This document shows positions 1 to 56,195 of a stretch of DNA of 56,195 nucleotides, piece after piece. The stretch covers positions 138,124 to 194,318 of the forward strand of contig NZ_JALBVB010000052.1 in assembly GCF_022669155.1 (NCBI RefSeq), read 5' to 3'. The stretch comes from Kineococcus sp. TRM81007 (lineage in GTDB: Bacteria > Actinomycetota > Actinomycetes > Actinomycetales > Kineococcaceae). A program made the translations under genes and the position numbers. The notes below the pieces were generated by a model. That model was given only the letters and a program-made list of their open reading frames with translations, made no database searches and was not told the DNA's origin. Numbering within the stretch: the stretch's first letter is position 1; the number at the start of each line of letters is the position of its first letter.

Positions 1-1
1 G

Positions 2-586
2 CGCGCCAGCGCACGCCTGCGCGAGCAGCTCGCCGTCACCCGGGCGCTGCAGGAACGTCTGGCCGAGGACGCCGTCCGCGACTCCCTGACGGGCCTGCAC
101 AACCGTCGCCACCTCGTGCAGGTGCTGGAACGGGCGCTGGCACGTGCGCGGGGGAGCGGGGACCCCCTGAGCGTCGTGCTCATCGACATCGACCACTTCA
201 AGGCGGTCAACGACACCCACGGCCACCGCGCCGGTGACGAGGTCCTGCGCGCGGTGGCCGACGAGCTGCGGGCGGGGTGCCGCGCCGACGACACCGTCGC
301 CCGCTACGGCGGCGAGGAGTTCGTGCTCGTCCTGCCCTCGACCTCCCGCGAGCAGGCCCTCGAGCGCACGGAGGAGCTGCGCCGCCGTCGTGCCGCGGGC
401 GCCGTCCGCCTGACGGGCCCGGTGCCGCACCCGCGGCAGGCCCCCGCGATCGCGGTGACGTTCTCCGCCGGCGTCGCCACCCACGCCGGGGACGGCACCG
501 ACGCGGACGGCCTGCTCGCCGCCGCCGACCGGGCTCTCTACGCCGCCAAGGCCGCTGGGCGCAACCAGGTCGCCGCCGCGCGGTGA
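2..586 (+). CDS. GGDEF-domain diguanylate cyclase, 3' part only
   Basis: The frame is open from the left edge, so the N-terminus (sensor or linker) lies outside the window and only about 194 residues are seen. The visible part begins with a short helical stretch and then the hallmark DSLTGLHNRRHL entry into a GGDEF domain. The metal-binding DIDHFKAVND segment follows, then the active-site loop RYGGEEF (a GGEEF variant accepted by active cyclases). An RxxD product-inhibition site (RADD) sits exactly five residues before GGEEF, as in feedback-inhibited enzymes. The predicted activity is synthesis of cyclic di-GMP from two GTP. What it senses cannot be told from here. The frame ends 94 bp before the transporter gene, with no sign of co-translation. 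Confidence 0.9.
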   Translation, partial: RASARLREQLAVTRALQERLAEDAVRDSLTGLHNRRHLVQVLERALARARGSGDPLSVVLIDIDHFKAVNDTHGHRAGDEVLRAVADELRAGCRADDTVARYGGEEFVLVLPSTSREQALERTEELRRRRAAGAVRLTGPVPHPRQAPAIAVTFSAGVATHAGDGTDADGLLAAADRALYAAKAAGRNQVAAAR

Positions 587-600
587 CGCCGCGCGGGTGC

Positions 601-620
601 CGCGTCAAGGACGCGTCAAG
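601..620 (+). promoter_or_regulatory. direct repeat with 11-bp pitch upstream of ktrB-like gene
   Basis: The 9-mer cgcgtcaag occurs at 601-609 and again at 612-620, so the two copies are one helical turn apart. They lie about 60 bp upstream of the transporter start. Tandem half-sites at 11-bp spacing are typical of OmpR/PhoB-family response regulator operators. The assignment is inference from spacing alone. Confidence 0.3.
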
Positions 621-680
621 ATCGGCGTGCGCGAGCACCAGCGGCGACGGTGCGCGCGCGGCGGCTGGCACCGTGGGGCG

Positions 681-2093
681 GTGACGAGCACGACCTCCCG
701 CGCCGGGAGCGCCGACGGCGCCGGTCCTCCCCGCCGCGCGCAGCGCCCCGCTCGAGCGTGGCGGACCCGCTCCAGCCCCCACCCGGCGCAGCTGACCGTC
801 GCCGGCTTCGCCGTCGGCGTCCTGGTCGGCACCGCCCTGCTGCTGCTGCCGTTCTCGCACCGCGAGGGTGTGCGCACCACCGTCGTGGAGGCGCTGTTCA
901 CCGCCACCTCGGCGCTGTGCGTCACCGGCCTGGCCGTCGTGGACACCCCCACGCACTGGTCCACCGCCGGGCAGGTCGTCATCCTCGTGCTCATCCAGGT
1001 CGGCGGCTTCGGCATCATGGCGCTGGCCTCCCTGCTGGGGGTGCTCATCACGCACCGCCTGGGGCTGCGCGGCCGGATGGCCGCCGCCGCCGAGACGAGG
1101 ACCGTGCAGGCCGGGGACGTGCGCGCCCTGCTCGTCGGCATCGCCCGCCTCAGCCTGGTCGTGGAGGCGGTCACCGCCGCGCTGCTGGCCGCCCGCTTCG
1201 CCCTCGGCTACGGCGAACCGCTGCCGCGCGCGCTGTGGCTGGGGGTCTTCCACTCCGTCTCGGCGTTCAACAACGCCGGCTTCGCCCTCTACAGCGACAG
1301 CCTGGTCCGCTTCGCCACCGACCCGTGGATCTGCGTGCCGATCGCCGTCGCCGTCGTGCTGGGCGGCATCGGCTTCCCGGTGCTCTTCGAGCTGCGCCGG
1401 CACCTGCGCACCCCGGCGCGCTGGAGCCTGCACACCAAGGCCACCCTGCTCGGCACCGCCGTGCTGCTGCCCGCCGGCGCAGCGTTCTTCACGCTCGCCG
1501 AGTGGGGCAACCCCGGCACCCTCGGCCCGATGAGCGTGCCCGGCAAGCTGCTGGCGGGCGCCTTCCAGGGCGTCATGCCCCGCACCGCCGGGTTCAACAG
1601 CGTCGACGTCGCCCAGATGAACACCGGCACCTGGCTGGGCACCGACGTGCTCATGTTCATCGGCGGCGGCAGCGCCGGCACCGCCGGCGGCATCAAGATC
1701 ACCACGTTCCTGGTGCTGCTGTTCGTCATCGTCTCCGAGGCGCGCGGCGACGACGACGTCCTCGCCTTCGGCCGCCGGCTGCCGCGCGGGGTGCAGCGCC
1801 AGGCCCTCACCGTGGCGCTGCTGGGCGTGGCGGCCGTCGTCCTGCCCGCCGTCGCCTTCGCCCTGACGACGCCGTTCACCCTCGACCGCATCCTCTACGA
1901 GGTCGTCTCCGCCTTCGCCACCGTGGGGCTGTCCACCGGCATCACCGCCCAGTTGCCCGTGCCGCACCAGCTCGTCCTGGTGGCGCTGATGTTCCTGGGG
2001 CGCACCGGCACCATCACCCTGGCCACCGCCCTGGCCCTGCGCAGCAGGCCCCGGCTGTACCGGCTGCCGCCCGAGCGGCCCATCGTCGGCTGA
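681..2093 (+). CDS. ktrB: TrkH/KtrB-family potassium uptake membrane subunit
   Basis: This 470-residue integral membrane protein has the four pore repeats of the SKT superfamily. The four selectivity-filter segments are visible in order: SALCVTGLAVVDT, SAFNNAGFAL, MPRTAGFNSVD and FATVGLSTG, each with the expected glycine. It should import K+ (possibly with Na+) and normally works with a cytoplasmic RCK subunit (KtrA/TrkA). No such subunit is encoded in this window. I chose the GTG at 681. An upstream start at 597 would add 28 Arg-rich residues that look non-coding. The N-terminal ~30 residues are polar, followed directly by the first hydrophobic helix. The downstream neighbour is a convergent CBS-domain gene. 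KtrB versus TrkH is a subfamily call. Confidence 0.85.
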   Translation: MTSTTSRAGSADGAGPPRRAQRPARAWRTRSSPHPAQLTVAGFAVGVLVGTALLLLPFSHREGVRTTVVEALFTATSALCVTGLAVVDTPTHWSTAGQVVILVLIQVGGFGIMALASLLGVLITHRLGLRGRMAAAAETRTVQAGDVRALLVGIARLSLVVEAVTAALLAARFALGYGEPLPRALWLGVFHSVSAFNNAGFALYSDSLVRFATDPWICVPIAVAVVLGGIGFPVLFELRRHLRTPARWSLHTKATLLGTAVLLPAGAAFFTLAEWGNPGTLGPMSVPGKLLAGAFQGVMPRTAGFNSVDVAQMNTGTWLGTDVLMFIGGGSAGTAGGIKITTFLVLLFVIVSEARGDDDVLAFGRRLPRGVQRQALTVALLGVAAVVLPAVAFALTTPFTLDRILYEVVSAFATVGLSTGITAQLPVPHQLVLVALMFLGRTGTITLATALALRSRPRLYRLPPERPIVG

Positions 2094-2122
2094 CGCGCCC
2101 CCGGGACCGCACCGGGTGCGAG

Positions 2123-2192
2123 CGCCGCGTCACGGGCGCCGCGTCACGGGCGCCGCGTCACGGGCGCCGCGTCACGGGCGCCGCGTCACGGG
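2123..2192. repeat. 14-bp tandem repeat, five perfect copies
   Basis: The unit cgccgcgtcacggg is repeated five times without mismatch (2123-2136, 2137-2150, 2151-2164, 2165-2178, 2179-2192). It fills most of the gap between the convergent ktrB-like and CBS-BON genes. The last copy contains the TGA stop of the reverse-strand CBS-BON gene. No other gene or hairpin terminator is seen in this gap. Confidence 0.9.
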
Positions 2193-2830
2193 CGCGAGCG
2201 CCCCACCGGCTGGTCGATGGAGACGTGCTCGTCCACCCCGGACACGTGCACCACCCCGGGCACGGTGCGCAGCAGCACCGCCGCGATGCGCCGCTGCCCG
2301 GGGTCGTGCACCCCGTCCAGCGTCACCACCCCGTCCTCCACCTGCACCCGCCACGGCTGCCCCGGCAGGTCGTCCGCCAGCCGTGCCAGCGCCGCCTCGC
2401 GCACGTCCTCGTCCGGGTGCGCGATCGTGCGCAGCACGTCGCGGCGCGCCAGGATCCCCACCACGCGGCGCCCCTCGCACACGGGTGCGGCGTGGATGCC
2501 GTGGTCCAGCAGCAGCGCCGCCGCCGTGGCCAGGTCCGTGCGCGGCTCCACCGTCAGCGGCCGCGTCGTCATCACCTCCGCGACCGTGCGCGGCGGTGCC
2601 GCACCGTCACCGCTGTCGCCGTCGCGGTCCAGCTCGCGGCTGCGCGGGTCGGCGCCCAGGCGCTCGCGCAGCAGGTCGCTCTCGCTGACCATGCCCACCA
2701 GGTGCCCGTCGGCGTCCAGCACCGGCACCGAGGAGATGCGGTGGTGCAGCAGGGTGCGCGCCGCGTGCGCCACCTCGTCGTCGTCCAGCACGGTCACCAC
2801 CGGGACCGTCATCGCCTCGCGGACCAGCAC
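2186..2830 (-). CDS. tandem CBS-domain protein with C-terminal BON domain
   Basis: The 214-residue product has two CBS motifs. The first (VREAMTVPVVTVLDDDEVAHAA through VGMVSESDLLRERLG) occupies about residues 3-60. The second (VAEVMTTRPLTVEPRTDL through VVGILARRDVLRTI) occupies about 80-140. A C-terminal BON-like segment (VQVEDGVVTLDGVHDPGQRR) follows. CBS pairs bind adenosyl ligands and BON domains usually bind membranes or other partners, so a signalling role is likely, but no target is known. The GTG at 2830 is preceded by a good GGGAGG site. An upstream extension to 3145 would run into the divergent methyltransferase gene and is rejected. The gene reads toward the potassium transporter, and CBS domains often regulate ion transport, but a link is only suggestive. 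Confidence 0.8.
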   Translation of the reverse strand: MLVREAMTVPVVTVLDDDEVAHAARTLLHHRISSVPVLDADGHLVGMVSESDLLRERLGADPRSRELDRDGDSGDGAAPPRTVAEVMTTRPLTVEPRTDLATAAALLLDHGIHAAPVCEGRRVVGILARRDVLRTIAHPDEDVREAALARLADDLPGQPWRVQVEDGVVTLDGVHDPGQRRIAAVLLRTVPGVVHVSGVDEHVSIDQPVGRSRP

Positions 2831-2970
2831 CCCGACCACCTCCCGGCGCGCCGCGACCCTCGCAGCGCTCCCGCTCCCGATGGTGGCGCCTGCGCGCGCC
2901 GACCGCCAGGGCCGCGGGTCGCGGGTCGCGGCCGGTCCCGCGCGCTGCGCGCGTGGTGCGTGGCGGTCGC

Positions 2971-2976
2971 TAGTCT
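2971..2976 (+). promoter_or_regulatory. candidate -10 box for methyltransferase gene
   Basis: TAGTCT lies 55 nt upstream of the GTG at 3032 in the divergent 201-bp gap between the CBS-BON gene and the methyltransferase gene. No convincing -35 was seen. Confidence 0.35.
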
Positions 2977-3031
2977 CGCCTCCCACCCGTGCGCCCGGAG
3001 GGGCGCCAGAGCACCCGGGAGCGAACGCACC

Positions 3032-3718
3032 GTGCACGGCGAGCCAGCACCCGACGCGACGGGGCCCGAGCAGAACGAGGCCATCGGGCTCTACTACGAC
3101 GACTTCGCCCCGCACTACGTGCCGGGGTGGCGTTCCCTGGAGCACTACGGCCCCCTGGTCGCGGACTTCCTGCTGCGCACCGTGACGCCCGAGTGCCGGG
3201 TGCTCGACGTCGGGTGCGGGCCGGGGCAGCTGACGAGGGACCTCGCCCCGGACGTCTCCGTCACGGGGATCGACCTGTCACCGCGGATGCTCGCGGTCGC
3301 GCGCGCCGCCCGGCCCGGGGGCCGGTACGTGCGGCACGACTTCCACGACCCGCTGCCGGACGACCGGGGCCGCTTCGACGTCGTCGTCGCCGTGGGGTGC
3401 CTGGAGTTCTGCCGCGACCTCACCGCGACGCTGCGCAACCTCGCCGACGCGTGCGCGCCCGGGGCGCGACTGCTGGTGGGGGTCGTCGAGGACCGCGACG
3501 CGCGCGAGCCCGGTCGTTCCCGGCGCGCGTTCTCCGAGGACGGCCTGCCGGGGATCGACATGCACAGCTACGACGCCACCGCGCAGCTGGGAGCGGTCAC
3601 GGCCGCGGGGCTGTCCCCCTGGTCGTACCGGTTCGTGCCGGCCTGGCGGCACGAGGAGTACTCCTACGTCGTGCGGTACGGGCTGTGGGAACTGCGGAAG
3701 GACGCGCCGGGCACGTGA
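3032..3718 (+). CDS. class I SAM-dependent methyltransferase
   Basis: The 228-residue protein carries the SAM-binding motif I VLDVGCGPGQLT (about residues 53-64), followed by acidic motif GIDLSPRMLAVAR and the motif IV region RFDVVVAVGCLEF. This is the Methyltransf_11/25 type that acts on small molecules or lipids. The substrate is unknown. The GTG at 3032 is preceded by GGGAG at suitable spacing. A longer frame upstream exists only because of the high GC and is ignored. The gene stands alone, divergent from the CBS-BON gene, and is followed 125 bp later by an acyl-CoA dehydrogenase with its own ribosome-binding site. The family is certain and the function open. Confidence 0.8.
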   Translation: MHGEPAPDATGPEQNEAIGLYYDDFAPHYVPGWRSLEHYGPLVADFLLRTVTPECRVLDVGCGPGQLTRDLAPDVSVTGIDLSPRMLAVARAARPGGRYVRHDFHDPLPDDRGRFDVVVAVGCLEFCRDLTATLRNLADACAPGARLLVGVVEDRDAREPGRSRRAFSEDGLPGIDMHSYDATAQLGAVTAAGLSPWSYRFVPAWRHEEYSYVVRYGLWELRKDAPGT

Positions 3719-3843
3719 GGCCCGGCGGCGCCGGCGGGACGCCCCGGCCGGTCGCCCCCGGTGTCCACAGCCCCCGCGGGAGCGTTGCAGACTGGGGGAG
3801 CGTGGCGCACCGGCGCGCCACCGGTACCGCGACGGAGAGCCTC

Positions 3844-5022
3844 GTGACCGACCTGCTCACCAGCGACTTCTACGCCTTCCAGGCCGACGCCCTCACGCCC
3901 CGCGAGCAGGAGTCCGTGCTCGCCCTGCGCGAGTACCTCGAGAGGGAGGTGCGCCCGATCGCCGACGAGTGCTGGGTGCGCGCGGAGTTCCCCCGGCAGG
4001 TCGTCGTGCCGCTGGCCGAGCTCGGCTGCTACGGCGCGGCGTGGCCGGAGACGCGACGCTTCGCCGGCTCCGCCGTGCACCGCGGCTGGGTCGCCCTGGA
4101 ACTGGCGCGCGTGGACGCCTCCATCGCCACCTTCGTCGGCGTCACCAACGGGCTGGCCATGGGCTCGATCGCGCAGACCGGCTCGCCCGAGCAGCGCGCG
4201 CACTGGCTGCCGCCCATGGCCCGCGGCGAGCTCGTCGGCGCCTTCGCCCTGACCGAACCCGGCTCCGGCTCCGACGTGGCCGGGGGCCTGAGCACCACCG
4301 CGCGCCGCGAGGGCGGGCAGTGGGTCCTCGACGGCGCCAAGCGCTGGATCGGCAACGCCACCTTCGCCGACGTCGTCGTCGTGTGGGCCCGCGACGTCGC
4401 CGACGGGCAGGTGAAGGGCTTCCTCGTCACGAAGGGCACCCCCGGCTTCACCGCCACCAGGATCGAGGACAAGACCGCGCTGCGCACCGTGCAGAACGCC
4501 GACGTCGTGCTCGAGGGCGTGCGCGTGCCTGAGGAGCGCCGCCTGGCGAACGCCCGGTCCTTCAAGGACACCGCGGCCGTGCTGCGCCTGACCCGCGCCG
4601 AGGTCGCCTGGCAGGCCGTCGGCGTGGCCATGGGCGCCTACGAGGCCGCGCTGGCGTACGCGCTGCGGCGCGAGCAGTTCGGCCGGCCCATCGCCGCCCA
4701 CCAGCTCGTGCAGGACCTGCTCGTGCGCAGCCTGGGCGACATCACCGCCTCCCTGGCGCTGTGCGTGCAGGTCTCCCGGCTGCTCGACGCCGGCCGGCAG
4801 CACGACGCGCACTCCGCGCTCGCCAAGGCGTACACCACCACCCGGATGCGCGAGACCGTCGCCCGCTGCCGCGAGGTCCTCGGCGGCAACGGGATCGTGC
4901 CCGGGCACGGCGTGGCGCGGTACTTCGCCGACGCGGAGGCGGTCTACTCCTACGAGGGCACGAGGGAGGTCAACACCCTCATCGTCGGGCGCGCGATCAC
5001 CGGGCACGCCGCGTTCGCGTGA
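3844..5022 (+). CDS. acyl-CoA dehydrogenase, glutaryl-CoA dehydrogenase-like
   Basis: The 392-residue length is typical of FAD acyl-CoA dehydrogenases. Seen in order: the N-terminal helical domain, the FAD/substrate signature AFALTEPGSGSDVAG (about residues 135-149), the beta domain with GAKRWIGNATFADV, and the C-terminal helical domain with REQFGRPIAAHQLVQ. The catalytic base is in YSYEGTREVN (Glu371). The glutamate position and the overall pattern (GGNGIVPGHGVARYF, YEGT) resemble glutaryl-CoA dehydrogenases, which oxidise and decarboxylate glutaryl-CoA to crotonyl-CoA. A general short-chain acyl-CoA role cannot be excluded. The GTG start is supported by a GGAGA site. It is monocistronic, with no partner beta-oxidation genes nearby. 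Confidence 0.82.
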   Translation: MTDLLTSDFYAFQADALTPREQESVLALREYLEREVRPIADECWVRAEFPRQVVVPLAELGCYGAAWPETRRFAGSAVHRGWVALELARVDASIATFVGVTNGLAMGSIAQTGSPEQRAHWLPPMARGELVGAFALTEPGSGSDVAGGLSTTARREGGQWVLDGAKRWIGNATFADVVVVWARDVADGQVKGFLVTKGTPGFTATRIEDKTALRTVQNADVVLEGVRVPEERRLANARSFKDTAAVLRLTRAEVAWQAVGVAMGAYEAALAYALRREQFGRPIAAHQLVQDLLVRSLGDITASLALCVQVSRLLDAGRQHDAHSALAKAYTTTRMRETVARCREVLGGNGIVPGHGVARYFADAEAVYSYEGTREVNTLIVGRAITGHAAFA

Positions 5023-5079
5023 GCGCGCGGCCGCTGCGGCCGGGTGCGACCGGGCGGTGCGGGTGCGCGCACCCCGCCG

Positions 5080-5109
5080 TTGCCGCTGGTCGAGGGGTGT
5101 CGCTAGGTT
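5080..5109 (+). promoter_or_regulatory. promoter for mihF operon
   Basis: A TTGCCG -35 (5080-5085), an 18-bp spacer and a TAGGTT -10 (5104-5109) lie about 80 bp upstream of the mihF start. This is the expected housekeeping sigma arrangement. Confidence 0.5.
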
Positions 5110-5190
5110 GCCGCGCACGCCCTGACCAGCTGCGCCGACCCGCCTGCTGACCAGCGGGCCAGCCCCAGCCGGACGACCCGAGGTGACACC

Positions 5191-5610
5191 GTGGCCCTGC
5201 CTCCCCTGACCGCCGAACAGCGCGCCGCCGCCCTGGAGAAGGCGGCCGCCGCCCGTCGCGAGCGCGCGGAGGTGAAGAACCGGCTGAAGTACGCCGGCGG
5301 CTCCCTGGAGGAGGTCGTCAAGGAGGGCCAGGAGAACGAGGTCCTGGGCAAGATGAAGGTCTCCGCGCTGCTGGAGTCGCTGCCCAACGTCGGCAAGGTC
5401 CGCGCCCGGCAGATCATGGCCGAGATCGGCATCTCCGAGTCGCGGCGGGTGCGCGGGCTGGGCGCGCACCAGATCGCCGCCCTCGTGGAGCGCTTCGGCC
5501 AGGGGTCCGCACCGGCCGGCGACGGGGACGGCGCCGACGGCCGGGACGGCGCGCCCGAGGCGAACGGGAGCTCCCGCGCGGCCGCGAACGGGAGCGCACC
5601 GCGACCGTGA
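5191..5610 (+). CDS. mihF: actinobacterial integration host factor MihF
   Basis: The 139-residue basic protein is a nucleoid-associated DNA-binding protein unrelated in fold to proteobacterial IHF. The core (about residues 5-105) has the family pattern [19 protein letters not shown] and the helix-two-turn-helix segment [18 protein letters not shown], then [21 protein letters not shown]. Family members are usually about 105 residues, so the acidic/Gly/Ala tail after residue 110 ([21 protein letters not shown]) is an extension of low complexity. The GTG at 5191 has only a weak Shine-Dalgarno (GAGGTGACACC). The stop overlaps the gmk start by 4 nt (GTGA), so the two are translationally coupled, as in most actinobacteria. 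Confidence 0.95.
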
Positions 5611-6200
5611 GCGACCCGCAGCACCACCCGCACGCCCCCGGCCCGGCGCGCCTGACCGTGCTGGCCGGACCCACCGCCGTCGGCAAGGGCACCGTCTCGG
5701 CTGACCTGCGCCACCGCTACCCGCAGGTGTGGATCTCCGTGTCGGCCACCACCCGGCCCCAGCGCCCCGGCGAGGTCGACGGGGTGCACTACCACTTCGT
5801 GTCCGAGGAGACCTTCGACGGCTACGTCGAGCGCGGCGAGCTGCTGGAGTGGGCCCGCGTGCACGGCCGGCACCGCTACGGCACCCCCCGCGGCCCGGTG
5901 GAGCAGGTGCTGGCCTCCGGGCGCCCGGCGCTGCTGGAGATCGACCTGGCCGGCGCCCGGCAGGTGCGCGAGGCCATGCCCGAGGCCCGGTTCGTCTTCC
6001 TCGCCCCGCCCAGCTGGGAGGAGCTGGTGCGCCGCCTGGTCGGGCGCGGCACCGAGGACGCCGAGGAGCGCGAGCGGCGCCTGAGCACCGCGCGCGTGGA
6101 GCTGGCCGCCGAGCCGGAGTTCGACGTGACGATCTACAACGACGACGTGCGCCGCGCCACCGACGAGCTGGTCACCTGGATGGGCGTGCCCACCGCGTAG
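5607..6200 (+). CDS. gmk: guanylate kinase
   Basis: This 197-residue cytoplasmic enzyme phosphorylates GMP/dGMP to GDP/dGDP with ATP. The P-loop GPTAVGKGT is at residues 21-29. The GMP-binding segment [21 protein letters not shown] and the LLEWARVHG region follow, then the lid region with [17 protein letters not shown]. Length and order match the family. The start overlaps mihF by 4 nt. The TAG stop lies inside a short 15-bp repeat array that places two further in-frame TAG codons immediately downstream. Confidence 0.97.
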
Positions 6201-6240
6201 GACCCCACCGCGTAGGACCCCACCGCGTAGGACCCCACCG
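6186..6240. repeat. 15-bp direct repeats carrying the gmk stop codon
   Basis: The unit gaccccaccgcgtag occurs perfectly at 6201-6215 and 6216-6230. It is preceded by an imperfect copy (6186-6200) that forms the last gmk codons and is followed by a partial copy (6231-6240). The period is five codons, so TAG recurs in the gmk frame at 6198, 6213 and 6228. Confidence 0.85.
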
Positions 6241-6285
6241 TCCGGGCCGGCCACCTGGCGTGGGCGCCGCACCCGCCGGACCTCG

Positions 6286-6291
6286 TAGGAT
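6286..6291 (+). promoter_or_regulatory. candidate -10 box for rpoZ
   Basis: TAGGAT lies 54 nt upstream of the rpoZ start in the 145-bp gap after gmk. It suggests a separate promoter for rpoZ-coaBC-metK. No clear -35 is seen. Confidence 0.4.
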
Positions 6292-6345
6292 GGGGTCCGT
6301 CTGCCCGCCGCCCGGCGGGGACGTCCCGAACCGAGGAGAGCCACC

Positions 6346-6609
6346 GTGGCTGGAACCGTCGCGTCGCCCGAGGGCATCACCAACCCGCCCATCGACGACC
6401 TGCTGACGGCCGCCGACTCCAAGTACGCGCTGGTCATCTACGCGGCCAAGCGCGCCCGGCAGATCAACGCCTACTACTCGCAGCTGGGCGAGGGGCTGCT
6501 GGAGTACGTCGGCCCGCTGGTGGAGACCCACGTGCAGGAGAAGGCCCTGTCCGTGGCGATGCGCGAGATCAACGAGGGCATGCTGACCTCGGAGCCCGTC
6601 GAGCAGTGA
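6346..6609 (+). CDS. rpoZ: RNA polymerase omega subunit
   Basis: The 87-residue protein has the actinobacterial omega pattern [37 protein letters not shown]. It binds the beta' subunit and aids RNA polymerase assembly. The GTG start is preceded by a good GAGGAG site (leader sequence ending in gaggagagccacc). The stop overlaps the coaBC start by 4 nt (GTGA). The length is normal for actinobacteria. Confidence 0.96.
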
Positions 6610-7949
6610 GCCCCACCGCGCCCCCGGGCGGCCCGCGCCGGGTCGTCCTGGGGGTCGCCGGCGGCATCGCCGCCTACAAGGCGGCGCTGCTGCTGCGCGA
6701 GCTGACCGAGTCCGGGCACGAGGTCACCGTCGTGCCCACCGCGGCCGCCGAGCGCTTCGTCGGCCGCGCCACGTTCGAGGCCCTGTCCGGGCGCCGGGTT
6801 GCCCACGACGTGTGGACCGGTGCCGAGGAGGTCCCGCACGTGCGGCTGGGCCGGCACGCCGACCTCGTCGTCGTCGCCCCCGCCACCGCCGACCTGCTCG
6901 CACGCGCCGCGCACGGCCTGGCCGACGACCTGCTGACCAACGTGCTGCTGACGGCCACCTGCCCGGTGCTGCTGGCACCGGCCATGCACACCGAGATGTG
7001 GCTGAACCCGGCCGTGCAGGCCAACGTCGCCCTGCTGCGCTCGCGCGGGGTCACGGTGCTCGAACCGGCCTCCGGGCGCCTGACCGGCGCCGACTCCGGG
7101 CCGGGCCGGCTGCCCGAACCGGCCGAGATCGCCGCCGCCTGCCGCCGCCTGCTCGGCTCCGGCGCCCGCGGCCACGACCTGGCCGGCCGGCGCGTCGTCG
7201 TCTCCGCCGGCGGCACCCGCGAGCCCCTGGACCCGGTGCGCTACCTGGGCAACCGCTCCTCGGGGCGGCAGGGCGTGGCGCTGGCCGCCGCCGCGGCCGC
7301 CCGCGGGGCGCACGTGACGCTGGTGGCCGCGCACCTGCAGGTGCCCGCCCCCGCGGCCGTGGAGGTGGTGCCCGTGGGTACCGCCCTGGAGCTGCGCGAC
7401 GCCGTCGTGGCCGCCGCCGCGGACGCCGACGCGGTCGTCATGGCCGCGGCCGTGGCCGACTTCCGCCCCGCCACCCGCGCGGACAGCAAGATCAAGAAGT
7501 CCGACGACCCCGCCCGCGACCCCGTGGTGGTCCTGGAGCGCAACCCCGACGTCCTGGCCGGCCTCGTCACCGCCCGCGCCGCCGCGCAGGGAGCCGGCGG
7601 GGGAGCCGGCGGGGGTGGCGCTCGCCGCCCCGTCATCGCCGGCTTCGCCGCCGAGACGGGTGACGAGACGGGCAGCGTCCTGGAGCACGGCCGCGCCAAG
7701 CTGGCCCGCAAGGGCTGCGACCTGCTGGTGCTCAACGAGGTGGGGGAGGGGCGCGGCTTCGGCACCGCCACCAACGCCGTCGTGCTGCTGGGCGCCGATG
7801 GCACCGAGCGCACCGTGCCCGAGGCCAGCAAGGACGTCGTCGCCGACGCGGTGTGGGACGCGCTGGTGCCTATGCTGACCGCGATCACCCCCGCGGCCGA
7901 CGACGCCGCCGAGAACGCCGCCGAGAACCCCGAGACTGGAGCCCCGTGA
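6606..7949 (+). CDS. coaBC: bifunctional phosphopantothenoylcysteine decarboxylase / phosphopantothenate-cysteine ligase
   Basis: The 447-residue enzyme makes 4'-phosphopantetheine for coenzyme A. The N-terminal CoaC flavoprotein half (residues ~12-185) shows [19 protein letters not shown], the [22 protein letters not shown] segment and the PAMHTEMW substrate loop. The C-terminal CoaB half (~195-425) shows [32 protein letters not shown] and the conserved lysine segment SKIKKS. A Gly/Ala-rich insertion ([13 protein letters not shown], about residues 330-342) interrupts the CoaB domain before the [11 protein letters not shown] motif. The gene overlaps rpoZ upstream and metK downstream by 4 nt each. 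Confidence 0.96.
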
Positions 7950-9145
7950 CCTCCCTGCGCCTGTTCACGTCCGAGTCGGTCACCGAGGGGCACCCCGACA
8001 AGATCTGCGACCAGATCTCCGACGGCGTCCTGGACGCCCTGCTGGCGCAGGACCCCCGCAGCCGCGTGGCGGTGGAGACGATGGTCACCACCGGCCTGGT
8101 GCACGTGGCCGGCGAGGTCACCACCTCCGCGTACGCCGACATCCCCACGATCGTGCGCCAGACGCTGCTGGGCATCGGCTACGACTCCTCCGCCAAGGGC
8201 TTCGACGGGCGCACCTGCGGGGTGGAGGTCTCCATCGGCTCGCAGTCCCCGGACATCGCCCAGGGCGTGGACGAGGCGTGGGAGAACCGCCAGGAGGGCG
8301 GCGGGGTGGACCCGCTGGACCTGCAGGGCGCCGGGGACCAGGGCCTGATGTTCGGGTACGCCTGCGACGACACCCCCGAGCTGATGCCGCTGCCGATCCA
8401 CCTGGCGCACCGCCTCTCCCAGCGGCTGAGCGAGGTGCGCAAGAAGGGTGAGGTGCCCTACCTGCGCCCGGACGGCAAGACGCAGGTGACCATCGGCTAC
8501 GACGGCGAGCGCCCCGTCACCCTGGACACCGTGGTGCTGTCCACCCAGCACGAGCCGGACGTGGACCTGGTGCGGACCCTCACCCCGGACGTGCGCCGGC
8601 ACGTCATCGAGCCGGTGCTGGAGGGCCTGGAGCTGGACACCTCCGACATCCGGCTGCTGGTCAACCCCACCGGCCGCTTCGAGATCGGCGGCCCCATGGG
8701 CGACGCCGGCCTGACCGGCCGCAAGATCATCGTGGACACCTACGGCGGCATGGCCCGCCACGGCGGCGGCGCCTTCAGCGGCAAGGACCCCTCCAAGGTG
8801 GACCGCTCCGCCGCCTACGCGATGCGCTGGGTCGCCAAGAACGTCGTCGCCGCCGGCCTGGCCCGCCGCTGCGAGGTGCAGGTGGCGTACGCCATCGGCA
8901 AGGCGCACCCGGTGGGCCTGTACGTGGAGACCTTCGGCACCGAGCAGGTCGCCCTCGGCCGCATCCAGGCCGCCATCCGCGAGGTGTTCGACCTGCGCCC
9001 GGCCGCGATCGTGCGCGACCTGGACCTGCTCAAGCCCGTCTACGCGCCGACCGCGGCGTACGGCCACTTCGGCCGGGAGCTGCCCGGGTTCACCTGGGAG
9101 CGCACCGACCGCGTCGAGGCCCTGCGCGCCGCAGCGGGCAGCTGA
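7946..9145 (+). CDS. metK: S-adenosylmethionine synthetase
   Basis: The 399-residue protein condenses ATP and methionine to SAM. The signatures are [20 protein letters not shown] at the N-terminus, [12 protein letters not shown] (about residues 129-140) and [19 protein letters not shown] (about 272-290). The GTG at 7946 overlaps the coaBC stop. An earlier in-frame start inside coaBC is rejected because MetK proteins begin just before the FTSESV motif. The stop TGA at 9143-9145 lies in ctga, which could act as a CTG start for an N-terminally extended PriA (see priA). Confidence 0.98.
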
Positions 9146-9210
9146 CCGGGACGGCGGCCGACCCGGGCGCCGGCACCGGCCCGGCCCCGGCTGACGAACC
9201 CGCCCCGGCC

Positions 9211-9264
9211 GAGCGCGCTCCCGCGAAGCGTGCTCCCGCGAAGCGCGCCCCGGCGAAGCGACGC
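9211..9264 (+). repeat. 15-bp repeats encoding an (A-P-A-K-R)n tract
   Basis: Roughly three copies of a 15-bp unit (cgtgctcccgcgaag-like) lie between metK and the annotated priA start. In the priA frame they read ERAPAKRAPAKRAPAKRR. The codon-sized period and frame continuity with priA suggest a translated basic tail or a relic of one. Confidence 0.55.
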
Positions 9265-9282
9265 AGCAGGGCGCTGGAGGGC

Positions 9283-11271
9283 GTGGCCGCCACCGACCCG
9301 GTGGCCAGCGTGCTGGTCCAGGTGCCGCTGCCGCACCTGGACCGCCCCTTCGACTACCTCGTGCCCGCCTCCGTGGAGCACACCGCCGAACCCGGGCGCC
9401 TCGTGCGGGTGCCGTTCGCCGGCAGCGACGTCGAGGGGTGGGTCCTGGCCCGCCGCGACGCCAGCGAGCACCCCGGCAAGCTGGCGCGGCTGCGGCGCGT
9501 CGTCTCCGGCCTGCCGGTGCTCAGCCCCCAGGTCCTCGACCTCGCCGAGCGCGTCGCCGCCCACTACGGCGGCACCCTGGCCGACGTGGTGCGCCTTGCC
9601 GTGCCCGGCCGCCACGCCGGCGCCGAGGACACCGTCCTGCGCGCCGACCCGGTCCACCACGAGCCGGTGCCCGACCCCGTCACCGGTGGCGAGGACCTGG
9701 CCGGCTGGGACCGGCACACCGCCGGGCGCGCGTTCCTGACCCACCTGGCCGGTGGCGGCGACCCCCGCGCCGTGGCCACCCTCGCCCCCGGCACCGACCC
9801 GCACGAGGCGCTGGCCGTGGCCGCCCGCGCCACCCTCGCCTCCGGGCGCACCGCCCTGCTCGTCGTGCCCGACCACCGCGACCTGCTCCGCCTGGACGCC
9901 GCCCTGACCCGGCGCCTGCCGGCCGGGTCCCACGTGCTGCTGGAGGCCGACGCCGGCCCCGCCGCCCGCTACGGCGCGTTCCTGCAGGCGCTGACCGGCC
10001 GTGCCCGCGTCGTCGCCGGCACCCGCGCCGCCGTCTTCGCCCCCCTGCCGAACCTCGGCCTGATCGCCCTGCTCGACGACGGCGACGACTCCCACGCCGA
10101 GCAGCGCGCCCCCTACCCGCACGCCCGCGACGTCGCCGTCCTGCGCGCCGACGCCACCGGCTGCGCCGCGCTGTTCGCCGGGCGCACCCGCACCGCCGAG
10201 ACGCAGGTCCTGCTCGCCGACGGCTGGGCGCGCGCCGTCACCGCTCCCCGCGAGCTCGTGCGCGCCACCGCCCCGCGCACCGTCGTGGCCGGCACCACCG
10301 GCCCCGACGCGCAGGACCCGCTGGCCGCCGCCGCCCGCCTGCCCAGCGACGGCTGGCGCGTCCTGCGCGACGCCGTGCGCCGCGGCCCCGTCCTGGTGCA
10401 GGTGCCCCGCACCGGCTACGTGCCCGCCCTGGCGTGCCGCACCTGCCGCGAACCGGCCCGCTGCACCGCCTGCCACGGCCCGCTCGCCCTGAGCGCCCCC
10501 GACGCCCCACCGGCCTGCCGCTGGTGCGCCCGCCCCGCCGCCGACTGGACCTGCCCCACCTGCGGCGAGACCCGCCTGCGCGCGGTGGTCACCGGTGCGC
10601 GCCGCACCGCCGAGGAGCTCGGCCGCGCCTTCCCCGGCGTGGAGGTGCGCACCTCCGGCGGCTCCCGCGTCCTGGACGACGTGCCCGCCGAGCCGTCCCT
10701 GGTCATCGCGACCCCCGGCGCCGAGCCACGCGCACCCGGCGGGTACGCCGCCGCCCTGCTCCTGGACGGCTGGGCCCTGCTGAACCGCCCCGACCTGCGC
10801 GCCCAGGAGGAGGCGCTGCGCCGCTGGTGCGAGGCCGCCGCCCTGGTGCGGCCCGTCACCGACGGCGGCGCCGTCGTCGTGGTCGCCGACCCGCAGGCCG
10901 CCGCCGTGCAGGCCCTCGTGCGCTGGGACCCCGCCGGCTTCGCCGAGCGCGAGCTCGCCCAGCGCGCCGAGCTGGACCTGCCGCCCGCCGCCCGCTTCGC
11001 CGGCCTGATCGGCGCCGCCGCCGACGTCGCCGAGACCGTCGGCGCCGTCCTGGCCGCCCTGCCACCCGGCCCGGCCGCCGCCGCCCGCGTCCTCGGCCCC
11101 GTCCCGCTGCCCGAGCGCCCCGGCACCGCCCCGGCCGTGCGCACCGTCGTGCGCGTGCCGCGCACCGCCTCCGCCGAGCTCGCGCAGGCCGTCAAGACCG
11201 TCACCGCCGGGCGCAGCGTGCGCAAGCTGCCCGTGGTGCGGGTGCGCGTCGACCCGCCCGAGATCGGCTGA
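9283..11271 (+). CDS. priA: primosomal protein N' (PriA), actinobacterial degenerate-helicase type
   Basis: The annotated product has 662 residues. It has the N-terminal DNA-binding domain (VLVQVPLPHLDRPFDYLVP, RVPFAG), a helicase-like central region and eight cysteines in four CxxC pairs (CRTC, CTAC, CRWC, CPTC, about residues 384-428) that should bind two zinc ions. A Walker A GxGKT motif is absent, and the DEAH position reads ALLDDGDD. This is typical of actinobacterial PriA, thought to lack helicase activity while keeping a replication-restart role. The GTG at 9283 is preceded by GGAGGG at short spacing. The frame is open back to metK, and a CTG at 9142 overlapping the metK stop would add 47 residues including an APAKR repeat. 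I give the shorter form with moderate confidence in the start. Confidence 0.88.
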   Translation: MAATDPVASVLVQVPLPHLDRPFDYLVPASVEHTAEPGRLVRVPFAGSDVEGWVLARRDASEHPGKLARLRRVVSGLPVLSPQVLDLAERVAAHYGGTLADVVRLAVPGRHAGAEDTVLRADPVHHEPVPDPVTGGEDLAGWDRHTAGRAFLTHLAGGGDPRAVATLAPGTDPHEALAVAARATLASGRTALLVVPDHRDLLRLDAALTRRLPAGSHVLLEADAGPAARYGAFLQALTGRARVVAGTRAAVFAPLPNLGLIALLDDGDDSHAEQRAPYPHARDVAVLRADATGCAALFAGRTRTAETQVLLADGWARAVTAPRELVRATAPRTVVAGTTGPDAQDPLAAAARLPSDGWRVLRDAVRRGPVLVQVPRTGYVPALACRTCREPARCTACHGPLALSAPDAPPACRWCARPAADWTCPTCGETRLRAVVTGARRTAEELGRAFPGVEVRTSGGSRVLDDVPAEPSLVIATPGAEPRAPGGYAAALLLDGWALLNRPDLRAQEEALRRWCEAAALVRPVTDGGAVVVVADPQAAAVQALVRWDPAGFAERELAQRAELDLPPAARFAGLIGAAADVAETVGAVLAALPPGPAAAARVLGPVPLPERPGTAPAVRTVVRVPRTASAELAQAVKTVTAGRSVRKLPVVRVRVDPPEIG

Positions 11272-11391
11272 CACCCGCCCCCGCGGAACGCGCGGGTGCA
11301 ACGCGGGGAGGGCGCCCGAACGGGCGCAGCGAGCGCACCCGTGCCACGATCGCGCCCGGCGGGAGGCTCCCGCCGGACGAGGGGGTTCGCC

Positions 11392-12369
11392 GTGCGCGTG
11401 GTGGTCATCGGGGCGACCGGGCACGTCGGCACCCACCTCGTGCCCCGCCTCGTGCGCGCCGGCCACGACGTCGTCGCGATCAGCCGCGGCACCCGCGAGC
11501 CCTACCACCCCCACCCCGCCTGGGACCGCGTCCAGCGCGTCAGCACCGACCGCGACGCCGAGGACGCCGCCGGCACCTTCGGCGAACGCGTCGCCGCCCT
11601 GCGCCCGGACGCCGTGATCGACCTGGTCTGCTTCACCCCCGCCTCCGCCGCCCAGCTCGTCGACGCGCTGCGCGGGCGCTGCGGGCACCTGCTGCACGCC
11701 GGCACCATCTGGGTGCACGGCCCCGCCACCGCCTCACCCCTGACCGAGGACGACCCGCGCGAGCCGTTCGGCGACTACGGCACGCGGAAGGCGGAGATCG
11801 AGCGGCTCCTGCACGCCGAGACCCGCACCGGCGGCCTGGCCTGCACCGTGCTGCACCCCGGCCACATCAGCGGCGCCGGCTGGCCCGTCATCACCCCGCT
11901 CGGCAACCTCGACCCCGCCGTCTGGCACGCCCTGGCCACCGGCACCGAACTGCCCGTGCCGGGCCTCGGCCTGGAGACCCTGCACCACGTGCACGCCGAC
12001 GACGTCGCCCAGGCCTTCGAGCTGGCCCTGCACCGGCGCTCGCGGGCGGTGGGGGAGAGCTTCCACGTCGTGTCCGAGCGGGCGCTGACGGTGCGCGGCC
12101 TCGCCGTCGCGGCCGCCGGCTGGTTCGGGCGCGAGCCGGTGCTGCGCCCCGTGGCCTGGGAGGAGTTCCGCGAGCTGGCCGGTGAGCACGCGCAGGCGTC
12201 CTGGGAGCACCTGTCGCGCAGCCACAGCGCCTCGATCGCCAAGGCGCGCGCCCTGCTCGGCTACGCGCCGCGCTTCACCTCGCAGGCCGCGGTGGCGGAC
12301 TCGGTGCGCTGGGCGGGCGCGCGCGGGGAGCTGGACCTGGCCGGGCAGCAGGTGCCGCCCACCGCTTGA
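11392..12369 (+). CDS. NAD-dependent epimerase/dehydratase-like (extended SDR)
   Basis: The 325-residue protein has the Rossmann motif VVIGATGHVGTHL (residues ~4-16) and the SDR catalytic pair in DYGTRKAEIE (YxxxK), with DLVCFTPASAAQLVDAL preceding it. It is an extended short-chain dehydrogenase of the NAD-dependent epimerase family, probably acting on a nucleotide sugar or similar substrate. The GTG at 11392 follows a purine-rich gacgaggggg site. Longer upstream starts add an Arg-rich tail of no likeness to the family. It sits just before a pectin-lyase gene with 143 bp between them, and a sugar-related role fits that neighbourhood without proving it. Confidence 0.78.
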   Translation: MRVVVIGATGHVGTHLVPRLVRAGHDVVAISRGTREPYHPHPAWDRVQRVSTDRDAEDAAGTFGERVAALRPDAVIDLVCFTPASAAQLVDALRGRCGHLLHAGTIWVHGPATASPLTEDDPREPFGDYGTRKAEIERLLHAETRTGGLACTVLHPGHISGAGWPVITPLGNLDPAVWHALATGTELPVPGLGLETLHHVHADDVAQAFELALHRRSRAVGESFHVVSERALTVRGLAVAAAGWFGREPVLRPVAWEEFRELAGEHAQASWEHLSRSHSASIAKARALLGYAPRFTSQAAVADSVRWAGARGELDLAGQQVPPTA

Positions 12370-12383
12370 GCGCGAAGCGCCCG

Positions 12384-12397
12384 GGCAAGCGCTTGCC
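12384..12397. promoter_or_regulatory. LacI-family operator-like palindrome
   Basis: The perfect 14-bp palindrome GGCAAGCGCTTGCC is centred on CG and lies 116 bp upstream of the PL11 lyase start. The AAGCGCTT core is characteristic of operators bound by LacI-family sugar repressors in actinobacteria. No LacI gene is in the window. Confidence 0.55.
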
Positions 12398-12451
12398 AGG
12401 GCGCCGCGCGGCCTCGTACGGTCGATCGAAGCGGGAGGGCCGTACGCCGCT

Positions 12452-12461
12452 GAATCGTTTC
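12452..12461. promoter_or_regulatory. second LacI-type half-palindrome
   Basis: GAATCGTTTC is a near-palindrome around CG (one mismatched pair) similar to the GAAACGTTTC operator class. It lies 61 bp downstream of the first palindrome and 51 bp before the lyase start, and it may overlap the promoter or the start of the transcript. Confidence 0.35.
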
Positions 12462-12512
12462 GCGACGACGGCGTCGCGTGGACCGGGCCCACCCACGGAC
12501 GAAGGACGGGCG

Positions 12513-15089
12513 ATGAGGCTTCTCCCACGTGCGACCACCGGTCGCGCGCTCCTGTGCGGCGGCGTCAGCGCCGCGCTGCTGGTGGGTTCCGCCGCCGGCA
12601 CCGCCGGCGCGCACCCCGCACCGGACCGGACGGGCGCCGGCACCGGCGTGCAGCTCGAGTGGCTCGACCGCGGCCTGGTCGCGGCGGCCACCGATCGCGG
12701 CGTGTTCCTGTCGTGGCGGCTGCTGGGCCACGAGGTCACCGGCGCCACGGTGAGCGGCGAGACCGGTCCGGGCTTCCGCGTCTACCGCGACGGCGCGCTC
12801 GTGACGACCGTCACCGGCAGCACGAACTGGCTGGACACCGCCGGCGGCGAGGGCTCGCGCTACCGCGTCGTGCCCGTCGTCGACGGCCGCGAGGCCGGCC
12901 CGGTGGGGGAGGCGACCCCGTGGGGCGGGGCGTCCCTGGACGTGGCGCTGCGCAAGCCGGCCGGCGGCACCACCCCGGCGGGGGAGCAGTACACCTACTC
13001 CGCCAACGACGTCAGCGCCGCGGACGTCGACGGCGACGGGCAGCTGGAGCTCGTCGTGAAGTGGGACCCCTCGAACTCCAAGGACGTCTCCCAGGTCGGC
13101 TACACCGGCAACGCCTACCTCGACACGTACGAGCTGGACGGCACCCTCCTGGCCCGTGTCGACCTCGGCGTGAACATCCGCGCCGGCGCCCACTACACCC
13201 AGTTCCTGGTGCAGGACTTCGACGGCGACGGCCGCGCCGAGCTGATGCTCAAGACCGCCCCGGGCACCTCCAGCACCCGCTACGTCGACGGGGAGGCGGC
13301 CGGCACCCGGCCGATCACGCTGCTGCCCGAGGACGTGGCGGCGGGTGTGACCCACGCCGACGACTACCGGCTCAGCGCCGCGCAGTACCGCGAGCACTTC
13401 ATCGGGGTGCTGCGCGGCTGGCACGCCCACCCCGAGGTCGTCGCCGGTCGCTGGCCGGTAACGGTCGAGGAGGCCCTGGGCCTGGAACCGAGGTACTCCT
13501 ACCCCCTCTCGCAGGCCGACGCGGCCGCGCTGGCCGACCACTTCATCGACGTCTACGCACCCGCCCGCTCCTCCCGCAACGCGCTGCGGGCCTTCGAGGG
13601 TTTCATCCTCACCGGGCCCGAGTACCTCACCGTCTTCGACGCCGGCACCGGCGAGGAGCTGCAGACCGTCGCGTACGAACCCGGCCGCACCGACGACGGC
13701 CTGATGTGGGGCGACTACGCCATGTCCCGCATCGAACCGGGGAACCGTGTCGACCGGTTCCTCGCCGGCGTCGCCCACCTGGACGGCGAGCGCCCCTCGG
13801 CGGTCTTCGCCCGCGGTTACTACACGCGGGCGACGCTGGTGGCCTACGACTGGGACGGTGAACGGCTGACGCGGCGCTGGTCCGTCGACAGCGGTTTCGC
13901 CCCCATGACGAACCCGTTCGACGACAGCCCGCACGGGCGCGACGGCACCGACCCGGTGTACGGCACGCTCACCACGCAGGGTTTCCACTCCCTCAGCGCC
14001 GCCGACGTCGACGGCGACGGCAGGCACGAGGTCGTCTACGGTTCCGCCACGATCGACGACGACGGCTCCCTGCTGTACTCCTCGTTCGACACGATGCCCG
14101 AGGGCTCGGCGGACCCCGGCGCGAGCGCCCGGCTGGGCCACGGCGACGCCATGCACGTCACCGACATCGACCCCGACCGCCCGGGCCTGGAGATCTTCAC
14201 CGTGCACGAGGGCGGCACCTGGGCCCCGTACGGCAACGCGCTGCGCGACGCCGCCACCGGCGAGACGATCTTCGGCACCTACTCCGGCCGCGACACCGGC
14301 CGCGGCATGATCGGCGACGTCGACCCCGGCACCCGCGGCATCGAGGTGTGGGCGTCGATGCCGAACGGCACGGACGGCTCCGGCCTGCTCAGCGCCCGGG
14401 GCGAGCAGCTGGCCACCACCACGCCCGGGACCAACCAGTCGATCCGCTGGGCCGCCGACGGCACCACCCAGATCGTCGAGGGCTCCGGCGACGCCACCCC
14501 CGTCGTGGTCGACCGGGACCACGGCGTCCTGCTCACCGCGACCGGCACCCGCACCGACAACGGCACCAAGGGCAACCCGGCCCTGGTCGCCGACGTCCTC
14601 GGCGACTGGCGCGAGGAACTGGTGCTGCGCACCACCGACAGCACGGCGCTGCGCATCTTCCTCAGCACCGAGGTGACCGACCGCGCCGTGCGAACCCTGA
14701 TGCACGACGCGCAGTACCGCGACGAGGTCGCCCGGCAGCAGACCGGCTACAACCAGCCGACGCACCCCGGGTTCTACCTCGCCTCCGACACCGACTTCAC
14801 GCAGGTCCCCGCACCGGACGTGCTGGCACCCACCCCCGAGGTGCTCGGTGCCCGCCTGGCGGAGCTGTCCGCCGCCGGCGAGGTCACCGGACCGGTGGTG
14901 AAGGTCCTGCGGGCGCACGCGCGCAACGCGCAGCGGCACCTCGAGCGCGGCCGCGCGGAGCAGGCCGGGCGCGAGCTGCACCGCTTCCTCGACCGGCTCG
15001 AGCAGCGCCCGGGCAGCAGCCGGGTCGGTGAGCACGCGGAGCGGGTCCTGCGGTACACCGCCACCTCCGCGCTCACCGCGCTGGGCTGA
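12513..15089 (+). CDS. secreted rhamnogalacturonan lyase, PL11 family, with C-terminal FIMAH-like domain
   Basis: The 858-residue protein starts with a signal peptide (basic RLLPRATTGR, hydrophobic core LLCGGVSAALLVGSAAGTAG, cleavage near AGAHPAP). The mature part begins with a fibronectin-like segment (VFLSWRLLG, GFRVYRDG, YRVVPVVDGREAG). It is followed by the PL11 beta-propeller with repeated calcium-binding loops DVDGDGQLE, DFDGDGRAE and DVDGDGRHE, and the family landmarks GNAYLDTYELDG and SIRWAADGTTQI. It should cleave the rhamnogalacturonan I backbone of pectin by beta-elimination outside the cell. The last ~75 residues (VTGPVVKVLRAHARNAQRHLERG) match the helical FIMAH-type tail common on secreted actinobacterial enzymes. 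Two LacI-type sites upstream suggest sugar-responsive control. Confidence 0.9.
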   Translation: MRLLPRATTGRALLCGGVSAALLVGSAAGTAGAHPAPDRTGAGTGVQLEWLDRGLVAAATDRGVFLSWRLLGHEVTGATVSGETGPGFRVYRDGALVTTVTGSTNWLDTAGGEGSRYRVVPVVDGREAGPVGEATPWGGASLDVALRKPAGGTTPAGEQYTYSANDVSAADVDGDGQLELVVKWDPSNSKDVSQVGYTGNAYLDTYELDGTLLARVDLGVNIRAGAHYTQFLVQDFDGDGRAELMLKTAPGTSSTRYVDGEAAGTRPITLLPEDVAAGVTHADDYRLSAAQYREHFIGVLRGWHAHPEVVAGRWPVTVEEALGLEPRYSYPLSQADAAALADHFIDVYAPARSSRNALRAFEGFILTGPEYLTVFDAGTGEELQTVAYEPGRTDDGLMWGDYAMSRIEPGNRVDRFLAGVAHLDGERPSAVFARGYYTRATLVAYDWDGERLTRRWSVDSGFAPMTNPFDDSPHGRDGTDPVYGTLTTQGFHSLSAADVDGDGRHEVVYGSATIDDDGSLLYSSFDTMPEGSADPGASARLGHGDAMHVTDIDPDRPGLEIFTVHEGGTWAPYGNALRDAATGETIFGTYSGRDTGRGMIGDVDPGTRGIEVWASMPNGTDGSGLLSARGEQLATTTPGTNQSIRWAADGTTQIVEGSGDATPVVVDRDHGVLLTATGTRTDNGTKGNPALVADVLGDWREELVLRTTDSTALRIFLSTEVTDRAVRTLMHDAQYRDEVARQQTGYNQPTHPGFYLASDTDFTQVPAPDVLAPTPEVLGARLAELSAAGEVTGPVVKVLRAHARNAQRHLERGRAEQAGRELHRFLDRLEQRPGSSRVGEHAERVLRYTATSALTALG

Positions 15090-15114
15090 GCGCACCGCCC
15101 CGGTGCCGCTGCGT

Positions 15115-15154
15115 GCCCGGCGCCGGCCGTCCGCGACGACGGCCGGCGCCGGGC
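15115..15154. terminator. bidirectional hairpin terminator
   Basis: A perfect 17-bp stem (15115-15131 with 15138-15154) and 6-nt loop lie between the convergent PL11 lyase and DUF2079 genes. There is no long T tract, as is usual in high-GC actinobacteria. Confidence 0.8.
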
Positions 15155-15185
15155 GCGGGCCTCAGCACGGGCCTCAGCACACGTT

Positions 15186-16628
15186 TCAGCCCTCGCCCGG
15201 CAGGTGCACCACGACCGTGTCGCCGGTGCGCTCCACCCGCACCCCCGGCAGCGCGGCGACCTCCTCCAGCCACGCCAGCTTCCCCGCGCGCGAGACGCCC
15301 GTGGACGCGCGCGAGGCGTCCAGGACCACCACGCCCGGCAGCCGCTCCAGCGGTGCGTCCACCGACCAACCCACCACGTCGTGCCCACCGCCGGCGTCCC
15401 CCAGCAGGTACGGACCGGAGGTGTTGTCCGCCGCCAGCCGCGTACCGGCCGGCAACTGCGCCGTCGCCGCCTGCACCTGCTGCACGTACGGCCCCGGCCG
15501 CCAGGCGGCCGCCTGCCACGGCAGCGACAGCGAACCCACCGGCAGCACCCACGCCGTCGTCGCCGCGCTCGCCAGAGCCGCCAGCACCGCCAGCGGCACC
15601 ACCGCCCGCGGCCGCCGCCCGCCCACCCGGCGCAGCACGTCCACCAGCGCCACCGCCGCCACCGGCACCAGCACCGCCCCGTAGTGCAGACCCGGCGACC
15701 AGTACGACGGCGTGACCGAGACCAGCCGCCACGCCAGCGTCGGCACCGCCAGCACCGCCACCGGCGAGGCGACCCACAGCACCCCGCCGCCGACCGCGGT
15801 GGCGAGCACCAGCACCGCCCGCAGCCGCAGCGCCTCACCGGCCGGCACCGGCTCCGGCGCCGCCGCGGTGCGCGCGCTGCCGCCGAAGGCCGCCAGCCGG
15901 CTCAGGTCGTGCGCGGGATCCACCGCCAGCATCGTGGCGAACGCCACCACCACCCCGGCCACCGCCGCCGCCGCCAGCGCCGCCCCGGCCCGGCGCCGCC
16001 CGCGCACCCACAGCAGCACCGCCACCACCGCCACGGTGGCGCCCATGTCCTCCTTGACCAGCAGCAGCGGCAGCGACCACAGCGCCGCCGCCCGGTGCCG
16101 GTGCTCCAGCAGCGCGGTGGCGCACAGCGCCAGCAGCGGCACCGCCAGGCACACCTCGTGCACGTCGAAGCGCGCCGCCGCCAGCGACCCGTGCGCCACC
16201 GCCGCACCCGCCGCCACCGCCACCGCGGCCGGCAGCGGCAGGTGCCGCACCGCGCAGCGCGCCACCAGCGCCGTGCCCAGCCCCAGCAGCAGCGCCTGCG
16301 CCAGCACCAGCGAGCGCGGGTCCGGCCAGGCCGCCCACACCGGGCCGAACACGGCCGTGGCGGGCGAGAAGTGGTCCCCCAGCAGCGGCGTGCCGCCCAG
16401 CACGCCCGACGTGGGCAGCTGCAGGCGCGCCCACGAGGCCGCCGACTGGCTGAAGATGCCCAGGTCGTAGTTCGTCGCCTCGCCGCGGTGGAAGTGCCCC
16501 AGACCGATCGAGGCGCACAGCAGCGCCGAGACCACCCCGGCCAGCGCCACCAGCGCCCGGCCGGCGCCCGTCGGCGCCCGCGGCGCGGGCGGGGAGGCAG
16601 CCGGGGAGGTCGTGCGCAGCGCGGTCAT
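15186..16628 (-). CDS. DUF2079 family polytopic membrane protein
   Basis: The 480-residue hydrophobic protein has about nine to ten predicted membrane helices. The DUF2079 signature region is near the N-terminus: FHRGEATNYDLGIFSQSAASWARLQLP and LLGDHFSPATAVFGPVWAAWPD, followed by ARFDVHEVCLAVPLLA and LVKEDMG. These conserved acidic/His residues in extracellular loops resemble GT-C glycosyltransferases, but the function is unknown. The soluble C-terminal ~90 residues hold a Rossmann-like strand pattern (VVVLDASRAS). I chose the ATG at 16628. A frame extension to 16709 adds a Gly/Arg-rich tail unlikely to be coding. It converges on the PL11 lyase and shares its terminator. Confidence 0.8.
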   Translation of the reverse strand: MTALRTTSPAASPPAPRAPTGAGRALVALAGVVSALLCASIGLGHFHRGEATNYDLGIFSQSAASWARLQLPTSGVLGGTPLLGDHFSPATAVFGPVWAAWPDPRSLVLAQALLLGLGTALVARCAVRHLPLPAAVAVAAGAAVAHGSLAAARFDVHEVCLAVPLLALCATALLEHRHRAAALWSLPLLLVKEDMGATVAVVAVLLWVRGRRRAGAALAAAAVAGVVVAFATMLAVDPAHDLSRLAAFGGSARTAAAPEPVPAGEALRLRAVLVLATAVGGGVLWVASPVAVLAVPTLAWRLVSVTPSYWSPGLHYGAVLVPVAAVALVDVLRRVGGRRPRAVVPLAVLAALASAATTAWVLPVGSLSLPWQAAAWRPGPYVQQVQAATAQLPAGTRLAADNTSGPYLLGDAGGGHDVVGWSVDAPLERLPGVVVLDASRASTGVSRAGKLAWLEEVAALPGVRVERTGDTVVVHLPGEG

Positions 16629-16710
16629 CGCCGACGATGATGCCGCCCGCCCCGCCCGCCCCCCGCGCCCGGCCCGGCCCGGACCGGTCGGGGACGTCGG
16701 CGCGCCCACC

Positions 16711-16716
16711 TAGACT
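16711..16716 (+). promoter_or_regulatory. candidate -10 box for def operon
   Basis: TAGACT lies 106 nt upstream of the def start. The implied leader contains a near-tandem gacccgcagcacgac duplication (16755-16769 and 16771-16785). Confidence 0.45.
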
Positions 16717-16822
16717 CTCAGGGCCGCGCGCGCCCCGCCGCGCTCGCGCCCCGGGACCCGCAGCACGACGGACCCGCAGCACGACAGACGCCCAGCACCA
16801 CCCGATCCCGACGAGGAGCCCC

Positions 16823-17368
16823 GTGGCAGTCCAGCCGATCCGCCTGTTCGGCGACCCGGTCCTGCGCCAGCGCGCGCAGGAGGTGACGACCTTCGACAAG
16901 GAGCTGCGCAAGCTCGTCAAGGACCTCGAGGACACCATGCTCGCCGCCCCCGGCGCCGGGCTGGCCGCCCCCCAGCTCGGAGTGGGCCTGCGGGTGTTCA
17001 CCTACCACGCCGACGGGGAGCTGGGGCACCTGGTCAACCCGGTGCTGGACCTGTCCGAGGAGTGCCAGGACGGCGACGAGGGCTGCCTGTCCTTCCCCGG
17101 CATCGTCGCCGACACCCGCCGCGCCCTGCACGTGGTCGCCAAGGGGTACGACGTGCACGGCGAACCCGTCACGATCACCGGCTCGGAGTTCAAGGCGCGC
17201 GCCATCCAGCACGAGACCGACCACCTGGACGGGGTGCTGTTCATCGACCGCCTCGACCGGGCCCAGCGCAAGCTGGCGCTGAAGGCGGTGCGCGAGGCGG
17301 AGTGGATGGGCCAGCCCGCCCCGCAGGTCAAGGTCTCCCCGCACGCCACGTTCGGCCAGGCCCGCTAG
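16823..17368 (+). CDS. def: peptide deformylase
   Basis: The 181-residue metalloenzyme removes the formyl group from nascent N-termini. All three family motifs are intact: GAGLAAPQ (about residues 44-51), EGCLSFPG (metal-ligand Cys) and QHETDHLDG (HExxH metal ligands). The GTG start is preceded by GAGGAG. The TAG stop overlaps the fmt GTG by one base (TAGTG), so def and fmt are coupled. They act on opposite ends of the same N-formyl-methionine cycle. Confidence 0.97.
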
Positions 17369-18291
17369 TGCGCCTGGTCTTCGCCGGCACCCCCGACGTC
17401 GCGCTCGCCTCCCTGGACGCGCTGCTGGCCTCCTCCCACGAGGTCGCCGCCGTGCTCACCCGCCCCGACGCGCGCGCCGGGCGCGGGCGGCGCACCGCCG
17501 CCTCGGCCGTGGCCGAGCGCGCCCGCGAGGCGGGCCTGCCGCTGCTGCAGCCGGCCACCCCGCGCGAGCCCGCCTTCCTCGAGGAACTGGCCGCCCTGGC
17601 CCCGGACGCCTGCCCCGTGGTCGCCTACGGCGCCCTGGTGCCGCGCGCGGCGCTGGACGTGCCGCGGCTGGGCTGGGTCAACCTGCACTTCTCCCTGCTG
17701 CCGGCCTGGCGCGGCGCCGCCCCCGTCCAGCGCGCCCTCACCGCCGGCGACGACGTCACCGGCGCCAGCGTCTTCCAGCTCGAGGAGGACCTGGACACCG
17801 GCCCGGTGTACGGCACCCTCACCGAGCCGGTCGGCGCTCGCGACACCGCCGGGGACCTGCTGGAACGGCTGGCGGTGCACGGCGCGCAGCTGCTGGTGCG
17901 GGTGCTGGACGCGATGGAGGCCGGCACCGCGCTCGCGGTGCCGCAACCGGCCGACGGGGTCAGCCTCGCCCCGAAGCTCACCGTGGAGGAGGCGCGGGTG
18001 GACTGGACCGCCCCCGCCACCGTGGTCGACCGCCGGGTGCGCGGGTGCACGCCCGAGCCGGGCGCGTGGACGACGTTCCGCGGTGAGCGGCTGAAGCTGT
18101 CGCCCGTGCTGCCGGTCGCCGGGGAGAACCCCGGGCCGGGCCGGGTGGTCGTGGAGAAGCGGCGGGTGCTGGTGGGCACCGGGGACGGGCCGGTCGAGCT
18201 GGGGCCGGTGCAGGCGGCGGGCAAGCGGGCGATGCCCGCGGTGGACTGGGCGCGCGGGGTGCGCCCCGGCGAGGACGAGGAGCTGCGGTGA
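17368..18291 (+). CDS. fmt: methionyl-tRNA formyltransferase
   Basis: The 307-residue protein formylates initiator Met-tRNA using 10-formyl-tetrahydrofolate. The N-terminal Rossmann domain begins [20 protein letters not shown]. The catalytic region has [20 protein letters not shown] (Asn-His) and the [17 protein letters not shown] segment. The C-terminal OB-like tRNA-binding domain follows from about residue 205 ([14 protein letters not shown]). The start overlaps the def stop by 1 nt, and the stop overlaps the rsmB start by 4 nt (GTGA). Confidence 0.97.
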
Positions 18292-19910
18292 CACCGGCGC
18301 ACGACGGGCGCGGAGACGAGCGCGGGGACGAGCGCGGTCGGAGGGACGGGCGCGGGGGCCCGGGCGGCTCGCGGGGCCCGCGCGGCGGGGAGCGCGGTGG
18401 TGCCCGCGGCGGTGCCCGCGGTGACGACCGCTCGGGTTCGCGCGGCCCCTCGCGCGAGGGCCCCGGTGGGCAGTCGCCGCGCCGCGGGGTGAAGCAGGAC
18501 CGCTACACCCGCGTCGACGACGCGCGCCAGGTCGCGTTCGCCGTGCTGCGCGCGGTGGACGAGGAGGACGCCTACGCCAACCTGGTCCTGCCGCAGCTGC
18601 TGCGCCGACGGCACCTGGGCGGGCGCGACGCCGCCTTCGCCACCGAGCTGGCCTACGGCGTGCTGCGCGGGCGCGGCACCTACGACGCCCTGCTGGCCAC
18701 CGTCGTGGACCGGCCCTTCAGCGACCTGGACCCCGGCGTGCTGGACGCGCTGCGCCTGGGCATGCACCAGCTGCTGGCGATGCGGGTGCCCGACCACGCC
18801 GCCGTGGCCACCACGGTGGCGCTCGCGCGCGGGGAGCTGGGCGCCGGCCCGGCCGGCCTGGTCAACGCGGTGCTGCGCAGCGCCGTCGGCCGCGAGCTGG
18901 GTCCCTGGCTGGAGGAGGCCGCCCCGCCGGTGGGCACCGACGAGGGGTGGGCGGTGCGCACCTCGCACCCGCAGTGGGTGGTGCGCGCCCTGCGCGAGGC
19001 GCTGCGCGCCCACGGCCACGACCCCGACGAGCTCGGGGAGCTGCTGGCCGCCGACAACGCCCCGGCCGCGGTGGCGCTGGCCGCGCTGCCCGGCCTGGCG
19101 GCCCCGGCGGACCTGCTCAGCGACGACCGCGCCCTGACCGTGCGCCCGGGCCGCTTCTCGCCCACCGCGGCGCTGCTGGAGCGCGGCGACCCCGGCCAGG
19201 TGCCGGCCGTGCGCGAGGCCCGCGCCCGCGTGCAGGACGAGGGCAGCCAGCTGGTGGCGCACCTGCTGGCCGCCGCCGACGTCGACGGGCGCGACGAGCG
19301 CTGGCTGGACCTGTGCGCCGGCCCCGGCGGCAAGGCCGCGCTGCTGGCCGCCACGGCCGTGCAGCGCGGTGCGCACCTGACGGCCGTGGAGGTCGCCCCG
19401 CACCGCGCCGACCTGGTGCGCTCGGCGCTGGCCGCGGTGCCGGACGGCCCGCTGGGCCCGGTCGAGGTGCGGGTGGGGGACGGGCGCGAGGTCGGCGGCG
19501 ACGAGCCCGGCACCTACGACCGCGTCCTGGTCGACGCCCCCTGCACGGGCCTGGGCGCGCTGCGCCGCCGCCCCGAGGCGCGCTGGCGGCGCACCCCGGC
19601 GGACCTGGGCACCCTGGGTCCGCTGCAGCGGGCGCTGCTGGGCTCGGCGGTCGACGCGCTGCGCCCCGGCGGGGTGGTCGCGTACGCCACCTGCTCGCCC
19701 GTGCTGGCCGAGACCCGCCTGGTCGTCGACGACGCCGTCAAGGCCGCCGCCAAGCGCGGCGTGGGCCTGGAACGCCTGGACACCCCCGCGGTGCTGGCGC
19801 GCGTGGCCCCCGGCGTCGAGCACGCCGCCGCGGGCACCGCCGTGCAGCTGTGGCCGCACACCCACGGCACCGACGCCATGCACGTGGCCCTGCTGCGCCG
19901 CACGTCCTGA
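18288..19910 (+). CDS. rsmB: 16S rRNA (cytosine-967-C5)-methyltransferase RsmB, with RGG-rich N-terminal tail
   Basis: The 540-residue protein has a NusB-like RNA-binding domain (about residues 75-210: [24 protein letters not shown]) and a RsmB/Sun methyltransferase domain. The SAM motif is [16 protein letters not shown]. The two catalytic cysteines appear in VDAPCTGLG and YATCSPV. The unusual part is residues ~5-60, a Gly/Arg/Asp-rich disordered tail with repeated RGG units ([15 protein letters not shown]), not present in the enterobacterial enzyme. The start overlaps fmt by 4 nt, completing the def-fmt-rsmB unit. Confidence 0.93.
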
Positions 19911-19935
19911 GCGCACCGCCCGCGCGCCCGCGCGC

Positions 19936-19959
19936 CGTCCCCGCACCGGGGAGGGGACG
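19936..19959 (+). terminator. weak hairpin after rsmB
   Basis: A 7-bp stem (19936-19942 with 19953-19959) with a 10-nt loop follows the rsmB stop by 25 nt. Confidence 0.35.
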
Positions 19960-19963
19960 CGGG

Positions 19964-19969
19964 CAGGAT
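19964..19969 (+). promoter_or_regulatory. possible -10 box of a leaderless transcript
   Basis: CAGGAT ends 6 nt before the GTG at 19976, the same geometry as the TANNNT boxes before rpe and pyk, but the first base is off consensus. Confidence 0.3.
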
Positions 19970-19975
19970 GGGCCG

Positions 19976-21064
19976 GTGACCTGGGTCGAGGACCTCCACC
20001 GCCGCGCCGACGAGCAGCTGCCCGACTACGTCGCGGAGTACTTCGCCACCGCCGCCGGGGACGGGCAGTGCCGGCGCGAGGGGATCGCGGCGTGGGAGGC
20101 GCTGCGGCTGCGCCCGTCCGTGCTGCGCGACACCAGCCGCGTGAGCACCGCCACCACCGTGCTGGGCACCCCGGTGTCCTTCCCCGTGCTCGTCGCGCCC
20201 ATGGCGCAGCAGGTCGCCGCCCGCCCCGAGGGGGAGGTGCTCACCGGCCGCGCCGTCGCCGGGGCCGGGACCGTCCTGGGCGTCTCCACCAACACCGGCG
20301 TGACCTTCGCCGACGTCGCCGCCACCGGCGCGCTGTGGTGGTACCAGGTCTACGTCATGCAGGACCGCTCCCTGACGCGGCTGCTCGTCGAGCGCGCCGC
20401 CGCCGCCGGCGCCTCGGCCCTGGTGCTGACGGTGGACACCACCGCCCTGGCACCGGCGCTGCCCGGTGTGGAGCCCACCGAGTGGCCCGACACGCACCGC
20501 AAGGCCCGGGTGGTCAACCTCACCGACGCCGAGCGCGCCGCCGCCGGCCCGCACGCGCTGCGCTCGGCGGAGGACCTGACCCCCGACGCCATCGGCTGGC
20601 TGCGCGAGCTCACCGGCCTGCCGGTGGCCGTCAAGGGCGTGTTGACGGCCCGCGACGCGCGCCGCTGCGTGGACGCCGGCGCCGACGCGGTGATCGTGTC
20701 CACCCACGGCGGGCGCCGCTTGGGCACCTCGATCACCAGCGCCCGCGCCCTGCCCGAGGTCGTCGCCGAGGTCGGCGCCGAGGTGGAGGTCCACGTGGAC
20801 TCCGGCGTGCGCGAGGGCTCGCACGTGGTGGCGGCGCTGGCCATGGGCGCGCGCGCGGTGCACGTGGGCCGGCCGGTGATGTGGGGGCTGGCCGCCGACG
20901 GGCAGGCGGGCGTGAGCGCCGTGCTGGAGCGGCTGCGCGCGGACCTGGTCACCACCCTGCGCCAGGCCGGGGTCCCCGACGTGGCGCAGCTGCGTCCCTC
21001 GGACGTCGCCCACCCCGAGCCCGCGCACCCCACGGGCCACCCGCTCGCCCCCCCGCAGCCCTGA
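19976..21064 (+). CDS. FMN-dependent alpha-hydroxy-acid oxidase/dehydrogenase family protein
   Basis: The 362-residue TIM-barrel flavoprotein is of the lactate/glycolate/mandelate oxidase family. Visible features are the N-terminal [13 protein letters not shown], the FMN-binding [10 protein letters not shown] and WYQVYVMQD segments, the flavin-contact lysine in [11 protein letters not shown] and the catalytic histidine in [10 protein letters not shown]. Two positions are unusual: the common SNHGGRQLD is STHGGRRLG, and the GRRExDxRN substrate-arginine segment is replaced by [20 protein letters not shown]. Substrate preference is therefore probably atypical. The GTG start is supported by the FMN-domain N-terminus and has an AGGATGG site. 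It lies between rsmB and a GH13 gene, outside the usual rsmB-rpe order. Confidence 0.8.
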
Positions 21065-21066
21065 GA

Positions 21067-21099
21067 GCGAGCGCCCGAGCGGTCCCGGCGGGCGCTCGC
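21067..21099 (+). terminator. hairpin terminator
   Basis: A perfect 11-bp stem (21067-21077 with 21089-21099) with an 11-nt loop begins right after the stop codon of the alpha-hydroxy-acid oxidase-like gene. Confidence 0.65.
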
Positions 21100-21171
21100 C
21101 GCGGTTCGAGGTGCGCGACGCGCCCGGCGTGGGCAGCGTGGGACCCCGACCGCACCAGCAGGAGGAAGCCC

Positions 21172-23565
21172 GTGCCGCCCGAGACCGACACCCAGACCCC
21201 CCGCACCCCGGCCGCCGACGGCCGGGAGGGCGACCACGCCGCTCGGAGCACCGGTGGGCGCACCGACGAGCTCGCCGGTGAGCTCGCCCGCGCGCACGCC
21301 GGTGAGTACGACGGCGCGGAGGGTGCCGAGATCACCTACGACGAGCAGCGCTACCCGGCACGCCCGCGGCGGCTGCGCCCGCGCGCCCAGCTGCGCCAGG
21401 CGGGCGGGCGCCGCGTCAGCGACCCGCGCGCCGCCGACGGCTCCAACCCCGCCTACGTGCAGTGGCTGGTGGGGCAGTCGATGCTTGCCGACGCCGACGT
21501 GCTCTCCCGGCAGCTGTCGGGCCAGCCGGCGATGTGGCGCAACCCGTACGCGCGCCCGGACGCCCGCCGCGCCCTGGCCACCGCCTCGGTGTGGTTCACC
21601 GCCTACCCGATCTCCCTGATCACCGCGCCGGGGGCGTCCTTCCTGGGGTCGCTGGGCAGCGACGAGCTGTGGCAGGCGTTCCAGCGCATCGGCATCGACG
21701 CGGTGCACACCGGGCCCGTCAAGCGTGCCGGCGGTCTGACCGGGTGGAACGAGACCCCCAGCGTCGACGGGCACTTCGACCGCATCAGCACCCACATCGA
21801 CCCCCTGTTCGGCACCGAGGACGAGTTCCGCGAGGTGTGCGAGGTCGCCGACCACCACGGCGGCAGCGTCATCGACGACATCGTGCCCGGCCACACCGGC
21901 AAGGGCGCCGACTTCCGCCTGGCCGAGATGGCGTACCGCGAGTACCCCGGCATCTACCACATGGTGGAGATCCCCGAGGAGGACTGGCACCTGCTGCCCG
22001 AGGTGCCCGCCGGCCGCGACGCCGTCAACCTCGACGCCGACGCCGAGGCGCAGCTGGCCGAGCACGGCTACATCATCGGCGCCCTGCAGCGGGTCATCTT
22101 CTACGCGCCGGGCGTGAAGGAGACCAACTGGTCGGCCACCGCCCCCGTCACCGGCGTGGACGGCAAGGTGCGCCGCTGGGTGTACCTGCACTACTTCAAG
22201 CAGGGCCAGCCGTCCATCAACTGGCTCGACCCCACCTTCGCCGGCATGCGCCTGGTCATCGGCGACGCCCTGCACTCCCTGGGCGACCTGGGCACCGGCG
22301 CGCTGCGCCTGGACGCCAACGGCTTCCTCGGCGTGGAGAAGTCCGCCGAGGGCCTGCCCGCCTGGTCCGAGGGGCACCCCCTCTCGCACGCGGCCAACCA
22401 CGTCATCGCCGGGATGGTCCGCAAGGTCGGCGGGTTCACCTTCCAGGAGCTGAACCTGACGATGGAGGACATCCGCGACACCGGCCGCGTCGGCGCGGAC
22501 CTGTCGTACGACTTCGTCAACCGCCCCGCCTACCACCACGCCCTGGCCACCGGCGACACCGAGTTCCTGCGCCTGACGCTGCGCACCTCGCTGGAGACCG
22601 GAGTCGAACCCGTCAGCCTCGTGCACGCCCTGCAGAACCACGACGAGCTCACCTACGAGCTGGTGCACTGGGCGACCCTGCACGCCGCCGACACCTACCC
22701 CTTCCGCGGGCGGGAGACCACCGGCGCGGAACTGGCCGAGACGGTCCGCGCCGACCTGCTGGCGCACCTGACCGGCGAGGCCGCCGACTACAACCACGTC
22801 TTCACCACCAACGGCATCGCCTGCACCACCGCCTCGGTCATCGCCGCCACCCAGGGCCTGCGCACCCTGGAGGACATCGACGACAGCCACGTGGAGGGCA
22901 TCCGCCGCGCCCACCTGCTGCTGGCCATGTTCAACGCCTGGCAGCCGGGCGTGTTCGCCCTCTCCGGCTGGGACCTCACCGGCACCCTGCCGGTGCCGGC
23001 CGAGCAGGTGCGCGACCTCATCGAGGGCGGCGACACCCGCTGGGTGCACCGCGGCGCCCACGACCTCATGGACGTCGCCCCCGAGGCCACCGCCTCCGCC
23101 TCCGGGATGCCGCGCGGACGCGCCCTGTACGGCTCCCTGCCCGCGCAACTGGAGTCCGAGACGTCCTTCGTCGCCGGCCTGCGCGACGTGCTGGCCACCC
23201 GCGCCAAGCACGGGGTCGCCGCCGCCACCCAGATCGACGTGCCCCCCGTGGCGCACCCCGGCATGCTCGTCATGGTCCACCGCCTCGACGACGGCGACCC
23301 GACCCGCACCGACGCACCCCTGCAGGTGACGGTGCTGAACTTCACCGGCGACACGATCGAGGGCACCGTGCGCTCGGAGGCCTTCGAGCCGCGCCACGCC
23401 GTCGTCGACGCCTCCACCGGCGGCGAGATCGGCTGGGTGGACGACCTGCGCAGCTTCGGGGTGTGGCTGGGCCCGTACGCCGGGCTGTTCCTGGTGCTGA
23501 CCGCCCCCGGCGAGCGCGACGCCGCCGTGCAGGGCGAGACGCTGGGCCGGCCCGAGACGGCCTGA
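21172..23565 (+). CDS. GH13-family glucosyltransferase/trehalose synthase-like protein
   Basis: The 797-residue protein is of the alpha-amylase clan. The GH13 conserved regions are [15 protein letters not shown] (nucleophile Asp), [13 protein letters not shown] (acid/base Glu) and [14 protein letters not shown] (transition-state Asp). The HDELT pattern recalls maltose/trehalose-interconverting TreS, so an intramolecular glucosyl transfer is the best guess. The subfamily is not certain and the middle region ([27 protein letters not shown]) is not standard TreS. The first ~100 residues are polar, Arg/Ala-rich and probably disordered, before [14 protein letters not shown]. The C-terminal beta-sandwich ([15 protein letters not shown]) ends the protein. 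The GTG start has an excellent AGGAGGA site. There is no signal peptide, so it is cytoplasmic. Confidence 0.8.
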
Positions 23566-23626
23566 GGGGCAGCCCGGGGAACGGCGCGAGGAGCGGCGGC
23601 CGGCGCTCGCGGGCCGGGGCCGCCGC

Positions 23627-23632
23627 TAGGGT
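23627..23632 (+). promoter_or_regulatory. -10 box of predicted leaderless rpe transcript
   Basis: TAGGGT ends 6 nt before the rpe start codon, so transcription should begin at or next to the GTG. No Shine-Dalgarno is present in front of the GTG (cgcgcc). Confidence 0.6.
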
Positions 23633-23638
23633 CGCGCC

Positions 23639-24304
23639 GTGACGATCCAGGTCAACCCCAGCATCCTGTCCGCCGACTTCGCCAACCTCGCCGCAGAGCT
23701 GCAGCGCATCTCCACCGCCGACGCCGCGCACGTCGACGTCATGGACGGGCACTTCGTGCCCAACCTGACGCTGGGGCTGCCGGTGGTGGAGGCGCTGCGG
23801 AAGGCCTCGCCCGTCCCGCTGGACTGCCACCTGATGATCGAGGCGCCCGACCGGTGGGCGCCGGCCTACGCCGAGGCCGGCGCCCAGGGCGTCACCTTCC
23901 ACGCCGAGGCCTCCGCCGCCCCCGTCAAGCTCGCCCGCGAGCTGCGCGCCGCCGGCGCCCGCGCCGGCCTCGCCCTGCGCCCGGCCACCCCGCTGGAGCC
24001 GTTCGTGGACCTCCTCGGCGAGTTCGACATGCTCCTGGTGATGACCGTCGAGCCCGGCTTCGGCGGGCAGTCCTTCCTCGACGTGACCCTGCCGAAGATC
24101 CGCCGCGCCCGCGCCGCCATCGGAGCCTCCGGCCTGGACGTGCGCCTGCAGGTCGACGGCGGCATCTCCACCTCCACGATCGAGCGGGCCGCCGAGGCCG
24201 GCGCCGACGTCTTCGTCGCCGGCTCGGCCGTCTACGGCGCCGAGGACGCCGCCGCCGCCGTGGACGAGCTGCGCCAGCTGGCCACGGCCGCCTGCGCGCA
24301 CTGA
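23639..24304 (+). CDS. rpe: ribulose-phosphate 3-epimerase
   Basis: The 221-residue TIM-barrel enzyme interconverts ribulose-5-phosphate and xylulose-5-phosphate in the pentose phosphate pathway. Motifs: [16 protein letters not shown], the metal-binding [36 protein letters not shown] and the phosphate-binding VDGGIS with VAGSAVYG. The length is normal. It supplies ribulose-5-phosphate, the substrate of RibB encoded 2.2 kb downstream, and often precedes ribD in actinobacteria. Confidence 0.97.
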
Positions 24305-24400
24305 CGCCGCGGCCACCGGCGGTCCCGGCACCGCCCGCGTGGCACACTGACGCGACCGGCGGCCCCGCGCGGGGGACACCGGCCCAGCGAGACCAGAAGC

Positions 24401-24422
24401 AGGACCAGCAGGACCAGCAGGA
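24401..24422 (+). repeat. short 9-bp direct repeat in ribD leader
   Basis: aggaccagc is repeated at 24401-24409 and 24410-24418, followed by a partial copy, directly upstream of the FMN riboswitch aptamer. It is only two full copies and may be chance. Confidence 0.4.
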
Positions 24423-24432
24423 ACGAACGACA

Positions 24433-24559
24433 CGCGTGCTCCGGGGTCGGTGGAAGTCCGAACCGGCGGTGACAGTCCGCGAGCCCCCACCTCGGTGACG
24501 GGCCGACCCGGTGGAACTCCGGGACCGACGGTGAGAGTCCGGACGGGAGGCAGCACGCG
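24433..24559 (+). ncRNA. FMN riboswitch (RFN element)
   Basis: The aptamer is closed by a perfect 8-bp P1 (cgcgtgct at 24433-24440 with agcacgcg at 24552-24559). Inside it are the conserved blocks of the RFN element: GGTCGGTGGAAGTCCGAACC, GGCGGTGACAGTCCGCGAGC, CCGGTGGAACTCCGGGACCG and ACGGTGAGAGTCCGGACGGG. It should sense FMN and repress the ribD-ribE-ribB-ribH operon. The expression platform lies in the next ~150 nt. There is a 7-bp hairpin at 24640-24657 but no T-run, so control of translation initiation or Rho-dependent termination is more likely than intrinsic termination. Confidence 0.97.
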
Positions 24560-24712
24560 GGTAGTGCGCTCGTGCCCGCGCGCGCCCGGTGGCTCCGCCG
24601 CCGCGCGCCGCGCCGGTGCGCCCGCACGACCCGGGTCGCTGGTGCGCTCGCGCACCACCGACGGCCTCCGCGTCCCCTCGGACCGCCCGACGGTGCGAGA
24701 GCGAGGAACGCG

Positions 24713-25882
24713 GTGCCCCACACGCAGCCCCCGGCGCAGCCCGGGGACCGGCGCGCGGCCGAGCAGGCCGCCATGCGCCGCGCCCTGCACCTGGCCGCCC
24801 GCGGCCCCGCCACCGGCCCCAACCCCCGCGTCGGGTGCGTCCTGCTGGCTCCCGACGGCCACGTCCTCGCCGAGGGGCACCACCGCGGCGCCGGCACCGC
24901 GCACGCCGAGGCCGCCGCCCTGGCCGACCTCGCCGCCCGCGCCGGCACCGCGGCCGGCTGCACCGCCGTGGTCACCCTCGAACCGTGCACCCACACCGGC
25001 CGCACCGGCCCGTGCGCACAGGCCCTGCTCGCCGCCGGCGCCACCCGCGTCGTCATCGCCGACACCGACCCCAACCCCGCCGCCGCCGGGGGAGCGGACC
25101 TGCTGCGCACCGCCGGCGTCGACGTCGAGGTCGGCCTGCTCGCCGACGCCGCCCACGCCCTCAACGAGCGCTGGGCCACCGCCGTGGCCCGCGCCCGCCC
25201 CTGGGTGACGTGGAAGTTCGCCGCCACCCTCGACGGGCGCTCCGCCGCCGCCGACGGCACCAGCCGCTGGATCACCTCCGCCCCCGCCCGGGCCGACGTG
25301 CACCGCCTGCGCGCCGGGCACGACGCCGTCCTGGTCGGCACCGGCACCGCCCTGGCCGACGACCCCGCCCTGACCGTGCGCCGCGACGACGACACCGAGG
25401 CCGGCACCGAGACCGGCACCGAGGACGGCCCGCAGCCGCTGCGCGTGGTCGCCGGCCTGCGCGACCTGCCCGCCGGTGCCCGCCTGCGCGACGGGCGCGC
25501 CGAGCTGCTGCACGTGCGCACCCGCGACCCGCACGAGGTCCTGCACGCCCTCGCCCAGCGGGAGGTGCGCACCGTCCTGCTCGAGGGCGGCCCGGCGCTC
25601 GCGGCCGCCTTCGCCCGCGCCGGCCTGGTCGACGAGGTCGTCGCCTACCTCGCCCCGGCGCTGCTGGGCGCCGGGGCGGCCGCCGTGGCCGACCTGGGCG
25701 TCACCGGCATCGCCGGCGCGCTGCGCCTGGACCTGGCACCCGGTGCCGACGCGGTGCTCCGCGTCGGCGACGACGTGCGCGTCACCGCCCGCCCCCGCGC
25801 CCGGCCCGCCGGCGAGCGCGCCCCCGATCCGTCCCACCCGCCCGTCGTCGAGGAGGTCGCCCGTGTTCACCGGGATCGTTGA
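24713..25882 (+). CDS. ribD: bifunctional riboflavin deaminase/reductase RibD
   Basis: The 389-residue enzyme deaminates the pyrimidine from GTP cyclohydrolase II and then reduces the ribose side chain. The zinc deaminase site is His64-Ala-Glu66, Cys92 and Cys101 (TAHAEAAAL and EPCTHTGRTGPC). The reductase domain follows from about residue 160 (VTWKFAATLDGRSAAADGTS, VLLEGGPALAAAF, ALLGAG). The GTG at 24713 has a nearby GAGGAA site, and the short N-terminus fits the family. It is the first gene under the FMN riboswitch. Its 3' end overlaps ribE by 20 nt. Confidence 0.95.
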   Translation: MPHTQPPAQPGDRRAAEQAAMRRALHLAARGPATGPNPRVGCVLLAPDGHVLAEGHHRGAGTAHAEAAALADLAARAGTAAGCTAVVTLEPCTHTGRTGPCAQALLAAGATRVVIADTDPNPAAAGGADLLRTAGVDVEVGLLADAAHALNERWATAVARARPWVTWKFAATLDGRSAAADGTSRWITSAPARADVHRLRAGHDAVLVGTGTALADDPALTVRRDDDTEAGTETGTEDGPQPLRVVAGLRDLPAGARLRDGRAELLHVRTRDPHEVLHALAQREVRTVLLEGGPALAAAFARAGLVDEVVAYLAPALLGAGAAAVADLGVTGIAGALRLDLAPGADAVLRVGDDVRVTARPRARPAGERAPDPSHPPVVEEVARVHRDR

Positions 25883-26519
25883 GGAGGTCGGCGAGGTCGT
25901 CGCCGTCGAGCGAGGCGAGGACTCCGCCCGCTTGAGCGTGCGCGGCCCGCTCGTCACCACCGACGCCGTGCACGGCGCCTCCATCGCCGTGGACGGGGTG
26001 TGCCTGACGGTCGTGGACCAGCCCGAGCCCGGCGTGTTCACCGTCGACGTCATGGCCGAGACCCTCACGCGCAGCTCGCTGCGCGACGTCGCCCCCGGCC
26101 GGCGCGTCAACCTCGAGCGCGCCATGTCCGCCTCCTCCCGCTTCGGCGGGCACGTCGTGCAGGGCCACGTCGACGGCACCGGCACCGTGCTGACCCGCAC
26201 CCCCGGTGAGGCGTGGGAGGTGGTGCGCATCGGCGTCCAGCCCGCCCTGGCCCGCTACGTGGTCGAGAAGGGCTCCATCACCGTCGACGGCACCTCGCTG
26301 ACCGTCTCCGCCGTCAGCGCCGTGGACGACCCGGACCCCTGGTTCGAGGTCTCCCTGATCCCCACCACCCTGGAGCTGACCACCCTGGGCGCCCGCGGCA
26401 CCGGCGCGAGCGTCAACCTCGAGGTCGACGTGCTCGCCAAGTACGTCGAGCGCCTCACCGCCGGCCTGGCGGCGCGCGCCGGCGCTGCGGGGGAGCCCGC
26501 TGCGGGGGAGCAGCGGTGA
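25863..26519 (+). CDS. ribE: riboflavin synthase alpha subunit
   Basis: The 218-residue enzyme dismutates two 6,7-dimethyl-8-ribityllumazine molecules into riboflavin. It consists of two lumazine-binding barrels. The first starts [12 protein letters not shown], with [13 protein letters not shown] and [17 protein letters not shown]. The second has [12 protein letters not shown] and [15 protein letters not shown]. The GTG at 25863 is preceded by an AGGAGGT site inside the end of ribD. The short Ala/Gly tail after residue 200 is not conserved. The stop overlaps the ribB start by 4 nt. Confidence 0.96.
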
Positions 26520-27181
26520 GCGCCAGGACCGCCGAGACCGCCGCGAGCGCCGTCGCGGCCGCGCTGCACGCCCTGCGCGCCGGCCGCCCCGTCCTCGTCA
26601 CCGACGACGCCGACCGCGAGAACGAGGGCGACGCGATCCTCGCGGCGTCGCTGGCCACCGACGCCTGGATCGGCTGGACCGTGCGGCACACCTCCGGGAT
26701 GCTCTGCGCGCCCATGCCCGCCGAGCGCGCCGACGCCCTCGCCCTGCCCCGCATGGTCGAGCGCAACGAGGACTCCCTGCGCACCGACTACACCGTCAGC
26801 TGCGACGCCGCCGCCGGCGTGAGCACCGGCATCTCCGCCGCCGACCGCGCCCGCACCGCGCGCGTGCTGGCCGATCCCGCCACCGTCCCGGGCGACCTGG
26901 TGCGCCCCGGGCACGTCTTCCCGCTGCGCGCCCGCCCCGGCGGCGTCCTGGAGCGCCCCGGGCACACCGAGGCCGCCGTGGACCTGTGCCGGCTGGCGGG
27001 TCTGCCGCCCGTGGCCGTCATCGCCGAGCTCGTCGAGGACGACGGCTCGATGTCGCGGTGGGAGCAGATCACCGAGCTGGGCCGGCGGCACGAGCTGCCG
27101 GTCCTGACCATCGCCGACCTGCGCGCGCACCTGCGCGCGGGCACCCCGCAGGAACAGCCCACCCCAGGAGGAACAGCGTGA
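26516..27181 (+). CDS. ribB: 3,4-dihydroxy-2-butanone 4-phosphate synthase, stand-alone
   Basis: The 221-residue enzyme converts ribulose-5-phosphate to the four-carbon riboflavin precursor. Motifs: [12 protein letters not shown] (metal-binding acidic loop, residues 30-41), [10 protein letters not shown], and [28 protein letters not shown] (conserved His and Glu). It ends at about the point where the GTP cyclohydrolase II half of actinobacterial RibBA proteins would begin. There is no GTP cyclohydrolase II domain here or elsewhere in the window, so that first step must be encoded at another locus. The start and stop overlap ribE and ribH by 4 nt each. Confidence 0.94.
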
Positions 27182-27657
27182 GCGGAGACGGCAGCCCCGA
27201 GATCGAGGTGGACGGCAGCGGCCTGAAGGTGGCCGTGGTCGCCGCCCGCTGGCACACCGAGGTGATGGACGGGCTGCTGGCCGGCGCGCGCCGCGCCCTG
27301 GCCGACTCGAACGTCACCGAGGTCACCGAGGTGCGCGTGCCCGGCGCCTTCGAGCTGCCCGTGGCCGCCGCGCGCCTGGCCCGCACCGGCCACGACGCGG
27401 TCGTCGCCCTCGGCGTCGTCATCCGCGGCGGCACCCCGCACTTCGAGTACGTGTGCGACGCCGCCACCGCCGGGCTGACGCAGGTGGCCGTCAGCACCGG
27501 CGTGCCCGTCGGCTTCGGCGTGCTCACCGTCGACAACGAGTCGCAGGCCCTGCACCGCGCCGGCCTGCGCGGCTCGCGCGAGGACAAGGGCCGCGAGGCC
27601 GTCCTGGCCGCGCTGGAGACCGTCGTGGCGCTGCGCGAGGCCGCCCCGCCCGCCTGA
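27178..27657 (+). CDS. ribH: 6,7-dimethyl-8-ribityllumazine synthase
   Basis: The 159-residue enzyme joins the RibB and RibD products, and usually forms pentameric or icosahedral shells. Motifs: [33 protein letters not shown], and [14 protein letters not shown] with the catalytic histidine. [17 protein letters not shown] follows. The GTG start overlaps the ribB stop and has an AGGAGGA site. It is the last gene of the riboswitch operon and is followed at once by a strong terminator. Confidence 0.97.
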
Positions 27658-27663
27658 GCCCCG

Positions 27664-27697
27664 GCGCGCCCCGGCCCGGCACCGGGCCGGGGCGCGC
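27664..27697 (+). terminator. strong hairpin terminator of the rib operon
   Basis: A perfect 15-bp GC stem (27664-27678 with 27683-27697) with a 4-nt loop begins 7 nt after the ribH stop and ends 6 nt before the hisE -10 box. Confidence 0.8.
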
Positions 27698-27703
27698 ACC
27701 GCC

Positions 27704-27709
27704 TAGACT
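27704..27709 (+). promoter_or_regulatory. -10 box of predicted leaderless hisE transcript
   Basis: TAGACT ends 8 nt before the hisE GTG. The intervening cccggcac has no Shine-Dalgarno. Confidence 0.55.
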
Positions 27710-27717
27710 CCCGGCAC

Positions 27718-27981
27718 GTGAAGACCTTCGACGGCCTGTTCGCCGAGCTGACGGACAAGGCCCGCACCCGCCCGGCGGGCTCGGGCACCGTGCTCGAACT
27801 GGACGCGGGCGTGCACGCCATCGGCAAGAAGGTCGTCGAGGAGGCGGCCGAGGTGTGGATGGCCGCCGAGCACGAGTCCGCCGAGCGCACCGCCGAGGAG
27901 GTCTCCCAGCTGCTGTACCACCTGCAGGTGCTGATGATCTCCCGCGGTCTCACCCTCGACGACGTCTACGCGCACCTGTGA
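27718..27981 (+). CDS. hisE: phosphoribosyl-ATP pyrophosphatase
   Basis: The 87-residue all-helical MazG-like enzyme performs the second step of histidine synthesis. Motifs: [13 protein letters not shown] at the N-terminus and the metal-binding [18 protein letters not shown] with [14 protein letters not shown]. It is a stand-alone HisE, as is usual in actinobacteria, and HisI is encoded separately 5 kb away. The GTG start is dictated by the -10 geometry and family length. The stop TGA overlaps a GTG (27978) that could also start hisG. Confidence 0.95.
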
Positions 27982-28013
27982 GCGCCCAGCCGAACGGTCA
28001 GGAGGCCAAACCC

Positions 28014-28859
28014 GTGCTGCGCATCGCCGTCCCCAACAAGGGTTCCCTGTCGGAGGCCGCCAGCGCCATGCTGCGCGAGGCCGGGTACAACCAGCGCCGC
28101 GAGGCCAAGGAACTGCTGCTGGACGACCCGGAGAACAACGCCCAGTTCGTCTTCCTGCGCCCGCGCGACATCGCCCTGTACGTCGGCTCCGGCACCCTGG
28201 ACGTCGGCATCACCGGCCGCGACCTGCTGCTGGACTCCGGCGCCCCGGCCGACGAGGTCCTCCAGCTGGGCTTCGCCCGCAGCACCTTCCGCTTCGCCGG
28301 CCGACCCGGCGTCGCCTCCGCCGCGGCCGACCTGCACGGCCGGCGCATCGCCACCAGCTACTCCGGCCTGGTCGGCAAGCACCTCGCCGAGCACGGCGTC
28401 GACGCCGACGTGGTGCACCTGGACGGGGCGGTGGAGACCGCCGTGGCCCTCGGCATCGCCGACGTCATCGCCGACGTCGTGGAGACCGGCACCACCCTGC
28501 GCGCCGCCGGCCTGGAGGTCTTCGGCGAGCCCGTCATGCGCTCGGAGGCGGTGCTCGTGCGCCGCGCCGGCGCGGTCGCCGACCCGGCCGTGGACGTCCT
28601 CGTGCGCCGCCTGCAGGGCGTGCTCGTGGCCCGCCAGTACGTGATGGTCGACTACGACTGCCCCGCCGAGCTCGTCGAGCGCGCCACCGCCGTCACCCCC
28701 GGCCTGGAATCGCCCACGGTCTCGCCGCTGGCGCGCCCGGGCTGGGTCGCGGTGCGCGCCATGGTGCAGCGCTCGGCCACCAACCGCGTCATGGACGAGC
28801 TGTACGAGCTGGGCGCGCGCGCCATCCTCGTCACCAGCATCCACGCCTGCCGGCTGTGA
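28014..28859 (+). CDS. hisG: ATP phosphoribosyltransferase, long form
   Basis: The 281-residue enzyme catalyses the first, feedback-regulated step of histidine synthesis. The protein begins VLRIAVPNKGSLSEAASAML, has the catalytic core with VGSGTLDVGITGRDLLLDSG and the PRPP loop GAVETAVALGIADVIADVVETGTTLRAAG. A C-terminal ACT-like regulatory domain (about residues 205-281) is present, so this is the homohexameric form that needs no HisZ. I chose GTG 28014 because AGGAGG stands 7 nt upstream and homologues start at LRIAVPNKG. A start at 27978 overlapping hisE would add 12 residues. The stop overlaps the next gene by 4 nt. Confidence 0.95.
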   Translation: MLRIAVPNKGSLSEAASAMLREAGYNQRREAKELLLDDPENNAQFVFLRPRDIALYVGSGTLDVGITGRDLLLDSGAPADEVLQLGFARSTFRFAGRPGVASAAADLHGRRIATSYSGLVGKHLAEHGVDADVVHLDGAVETAVALGIADVIADVVETGTTLRAAGLEVFGEPVMRSEAVLVRRAGAVADPAVDVLVRRLQGVLVARQYVMVDYDCPAELVERATAVTPGLESPTVSPLARPGWVAVRAMVQRSATNRVMDELYELGARAILVTSIHACRL

Positions 28860-29341
28860 ACGCACCCGTGGACGGACGCGGAGCGCACATCCCCACCGTG
28901 GACGACACCCCCTTCCGGCCCCGTCGCGCCCGCACCGTGGGCCTGGCCGTAGCGGGCGCGCTGGCCGTGGTCCTGGTGGCGCTCGCCGTGGGGCTGTCCC
29001 TGGAACCGGGCACCGGCTGGGGCCCGCTCGACACCGCCTCCACCGTGGTCCTCGGGCTGCTCTTGTGCGGGGGCCTGGTGCGCCTGGTGTCCGTGCGCGC
29101 CGTGCCCACCACGGAGGCGCTCGTCGTGCGCAACGTCGTCCTCACCCGCCGGGTGCGGTGGGACGAGGTCCTCGAGGTGCGCTTCGGCCGCGACGACCCG
29201 TGGCTGGTGCTGGGCACCGCCGACGGGGAGGACGTGGCCGTCATGGCCGTCCAGCGCTCCGACGGCGAGCACGCCCAGGCCGAGGCCCGCCGCCTGGCGC
29301 GCATGGTCACCGCGCGCGCCGCGCGCCCGCACCGGAGCTGA
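28856..29341 (+). CDS. PH-domain membrane protein (actinobacterial)
   Basis: The 161-residue protein has two predicted membrane helices (about residues 28-47 and 60-76, VGLAVAGALAVVLVALAVGL and TVVLGLLLCGGLVRLV) and a cytoplasmic bacterial PH-like domain (residues ~80-145: VPTTEALVVRNVVLTRRVRWDEVLEVRFG). Its job is unknown. It is translationally coupled to hisG by a 4-nt overlap, an association seen in several actinobacteria. It may simply be carried by the his transcript. Confidence 0.75.
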   Translation: MNAPVDGRGAHIPTVDDTPFRPRRARTVGLAVAGALAVVLVALAVGLSLEPGTGWGPLDTASTVVLGLLLCGGLVRLVSVRAVPTTEALVVRNVVLTRRVRWDEVLEVRFGRDDPWLVLGTADGEDVAVMAVQRSDGEHAQAEARRLARMVTARAARPHRS

Positions 29342-29357
29342 ACGGCCCGGTCCTGCG

Positions 29358-29978
29358 CTAGCCGTCCAGCACGCGCCAGCGCGCCCCGCCGACGGCCGCG
29401 CTCCCCGCCTCCCGGGGCGGGGAACCGTCCAGCACGACGTCGGCGGCGGCGCGCACGTCGTGCACCGCGAACAGCGCCTCCTCCTGCACCGCCCACCGCC
29501 GCCAGTGCGGCGCGAACACCGCCCCGTCGCGCCCCAGGGCGCGCCGCCGGCGCACCGCCTCCGCGGCCGCCACCCACACCAGCACGTCTGCGCGCACGGC
29601 GGTGCAGCCCGCCCCCACGCCCTCGACGACCAGCACCGGCGCCTCCGGCGTCGGCAGCGAGAGCGGCACCGGCACCCGTTCCCCCCACCGCCCCCGCACC
29701 CAGTCCCAGCGCCGCGGGGCGCTCGCGCGCCCGGCGCGCACCGGCACCAGCACCTCCCGCTCCAGCAGCGCCACCCCCTCGGCCAGCCCGTCCCAGCCGG
29801 GGTACAGCTCGTCCAGGTGCAGCACCGGTGCCCCCAGGTGCGCCGCCAGCGCCCCCGCCAGGTCGGTCTTGCCGCTGCCGGAGCGCCCGTCCACGGCCAC
29901 CAGCCGCGGCCCGGCCGGTGGGCGCGGCGCCGCCGCCGTGCGCGCGGCCAGCAGCTGCACGACCTCCGCGGTGCCCAC
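29358..29978 (-). CDS. P-loop kinase, uridine kinase-like
   Basis: The 206-residue protein carries the Walker A VAVDGRSGSGKTDLAGAL (about residues 26-43) and the HLDELYPGWDGLAEGV segment, a pattern shared with uridine kinase/phosphoribulokinase-like ATPases. The acidic strand VLVVEGVGAGCTAVRADVLVWV could be the Walker B region. The phosphorylated substrate is unknown. The GTG start is preceded by gagggcgg in the reverse strand. It lies 50 nt downstream of the Eis-like gene on the same strand and is probably co-transcribed with it. Confidence 0.7.
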   Translation of the reverse strand: MGTAEVVQLLAARTAAAPRPPAGPRLVAVDGRSGSGKTDLAGALAAHLGAPVLHLDELYPGWDGLAEGVALLEREVLVPVRAGRASAPRRWDWVRGRWGERVPVPLSLPTPEAPVLVVEGVGAGCTAVRADVLVWVAAAEAVRRRRALGRDGAVFAPHWRRWAVQEEALFAVHDVRAAADVVLDGSPPREAGSAAVGGARWRVLDG

Positions 29979-30028
29979 GCCGCCCTCGCGACCTCTCCCG
30001 ACGCCGCCGGCCCGCACCCGCGAGAGGC

Positions 30029-31309
30029 CTAGAACCACGTGGGGCACCACGGCGCCCGCGGCGTCGCCAGCAGCGACTGCAGCTGCTGCACCGCCGCGGG
30101 CGAGCCCGCCACCCGCCCCGCCGCCGCCAGCGCCACCGCCGACACCCCGCCCAGCAGCAGCGCCCCCAGCTCCGCCGCACCCAGCACCACGTCCGGCTCC
30201 TGCGACGTCGCGGTCACCTCCGCGCACGTCCACCCGTCCTGCCCGCAGCGCTGCGCGTCCACGTGCAGCCGCACCGTCGCCGCCGCCGGGCCGTCCTCGT
30301 CGAGCACCCGCAGCACCAGCGAACCGCACCCCAGGTACCGGCGCGCCGCCAACGCCCCGGCCGCGTCCAGGGGCCGCACCCACAGGAAGTCGTCCACCGC
30401 ACCGCGCTGCACCGCCCGCGGGTCCTCCAGCAGCAGCGGCAGCACCTCGTCCACCGGCCGGTCCGCCGCGTGGACGGTGCGCACCCAGTCCAGCGAGGTC
30501 ACGAACCCCCACAGGTCCCGGTAGGCACCGGGGGAGAGCGCCTGCAGGTCCAGCACCCGCGCCGAGCACCGCGAGACGCGCCCGGCCCACTCCTCGCTCA
30601 CCTCGTACGCGGCGTACCCGTCCGCTCGCCCGTCACCGTCGCGGTGCAGCACCACGTGCGCCTGCGGCCCCAGCGCACCCCGGGCGCCCGGTCGCGTCCA
30701 CTGCCGCCACCACACGTCCTCGCGCAGCAACCCCCCCGGCCGCGCCCGGCGGGCCGCGTCGTGCACCGCGGACAGCTCCCGCCACGCCAACGCCGGCTCC
30801 ACCAGCTCCAGGCGCCCCGAACCACCCGGTGCGTCCGCGCGGAAGCGCACCGCACCGGCGTCCAGCACCAGACCCGCCGACGCCGTCGCCGCCCCGAACC
30901 CGAAGCGCCCGTAGATGGGCGCCTCCGCCGCGATCAGCACCGCCAGCGCGTGCCCCGACTCCCGCGCCCGGCGCAGGTCCTCACCGATCAACCGACGCAG
31001 CAGCCCACGCCGACGGTGCGTGGGCAGCACCGTCACCGTCGAGACCGCGTTCACCGACACCGGCCCGGTGCCCGGCAACGTCAGCTCCGAGTCGAACGAG
31101 CGGTACGTCGCCACCCACCGACCGGCGTCCACCACCCCCGACAGGCGGTGACCGGCCATCCGCTCCACCGACTCCAGCGCCGCCCGCCCCGCGTCCTCCG
31201 GCGCCGGCCGCATGAACGCCACCTGCGGCACCCGCGACCACGCCGCCACCGCCTCCGCGTCGGCGGGGTCGACCGTCCGCAGGGGCAGCGCCCCGCTGTC
31301 CGCGCTCAT
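30029..31309 (-). CDS. Eis-like GNAT N-acetyltransferase
   Basis: The 426-residue protein has the Eis architecture: an N-terminal GNAT domain with acetyl-CoA loop [15 protein letters not shown] (about residues 94-108) and catalytic tyrosine region IYGRFGFG, a second GNAT-like domain, and a C-terminal sterol-carrier-like region. It ends in a phenylalanine (CPTWF), whose carboxylate takes part in catalysis in characterised Eis proteins. These enzymes acetylate amines such as aminoglycosides or protein lysines. The substrate here is unknown. The ATG at 31309 has a GGAGG site. A GTG three bases upstream lies 7 nt from a TAGCGT box and is an alternative. It is divergent from hisF. Confidence 0.82.
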
Positions 31310-31367
31310 CACCCCTCCGACGCTACCGGGACGGCACCGGCCGGCACCGCGGCGTCCCGGCGCCCAC

Positions 31368-31373
31368 TACCCT
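31368..31373 (+). promoter_or_regulatory. -10 box of predicted leaderless hisF transcript
   Basis: TACCCT ends 6 nt before the hisF GTG, with no ribosome-binding site in the intervening cctgcc. It lies in the 70-bp divergent gap with the Eis-like gene. Confidence 0.6.
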
Positions 31374-31379
31374 CCTGCC

Positions 31380-32153
31380 GTGAGCGTCGCCGTCCGTGTC
31401 ATCCCCTGCCTCGACGTCGACGCCGGCCGCGTCGTCAAGGGCGTCAACTTCGCCGACCTGCGCGACGCCGGCGACCCCGTCGAGCTCGCCCGCCGCTACG
31501 ACGCCGAGGGCGCCGACGAGCTCACCTTCCTCGACGTCACCGCCTCCTCCGCCTCCCGCGAGACCACCTACGAGGTCGTCTCCCGCACCGCCGAGCAGGT
31601 CTTCATCCCCCTGACCGTCGGCGGCGGTGTCCGCTCGGTCACCGACGTCGAGCGCCTCCTGCGCGCCGGCGCCGACAAGGTCGGCGTCAACACCGCCGCC
31701 ATCGCCCGCCCCGAGCTCATCACCGAGATCGCCGAGCGCTTCGGCTCCCAGGTCCTCGTCCTGTCCGTCGACGCCCGCCGCACCCTCCCCGGGCAGCCCA
31801 CCACGCCCTCCGGCTTCGAGGTCACCACCCACGGCGGCCGACGCGGCACCGGCCTGGACGCCGTGCAGTGGGCCGAGCGCGCCGCCGAGCTCGGCGCCGG
31901 GGAGGTCCTGCTGAACTCCATGGACGCCGACGGCACCGGTGCCGGCTTCGACCTGCAGATGCTCACCGCCGTGCGCGCCCGCGTCGGCGTCCCCCTCATC
32001 GCCAGCGGCGGCGCCGGCGCGGTCGAGCACTTCCCCCCGGCCGTCGCCGCCGGCGCCGACGCCGTCCTGGCCGCCAGCGTCTTCCACTTCCAGCAGCTGA
32101 GCATCGGCCAGGTCAAGGACGCCCTGCGCGCCACCGGCGCCCCCGTGCGCTGA
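31380..32153 (+). CDS. hisF: imidazole glycerol phosphate synthase cyclase subunit
   Basis: The 257-residue TIM barrel forms IGP and AICAR together with the glutaminase HisH. The catalytic aspartates are in [16 protein letters not shown] (Asp12) and VLSVDARR. Phosphate-binding loops VGGGVRS and [11 protein letters not shown] are intact. HisH, HisA and HisB are not in the window, so hisF is separated from the main his operon. It is followed by a convergent gene after 27 bp. Confidence 0.97.
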
Positions 32154-32180
32154 CCGTCCCGGGCACCCGGCCCGAACCCG

Positions 32181-32831
32181 CTAACCGCCCAGCGGGAACG
32201 CCTCGGCGAACGCCCGCACCGCGTCCGGCGCACCGTCCACCTCCACCAGCGCGTGCGAGCGCCGCCCGAACGCGTGCAGCAGCAGCTCCTGCGGCTCACC
32301 GCGCACGCTGACCGCCACCGCACCGGGGCGCACCACCGCCCGCGGACCCCGCTCGCTGACCAGCACCACCCCCACCGGCGAACGCCGGTACGCCGTGCGC
32401 GCCACGAGCCGCACCGCCCGCCACAACCCCGCCGACTCCCCACCGGTCAGCTCCCGCGGCTGCCAGCCGCCCTGCGCCCGGCGCACGTCCTCGCGGTGCA
32501 CGAAGAACTCCACCCCGTTGACCACCTGCGCCACCGGCCGCCAGCGCGCCGGGCTGCGCGACGGCGGCCCCGAGCGCACCCGCTGCACCAGCGCCTCGAA
32601 CGGCTCCTGCAGCCACTGCGACCGCACCCGCTGCGCGTGCGCGCCCAGCGACGGCACCGCCCGCCCCAGGGCCTCCCCGGCCAGCACGTCCGGCCGGCCG
32701 TCGCGCACCGCCAGGTGCACCAGCAGGTCCCGCACCGCCCACCCCTCGCACAACGTGGGCGCTCGCGGTCCGGCACGCAGCGCGTCGTCGCACAGTCCGT
32801 CGCGTTCTCGGGCGGCATCGGGTCCGGGCAC
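32181..32831 (-). CDS. TIGR03085-family protein (DinB/maleylpyruvate-isomerase-like fold)
   Basis: The 216-residue protein has the characteristic N-terminal [43 protein letters not shown]. It also has a conserved [20 protein letters not shown] segment with the histidine expected of the metal-binding mycothiol-dependent-like fold. The function is unknown, and mycothiol-linked chemistry is plausible for this actinobacterial superfamily. The GTG at 32831 lies only 30 bp from the divergent hisI start. A GAGCAT box ends 6 nt before it and may drive a leaderless transcript. It sits antisense between hisF and hisI. Confidence 0.75.
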
Positions 32832-32861
32832 GGCGCGATGCTCGCACAGGCCGGTGCGACC

Positions 32862-33272
32862 ATGAGGCACGTGCCCGCCGATCCCTCCGCCGATCCCACC
32901 GCCGAGCCCGAGCCCCTCGTGCTGGACCCGCAGGTGGCCGCCCGCCTCAAGCGCGACGCCGCCGGTCTGGTCTGCGCCGTGGTGCAGCAGCACGACACCC
33001 GCGAGGTGCTCATGGTCGCCTGGATGGACGACACCGCCCTGGCGCACACCCTGAGCACCGGCCGGGCCACCTACTACTCGCGCAGCCGCCGGGGCCTGTG
33101 GCGCAAGGGCGACACCTCCGGGCACGTGCAGTGGGTCAAGCGCGTCTCCCTGGACTGCGACGGCGACGCGCTGCTGGTGGAGGTCGACCAGGTCGGCGCC
33201 GCCTGCCACACCGGCGAGCGCACCTGCTTCGACGCGGTGCAGCTGCCCGCCGCCACCGGCGCCCGCCCGTGA
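32862..33272 (+). CDS. hisI: phosphoribosyl-AMP cyclohydrolase
   Basis: The 136-residue zinc enzyme opens the purine ring at the third step of histidine synthesis. Family blocks: [36 protein letters not shown], then the Mg-binding Asp98/100/102 around Cys99 and the zinc-site Cys115 and Cys122 ([12 protein letters not shown]). The ATG at 32862 has no clear ribosome-binding site, and a GTG at 32871 is possible. The stop overlaps the next gene by 4 nt, which links histidine and tryptophan genes on one transcript. Confidence 0.95.
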
Positions 33273-33892
33273 GCACCGCACCGGTCCCCGCCACCGGTGC
33301 CCCCGCCCCCCGCGCCGGGCGGGGCCGCGGCGCCGTGCTGCTGGCCGGCGCCGCCGGAGCCGTCCTGGCCCTGGTCGCCGGTGCCCCCACGTGGGTGCAG
33401 GGCGCGGTGGGCACCGCCGCCGGGGCGCGGGAGGTGGCGGCCGCCGGCCGCGCGGCCGCGCCCGCCGCGACCGCGCTGGCGCTGGTCTCCCTGGCGGCCG
33501 TGGTGGCCTGCTCGCTGGGCCGGCGCGCCGCCCGGTCGCTGGCGGCGCTGGTGCTGCTCCTGGCCGGCGCGGGCACCGCCGCCGCGGCGCTGGCGGTGGC
33601 CGCCTCCCCGCAGCAGGCGCTGACGACGCCGGCGCGCGCGGTCAGCGGCCTGAGCGAGCCGCCCGTGCAGCGCGTGCAGACCTCCGGGTGGCCCCTGGTG
33701 TGCGCGGCCGGCGGGGCGCTGGCCGCCGCCGGGGGCGCCGCCGCGCTGGTGCGCGGGCGCACCTGGGGCTCCTCCAGCCGCCACGAGCGCGACGCGGCCG
33801 GTGCTCGCGCCGGGTCGGCCGGGCCCACCGCCGCGGCCGACCCGGCGGCCACCTGGGACTCCCTGACGCGCGGGGACGACCCCACCCGCTGA
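33269..33892 (+). CDS. Trp biosynthesis-associated membrane protein (TIGR02234-type)
   Basis: The 207-residue protein has about four membrane helices ([80 protein letters not shown]). The loop motif GAPTWVQG and the WPLVC region are typical of the family found between hisI or trpE and trpC in actinobacteria. The role is unknown. It is coupled to hisI by a 4-nt overlap. The C-terminal ~40 residues are a cytoplasmic Ser/Ala/Asp tail. Confidence 0.8.
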
Positions 33893-33905
33893 CCGCGCGT
33901 CCCCG

Positions 33906-33971
33906 CACCCCTCACGCACCCCTCACGCACCCCTCACGCACCCCTCACGCACCCCTCACGCACCCCTCGCG
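33906..33971. repeat. 11-bp tandem repeat, five perfect copies plus one degenerate
   Basis: The unit cacccctcacg is repeated at 33906-33916, 33917-33927, 33928-33938, 33939-33949 and 33950-33960, then cacccctcgcg at 33961-33971. It begins 13 nt after the stop of the Trp-associated membrane protein gene. It is uninterrupted, so it is not a CRISPR array. Confidence 0.92.
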
Positions 33972-34098
33972 CGCCCGGTCCCGCTCGCCGCCGCGCCGCC
34001 CGGCGCCCACCGCCCACCGGCCGCGCCCTGCCCGCCGGTCGCGGTGCCGGGCCGGTACCGTGGGAGCACCACCCCCGCCACGTCCGAGGAGCACCACG

Positions 34099-34371
34099 GT
34101 GACCAGCCAGCAGCCCGAGACCACGCACGGCGCCCCCGCCGACGAGCACGGCCACGGCCACAGCGTCGCGGGCTGGGCCGGTGTCGGCACCGCCCTGGTC
34201 GGTTTCCTGATCCTGTCCCTGGCCGTGGTGTTCACCAGCCTGCTGTGGGGGATCATCGGCGGGGTCGTCATCCTCGCCTCGCTCGTGGTCGCCTACGTGC
34301 TCTCCAAGACCGGGCACGGCGTCACCACCGCCTCCGGGGAAGCCGTGGGCGCCGGCCGCCCGGGGCGCTGA
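34099..34371 (+). CDS. HGxxPAAW-like small membrane protein
   Basis: The 90-residue protein has a His-rich N-terminus with HGHSVAGW (residues 19-26), a variant of the HGxxPAAW signature, and two membrane helices ([20 protein letters not shown] and [20 protein letters not shown]). This family is found just upstream of trpC in actinobacteria, and its function is unknown. The GTG start is preceded by GAGGAG. A possible -10 TACCGT lies at 34056-34061. Confidence 0.75.
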
Positions 34372-34446
34372 GACCGGCACGTCCCGCCCCGCCGCCCGGC
34401 GCCGGGAGCAGGCGGGGACCGGCGTCGGCACCGGCCCGCCGGGGAC

Positions 34447-34452
34447 TACGCT
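34447..34452 (+). promoter_or_regulatory. -10 box of predicted leaderless trpC transcript
   Basis: TACGCT ends 7 nt before the trpC GTG. A short AGGA lies in the gap, so a leadered mode from an upstream promoter is also possible. Confidence 0.5.
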
Positions 34453-34459
34453 GCAGGAC

Positions 34460-35280
34460 GTGACCGTCCTCGACGACATCCTCGCCGGAGTGCGCGAAGA
34501 CCTGGCCCAGCGGCAGGCCCGCACCTCGCTGGCCGAGCTGAAGGAGCGCGCGCACCGGCAGGTGCCCGCCAAGGACGCCGCGGCGCTGCTGCGCCCGCGC
34601 GACAGCGAGCAGCGCGGCGTGAAGGTCATCGCCGAGGTCAAGCGCGCCAGCCCCTCCAAGGGGGCGCTCGCCCAGATCCCCGACCCGGCCGAGCTGGCCC
34701 GCCAGTACGAGGCCGGTGGCGCCACCGTCATCAGCGTCCTGACCGAGCAGCGCCGCTTCGGCGGCAGCCTGGCGGACCTGCGCGCGGTGCGCTGCGCGGT
34801 GGACGTGCCGGTGCTGCGCAAGGACTTCGTCGTCGGCTCCTACCAGCTGTGGGAGGCGCGCGCCTTCGGCGCCGACGTCGTCCTGCTGATCGTGGCGGCC
34901 CTGGAGCAGGAGGCCCTGGTCTCCCTGGTCGAGCGCACGCACTCCCTGGGCATGACGGCGCTGGTGGAGGTGCACACCGCCGAGGAGGTCGAGCGCGCGG
35001 TGGCCGCCGACGCCCGCGTCGTCGGGGTGAACAACCGGGACCTGAAGACGCTGCAGGTGAACAACTCCACCTTCGCCGAGCTGGCCCCCCTGATCCCCGC
35101 CGGCGTCGTCAAGGTCGCCGAGTCCGGGGTGCAGAGCCCGCACGACGTGGTCGAGTTCGCCCGCGCCGGCGCCGACGCGGTGCTGGTGGGGGAGACCCTG
35201 GTGCGCGGGGATGACCCGCGCCGCGCCGTGGCGGACCTGGTGGCCGCCGGTGCCCACCCGGCGGTGCAGGCGGTGCGCCC

Positions 35281-35284
<4 letters not shown>
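34460..35284 (+). CDS. trpC: indole-3-glycerol phosphate synthase
   Basis: The 274-residue TIM barrel closes the indole ring in tryptophan synthesis. Motifs: [15 protein letters not shown] (catalytic Lys and Glu), [30 protein letters not shown] and VAESGVQSP. It is a single-domain protein, not fused to TrpF. The stop overlaps trpB by 4 nt. Confidence 0.97.
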
Positions 35285-36587
<1,303 letters not shown>

Positions 36588-36591
<4 letters not shown>

Positions 36592-37475
36592 GCACCACGA
36601 GCGAACGGGCGAGCACGAACGGCCCGGTCGAGGGCAGCACGGTGGACGGCGGCGCGGGCGGGGCGCTCGCGCCGCGACCGGGCTCCGCCGCCGCAGCGGT
36701 GGACCGCGCGAAGGCGGAGGGCCGCGCGGCCCTGGTGGCCTACCTGCCGGTCGGGTTCCCCGACCTCGACGCGAGCGTCGCGGCGGCGAAGGCGGCCGTC
36801 GCCGGGGGAGCGGACGTCGTGGAGCTGGGGCTGCCCTACTCCGACCCCACGATGGACGGACCCACCATCCAGCGGGCCGTGGAGGTCGCGCTGCGCGCGC
36901 GCACCCGCCCCGCCGACGTGCTGCGCGCGGTCGAGCAGGTGGCCGCCACCGGCGCGGCCGTGCTCGTGATGACGTACTGGCCGCCGGTGGACCGCTACGG
37001 CGTGGACCGCTTCGCCGCCGACCTGGCCTCCGCCGGCGCCGCCGGGCTCATCACCCCCGACCTCATCCCCGACGAGGCCGACGGGTGGATCGCCGCCAGC
37101 GACGAGCACGACCTCGAACGCGTCTTCCTCGTCGCCCCCAGCTCCACCGACGCCCGCCTGGCCTCCACGGCCGCCGCCTGCCGCGGCTTCGTCTACGCCG
37201 CCTCCACCATGGGCGTGACCGGTGCGCGCACCGCGGTGGGCGCCGGCGCGGCCGGGCTGGTCGAGCGCACCCGCGCCGCCGGCGCCGAACGGGTCTGCGT
37301 CGGGCTGGGCGTGTCCACGCCGGAGCAGGCCGCGCAGGTCGCCGGCTACGCCGACGGCGTCATCGTCGGCTCGGCGTTCGTGGCGCGCCTGCTGCAGGCG
37401 GGTTCACCGGCCGAGGGCGCCCGCGCGGTGGGGGAGCTGGCCGAGGACCTGGCCCGCGGCGTGCGCCGCGCCTGA
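36588..37475 (+). CDS. trpA: tryptophan synthase alpha subunit
   Basis: The 295-residue TIM barrel cleaves indole-3-glycerol phosphate and passes indole to TrpB. The catalytic residues are in [19 protein letters not shown] (Glu79 and Asp90). Substrate loops [10 protein letters not shown] and [14 protein letters not shown] are intact. The first ~35 residues ([11 protein letters not shown] to [12 protein letters not shown]) form a low-complexity extension not found in the enterobacterial protein, although the 4-nt overlap with trpB supports this start. Confidence 0.96.
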
Positions 37476-37528
37476 GCGCCGGCCCGGGGCGGGGGAGGAC
37501 CCTGCAGCACGAGGAACGGACCGACGAC

Positions 37529-37549
37529 CGCCCGCGCGGCGCGCGGGCG
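37529..37549 (+). terminator. hairpin between trpA and dsbA-like gene
   Basis: A 9-bp GC stem (37529-37537 with 37541-37549) with a 3-nt loop lies 53 nt after the trpA stop. It may terminate or attenuate read-through into the thioredoxin-like gene. Confidence 0.45.
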
Positions 37550-37567
37550 CCTGCGAGGGGACGAGCG

Positions 37568-38416
37568 TTGAGCAAGAAGCGACCGGGCGGCCACCCCGCC
37601 CGCGCCGGCCAGTCCGAGGACGCCGCCGCGGCTCGCCGCGCCGAGGCCGCCGCGCTGCGGCAGCAGGAGCTGGCGCGCGAGCGCAGCCGCCGGGTGCTGC
37701 TGGTCAGCGCCGCCGTCGTGGTGGTCCTCGCGCTCGTGGCCGTCGTCGTCGTGCTGGTGGTGCGCCAGGGCGACGACACCACCACCGAGGGTGCCACCCC
37801 GCCCTCGGCCACCGCCCCCGACGGCGGGTACCTGCTGGCCGGTGACGCCGCACCCGGCGCCCCCACGCTGGACGTGTGGCTGGACTACCAGTGCCCGTTC
37901 TGCGCGGACTTCGAGGCCGCCGCCGGGGACGACCTGCAGGAGCTGGCCGCCTCCGGGCAGGCCCGCGTGGTCGTGCACACCCTCAGCTTCCTCGACGAGA
38001 ACCTCGGCAACGACTCCTCCACCCGTGCCGCGCAGGGCGCTGCCGCCGCCGACGTCCAGGGCCGCTTCGCCGAGTACAGCGAGGAGGTCTTCGCCCGCCA
38101 GCCCGGCCGCGCCGGCAACGACGGCGCGGAGGGCGACGGCTACACCGACGAGCAGCTGCGCGCCGCGGCGCAGGCGGCCGGGGTGGGTGACCTGGACGCC
38201 TGGGAGCAGGCCGTGGCGGACGACACCCACCTCGGCTACGTGCGCCGCGTGCAGGCGTCCATGGCCGACGCCGGCGTCGAGGGCACCCCCACCGTGCAGC
38301 TCACCCCCGACGGCGGTGAGACCCGCGCGCTGGAGACCGGGCAGCTGCTCGGCGCGGACGCCGGTGCGTACCTGCGCGAGCAGGTCGCCCGGGCCACCGA
38401 GGCGGCCGCCTCGTGA
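37568..38416 (+). CDS. membrane-anchored DsbA-like thioredoxin-fold protein
   Basis: The 282-residue protein has a charged Lys/Arg/Ala cytoplasmic tail, one membrane helix (about residues 43-66, VLLVSAAVVVVLALVAVVVVL) and an extracytoplasmic thioredoxin/DsbA domain. The redox motif is CPFC (Cys109, Cys112 in LDYQCPFCADF), and a cis-proline lies in GTPTVQL. It probably introduces or reshuffles disulphides in exported proteins. The start is TTG at 37568 because GAGGGGA stands at the right distance and no ATG/GTG nearby fits. It overlaps lgt by 4 nt. Co-expression with a lipoprotein-processing gene suits an envelope role. Confidence 0.85.
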   Translation: MSKKRPGGHPARAGQSEDAAAARRAEAAALRQQELARERSRRVLLVSAAVVVVLALVAVVVVLVVRQGDDTTTEGATPPSATAPDGGYLLAGDAAPGAPTLDVWLDYQCPFCADFEAAAGDDLQELAASGQARVVVHTLSFLDENLGNDSSTRAAQGAAAADVQGRFAEYSEEVFARQPGRAGNDGAEGDGYTDEQLRAAAQAAGVGDLDAWEQAVADDTHLGYVRRVQASMADAGVEGTPTVQLTPDGGETRALETGQLLGADAGAYLREQVARATEAAAS

Positions 38417-39414
38417 TCACCGCCCTTCCCGCGGCACTGCCCGCCGCGCTGCCCAGCCCCACGCAGAGCGTGTGGTACCTGGGCCCGGTGCCGCTGCGCG
38501 CGTACGCGCTGTGCATCCTCGCCGGCATCGCCGCCGGTCTGTGGATCACCTCCCGGCGCTGGCGCGCCAAGGGCGGCAACCCGGACTTCCCCCTGGACGT
38601 GGCGGTGTGGGCGGTGCCGCTGGGGGTCGTCGGCGCCCGCATCTACCACGTCATCACCTCCCCGGAGGCGTACTTCGGCCCCGGCGGGGACCCGGTGCGC
38701 GCGCTGTACCTGTGGGAGGGCGGCCTGGGCATCTGGGGCGCGGTGGCCGCCGGTGCGCTGGGCGCATGGATCGCCTGCCGGCGCGCCGGCTACCGCCTGG
38801 CCCCCTTCGCCGACGCGGTGGCCCCCGGCCTGCTCGTCGCGCAGGCCCTGGGCCGGTGGGGCAACTGGTTCAACAACGAGCTGTACGGGCGCGCCACGGA
38901 CGTGCCGTGGGCGCTGACGATCCACGACTGGGACGAGGCCGCCGGGCGGGCGCACACCGGGGCGGACGGCCAGCCGGTGGTGCTGGGCACCTTCCACCCC
39001 ACGTTCCTGTACGAGTCGCTGTGGTGCCTGCTCTCAGCCGCCCTCATCGTGCTGGTCGACCGCCGCCGGCACCTGCGCCACGGGCAGGCGTTCTTCCTGT
39101 ACGTGGCCCTGTACACCGCCGGCCGCTCGGTCACCGAGGCGCTGCGCATCGACCCGGCCAACGAGATCGGCGAGCTGCGCGTGAACCAGTGGGTCGCCGC
39201 GGCGGTCTTCCTCGCCGCGGTCGTCGCGCTGGTCCTCTCGCGCCGCCGGCACCGCGGCGCAGGTGGTCGGGACGAGCCCCTCGAGCGGGTACCCTCACCG
39301 CAGTCCCCGGCGGCCACTCCACCCACCGGTGACACTGAGCAGCAGGCCGGTGAACCGAACGTGACCGCGTCCTTGCCGCCGTCCTCACGGGAACGCGACC
39401 ACCCCCAGTCGTGA
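38413..39414 (+). CDS. lgt: prolipoprotein diacylglyceryl transferase
   Basis: The 333-residue polytopic enzyme transfers diacylglyceryl from phosphatidylglycerol to the lipobox cysteine of prolipoproteins. Seen are PVPLRAYALCILAGIAAGLW, the YLWEGGLGIWGA region and the signature LGRWGNWFNNELYG (about residues 151-164), then FHPTFLYESLW and GRSVTEALRID. The last ~60 residues are a polar Pro/Ser/Glu tail. It is translationally coupled to the DsbA-like gene. Confidence 0.96.
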   Translation: MITALPAALPAALPSPTQSVWYLGPVPLRAYALCILAGIAAGLWITSRRWRAKGGNPDFPLDVAVWAVPLGVVGARIYHVITSPEAYFGPGGDPVRALYLWEGGLGIWGAVAAGALGAWIACRRAGYRLAPFADAVAPGLLVAQALGRWGNWFNNELYGRATDVPWALTIHDWDEAAGRAHTGADGQPVVLGTFHPTFLYESLWCLLSAALIVLVDRRRHLRHGQAFFLYVALYTAGRSVTEALRIDPANEIGELRVNQWVAAAVFLAAVVALVLSRRRHRGAGGRDEPLERVPSPQSPAATPPTGDTEQQAGEPNVTASLPPSSRERDHPQS

Positions 39415-39498
39415 TGATCCGGTGACGCTCTCGTGCGAATGAGCACGGGTTCCTGGGCGTTACAGTGAGGTGAACGCGGGCCAGCGCCGTCCCCCGTT

Positions 39499-39620
39499 CG
39501 GGTGCGCACCCACCAGGAGCGCACCCGTGCCCCCGAGGAGACCCATCCGGCTCCGAGGGGACCCACGCTCGAAGAGACCCGTCGAGAGACCCCCTGTCCA
39601 TCGAGGTCCTCCCGGACCTC
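39499..39620 (+). promoter_or_regulatory. structured 5' leader of gltB
   Basis: The 227-bp gap before gltB holds two hairpins. One has a 9-bp stem (39499-39507 with 39519-39527) with an 11-nt loop containing accagga. The second has a 7-bp stem with a 4-nt loop (39603-39609 with 39614-39620) ending 5 nt before the GAGGA ribosome-binding site. A TACAGT box at 39461-39466 may be the -10. No known riboswitch consensus was recognised. Confidence 0.4.
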
Positions 39621-39641
39621 TCTCCGAGGACGGTGCACCGC

Positions 39642-42600
39642 ATGTCGCAACCCCTCGCGCAGCCCACCGCGCAGACCCCCGGGAACACCACGGCGCAGCC
39701 GGTCCGACCGCTGCCCTTCTCGACGCTGCCGCCGAGCTCCGGCCTGTACGACCGCCGCAACGAGCACGACGCCTGCGGGGTCGCCTTCGTCGCCACCATG
39801 CGCGGCGAGGCCGGCCACGACATCGTCGAGCACGCCCTGACGGCCCTGCGCAACCTCGACCACCGCGGCGCGGTGGGTGCGGAGACCACCACCGGTGACG
39901 GCGCGGGCATCCTCACCCAGGTCCCCGACGAGTTCCTGCGCGCCGTGACGGCCGAGCAGGGCATCGAGCTGCCCGCCCAGGGCGCCTACGCCGTCGGCAA
40001 CGCCTTCCTGCCGGTGGACGAGACCGAGCGCGCGGCCGCCGTGGCCCGCATCGAAGAGCTCGCCGCCGAGGAGTCGCTGACCGTCCTGGGCTGGCGCGAG
40101 GTGCCGGTGACCGCCGACCTCGTCGGCTCCCAGGCACGTGCGTGCATGCCGCACTTCGCGCAGCTGTTCGTCGCCGGCCCGGCCGGCGAGAGCGGCCTGG
40201 ACCTGGACCGGCGCGTGTACCCGCTGCGCAAGCGCGCAGAGCGGGAGCTGGGCGTCTACTTCCCCTCCCTGTCGGCGCGCACGATCGTCTACAAGGGCAT
40301 GCTCACCACCGGCCAGCTCGAGCCGTTCTTCCCCGACCTGTCCGACCGCCGCTTCACCAGCGAGCTCGGCCTGGTCCACTCGCGCTTCTCCACCAACACC
40401 TTCCCGTCGTGGCCGCTGGCGCACCCCTTCCGCACCATCGCCCACAACGGCGAGATCAACACCGTGCGCGGCAACCGCAACTGGATGGCCGCGCGCGAGT
40501 CGCAGATGAGCACCCCCCTCATCCCCGGCGACGTGCAGCGACTGGGCCCGGTGTGCGCCACCGAGGGCTCCGACTCCGCCTCCTTCGACGAGGCCCTGGA
40601 GCTGTTGCACCTGGCCGGGCGCTCCCTGCCGCACGCGGTGCTGATGATGATCCCCGAGGCGTGGGAGAACAACACCGAGATGGACCCGGCCCGCCGGGCC
40701 TTCTACGAGTTCCACTCGATGTTCGCCGAGCCCTGGGACGGCCCGGCCAACCTCACCTTCACCGACGGCACCCTCATCGGCTGCGTCCTGGACCGCAACG
40801 GCCTGCGCCCCTCGCGCTACTGGGTCACCGACGACGGCCTCGTCGTGCTGGCCAGCGAGGTCGGCGTGCTGGACGTGGACCCCTCCTCCGTCGTCGCCCG
40901 CGGCCGCGTCGCCCCGGGCAAGATGTTCCTCGTCGACACCGCCCGCGGGCGCATCGTCGACGACGAGGAGATCAAGGCCGAGCTCGCCGCCGCCCGCCCG
41001 TACGCGGAGTGGCTGAAGAACGTCGTGCACCTGGGGGACCTGCCCCCGCGCGAGCACGTCGTGCACACCCACGCCTCGGTGGCCCGCCGCCAGCAGACCT
41101 TCGGCTACACCGAGGAGGAGCTGCGCCTCATCCTCGCCCCGATGGCCCGCGCCGGCGCGGAGCCGATCGGCTCCATGGGCTCCGACACGCCCCTGGCGGT
41201 GCTCTCCGAGCGCCCCCGCCTGCTCTTCGACTACTTCACCCAGCTCTTCGCGCAGGTCACCAACCCGCCGCTGGACGCCATCCGCGAGGAGCTCGTCACC
41301 TCGCTGATCACCATCGCCGGCCCGCACCAGAACTTCCTCGCGGAGTCCCCGGCGCACTGCCACCAGCTGGTGCTGCCCTTCCCGGTCATCGACAACGACG
41401 AGCTCGCCAAGATCGTCCACATCGACAAGGACCGCCGCAACCCGGGCCGCACCACCCACACCGTCAAGGGCCTGTACCGCGTCGCCGGCGGCGGCGCGGA
41501 GCTGGCCCGGCGCATCGAGGAGATCCGCGCGGAGGTCACCCGCGCCATCGCCGACGGCGCCGTCTTCGTGGTCCTCTCGGACCGCGACTCCACCGCCGAG
41601 CTGGCCCCCATCCCCTCGCTGCTCCTGACCTCCGCCGTGCACCACCACCTGGTGCGCCAGAAGCTGCGCACCCAGGTCGGCCTGGTCGTCGAGGCCGGTG
41701 ACGTGCGCGAGGTGCACCACGTCGCCCTCCTCATCGGCTACGGCGCCGCCGCCATCAACCCCTACCTGGCGATGGAGACCGTCGAGGACCTCGTCCGCGA
41801 CGGCGTCATCACCGGCGTCGACGCCCCCACGGCCGTGAAGAACCTCATCAAGGCCCTCGGCAAGGGCGTGCTGAAGGTGATGTCCAAGATGGGCATCTCC
41901 ACCGTCGCCTCCTACCGCGGCGCGCAGGTCTTCGAGGCCCTGGGGCTGTCCCAGACCCTCGTCGACGAGTACTTCACCGCCACCACCTCCCGCCTGGGCG
42001 GGGTCGGCCTCGACGTGCTCGCCGAGGAGGTCGCCCGCCGCCACCGCATCGCCTACCCCGTGGAGGGCCAGGAGCGCGCCCACCGGCGCCTGGAGACCGG
42101 TGGCGAGTACCAGTGGCGCCGCGAGGGCGAACCGCACCTGTTCGACCCCGAGACCGTCTTCCAGCTGCAGCACTCCACCCGCCAGCGCAACGAGGCCCTC
42201 TTCCGCAAGTACACCTCCCGGGTGGACGACCAGGCCGAGCGCCTGATGACCCTGCGCGGGCTGCTGCAGCTGAAGAAGGGCGTGCGCGAACCCGTCCCCG
42301 TCGACGAGGTCGAGCCGATCAGCGAGATCGTCAAGCGCTTCTCCACCGGCGCGATGAGCTACGGCTCCATCAGCCAGGAGGCTCACGAGGTCCTCGCGAT
42401 CGCCATGAACCGCCTCGGCGGGCGCTCGAACTCCGGTGAGGGCGGCGAGGAGGTCGAGCGGCTGCACGACCCCGAGAAGACCTCGAAGGTCAAGCAGATC
42501 GCCTCCGGCCGCTTCGGCGTGACGAGCAACTACCTCTCCTCGGCCACCGACCTGCAGATCAAGGTCGCCCAGGGCGCCAAGCCCGGCGAGGGCGGGCAGC

Positions 42601-44246
42601 TGCCCGGCCACAAGGTCTACCCGAACATCGCCAGGACCCGGCACTCCACGCCCGGCGTCGGGCTCATCTCCCCGCCGCCGCACCACGACATCTACTCCAT
42701 CGAGGACCTCGCCCAGCTCATCCACGACCTGAAGAACTCCAACCCCGCGGCGCGCGTGCACGTCAAGCTCGTCTCCGAGGTCGGCGTCGGCACGGTCGCC
42801 ACCGGGGTGTCCAAGGCCAAGGCCGACGTGGTCCTCATCTCCGGCCACGACGGCGGCACCGGCGCGGCACCACTGACCAGCCTCAAGCACGCCGGCGGCC
42901 CCTGGGAGCTCGGCCTGGCCGAGACCCAGCAGACCCTCGTCGTCAACGGCCTGCGCGACCGCATCTCCGTCCAGGTGGACGGGCAGCTGAAGACCGGGCG
43001 CGACGTCGTCATCGCCGCCCTGCTGGGCGCCGAGGAGTTCGGCTTCGCCACCGCCCCCCTGGTCGTCTCCGGCTGCATCATGATGCGCGTGTGCCAGCTG
43101 GACACCTGCCCCGTCGGGGTGGCCACGCAGAACCCCGAGCTGCGCGCACGGTTCACCGGCAAGGCCGAGTACCTGGTGACGTTCTTCGAGTACCTGGCGC
43201 AGGAGGTGCGCGAGTACCTGGCCCAGCTGGGCTTCCGCTCCCTGGCCGAGGCCGTCGGCCACGTCGAGGTCCTCGACACCCGCCGTGCCGTGGCCCACTG
43301 GAAGGCCACCGGGCTGGACCTGGCGCCGATCCTGCACGCGCCCGCCGCACCGGAGGGCACCGCGCTGCACCAGACGCAGACGCAGGACCACGCCCTGGAG
43401 AAGGCGCTGGACCACGTCCTCATCGAGCGCGCCGGCAGCGCCCTGCGCGACGGCACCCCGGTGCGGATCGAGGTGCCGGTGCGCAACGTCAACCGCACCA
43501 TCGGCACCCTGCTCGGCCACGAGGTCACCAAGGCCTGGGGCGAGGCGGGCCTGCCCGAGGGCACCATCGACATCACCCTGACCGGATCGGCCGGGCAGTC
43601 GCTGGGCGCCTTCGTGCCGCGCGGCATCACCCTGCGCCTGCTCGGTGACACCAACGACTACGTCGGCAAGGGCCTGTCGGGCGGCACCGTCGTGGTGCGC
43701 CCGGACCGCGCCAGCGGCACCCGCGAACGCGACATCGTCGCCGGCAACGTCATCGGCTACGGCGCCACCTCCGGCTCCATCTTCCTGCGCGGGGAGGTCG
43801 GCGAGCGCTTCTGCGTGCGCAACTCCGGCGCCACCGCCGTGGTGGAGGGCGTCGGCGACCACGCGCTGGAGTACATGACCGGCGGCGAGGTCGTGATCCT
43901 GGGCCGCACCGGCCGCAACGTCGCCGCGGGCATGTCCGGCGGCCTGGCCCACGTGCTGGACCTGAAGGAGTCCCGCGTCAACCGCGACATGGTCGACGTG
44001 GAGCCGATGGACGACGAGGCCGCCGCACGCGTGCACGACCTGCTCGTCGCCCACCGCGAGCACACCGACTCACCCCTGGCCGCCAAGCTCCTCGCCGACT
44101 GGGGCACCGCGCGCCGCCGCTTCTCGACGATCGTCCCGCGGGACTACCGCCGCGTGCTGCAGGTGCGCGCGCAGGCCGTCAACGACGGGCTGGAGCCGGA
44201 CTCCGAGGCCGTGCTGACCCGCATCATGGAGGCTTCTCATGGTTGA
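39642..44246 (+). CDS. gltB: glutamate synthase (NADPH) large subunit
   Basis: The 1534-residue protein makes glutamate from glutamine and 2-oxoglutarate. A 44-residue propeptide is removed to expose the amidotransferase nucleophile Cys45 ([11 protein letters not shown]). The class II glutaminase domain (to ~430), a central domain, the FMN-binding synthase barrel ([45 protein letters not shown]) and the [3Fe-4S] cysteines 1145, 1151 and 1156 ([12 protein letters not shown]) follow. A C-terminal GXGXG beta-helix ends the protein. The ATG at 39642 is 11 nt from GAGGA. A GTG at 39633 would add three residues. It overlaps gltD by 8 nt. Confidence 0.97.
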
Positions 44247-45699
44247 TCCCCGTGGATTCCTGAAGGTCCGCGAGCGCGAGCTCCCCGCCCGCCGCCCGGT
44301 GCCGCTGCGCCTGATGGACTGGCGCGAGGTGTACGAGAAGCAGAGCCAGGACCAGCTGCAGCGCCAGGCCGGTCGCTGCATGGACTGCGGCATCCCCTTC
44401 TGCCACAACGCCTGCCCGCTGGGGAACCTCATCCCCGAGTGGAACGACCTGGTCAGCCGCGCCGACATGCGCGAAGCCGTCGAGCGCCTGCACGCCACGA
44501 ACAACTTCCCGGAGTTCACCGGCAGGCTGTGCCCGGCGCCGTGCGAGTCCGCCTGCGTGCTGGGCATCAACCAGCCGCCGGTGACCATCAAGCAGGTCGA
44601 GGTGATGATCGCCGAGAGCGCCGCCGAGAACGGCTGGATCGAGCCCCGCCCGCCGGAGCGGCTGACCGGCAAGACCGTCGCCGTGGTCGGCTCCGGACCG
44701 GCCGGCCTGGCCGCCGCCCAGCAGCTGACCCGCGCCGGGCACACCGTCGCCGTCTACGAGCGCGACGACAGGATCGGCGGGCTGATGCGCTACGGCATCC
44801 CCGAGTTCAAGATGGAGCGCTCCGTCCTGGACCGGCGCCTGGCGCAGATGGAAGCCGAGGGCACCCGCTTCCGCCCCGGCGTCGACATCGGCACCGACAT
44901 CACCGGCGAGCAGCTGCGCGAGCGGTACGACGCCGTCGTGGTGGCCACCGGCGCCACCCAGTGGCGCGACGTGGACCTGCCCGGCCGCGACCTCGACGGC
45001 GTGCACCAGGCGATGCGGTACCTGCCGCCGACCAACCGCGTCGCCGTGGGCGAGCCCCGCCCGGACGACCTCGTCGACGCCGCTGGCCTCGACGTCGTCG
45101 TCATCGGCGGCGGCGACACCGGCTCGGACTGCTACGGCACCGCCCTGCGCCAGGGCGCGAAGTCCGTCACCCAGCTGGACATCTACCCCAAGGCACCGGG
45201 GGAGCGCAGCGAGGACGAGCCGTGGCCCACGGTGCCGAAGGTCTTCAGCGTCTCCTCCTCCCACGAGGAGGGCGGCCAGCGACGCTTCTCGGCCTCCACC
45301 CAGGCCCTCATCGGCGACGAGGACGGCCGCGTGAAGGCCCTGCGGGTCATCGAGGTCCGCAAGGTCGACGGCGTGTGGACCCCCGTGGAGGGCACCGAGC
45401 AGGACCTGCCCGCCCAGCTGGTGCTCCTGGCCATCGGCTTCACCGGACCCGAGCAGGGCGACCTGGTGCACCAGCTCGGCCTGGTGCCCGACGAGCGCAC
45501 CCGCTTCACCCGCACCCCCGGCTACGCCACGAGCACACCGGGCGTCTTCGTCGCCGGCGACGCCGGGCGCGGGCAGTCCCTGATCGTGTGGGCGATCGCC
45601 GAGGGCCGCGCCTGCGCCGCGGCGGTGGACGAGTACCTCATGGGCGACACCGCCCTGCCGGCACCCGTCCGCGCCGACGCCGCACCGCTGACCGCCTGA
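44239..45699 (+). CDS. gltD: glutamate synthase (NADPH) small subunit
   Basis: The 486-residue flavoprotein feeds NADPH electrons to GltB. The N-terminal iron-sulphur region has Cys47, Cys50, Cys55, Cys59 ([13 protein letters not shown]) and Cys98, Cys102, Cys106 (CPAPCESAC). FAD binds at [16 protein letters not shown] and NADPH at [15 protein letters not shown]. The C-terminal FAD loop is [25 protein letters not shown]. The ATG start lies within the end of gltB (8-nt overlap), giving stoichiometric coupling. It is followed by a strong hairpin. Confidence 0.97.
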
Positions 45700-45711
45700 G
45701 CCGACCACCCG

Positions 45712-45749
45712 CTCCAGCCCGCCGCGCTCAGCAGCGCGGCGGGCTGGAG
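45712..45749. terminator. 17-bp bidirectional terminator, overlaps 3' end of FRG gene
   Basis: A perfect 17-bp stem (45712-45728 with 45733-45749) with loop cagc follows the gltD stop by 12 nt. The stop codon of the convergent FRG gene (45728-45730) lies at the top of the stem and loop, and the right arm encodes its last residues. Confidence 0.85.
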
Positions 45750-46537
45750 TAGTACCGCGTCAGCCACCGGCTCAACCCGTCCAGACCGGGGAAGAGCACC
45801 CGCTCGGTGATGTTGGCCTGGTCCAGGCGCTCACGCACCAGCGGCTTCAACGCCGCCGGCACCACCAGCTTGCGCACCGACGGCGTCTCGGCGCGCGTCA
45901 GCCACGCGTCCGGCCGCTCGTGCACCGAGGAGAGCACCGAGAAGCTGGCGTACTGGTTGACGATGCGCTCGTCCAGCGACGGCGGCTCGAAGAACGCCAT
46001 GAACGGCTCGGGGTCCAGGGCGTCGAAGCGCGCCAGGGTCGGCGCCACCTGACCCAGCAGCTCCACGGTGAACGCGGTGCCCCCCGACGCCTGCAGCGCC
46101 TCGCGCACCTTCCCGGGCAGCCGCTCGTGCGCGGCGACGAAGTCCGCGCTCCACACCGCCCCGTCCTCGTCGTGGCGCCGCACGTCCGCCGTGGCGAAGT
46201 GCAGCGCCACCAGTGGCGAGTACGTCCAGTCCAGGATGCGGGTGGGCAGCCCGTGGTGCTGCGCCAGCGTCAGCCACTCCCAGTCGCTCTCCTGGTGCCC
46301 GAACGGCACCCGCGAGTACTTGCGGAAGTTGCGCAGCAGGTCCGTCTCGCGCTCGACGCGTCCCAGCCGCTGCACCGACGTCAGCAGCCCGTACGCCGCG
46401 CACGGCAGGCCCCGGTGCACCACGTTGGAGTGGTACCGGCCCGCCCGCTGCGGCCACGGCTCGGCGAACAGCAGGTCCTGCAGCTGCGCCCACGTGCGCG
46501 GTGCCACCGTCTCCACCTCGGGGTGATCCACCCGCAC
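45728..46537 (-). CDS. FRG-domain protein
   Basis: The 269-residue protein matches the FRG family: VVHRGLPCAAYGLLTSVQRL near the N-terminus, and the hallmark LAQHHGLPTRILDWTYSPLVALHFA in the middle. LDERIVNQYASFSVLSSVHERP lies further on and resembles the C-terminal half of such proteins. Biochemical activity is not established for the family, although some members occur in mobile or defence contexts. The GTG at 46537 is preceded by GGGAGGGG. The longer Arg/Gly-rich upstream frame is rejected. The last residues (YYSSPPRC) are encoded by the arm of the gltD terminator hairpin. No toxin-antitoxin or phage genes flank it. Confidence 0.78.
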   Translation of the reverse strand: MRVDHPEVETVAPRTWAQLQDLLFAEPWPQRAGRYHSNVVHRGLPCAAYGLLTSVQRLGRVERETDLLRNFRKYSRVPFGHQESDWEWLTLAQHHGLPTRILDWTYSPLVALHFATADVRRHDEDGAVWSADFVAAHERLPGKVREALQASGGTAFTVELLGQVAPTLARFDALDPEPFMAFFEPPSLDERIVNQYASFSVLSSVHERPDAWLTRAETPSVRKLVVPAALKPLVRERLDQANITERVLFPGLDGLSRWLTRYYSSPPRC

Positions 46538-46614
46538 CGACCGACCCCTCCCGCCTCGACCCGTGCCTCGACCCGCCAGCCGCCCCCTGCCGGCCCTCCG
46601 GCGGGCCCCCGTGC

Positions 46615-46645
46615 GCCCGGCGGGCCGCGACCGGGCCCGCCGGGC
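46615..46645. terminator. 12-bp hairpin between hypothetical and FRG genes
   Basis: The stem 46615-46626 with 46634-46645 and a 7-nt loop lies just beyond the stop of the reverse-strand 135-residue gene and upstream of the FRG gene. It probably separates the two transcripts. Confidence 0.6.
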
Positions 46646-46650
46646 AGGGG

Positions 46651-47058
46651 TCACCAGCCGGCGACGGCCTCCCGGTCGTACACCCACACCGCCGAGTCGC
46701 TGATCACGGTGACGTCCGCGGCGTGCCCGGCCAGGCCGCGCTCGGCCGCGGCCTCCTCCACCTTCGCCAGCGCACGCTGCGCGGCGCTCTCGGCGTCCAG
46801 CCCGTCCCCGTCGACGCTGATGACCACGTCGTGCTCGGGCGCGTCCACCGACTCGATGCGCGGGTGCGCCGTGCGCAGCGCCGCCACCAGCTCCTGCAGC
46901 GCCCCCTGCGGCCAGTCGGCGTCCGCGTGCAGCCGCACGTAGACGGCGTACTCGTGCTCCAGGTCCGCCACGCCCTGCTCGATCAGCTCGTCGATCTCGC
47001 GGTCCACCGCGGTCCCCAGCACCACGTCGTCGCGACCCGCTCCCGTTCCCGTCGTCAT
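46651..47058 (-). CDS. hypothetical acidic protein, 135 aa
   Basis: I do not recognise a family. The protein is acidic, rich in Asp/Glu/Ala, without membrane helices or signal peptide. It has a plausible alpha/beta pattern (EHEYAVYVRLHADADWPQGALQELVAALRTAH, then HDVVISVDGDGLDAESAAQRALAKVEEAAAERG, then VTVISDSAVWVYDREAV), hinting at two ferredoxin-like strand-helix units. I chose the ATG at 47058. An ATG at 47070 would add four residues. It is divergent from pyk across 183 bp and has its own hairpin downstream. Confidence 0.55.
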   Translation of the reverse strand: MTTGTGAGRDDVVLGTAVDREIDELIEQGVADLEHEYAVYVRLHADADWPQGALQELVAALRTAHPRIESVDAPEHDVVISVDGDGLDAESAAQRALAKVEEAAAERGLAGHAADVTVISDSAVWVYDREAVAGW

Positions 47059-47229
47059 GGCAGCCAGCATGGACCAGTCACGCGCCCGCGCACCCCGGGA
47101 GGGCGTGCACGGGCGTCAGGAGCGCTGCTCGACCCCCGGTGGGTGACGGGCGCGTGACCGGGGTGTGACGAGCCGGTCGCGAGCGCACGGGCGGCACGCC
47201 CCGCGGCGCGCGCGCCACCGCCGTCGGCA

Positions 47230-47235
47230 TAGGGT
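47230..47235 (+). promoter_or_regulatory. -10 box of predicted leaderless pyk transcript
   Basis: TAGGGT ends 6 nt before the pyk ATG (spacer cggggc), so the mRNA should start at the AUG. Confidence 0.6.
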
Positions 47236-47241
47236 CGGGGC

Positions 47242-48681
47242 ATGCGCAGAGCGAAGATCGTCTGCACCCTCGGACCCGCAGTGGGCGGCCCCGAGCGGTT
47301 GCGGGCCCTGGTGGACGCCGGGATGGACGTCGCCCGGATGAACCTCAGCCACGGTTCCCACGACGAGCACCGGACCAACTTCGAGGGGGTGCGTGCCGCG
47401 GCCGAGGCCAGCGGCCGCGCGGTCGGCATCCTCGCCGACCTGCAGGGCCCCAAGATCCGCCTGGGCCGCTTCGCGGACGGCCCCCACGACCTCGCGGTCG
47501 GTGACGTCTTCACCATCACCACCGAGGACGTCGTGGGCACCCGCGAGGTGTGCTCCACCACCTACGCGGGTCTGCCCGGTGACGTCTCCGTCGGCGACAG
47601 CATCCTCATCGACGACGGCAAGGTCGGTCTGGAGGTCACCGCCGTGGACGGCCCCCGCGTGGTCACCCGCGTGACCGTGCCCGGCCCCGTCAGCAACAAC
47701 AAGGGCATCAACCTGCCCGGCGTCGCCGTCAGCGTGCCCGCCCTGTCCGAGAAGGACGTCGAGGACCTGCGCTTCGCCCTGTCGCTGGGCGTGGACATGG
47801 TCGCCCTGTCCTTCGTCCGCTCGGCCGCCGACGCCGACGACGTGCGGCGCGTCATGGACGAGGAGGGCGTGAACGTCCCCGTCATCGCCAAGGTGGAGAA
47901 GCCGCAGGCGGTGGAAAACCTGCGCGAGATCGTCGCCGCCTTCGACGGCATCATGGTCGCCCGCGGCGACCTGGGCGTGGAACTGCCCCTGGAGGAGGTT
48001 CCCCTCGTCCAGAAGCGAGCCATCGAACTGGCCCGCCGGCAGGCCAAGCCCGTCATCGTCGCCACCCAGATGCTCGACTCGATGATCACGAACCCGCGCC
48101 CGACGCGCGCGGAGGCCTCCGACTGCGCCAACGCCGTCCTCGACGGCGCGGACGCGCTGATGCTCTCGGGGGAGACCAGCGTGGGCGCCTTCCCCTTCGA
48201 GGCCGTGCGCACCATGGCCCGCATCATCGACAACACCGAGACCCACGGCCTGGAGCGCATCGCCCCGCTGGGCACCACGCCGCACACCAAGGGCGGCGCC
48301 ATCACCCTGGCCGCCGCCGAGATCGGCAGGCAGCTGGACGCCAAGCTGCTGGTGACCTTCACCCAGTCCGGCGACTCCGCCCGCCGCCTGTCCCGGCTGC
48401 GCTCGCAGATCCCGCTGCTGGCGTTCACCCCCGACCACGGCACGCGCCGTCGCCTGGGCCTGAGCTGGGGCATCGACGCCCACCACGCGCCGTTCATCAG
48501 CACCACCGACGAGATGGTCAAGGCCGTCGACGCCCGGCTGCAGGAGATGGGCCGCTGCTCCGAGGGCGACCTCGTCGTCATCGTGGCCGGTGCCCCCCCG
48601 GGGATCGTCGGCTCGACCAACGCGGTGCGGGTGCACCGCATCGGCGACGCCACGGAAGGGGTCTCCTCCGCCTACGCGTGA
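47242..48681 (+). CDS. pyk: pyruvate kinase
   Basis: The 479-residue glycolytic enzyme makes pyruvate and ATP from phosphoenolpyruvate. The A domain starts RRAKIVCTLGPA and has MNLSHGSHDEHR. The B domain spans about residues 70-165. The catalytic lysine is in VPVIAKVEKPQAVENL, and the metal/PEP region includes IMVARGDLGVELPLE, ATQMLDSMITNPRPTRAEASD and LMLSGETSVGAFP. The C-terminal regulatory domain follows. It is monocistronic, predicted leaderless, and ends at a 21-bp terminator. Confidence 0.97.
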   Translation: MRRAKIVCTLGPAVGGPERLRALVDAGMDVARMNLSHGSHDEHRTNFEGVRAAAEASGRAVGILADLQGPKIRLGRFADGPHDLAVGDVFTITTEDVVGTREVCSTTYAGLPGDVSVGDSILIDDGKVGLEVTAVDGPRVVTRVTVPGPVSNNKGINLPGVAVSVPALSEKDVEDLRFALSLGVDMVALSFVRSAADADDVRRVMDEEGVNVPVIAKVEKPQAVENLREIVAAFDGIMVARGDLGVELPLEEVPLVQKRAIELARRQAKPVIVATQMLDSMITNPRPTRAEASDCANAVLDGADALMLSGETSVGAFPFEAVRTMARIIDNTETHGLERIAPLGTTPHTKGGAITLAAAEIGRQLDAKLLVTFTQSGDSARRLSRLRSQIPLLAFTPDHGTRRRLGLSWGIDAHHAPFISTTDEMVKAVDARLQEMGRCSEGDLVVIVAGAPPGIVGSTNAVRVHRIGDATEGVSSAYA

Positions 48682-48727
48682 GCGAGCCCGGCCACGCGCG
48701 AGCGAGCCCGAGCGGGGCGAGCACGTC

Positions 48728-48773
48728 GCACGACGAGGGGGACGGACCGGTTGGTCCGTCCCCCTCGTCGTGC
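48728..48773. terminator. 21-bp perfect hairpin between pyk and tRNA gene
   Basis: The stem 48728-48748 with 48753-48773 is uninterrupted, with loop ggtt. It ends pyk on the plus strand and, 24 nt beyond the tRNA 3' end, can end the tRNA transcript on the minus strand. Confidence 0.9.
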
Positions 48774-48797
48774 TTGCGGTGCGCGTGCGTCGTGCGG

Positions 48798-48871
48798 TGC
48801 CCCGGGTGGGATTCGAACCCACACTGGATCGAGTTTGAGTCGATTGCCTCTGCCGGTTGGGCTACCGGGGC
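48798..48871 (-). tRNA. tRNA with anticodon CAA (Leu codon UUG), class I variable loop
   Basis: The reverse strand folds into a full 74-nt cloverleaf. The acceptor is GCCCCGG/CCGGGGC with discriminator A73. The D arm has a 3-bp GCC/GGC stem and G18-G19. The 5-bp anticodon stem is ATCGA/TCGAT with loop CTCAAAC, giving anticodon CAA. The variable loop is only CCAGT. The T arm is GTGGG/CCCAC with loop TTCGAAT. U8, A14, A15-U48, U33 and A58 are all conserved, so it looks functional. By anticodon it is tRNA-Leu, but bacterial tRNA-Leu normally has a long variable arm. CCA is not encoded (CCG follows A73). Confidence 0.85.
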
Positions 48872-48909
48872 GCGCCACCCCCGCACCGGGTGCGTCGGGC
48901 GGCGGTGCC

Positions 48910-48915
48910 ACCCTA
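48910..48915 (-). promoter_or_regulatory. candidate -10 box for the tRNA gene
   Basis: TAGGGT on the minus strand lies 38 nt upstream of the tRNA 5' end. The -35 is unclear. Confidence 0.4.
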
Positions 48916-48998
48916 CCGGCCCACCCGCACCCGGCCGGTCCCGCGGGTGCCCTCGGCGGTGCGGGTGACGCGGCTCCGGGGCGGTGGGGAGCGCCCAC

Positions 48999-49004
48999 TA
49001 GGAT
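48999..49004 (+). promoter_or_regulatory. -10 box of predicted leaderless pdtaR transcript
   Basis: TAGGAT ends 6 nt before the GTG. The spacer gaggac resembles a Shine-Dalgarno but is too close to be sure. Confidence 0.55.
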
Positions 49005-49010
49005 GAGGAC

Positions 49011-49628
49011 GTGACGAACACTCCTGACACCGCCGCGACCGCACCCACGACCGCTCGCCGGGTGGTCGTCGCGGAGGACGAGGCGATCATCCGCCTCGAC
49101 ATCGTGGAGATGCTGCGGGAGGCCGGCTACGACGTCGTCGGCGAGGCCGGTGACGGCGAGCAGGCGGTCTCCCTCGCCGAGGAGCACAAGCCCGACCTGG
49201 TCGTCATGGACATCAAGATGCCCGTCCTGGACGGCATCTCCGCGGCCGAGCGCATCGTCAAGGCCCGCATCGCCCCCGTCGTGCTGCTGACCGCCTTCTC
49301 CCAGGCCGAGCTCGTCGAGCGCGCCCGCGACGCCGGCGCCATGGCGTACGTCGTCAAGCCGTTCACCTCCGCCGACCTGCTGCCCGCGGTGGAGATCGCC
49401 GTCAGCCGCCACCAGCAGATCATGGCGCTGGAGGACGAGGTCGCCGACCTCGCCGACCGCTTCGAGACCCGCAAGCTCGTGGACCGCGCCAAGTCGAAGC
49501 TGCAGACCCAGTTCGGCATGACGGAGCCGGAGGCCTTCCGGTGGATCCAGAAGACCTCGATGGACAAGCGACTGACCATGCGCGAGGTCGCCACCACCGT
49601 CATCAACGCCGGCGACGACCGCCCCTGA
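49011..49628 (+). CDS. pdtaR: ANTAR-domain response regulator (PdtaR type)
   Basis: The 205-residue protein has an N-terminal receiver domain (VVVAEDEAIIRLDIVEML, phosphoacceptor Asp67 in LVVMDIKMP, conserved Thr in VVLLTAF and Lys in YVVKPF). The C-terminal ANTAR RNA-binding domain (about residues 140-195: DLADRFETRKLVDRAKSKLQ, MTEPEAFRWIQKTSMDKRLTMREVA) follows. ANTAR regulators bind dual-hexaloop RNA structures to prevent termination. The partner histidine kinase (PdtaS) is not in the window. The position between pyk and polA is conserved in actinobacteria. Confidence 0.94.
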   Translation: MTNTPDTAATAPTTARRVVVAEDEAIIRLDIVEMLREAGYDVVGEAGDGEQAVSLAEEHKPDLVVMDIKMPVLDGISAAERIVKARIAPVVLLTAFSQAELVERARDAGAMAYVVKPFTSADLLPAVEIAVSRHQQIMALEDEVADLADRFETRKLVDRAKSKLQTQFGMTEPEAFRWIQKTSMDKRLTMREVATTVINAGDDRP

Positions 49629-49667
49629 GCAGCTGACCGCGCGGACCACCCGCGCCGGTCCCCGCGA

Positions 49668-49696
49668 CGCCCCGGCACGCACCTCGTGCCGGGGCG
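49668..49696 (+). terminator. hairpin terminator of pdtaR
   Basis: A 12-bp stem (49668-49679 with 49685-49696) with a 5-nt loop lies 39 nt after the pdtaR stop. Confidence 0.75.
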
Positions 49697-49885
49697 CTCC
49701 TGCCCGCCCGGTGCCGCCACGGGGCGCACCTCCGCGGCACCCCCGCCGCACCGTTGACCCGAGCGGGTGAGAACCTTCGCGGCACCGCTGCGGATCTTCC
49801 GCCGCGCCCCGCCAGGCCCTATGGTCCCTGCAGCCGCGAGCGCGGCGACCGGAGGCGGGGGCCCGGTCCGTTCGAGGAGGACGCC

Positions 49886-50551
49886 GTGCCGAGACCTGTC
49901 GTGCTGGTGCGCGAAGCCGCGCTCACCGACGTGGACACCCTGATGCGCCTGTACGCCTCGGCGCGCTTCGACGCCGGCCAGCTGCGCGCCCCCGTCGAGC
50001 ACGTGCGCACCCGACTGCTCCGCGCCCTGGACGAGGGCACCGCACGCGTGCTGCTGGCCACCGTGGCCGGCGAGCCGGCCGGGTACGCACTGCTGACCCG
50101 CGCCCAGCTGCTGCCGCTGGCCGGCCGCACCGGACCCAGCGTCGAGCACGTGCACGTCGTGCCCGAGCACCGCCGCCGCGGTGTCGGGCGTGCCCTGCTG
50201 CGCCGCGCGGTCCTGCTCGCCGAGGCCGAGGGCGCCGATCAGCTCGCCTGCACCGCACTGCCCGGCGACCGCGACTACACCCGCTACCTGGCCCGCCTGG
50301 GCTTCGCCCCCGTCGTCGTGCGCCGCGCCGCGCCACTGACCGTCCTGCGCCGCCGGCTGGCCCTCGACGGCCCCGCCGGCGCCACCGGGAGCCCCCGCGG
50401 CGTCGTCGCCCGCCGCCGCTCCCTGCGCGTCCGCCTGGCCCGCGCAGCCACCACGAGCACCCCCGCCGCCCACCCCGACCACACCGGTGCCACGGGGACG
50501 GTGCCGCTGCCCGGCACCGGGGAGGTCCCCGGCACCGCCCCGGTCGCCTGA
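49886..50551 (+). CDS. GNAT-family N-acetyltransferase
   Basis: The 221-residue protein has a GNAT domain (residues ~5-145). The N-terminal strand-helix is VREAALTDVDTLMRLYASARF, the core strand [23 protein letters not shown] contains the acetyl-CoA loop RRRGVG, and the C-terminal part is YTRYLARLGFAPV. The substrate is unknown. The last ~75 residues are Arg-rich then Thr/Pro/Gly-rich, probably disordered. The GTG at 49886 is preceded by GAGGAGG. It lies between pdtaR and polA and has no shared transcript signal with either. Confidence 0.8.
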   Translation: MPRPVVLVREAALTDVDTLMRLYASARFDAGQLRAPVEHVRTRLLRALDEGTARVLLATVAGEPAGYALLTRAQLLPLAGRTGPSVEHVHVVPEHRRRGVGRALLRRAVLLAEAEGADQLACTALPGDRDYTRYLARLGFAPVVVRRAAPLTVLRRRLALDGPAGATGSPRGVVARRRSLRVRLARAATTSTPAAHPDHTGATGTVPLPGTGEVPGTAPVA

Positions 50552-50630
50552 GCAGCGACCCGCGCACCGCCACCGCCACCGCCCCGCCACCGCCCCGACG
50601 CCGGACCCGCCCCGCGGCCCACCACGCCTG

Positions 50631-50665
50631 CACGCCCGCACGCCCGCACACCCGCACGCCCGCAC
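50631..50665. repeat. 8-bp tandem repeat upstream of polA
   Basis: The unit cacgcccg occurs four times (50631-50638, 50639-50646, 50647-50654 with one change, 50655-50662) plus a partial copy, in the 149-bp GNAT-polA gap, ending 22 nt before the polA -10 box. Confidence 0.75.
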
Positions 50666-50687
50666 CTCGCGAGTCCGACCCCCTGAC

Positions 50688-50693
50688 TACCCT
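50688..50693 (+). promoter_or_regulatory. -10 box of predicted leaderless polA transcript
   Basis: TACCCT ends 7 nt before the polA GTG. The spacer gaccggc contains no Shine-Dalgarno. Confidence 0.55.
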
Positions 50694-50700
50694 GACCGGC

Positions 50701-53490
50701 GTGACCCCAGCCCCCGCGTCGACGTCCCGCCGCACCACCGGCAGCACCGGCGGCACCACCCCGAGCACCCGCCCCCGCCTGCTCCTCGTCGACGGCCACT
50801 CCCTGGCCTACCGCGCCTTCTACGCCCTGCCCGTGGAGAACTTCGCCACCAGCACCGGCCAACCCACGAACGCGGTCTACGGGTTCACCTCCATGCTCAT
50901 CAACGTCCTGCGCGACGAGGAACCCACCCACCTCGCCGTCACCTTCGACGTTTCCCGCACCACCTTCCGCACCGAGGCCTACGCCGACTACAAGGCCACC
51001 CGCCTCAAGAGCCCCGACGAGTTCCGCGGCCAGGTCGACCTCGTCAAGGAGGTCCTCGCCGCCCTGCGCGTCCCCGTCGTGGAGAAGGAGGGGTACGAGG
51101 CCGACGACGTCATCGCCACCCTCACCGAACGCGCCGTCGCCGCCGGCTACGACGTCCTCATCTCCACCGGCGACCGCGACGCCCTGCAGCTCGTGCGCGA
51201 CGGCGTCACCGTCCTCTACCCGCGCAAGGGCGTCTCCGACCTGCTGCGCATGACCCCCGACGTCGTCCAGGAACGCTACGGCGTCCCCCCCGAGCGCTAC
51301 CCCGACCTCGCCGCCCTCGTCGGCGAGACCAGCGACAACCTCCCCGGCGTCCCCGGGGTCGGCCCCAAGACCGCCGCCAAGTGGATCACCGCCCACGACG
51401 GCCTCGACGGCGTCATCGCCGACGCCGACCGCATCAAGGGCAAGGCGGGGGAGAACCTGCGCGCCCACCTCGACGGCGTCATCCGCAACCGCCGCCTCAA
51501 CGCCCTCGTGCGCGACCTGGACCTGCCCGTCACCCCCGACGACCTCGTGCGCCGCACCTGGGACCGCGAACAGGTCCACACCGTCTTCGACGGCCTGGAG
51601 TTCCGCGTCCTGCGCGACCGCCTCTTCGCCACCCTCGAGACCACCGAACCCGAAGCCGAAGCCGGCTTCGGCGTCGACGGCGCGATCCTCCTCGACGACG
51701 AGGTCGCCGACTGGCTCACCGAGCACGCCACCGCCCGCACCGGCCTGCACGTCGTCGGCCAGTGGTCCCGCGGCACCGGCGACGTCACCGCCCTGGCGCT
51801 CGCCGGCGCCGACGGCGTCGCCGCCTACATCGACCCCACCACCCTCACCGACGGCGACGAGCGCGCCCTGGCCGCCTGGCTGGCCGACCCCGACGCCCCC
51901 AAGGTCGCCCACGACGTCAAGGGCCCCAGCCACGCGCTCGCCTCCCGCGGCTGGACCCTGGCCGGCCTCGTCATGGACACCGCCCTGGCCGCCTACCTGT
52001 GCCGGCCCGACCAGCGCAGCTACGACCTCGCCGACCTCGCCGTGCGCCACCTCAAGCGCGAACTGCGCGCCGAGGGCGCCACCGGCACCGACGCACCCAC
52101 CGCCGGCGCCGACGAGCAGCTCGCCCTCGACACCGACGACGGCCCCGTCGGAGCCGACCGGCACGCGCGCGCCCAGGACGCCATGGTCCGCGCCCTCGCC
52201 GTCACCGAGCTCGCCGACGTCCTGGCCGCCGAGCTCGACGCCCGCGGCGGCACCCGCCTCCTGCACGACGTCGAACTGCCCCTCGTCGACGTCCTCGCCC
52301 GCGCCGAACGCGTCGGCATCGCCGTCGACGACGACCTCCTCACCGACCTCGAGAACCACTTCGCCGACCGCGTCGCCCACGCCCAGGCCCAGGCGCACGA
52401 GGTCATCGGCACCGAGATCAACCTCGGCTCACCCAAGCAGCTGCAGACCGTCCTGTTCGAGCAGCTGGCCATGCCCAAGACCAAGCGCACCAAGACCGGC
52501 TACACCACCGACGCCGACGCCCTCGCCGCCCTGTACGTCAAGACCGAGCACCCCTTCCTGCAGCACCTGCTGGAGCACCGCGACGCCTCCCGCCTGCGCC
52601 AGACCGTCGAGGGCCTGCGCAAGTCCGTCGCCGACGACGGCCGCGTCCACACCACCTACCAGCAGATGATCGCCGCCACCGGGCGCCTCAGCTCCACCGA
52701 CCCCAACCTGCAGAACATCCCCATCCGCACCGACGAGGGCCGCCGCATCCGCGCCGCCTTCGTCGTCGGCCGCGACAGCGGCGGCACCGGCTACGAGAGC
52801 CTGCTCACCGCCGACTACTCCCAGATCGAGATGCGCATCATGGCGCACCTGTCCGGCGACGCCGGCCTCATCGACGCCTTCACCTCCGGCGAGGACCTGC
52901 ACCGCTACGTCGGCAGCCGCGTCTTCGGCGTCGACCCCACCGACGTCACACCCGACATGCGCGCCAAGATCAAGGCCATGTCCTACGGGCTCGCCTACGG
53001 ACTCTCCGCCTTCGGCCTGTCCAACCAGCTGAAGATCACCACCGAAGAGGCCCGCGGCCTCATGGACGACTACTTCGCCCGCTTCGGCGGCGTGCGCGAC
53101 TACCTGCACGGCATCGTCGAACAGGCCCGCCGCGACGGCTACACCGAGACCATCATGGGCCGGCGCCGCTACCTGCCCGACCTCACCAGCGACAACCGCC
53201 AGCGCCGCGAGATGGCCGAACGCGCCGCCCTCAACGCCCCCATCCAGGGCTCCGCCGCCGACATCATCAAGGTCGCCATGCTCGACCTCGACCGCGGCCT
53301 GCGCGAGAACGGCCTGCGCTCACGCCTCCTGCTGCAGGTCCACGACGAACTCGTCCTCGAAGTCGCCCCCGGCGAGCGCCGGCACCTCGAGGACCTCGTG
53401 CGCCGCACCATGGCCGGCGCCGCCGACCTCGCCGTCCCCCTCGACGTCTCCGTCGGCGCCGGCCGCTCCTGGCACGACGCCGGTCACTGA
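50701..53490 (+). CDS. polA: DNA polymerase I, proofreading site not conserved
   Basis: The 929-residue enzyme serves repair and Okazaki-fragment processing. The 5' nuclease domain (about 27-310) has LLLVDGHSLAYRAFYAL, VTFDVSRTTFRTE and VGETSDNLPGVPGVGPKTA. The polymerase domain has motif A TADYSQIEMRIMAHLSGD (Asp705), the finger motif RAKIKAMSYGLAYGLSAFG and motif C QVHDELVLEV (His881-Asp882-Glu883). In the exonuclease-like region the DxE site reads VVGQWSRGTG, and the second acidic site reads HDVKGPSHAL, so the metal-binding carboxylates for 3'-5' proofreading are missing, as in Taq and other actinobacterial Pol I. It is convergent with a methyltransferase gene. Confidence 0.97.
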   Translation: MTPAPASTSRRTTGSTGGTTPSTRPRLLLVDGHSLAYRAFYALPVENFATSTGQPTNAVYGFTSMLINVLRDEEPTHLAVTFDVSRTTFRTEAYADYKATRLKSPDEFRGQVDLVKEVLAALRVPVVEKEGYEADDVIATLTERAVAAGYDVLISTGDRDALQLVRDGVTVLYPRKGVSDLLRMTPDVVQERYGVPPERYPDLAALVGETSDNLPGVPGVGPKTAAKWITAHDGLDGVIADADRIKGKAGENLRAHLDGVIRNRRLNALVRDLDLPVTPDDLVRRTWDREQVHTVFDGLEFRVLRDRLFATLETTEPEAEAGFGVDGAILLDDEVADWLTEHATARTGLHVVGQWSRGTGDVTALALAGADGVAAYIDPTTLTDGDERALAAWLADPDAPKVAHDVKGPSHALASRGWTLAGLVMDTALAAYLCRPDQRSYDLADLAVRHLKRELRAEGATGTDAPTAGADEQLALDTDDGPVGADRHARAQDAMVRALAVTELADVLAAELDARGGTRLLHDVELPLVDVLARAERVGIAVDDDLLTDLENHFADRVAHAQAQAHEVIGTEINLGSPKQLQTVLFEQLAMPKTKRTKTGYTTDADALAALYVKTEHPFLQHLLEHRDASRLRQTVEGLRKSVADDGRVHTTYQQMIAATGRLSSTDPNLQNIPIRTDEGRRIRAAFVVGRDSGGTGYESLLTADYSQIEMRIMAHLSGDAGLIDAFTSGEDLHRYVGSRVFGVDPTDVTPDMRAKIKAMSYGLAYGLSAFGLSNQLKITTEEARGLMDDYFARFGGVRDYLHGIVEQARRDGYTETIMGRRRYLPDLTSDNRQRREMAERAALNAPIQGSAADIIKVAMLDLDRGLRENGLRSRLLLQVHDELVLEVAPGERRHLEDLVRRTMAGAADLAVPLDVSVGAGRSWHDAGH

Positions 53491-53550
53491 CCACCCACCA
53501 CCCCGGCCCCGCAACGCCCCACCACCGGTGAGCCCCCGCGAGCGCCCGCC

Positions 53551-54420
53551 TCAGTTCCCGCCCGCACCCACCGGCGGGCGGGAGCACACCAGCACCAGCG
53601 TCCCCGGCACCAGCTCACCCCGCAGCCGGCTCCACCCGCCCCACACCGCCTCCCCGGCCGACCACTCCGGCTCCACCAGGTCCTCCACCACCAGACCCGC
53701 ACCCCGCACCGACCGCACCCAGTCACCCACCGTCCGGTGGTGCTCCACGTACGTCACCCGCACCCGCCCCGCACCGTCCGTCTCCGACTCCACGTACGGA
53801 CGCCGGTCGAAGTACGAGTGGTGCACCCGCAACCCCTCCGCACCCGGCACGTCCGGCAACGCCCACCGCACCGGGTGCGGAACGCTCCCCACGAACCGCC
53901 CACCCGGCCGCAGCACCCGCCCCACCTCACCCAGCACCCGCTCCGCGTCCGCCACGAACGGCAACGCCCCGTACGACGTGAACACCACGTCGAACACCCC
54001 GTCCGCGAACGGCAGCACCCGCGCGTCGCACTGCACCAGGGGAGTGCGCACCCCCGCCTCCGCATCCGCAGCCACCGCCTGCGCCAGCATCCCCGCCGAC
54101 AGGTCCGAGGCCACCGCCAGCGCACCCCGCCCCGCCAACCACCGCGAGCACTGCGCCGCCCCCGCACCCACCTCCAGCACCCGCCGGCCGGCCACGTCCC
54201 CCAGCAGCCCCGCGTCCTCCTCGCGCAACCCCTCCGGACCCCACACCAGGTCCGACCCCACCCGCGCGTCCCCCAGGAACGAGCCGTGCTCCGCCCGGTA
54301 CCCCACCGCCTCCGCGTCCCACCAGCGCCGCTGAGCCGCCACCGTCTCGGCCGCCCCCACCTCGCGCCGCTCCACCCCGAACGCACCGTCCACCCCACCG
54401 CTCACGTCACCGCTCACCAC
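53551..54420 (-). CDS. class I SAM-dependent methyltransferase
   Basis: The 289-residue protein has the N-terminal RRWWDAEAVGYRAEHGSFLGD signature found in a common actinobacterial methyltransferase family. SAM motif I is VLEVGAGAAQCSRWLAGRG (about residues 80-98), motif II VASDLSAGML, and motif IV VFDVVFTSYGALPFVADAERVL. The substrate is unknown. The gene lies between polA and rpsA in reverse orientation, a conserved position. The first GTG is at 54420, and a second GTG at 54417 is equally possible. N-terminal residues VVSGDVSGGV are encoded by a small GTGAGCGGTG repeat. Confidence 0.82.
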   Translation of the reverse strand: MVSGDVSGGVDGAFGVERREVGAAETVAAQRRWWDAEAVGYRAEHGSFLGDARVGSDLVWGPEGLREEDAGLLGDVAGRRVLEVGAGAAQCSRWLAGRGALAVASDLSAGMLAQAVAADAEAGVRTPLVQCDARVLPFADGVFDVVFTSYGALPFVADAERVLGEVGRVLRPGGRFVGSVPHPVRWALPDVPGAEGLRVHHSYFDRRPYVESETDGAGRVRVTYVEHHRTVGDWVRSVRGAGLVVEDLVEPEWSAGEAVWGGWSRLRGELVPGTLVLVCSRPPVGAGGN

Positions 54421-54469
54421 CCCATCGTCCCAGCGGGCGCTCGCGGGCCGAGGGGTTGCGCGGCGTGCT

Positions 54470-54498
54470 TTGCCTGCGTGCGCGGGCGCGAGTAGGCT
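54470..54498 (+). promoter_or_regulatory. rpsA promoter
   Basis: TTGCCT (54470-54475), a 17-bp spacer and TAGGCT (54493-54498) lie 115 nt upstream of the rpsA ATG. It is one of the best -35/-10 pairs in the window, fitting a highly expressed gene. Confidence 0.65.
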
Positions 54499-54544
54499 GG
54501 AACGGCGCGCGCCCGCCCCCGGTCACCTCACACGGCCCGGGGAA

Positions 54545-54581
54545 GGGCACGCGTGACGGCCGGGAACCCCCGGGCGTGCCC
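54545..54581 (+). promoter_or_regulatory. hairpin in rpsA leader
   Basis: An 8-bp stem (gggcacgc at 54545-54552 with gcgtgccc at 54574-54581) encloses a smaller GC hairpin. It lies in the ~110-nt leader, 32 nt before the start codon. It could take part in S1 autoregulation, which is known in other bacteria, but this is inference. Confidence 0.35.
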
Positions 54582-54613
54582 CTACGAGTGTCCCTGACGG
54601 AGTCCCTACCTCC

Positions 54614-56134
54614 ATGACGACCACGACGACCGCTCCGGCGAGCGGTACCCCTCAGATCGCGATCAACGACATCGGATCGGCTGAGGACTTCCTCGCAGCG
54701 GTCGACAAGACCATCAAGTACTTCAACGACGGTGACATCGTCTCCGGCACCATCGTGAAGGTCGACCGTGACGAGGTCCTCCTCGACATCGGTTACAAGA
54801 CCGAGGGCGTCATCCCCTCGCGCGAGCTCTCGATCAAGCACGACGTCGACCCCAACGAGGTCGTCGGCGTCGGCGACGAGGTCGAAGCCCTGGTCCTCCA
54901 GAAGGAGGACAAGGAAGGCCGCCTGATCCTGTCCAAGAAGCGCGCGCAGTACGAGCGCGCCTGGGGCACGATCGAGGCCAAGAAGGAGGCCGACGAGGTC
55001 GTCGAGGGCACCGTCATCGAGGTCGTCAAGGGTGGTCTCATCCTCGACATCGGCCTGCGCGGTTTCCTCCCGGCGTCGCTGGTCGAGATGCGCCGCGTGC
55101 GCGACCTGCAGCCCTACGTGGGCAAGACGATCGAAGCCAAGATCATCGAGCTGGACAAGAACCGCAACAACGTGGTCCTGTCCCGCCGCGCCTGGCTCGA
55201 GCAGACCCAGTCCGAGGTGCGCCAGAACTTCCTCACGACCCTGCAGAAGGGTCAGGTCCGCTCCGGCGTGGTCTCCTCCATCGTCAACTTCGGTGCGTTC
55301 GTCGACCTCGGCGGTGTCGACGGCCTCGTCCACGTCTCCGAGCTGTCCTGGAAGCACATCGACCACCCGAGCGAGGTCGTCGAGGTGGGCCAGGAGGTCA
55401 CGGTCGAGGTCCTCGACGTCGACATGGACCGCGAGCGCGTGTCCCTGTCGCTGAAGGCGACGCAGGAAGACCCGTGGCAGCAGTTCGCCCGCACCCACGC
55501 GATCGGCCAGGTCGTCCCCGGCAAGGTCACCAAGCTCGTCCCGTTCGGTGCGTTCGTGCGCGTCGACGACGGCATCGAGGGCCTGGTCCACATCTCCGAG
55601 CTGGCCGAGCGCCACGTCGAGGTGCCCGAGCAGGTCGTCCAGGTCAACAGCGACATCTTCGTCAAGGTCATCGACATCGACCTGGAGCGTCGCCGGATCT
55701 CGCTGTCGCTGAAGCAGGCCAGCGAGGCGCTCGCCGCGGCCGGCGACGAGTTCGACCCGTCCCTGTACGGCATGGCCGCCGACTACGACGAGCAGGGCAA
55801 CTACAAGTACCCCGAGGGCTTCGACCCGGAGACCAACGAGTGGCTCGAGGGGTACGAGGCGCAGCGCGAGGAGTGGGAGACGCAGTACGCCCTGGCCCAC
55901 GAGCGCTGGGAGACCCACCGTCGCCTGGTCGCCGAGCAGGCTGAGGCCGAGGCGCGCGCCGAGGCCGAGGGCGTCCCCGCCGCCGCGAGCACGAGCAGCA
56001 GCACGAGCGGCAGCGGCAGCGGCAGCGGTTCGGCTCCGTCCTCGTACACCTCCGAGGCCCCGGAGGTCGCGGGCACGCTCGCGTCCGACGAGGCCCTGGC
56101 GGCCCTGCGCGAGAAGCTCACCGGCGGGCAGTGA
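54614..56134 (+). CDS. rpsA: 30S ribosomal protein S1
   Basis: The 506-residue protein has four S1 RNA-binding domains. They begin near GDIVSGTIVKVDRDEVLLDIG (~40), EVVEGTVIEVVKGGLILDIG (~126), GQVRSGVVSSIVNFGAFVDLG (~212) and GQVVPGKVTKLVPFGAFVRVD (~297). Four domains are usual for actinobacteria. The C-terminal ~140 residues are acidic and then Ser/Gly-rich (TSSSTSGSGSGSGS), a disordered linker ending in an Ala/Leu helix. It is an ATG-start gene, in contrast to the mostly GTG neighbours. Its codon choice is more biased to C-ending two-fold codons and includes more GGT/CGT, in keeping with high expression. Confidence 0.97.
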   Translation: MTTTTTAPASGTPQIAINDIGSAEDFLAAVDKTIKYFNDGDIVSGTIVKVDRDEVLLDIGYKTEGVIPSRELSIKHDVDPNEVVGVGDEVEALVLQKEDKEGRLILSKKRAQYERAWGTIEAKKEADEVVEGTVIEVVKGGLILDIGLRGFLPASLVEMRRVRDLQPYVGKTIEAKIIELDKNRNNVVLSRRAWLEQTQSEVRQNFLTTLQKGQVRSGVVSSIVNFGAFVDLGGVDGLVHVSELSWKHIDHPSEVVEVGQEVTVEVLDVDMDRERVSLSLKATQEDPWQQFARTHAIGQVVPGKVTKLVPFGAFVRVDDGIEGLVHISELAERHVEVPEQVVQVNSDIFVKVIDIDLERRRISLSLKQASEALAAAGDEFDPSLYGMAADYDEQGNYKYPEGFDPETNEWLEGYEAQREEWETQYALAHERWETHRRLVAEQAEAEARAEAEGVPAAASTSSSTSGSGSGSGSAPSSYTSEAPEVAGTLASDEALAALREKLTGGQ

Positions 56135-56141
56135 TCCACCC

Positions 56142-56171
56142 GGCCGGGACCGCGCTCTGACGGTCCCGGCC
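56142..56171 (+). terminator. rpsA terminator hairpin
   Basis: An 11-bp stem (56142-56152 with 56161-56171) with an 8-nt loop lies 8 nt after the rpsA stop. Nothing else is seen to the right edge. Confidence 0.75.
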
Positions 56172-56195
56172 TCCCGTCCACGCACGAGGGCCCCG

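Follow-up and report, generated by a model that had tools for sequence, protein, structure and literature searches.

A Leucine tRNA with a Short Variable Loop Is the Probable Reader of UUG in Kineococcus and Belongs to a Widespread Actinobacterial Family

Kineococcus sp. TRM81007 carries a tRNA gene with the leucine anticodon CAA and a variable loop of class I size. It most probably encodes the UUG-reading tRNA-Leu of the cell, transcribed from a promoter of its own, charged by the single ordinary leucyl-tRNA synthetase (LeuRS), and belonging to a short-loop family of tRNAs for the UUR codons. We put the probability of this reading at about 0.93. The tRNA is no oddity of a single genome: most sampled genomes of the class, and many bacteriophages, carry members of the same family. 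The case is one of an ordinary job in an unexpected shape, and no new mechanism is required. The whole stretch of DNA analyzed, 56,195 nucleotides of contig NZ_JALBVB010000052.1, is referred to as the window.

Structure of the tRNA

The gene is located at 48798..48871 on the minus strand with its 5' end at 48871, and comprises 74 nucleotides including the discriminator A73. It was identified by ARAGORN, by Rfam and by covariation in relatives. ARAGORN called tRNA-Leu(CAA) at 48871..48796 (-), while the Rfam tRNA model RF00005 spanned 48871..48798 (-) with 58.3 bits, where the gathering score is 29. The acceptor stem has 7 bp, the anticodon stem 5 bp and the T stem 5 bp; the anticodon loop reads CUCAAAC and the variable loop consists of the five nucleotides CCAGT (CCAGU in the RNA). 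The D stem contains three pairs (GCC/GGC) with C13 opposite A22, which makes a D arm of the leucine type, and the D loop holds A14 A15 as well as G18 G19 C20 A20a. With U8, A9, A14, A15, G18, G19, U33, a TTCGAAT T loop and A73 all in place, the first-pass annotation was right to list the conserved cloverleaf positions (U8, A14, G18, G19, U33, TTCGAAT, A73) as complete. Its description of a structurally sound class I tRNA with a leucine CAA anticodon and a 5-nt variable loop is likewise borne out by ARAGORN, Rfam and the sequence. The CCA end is encoded incompletely.

The predicted fold contains the acceptor, anticodon and T arms, and 197 of 200 shuffled sequences folded worse, although the minimum-energy fold pairs the D region otherwise than the cloverleaf does. 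In allo-tRNAs, the designations 8/4 and 9/3 give the numbers of pairs in the acceptor and T stems. The focal tRNA, with 7 and 5 pairs, is therefore not an allo-tRNA of the 8/4 or 9/3 types named in the available text of PMC7609411. Nor is it class II, which by the definition given there requires a variable loop of at least 10 nt.

The tRNA Set, LeuRS and Codon Usage of the Genome

The Rfam tRNA family had 46 matches in the genome, and typing with ARAGORN gave 43 distinct tRNAs; two of the 46 matches were incomplete, one adjoining a run of N and the other at the end of a contig, and by eye resembled an initiator-like tRNA-Met and a tRNA-Glu. Leucine is served by one class II tRNA each with the anticodons GAG, CAG, UAG, and UAA, together with the class I CAA tRNA. 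The check for a separate class II tRNA-Leu(CAA), suggested at the outset, gave none among the 46 matches, and the class I copy is the sole CAA gene in that set.

A LeuRS profile search of the genome returned one open frame above the cut-off. The remaining matches scored at most 66.6 bits; the long frames in which they lie suggest other synthetases of the LeuRS class. Among 28 candidate genes of the window, picked by length and GC bias and not by annotation, UUG made up 18 of 11953 codons and UUA none, and the rarity of UUG noted earlier is thus real for these genes. The class I CAA gene is not necessarily essential, as the class II UAA tRNA could also read UUG.

A Family Widespread in Actinobacteria

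In a blastn survey with the focal tRNA, 38 of 39 genomes, own included, gave a match, in one of them over 28 nt only; the sole genome without a match had two by covariance model. The 30 loci returned, own included, comprised 21 with a CAA and 9 with a UAA anticodon, and every one had the short loop. Within the genus it recurred in all 11 genomes, again counting our own.

Covariation was assessed in 23 aligned relatives. Twelve of the 20 base pairs had changed on both sides, amounting to 54 cells, compared to a mean of 14.8 cells in shuffles, none of which (0/500) reached 54. The compensatory changes were found in all four arms.

A covariance model termed R1 was built from 23 aligned family sequences, the focal tRNA among them. 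The focal tRNA scored 105.3 bits, partly by construction, whereas no other tRNA of the genome exceeded 65. It fits the family in its C12 C13 A14 A15 D arm and in its short loop ending in U48. At E<=1e-11 the model matched 174 of 197 genomes of the class, own included, and at E<=1e-12 it matched 40 of 149 genomes of the phylum, own included, 30 of the 40 lying outside the class; these matches passed strict filters and were typed in part, and a few with borderline scores may be tRNAs of another kind. The first-pass annotation had named a gene both silent and not conserved as grounds for refutation; the 174 matches speak against a lack of conservation. Among the 23 genomes of the class without a match at E<=1e-11, some fall into families that lack the tRNA throughout the sample. 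No genome of family f31 (five sampled) or family f43 (four) matched R1, and both UUR tRNAs were class II in 3/5 and 4/4 of them, respectively. In family f37, 9 of the 15 genomes matched and the others did not.

After 60 further sequences had been fetched, ARAGORN assigned 119 of 120 loci to leucine (three of them UAG). The single exception, Phe(AAA), is by alignment a UAA type read in a shifted register. The 110 distinct class I sequences all carried U8, C12, C13, A14, A15, U48, and A73; G18 G19 was present in 108 (the other two were unparsed), A20a in 103 and C2-G71 in 104, while bases 23-25 were GGC in 74, GGA in 17 and other triplets in fewer. These sequences were gathered with the focal sequence, the family model or a derived pattern, which biases the counts toward conserved positions. 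A pattern that fixed loop length and U48 beforehand, so that neither counts as evidence, found at least 119 stretches of many named genera carrying the short loop. A short-armed tRNA-Leu(UAG), belonging to the CUN box, was also seen outside the class, in three family f76 genomes of the phylum (L156, L157, and L161).

We found no description of an actinobacterial short-armed tRNA-Leu family in the open-access literature searched, which mostly leaves out subscription papers; three papers have some bearing on it. Apparently undescribed in open papers are its generality in the class and in phages and the codon-by-codon replacement of the class II isoacceptor.

One Shape for Each Anticodon

Of the 197 class genomes, 86 yielded UUR tRNAs (106 in all) to an exact pattern for both shapes; the configuration counts are lower bounds, and "only" refers to what the strict pattern caught. 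Class I UAA only was found in 40 genomes, class I CAA only in 12, class I UAA with class II CAA in 8, class II for both in 8, class II CAA only in 7, class II UAA only in 7, class I for both in 2 and class I CAA with class II UAA in 2, the Kineococcus genome being one of the last. No genome of the 86 was found to have the same anticodon in both shapes. In this exact-pattern set bases 22-24 tracked the shape, being AGG in 66/66 class I and (A/C/G)CG in 40/40 class II tRNAs.

The CAA and UAA copies also differed in their surroundings. The first-pass annotation had proposed a search of other actinobacterial genomes for the gene next to pdtaR. Among 58 loci beside our own, a pdtaR-like gene lay within 700 bp of the tRNA, with the tRNA upstream on the opposite strand, in all 33 CAA loci, and was found within the locus stretch in none of the 25 UAA loci (23 places, as L065 = L093 and L071 = L099 were fetched twice). 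Since one set lies beside pdtaR and the other does not, copies with CAA and copies with UAA seem to form two distinct sets of orthologues. In the 119 named loci listed, which partly overlap with the 58 and include Cellulomonas, Cellulosimicrobium, Kineococcus, Nocardioides, Sphaerisporangium, and Nocardiopsis, a pdtaR-like gene was found within 700 bp in 98 (94 antisense, 4 sense), farther off in 12 and was absent from the stretch in 9. Taken on gene order, the tRNA-pdtaR locus appears to be old.

The Locus in Kineococcus

The tRNA gene is antisense to both its neighbours, a pyruvate kinase and a PdtaR-like regulator, and the placement between pyk and pdtaR given in the first-pass annotation is confirmed by the profile matches of the two genes. 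The convergent neighbour, at 47242..48681 (+), is the pyruvate kinase gene (TIGR01064, 547.1 bits; NF004886, 647.3 bits; both above cut-off). The divergent neighbour, at 49011..49628 (+) with a tentative start codon, encodes a response regulator with a receiver and an ANTAR domain (PF00072, PF03861). We take it to be PdtaR-like on account of this domain pair; none of the 25 NCBIfam models shown for the gene passed its own cut-off. A gene for an FRG-domain protein is located at 45728-46687 (-) between gltD and pyk.

A candidate -10 box, TAGGGT, is found at 48910..48915 on the minus strand, 38 nt before the 5' end of the tRNA, and is proposed from its conservation. Every one of the 12 loci inspected by eye in the genus and family, own included, had a TARGGT within the 75 nt preceding the tRNA. 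A generic sigma-70 promoter scan listed no promoter at the focal tRNA. Where the 3' ends of the pyk and tRNA genes face each other, the intervening DNA holds a perfect inverted repeat (48728..48773, assigned to neither strand) whose 21-bp arms enclose a loop of 4 nt and which lacks a T run. It may possibly act as a terminator working in both directions; a terminator scan listed nothing at the locus, this repeat included. GC-rich palindromes of the same kind were seen by eye downstream of the tRNA in most members of the genus. Elsewhere in the window an FMN riboswitch (24432-24560, 84.7 bits) precedes open frames that by their look resemble riboflavin genes.

Probable Charging by the Ordinary LeuRS

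A promoter of its own would drive transcription of the tRNA in the direction opposite to pyk and pdtaR, and the transcript would presumably be matured as other tRNAs are. The single LeuRS would then charge it through A73 and the corner formed by the D loop and T loop, comprising U8-A14, A15-U48, G18 G19, and A20a, and the CAA anticodon of the charged tRNA would decode UUG. In most of the sampled genomes of the class the family, as UAA or CAA, would serve one or both UUR codons in this way.

This scheme is in agreement with what is reported for LeuRS elsewhere. For E. coli tRNA-Leu the available part of PMC9976931 names A73, A15-U48, G18 G19, A20a, and the contacts between D loop and T loop as important, describes the long arm as not crucial, with arm-less variants keeping activity, and states that U8-A14 matters for the Aquifex tRNA-Leu and that a C2-G71 pair is a block against SerRS. 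The leucine identity positions A73, A15-U48, U8-A14, G18 G19, and A20a are all present in the focal tRNA. The premise from which the first-pass annotation set out, that a long arm defines the substrate of a bacterial LeuRS, does not hold against the dispensable arm in E. coli (PMC9976931, as far as available). A search of structures showed that solved structures of bacterial LeuRS exist.

The four class II tRNA-Leu of the genome (GAG, CAG, UAG, and UAA) share with the focal tRNA a leucine anticodon, a D arm of the leucine type and A14, A15-U48, A20a, and A73 (4/4), as well as C2-G71 in three of four (GAG has T2-A71). Presumably they also have the synthetase in common. They differ from it in their long variable arm, with a total of 84-86 nt compared to 76, and at positions 12 and 13, which are G12 and either G13 or T13 in these tRNAs but C12 and C13 in the class I family. 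Across the genome, A15-U48 together with A73 was found in 5/5 leucine tRNAs and also in four (Ala-UGC, Arg-ACG, and two Lys) of the 38 distinct tRNAs for other amino acids. The combination thus points to leucine but not exclusively; it supports the assignment and does not prove it.

Charging by a different synthetase, with LysRS and MetRS nearest by sequence or anticodon, would mean that UUG is wholly or partly not read as leucine. A comparison over 63 core positions took in the genome's 42 other distinct tRNAs as well as five class II tRNA-Leu of relatives or the genus; the focal tRNA was found equally near to tRNA-Lys(CUU) and to the class II Leu-CAA of a relative (44 each), followed by Arg(UCU) and class II Leu-UAA (43 each), and both Lys tRNAs have A15-U48 and A73 as well. 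The focal D arm, however, is of leucine length with A20a, unlike that of lysine. LysRS and MetRS read the anticodon, which here is CAA. Across the family the anticodon spells leucine in all the ARAGORN calls apart from the one explained by register. We consider it highly unlikely that a synthetase other than LeuRS charges the tRNA. Since the identity positions are kept, other synthetases, mis-decoding and a non-translational role would all be unnecessary assumptions.

If the leucine reading is right, the rule that bacterial tRNA-Leu is class II (PMC9976931 and PMC7609411, available parts) fails for at least one UUR isoacceptor in most of the class genomes sampled, and it also fails for many phages. 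The family offers a natural test of what LeuRS truly requires, and is a warning for software that types tRNAs by arm length. A tRNA sequencing study, in the part available, uses the rule that bacterial Ser, Leu, and Tyr tRNAs are type II (PMC6297222). Short-armed tRNA-Leu also have a bearing on the exchange of tRNAs between phages and hosts.

Phages and Integration

Mycobacteriophages integrate at attB-11, which overlaps the tRNA-Leu-CAA gene of M. smegmatis; phage Omega rebuilds the tRNA upon integration, while Gaia does not and carries a tRNA-Leu-CAA of its own (PMC10865867, available part). The related phages Optimus and LittleE have, next to their integrase genes, regions that are presumably attP and contain the 3' portion of a tRNA with the CAA anticodon, a 5-nt ACAGT loop and A73. 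As these phage regions show a class I tRNA, the M. smegmatis gene is very probably class I too, and very probably of value to its host. A Tsukamurella plasmid has a class I tRNA-Leu(CAA) (L433:501-577) right next to a site-specific integrase gene, as if the tRNA were a remnant of integration.

Integration of this kind bears on the possibility that the gene has no translational use, being a relic or an RNA with another task, for instance as a target for integration or in antisense action on pdtaR. The mycobacterial tRNA-Leu-CAA does serve as an integration site (PMC10865867, in part), and UUG is rare in the window. Against it stand the compensatory changes across all four arms, the conservation of the anticodon loop and identity positions, the replacement of the class II isoacceptor by the family in the typed genomes and the rebuilding or supply of the tRNA by integrating phages (same source). 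Such a role in place of translation is in our judgement very improbable. A misread structure, with a hidden long arm or an assembly error behind the short loop, had no supporting point, is refuted by the relatives, with the short loop in all 11 genomes of the genus and in the at least 119 named stretches (pattern of fixed loop length), and has a negligible chance of being correct.

Compared to the actinobacterial family, phage-borne short-armed tRNA-Leu share the architecture and differ in their many hosts, in being mostly UAA and in a few cases in having another D arm. Sixty-nine phage records matched the focal tRNA as query, and 136 and 183 records were returned with class I Leu tRNAs from two of these 69, a cyanophage and a Bacillus phage, the hosts of the latter two sets including Escherichia, Salmonella, Vibrio, Pseudomonas, Synechococcus, and Enterococcus. 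Megablast with one class I CAA tRNA as query found no phage record, while a distant search gave 348. The matches were typed in part, from 13 records fetched for the purpose. Each had at least one tRNA-Leu of 73-78 nt, two also had one of class II (84 and 86 nt), and five had two short-looped Leu tRNAs with different anticodons. A few phage tRNAs were short-looped with another D arm (Leu-CAA of L298 and Leu-UAG of L431). Hosts outside actinobacteria for phages with class I Leu tRNAs were those of E. coli O157 typing phage 8 and Vibrio, Rhizobium, Lactobacillus, Enterococcus, Pseudomonas, Acinetobacter, Synechococcus, and Bacillus.

In viral contigs at least 120 stretches matched the family pattern, and on 118 of those listed ARAGORN called 119 tRNAs (89 UAA, 24 CAA, 5 UAG, and 1 CAG). 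U8, C12, C13, A14, A15, and A73 were present in all 107 distinct sequences listed; since the anticodon (leucine-type), the loop length and U48 were fixed by the pattern, only other positions count as evidence. The phage matches show the architecture outside actinobacteria and do not show it in host chromosomes there. A blastn search of E. coli genomes with the focal tRNA, which is a weak test, gave nothing at E<=0.01.

Origin and Known Relatives

When 104 class I sequences were compared with other tRNAs, the class II Leu-CAA of a relative reached a mean identity of 0.685, and Asn, Lys, and Arg tRNAs about 0.67. Judged from such comparisons, an origin by loss of the long arm and an origin by recruitment of a class I tRNA are both possible. 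A tentative history, which we think less likely than not, is that the short-armed Leu tRNAs of actinobacteria and of phages from several phyla form one old lineage, spread by phages or early transfer, that in actinobacteria displaced the class II readers of UUA and UUG codon by codon and left a patchwork in which either, both or neither isoacceptor is short-armed.

Two further tRNAs resemble the family. The human mitochondrial tRNA-Leu(UUR) is likewise a UUR tRNA charged by LeuRS without a long arm (PMC9976931, in part); it differs in being an organelle RNA with a weak anticodon stem, and the likeness is one of form and not demonstrated kinship. The tRNA-Leu(TAG) of a mycobacterial tRNA cluster shares a leucine anticodon and the short variable loop, and differs in being an extra, clustered copy with another anticodon and a normal isoacceptor elsewhere (PMC6582537, available text). 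For Mycobacterium tuberculosis, tRNA-Leu-2, 3, and 5 are named as having a long variable loop in the available part of PMC11541572, from which we infer, on the paper and not on the genome, that its other leucine tRNAs are short-armed.
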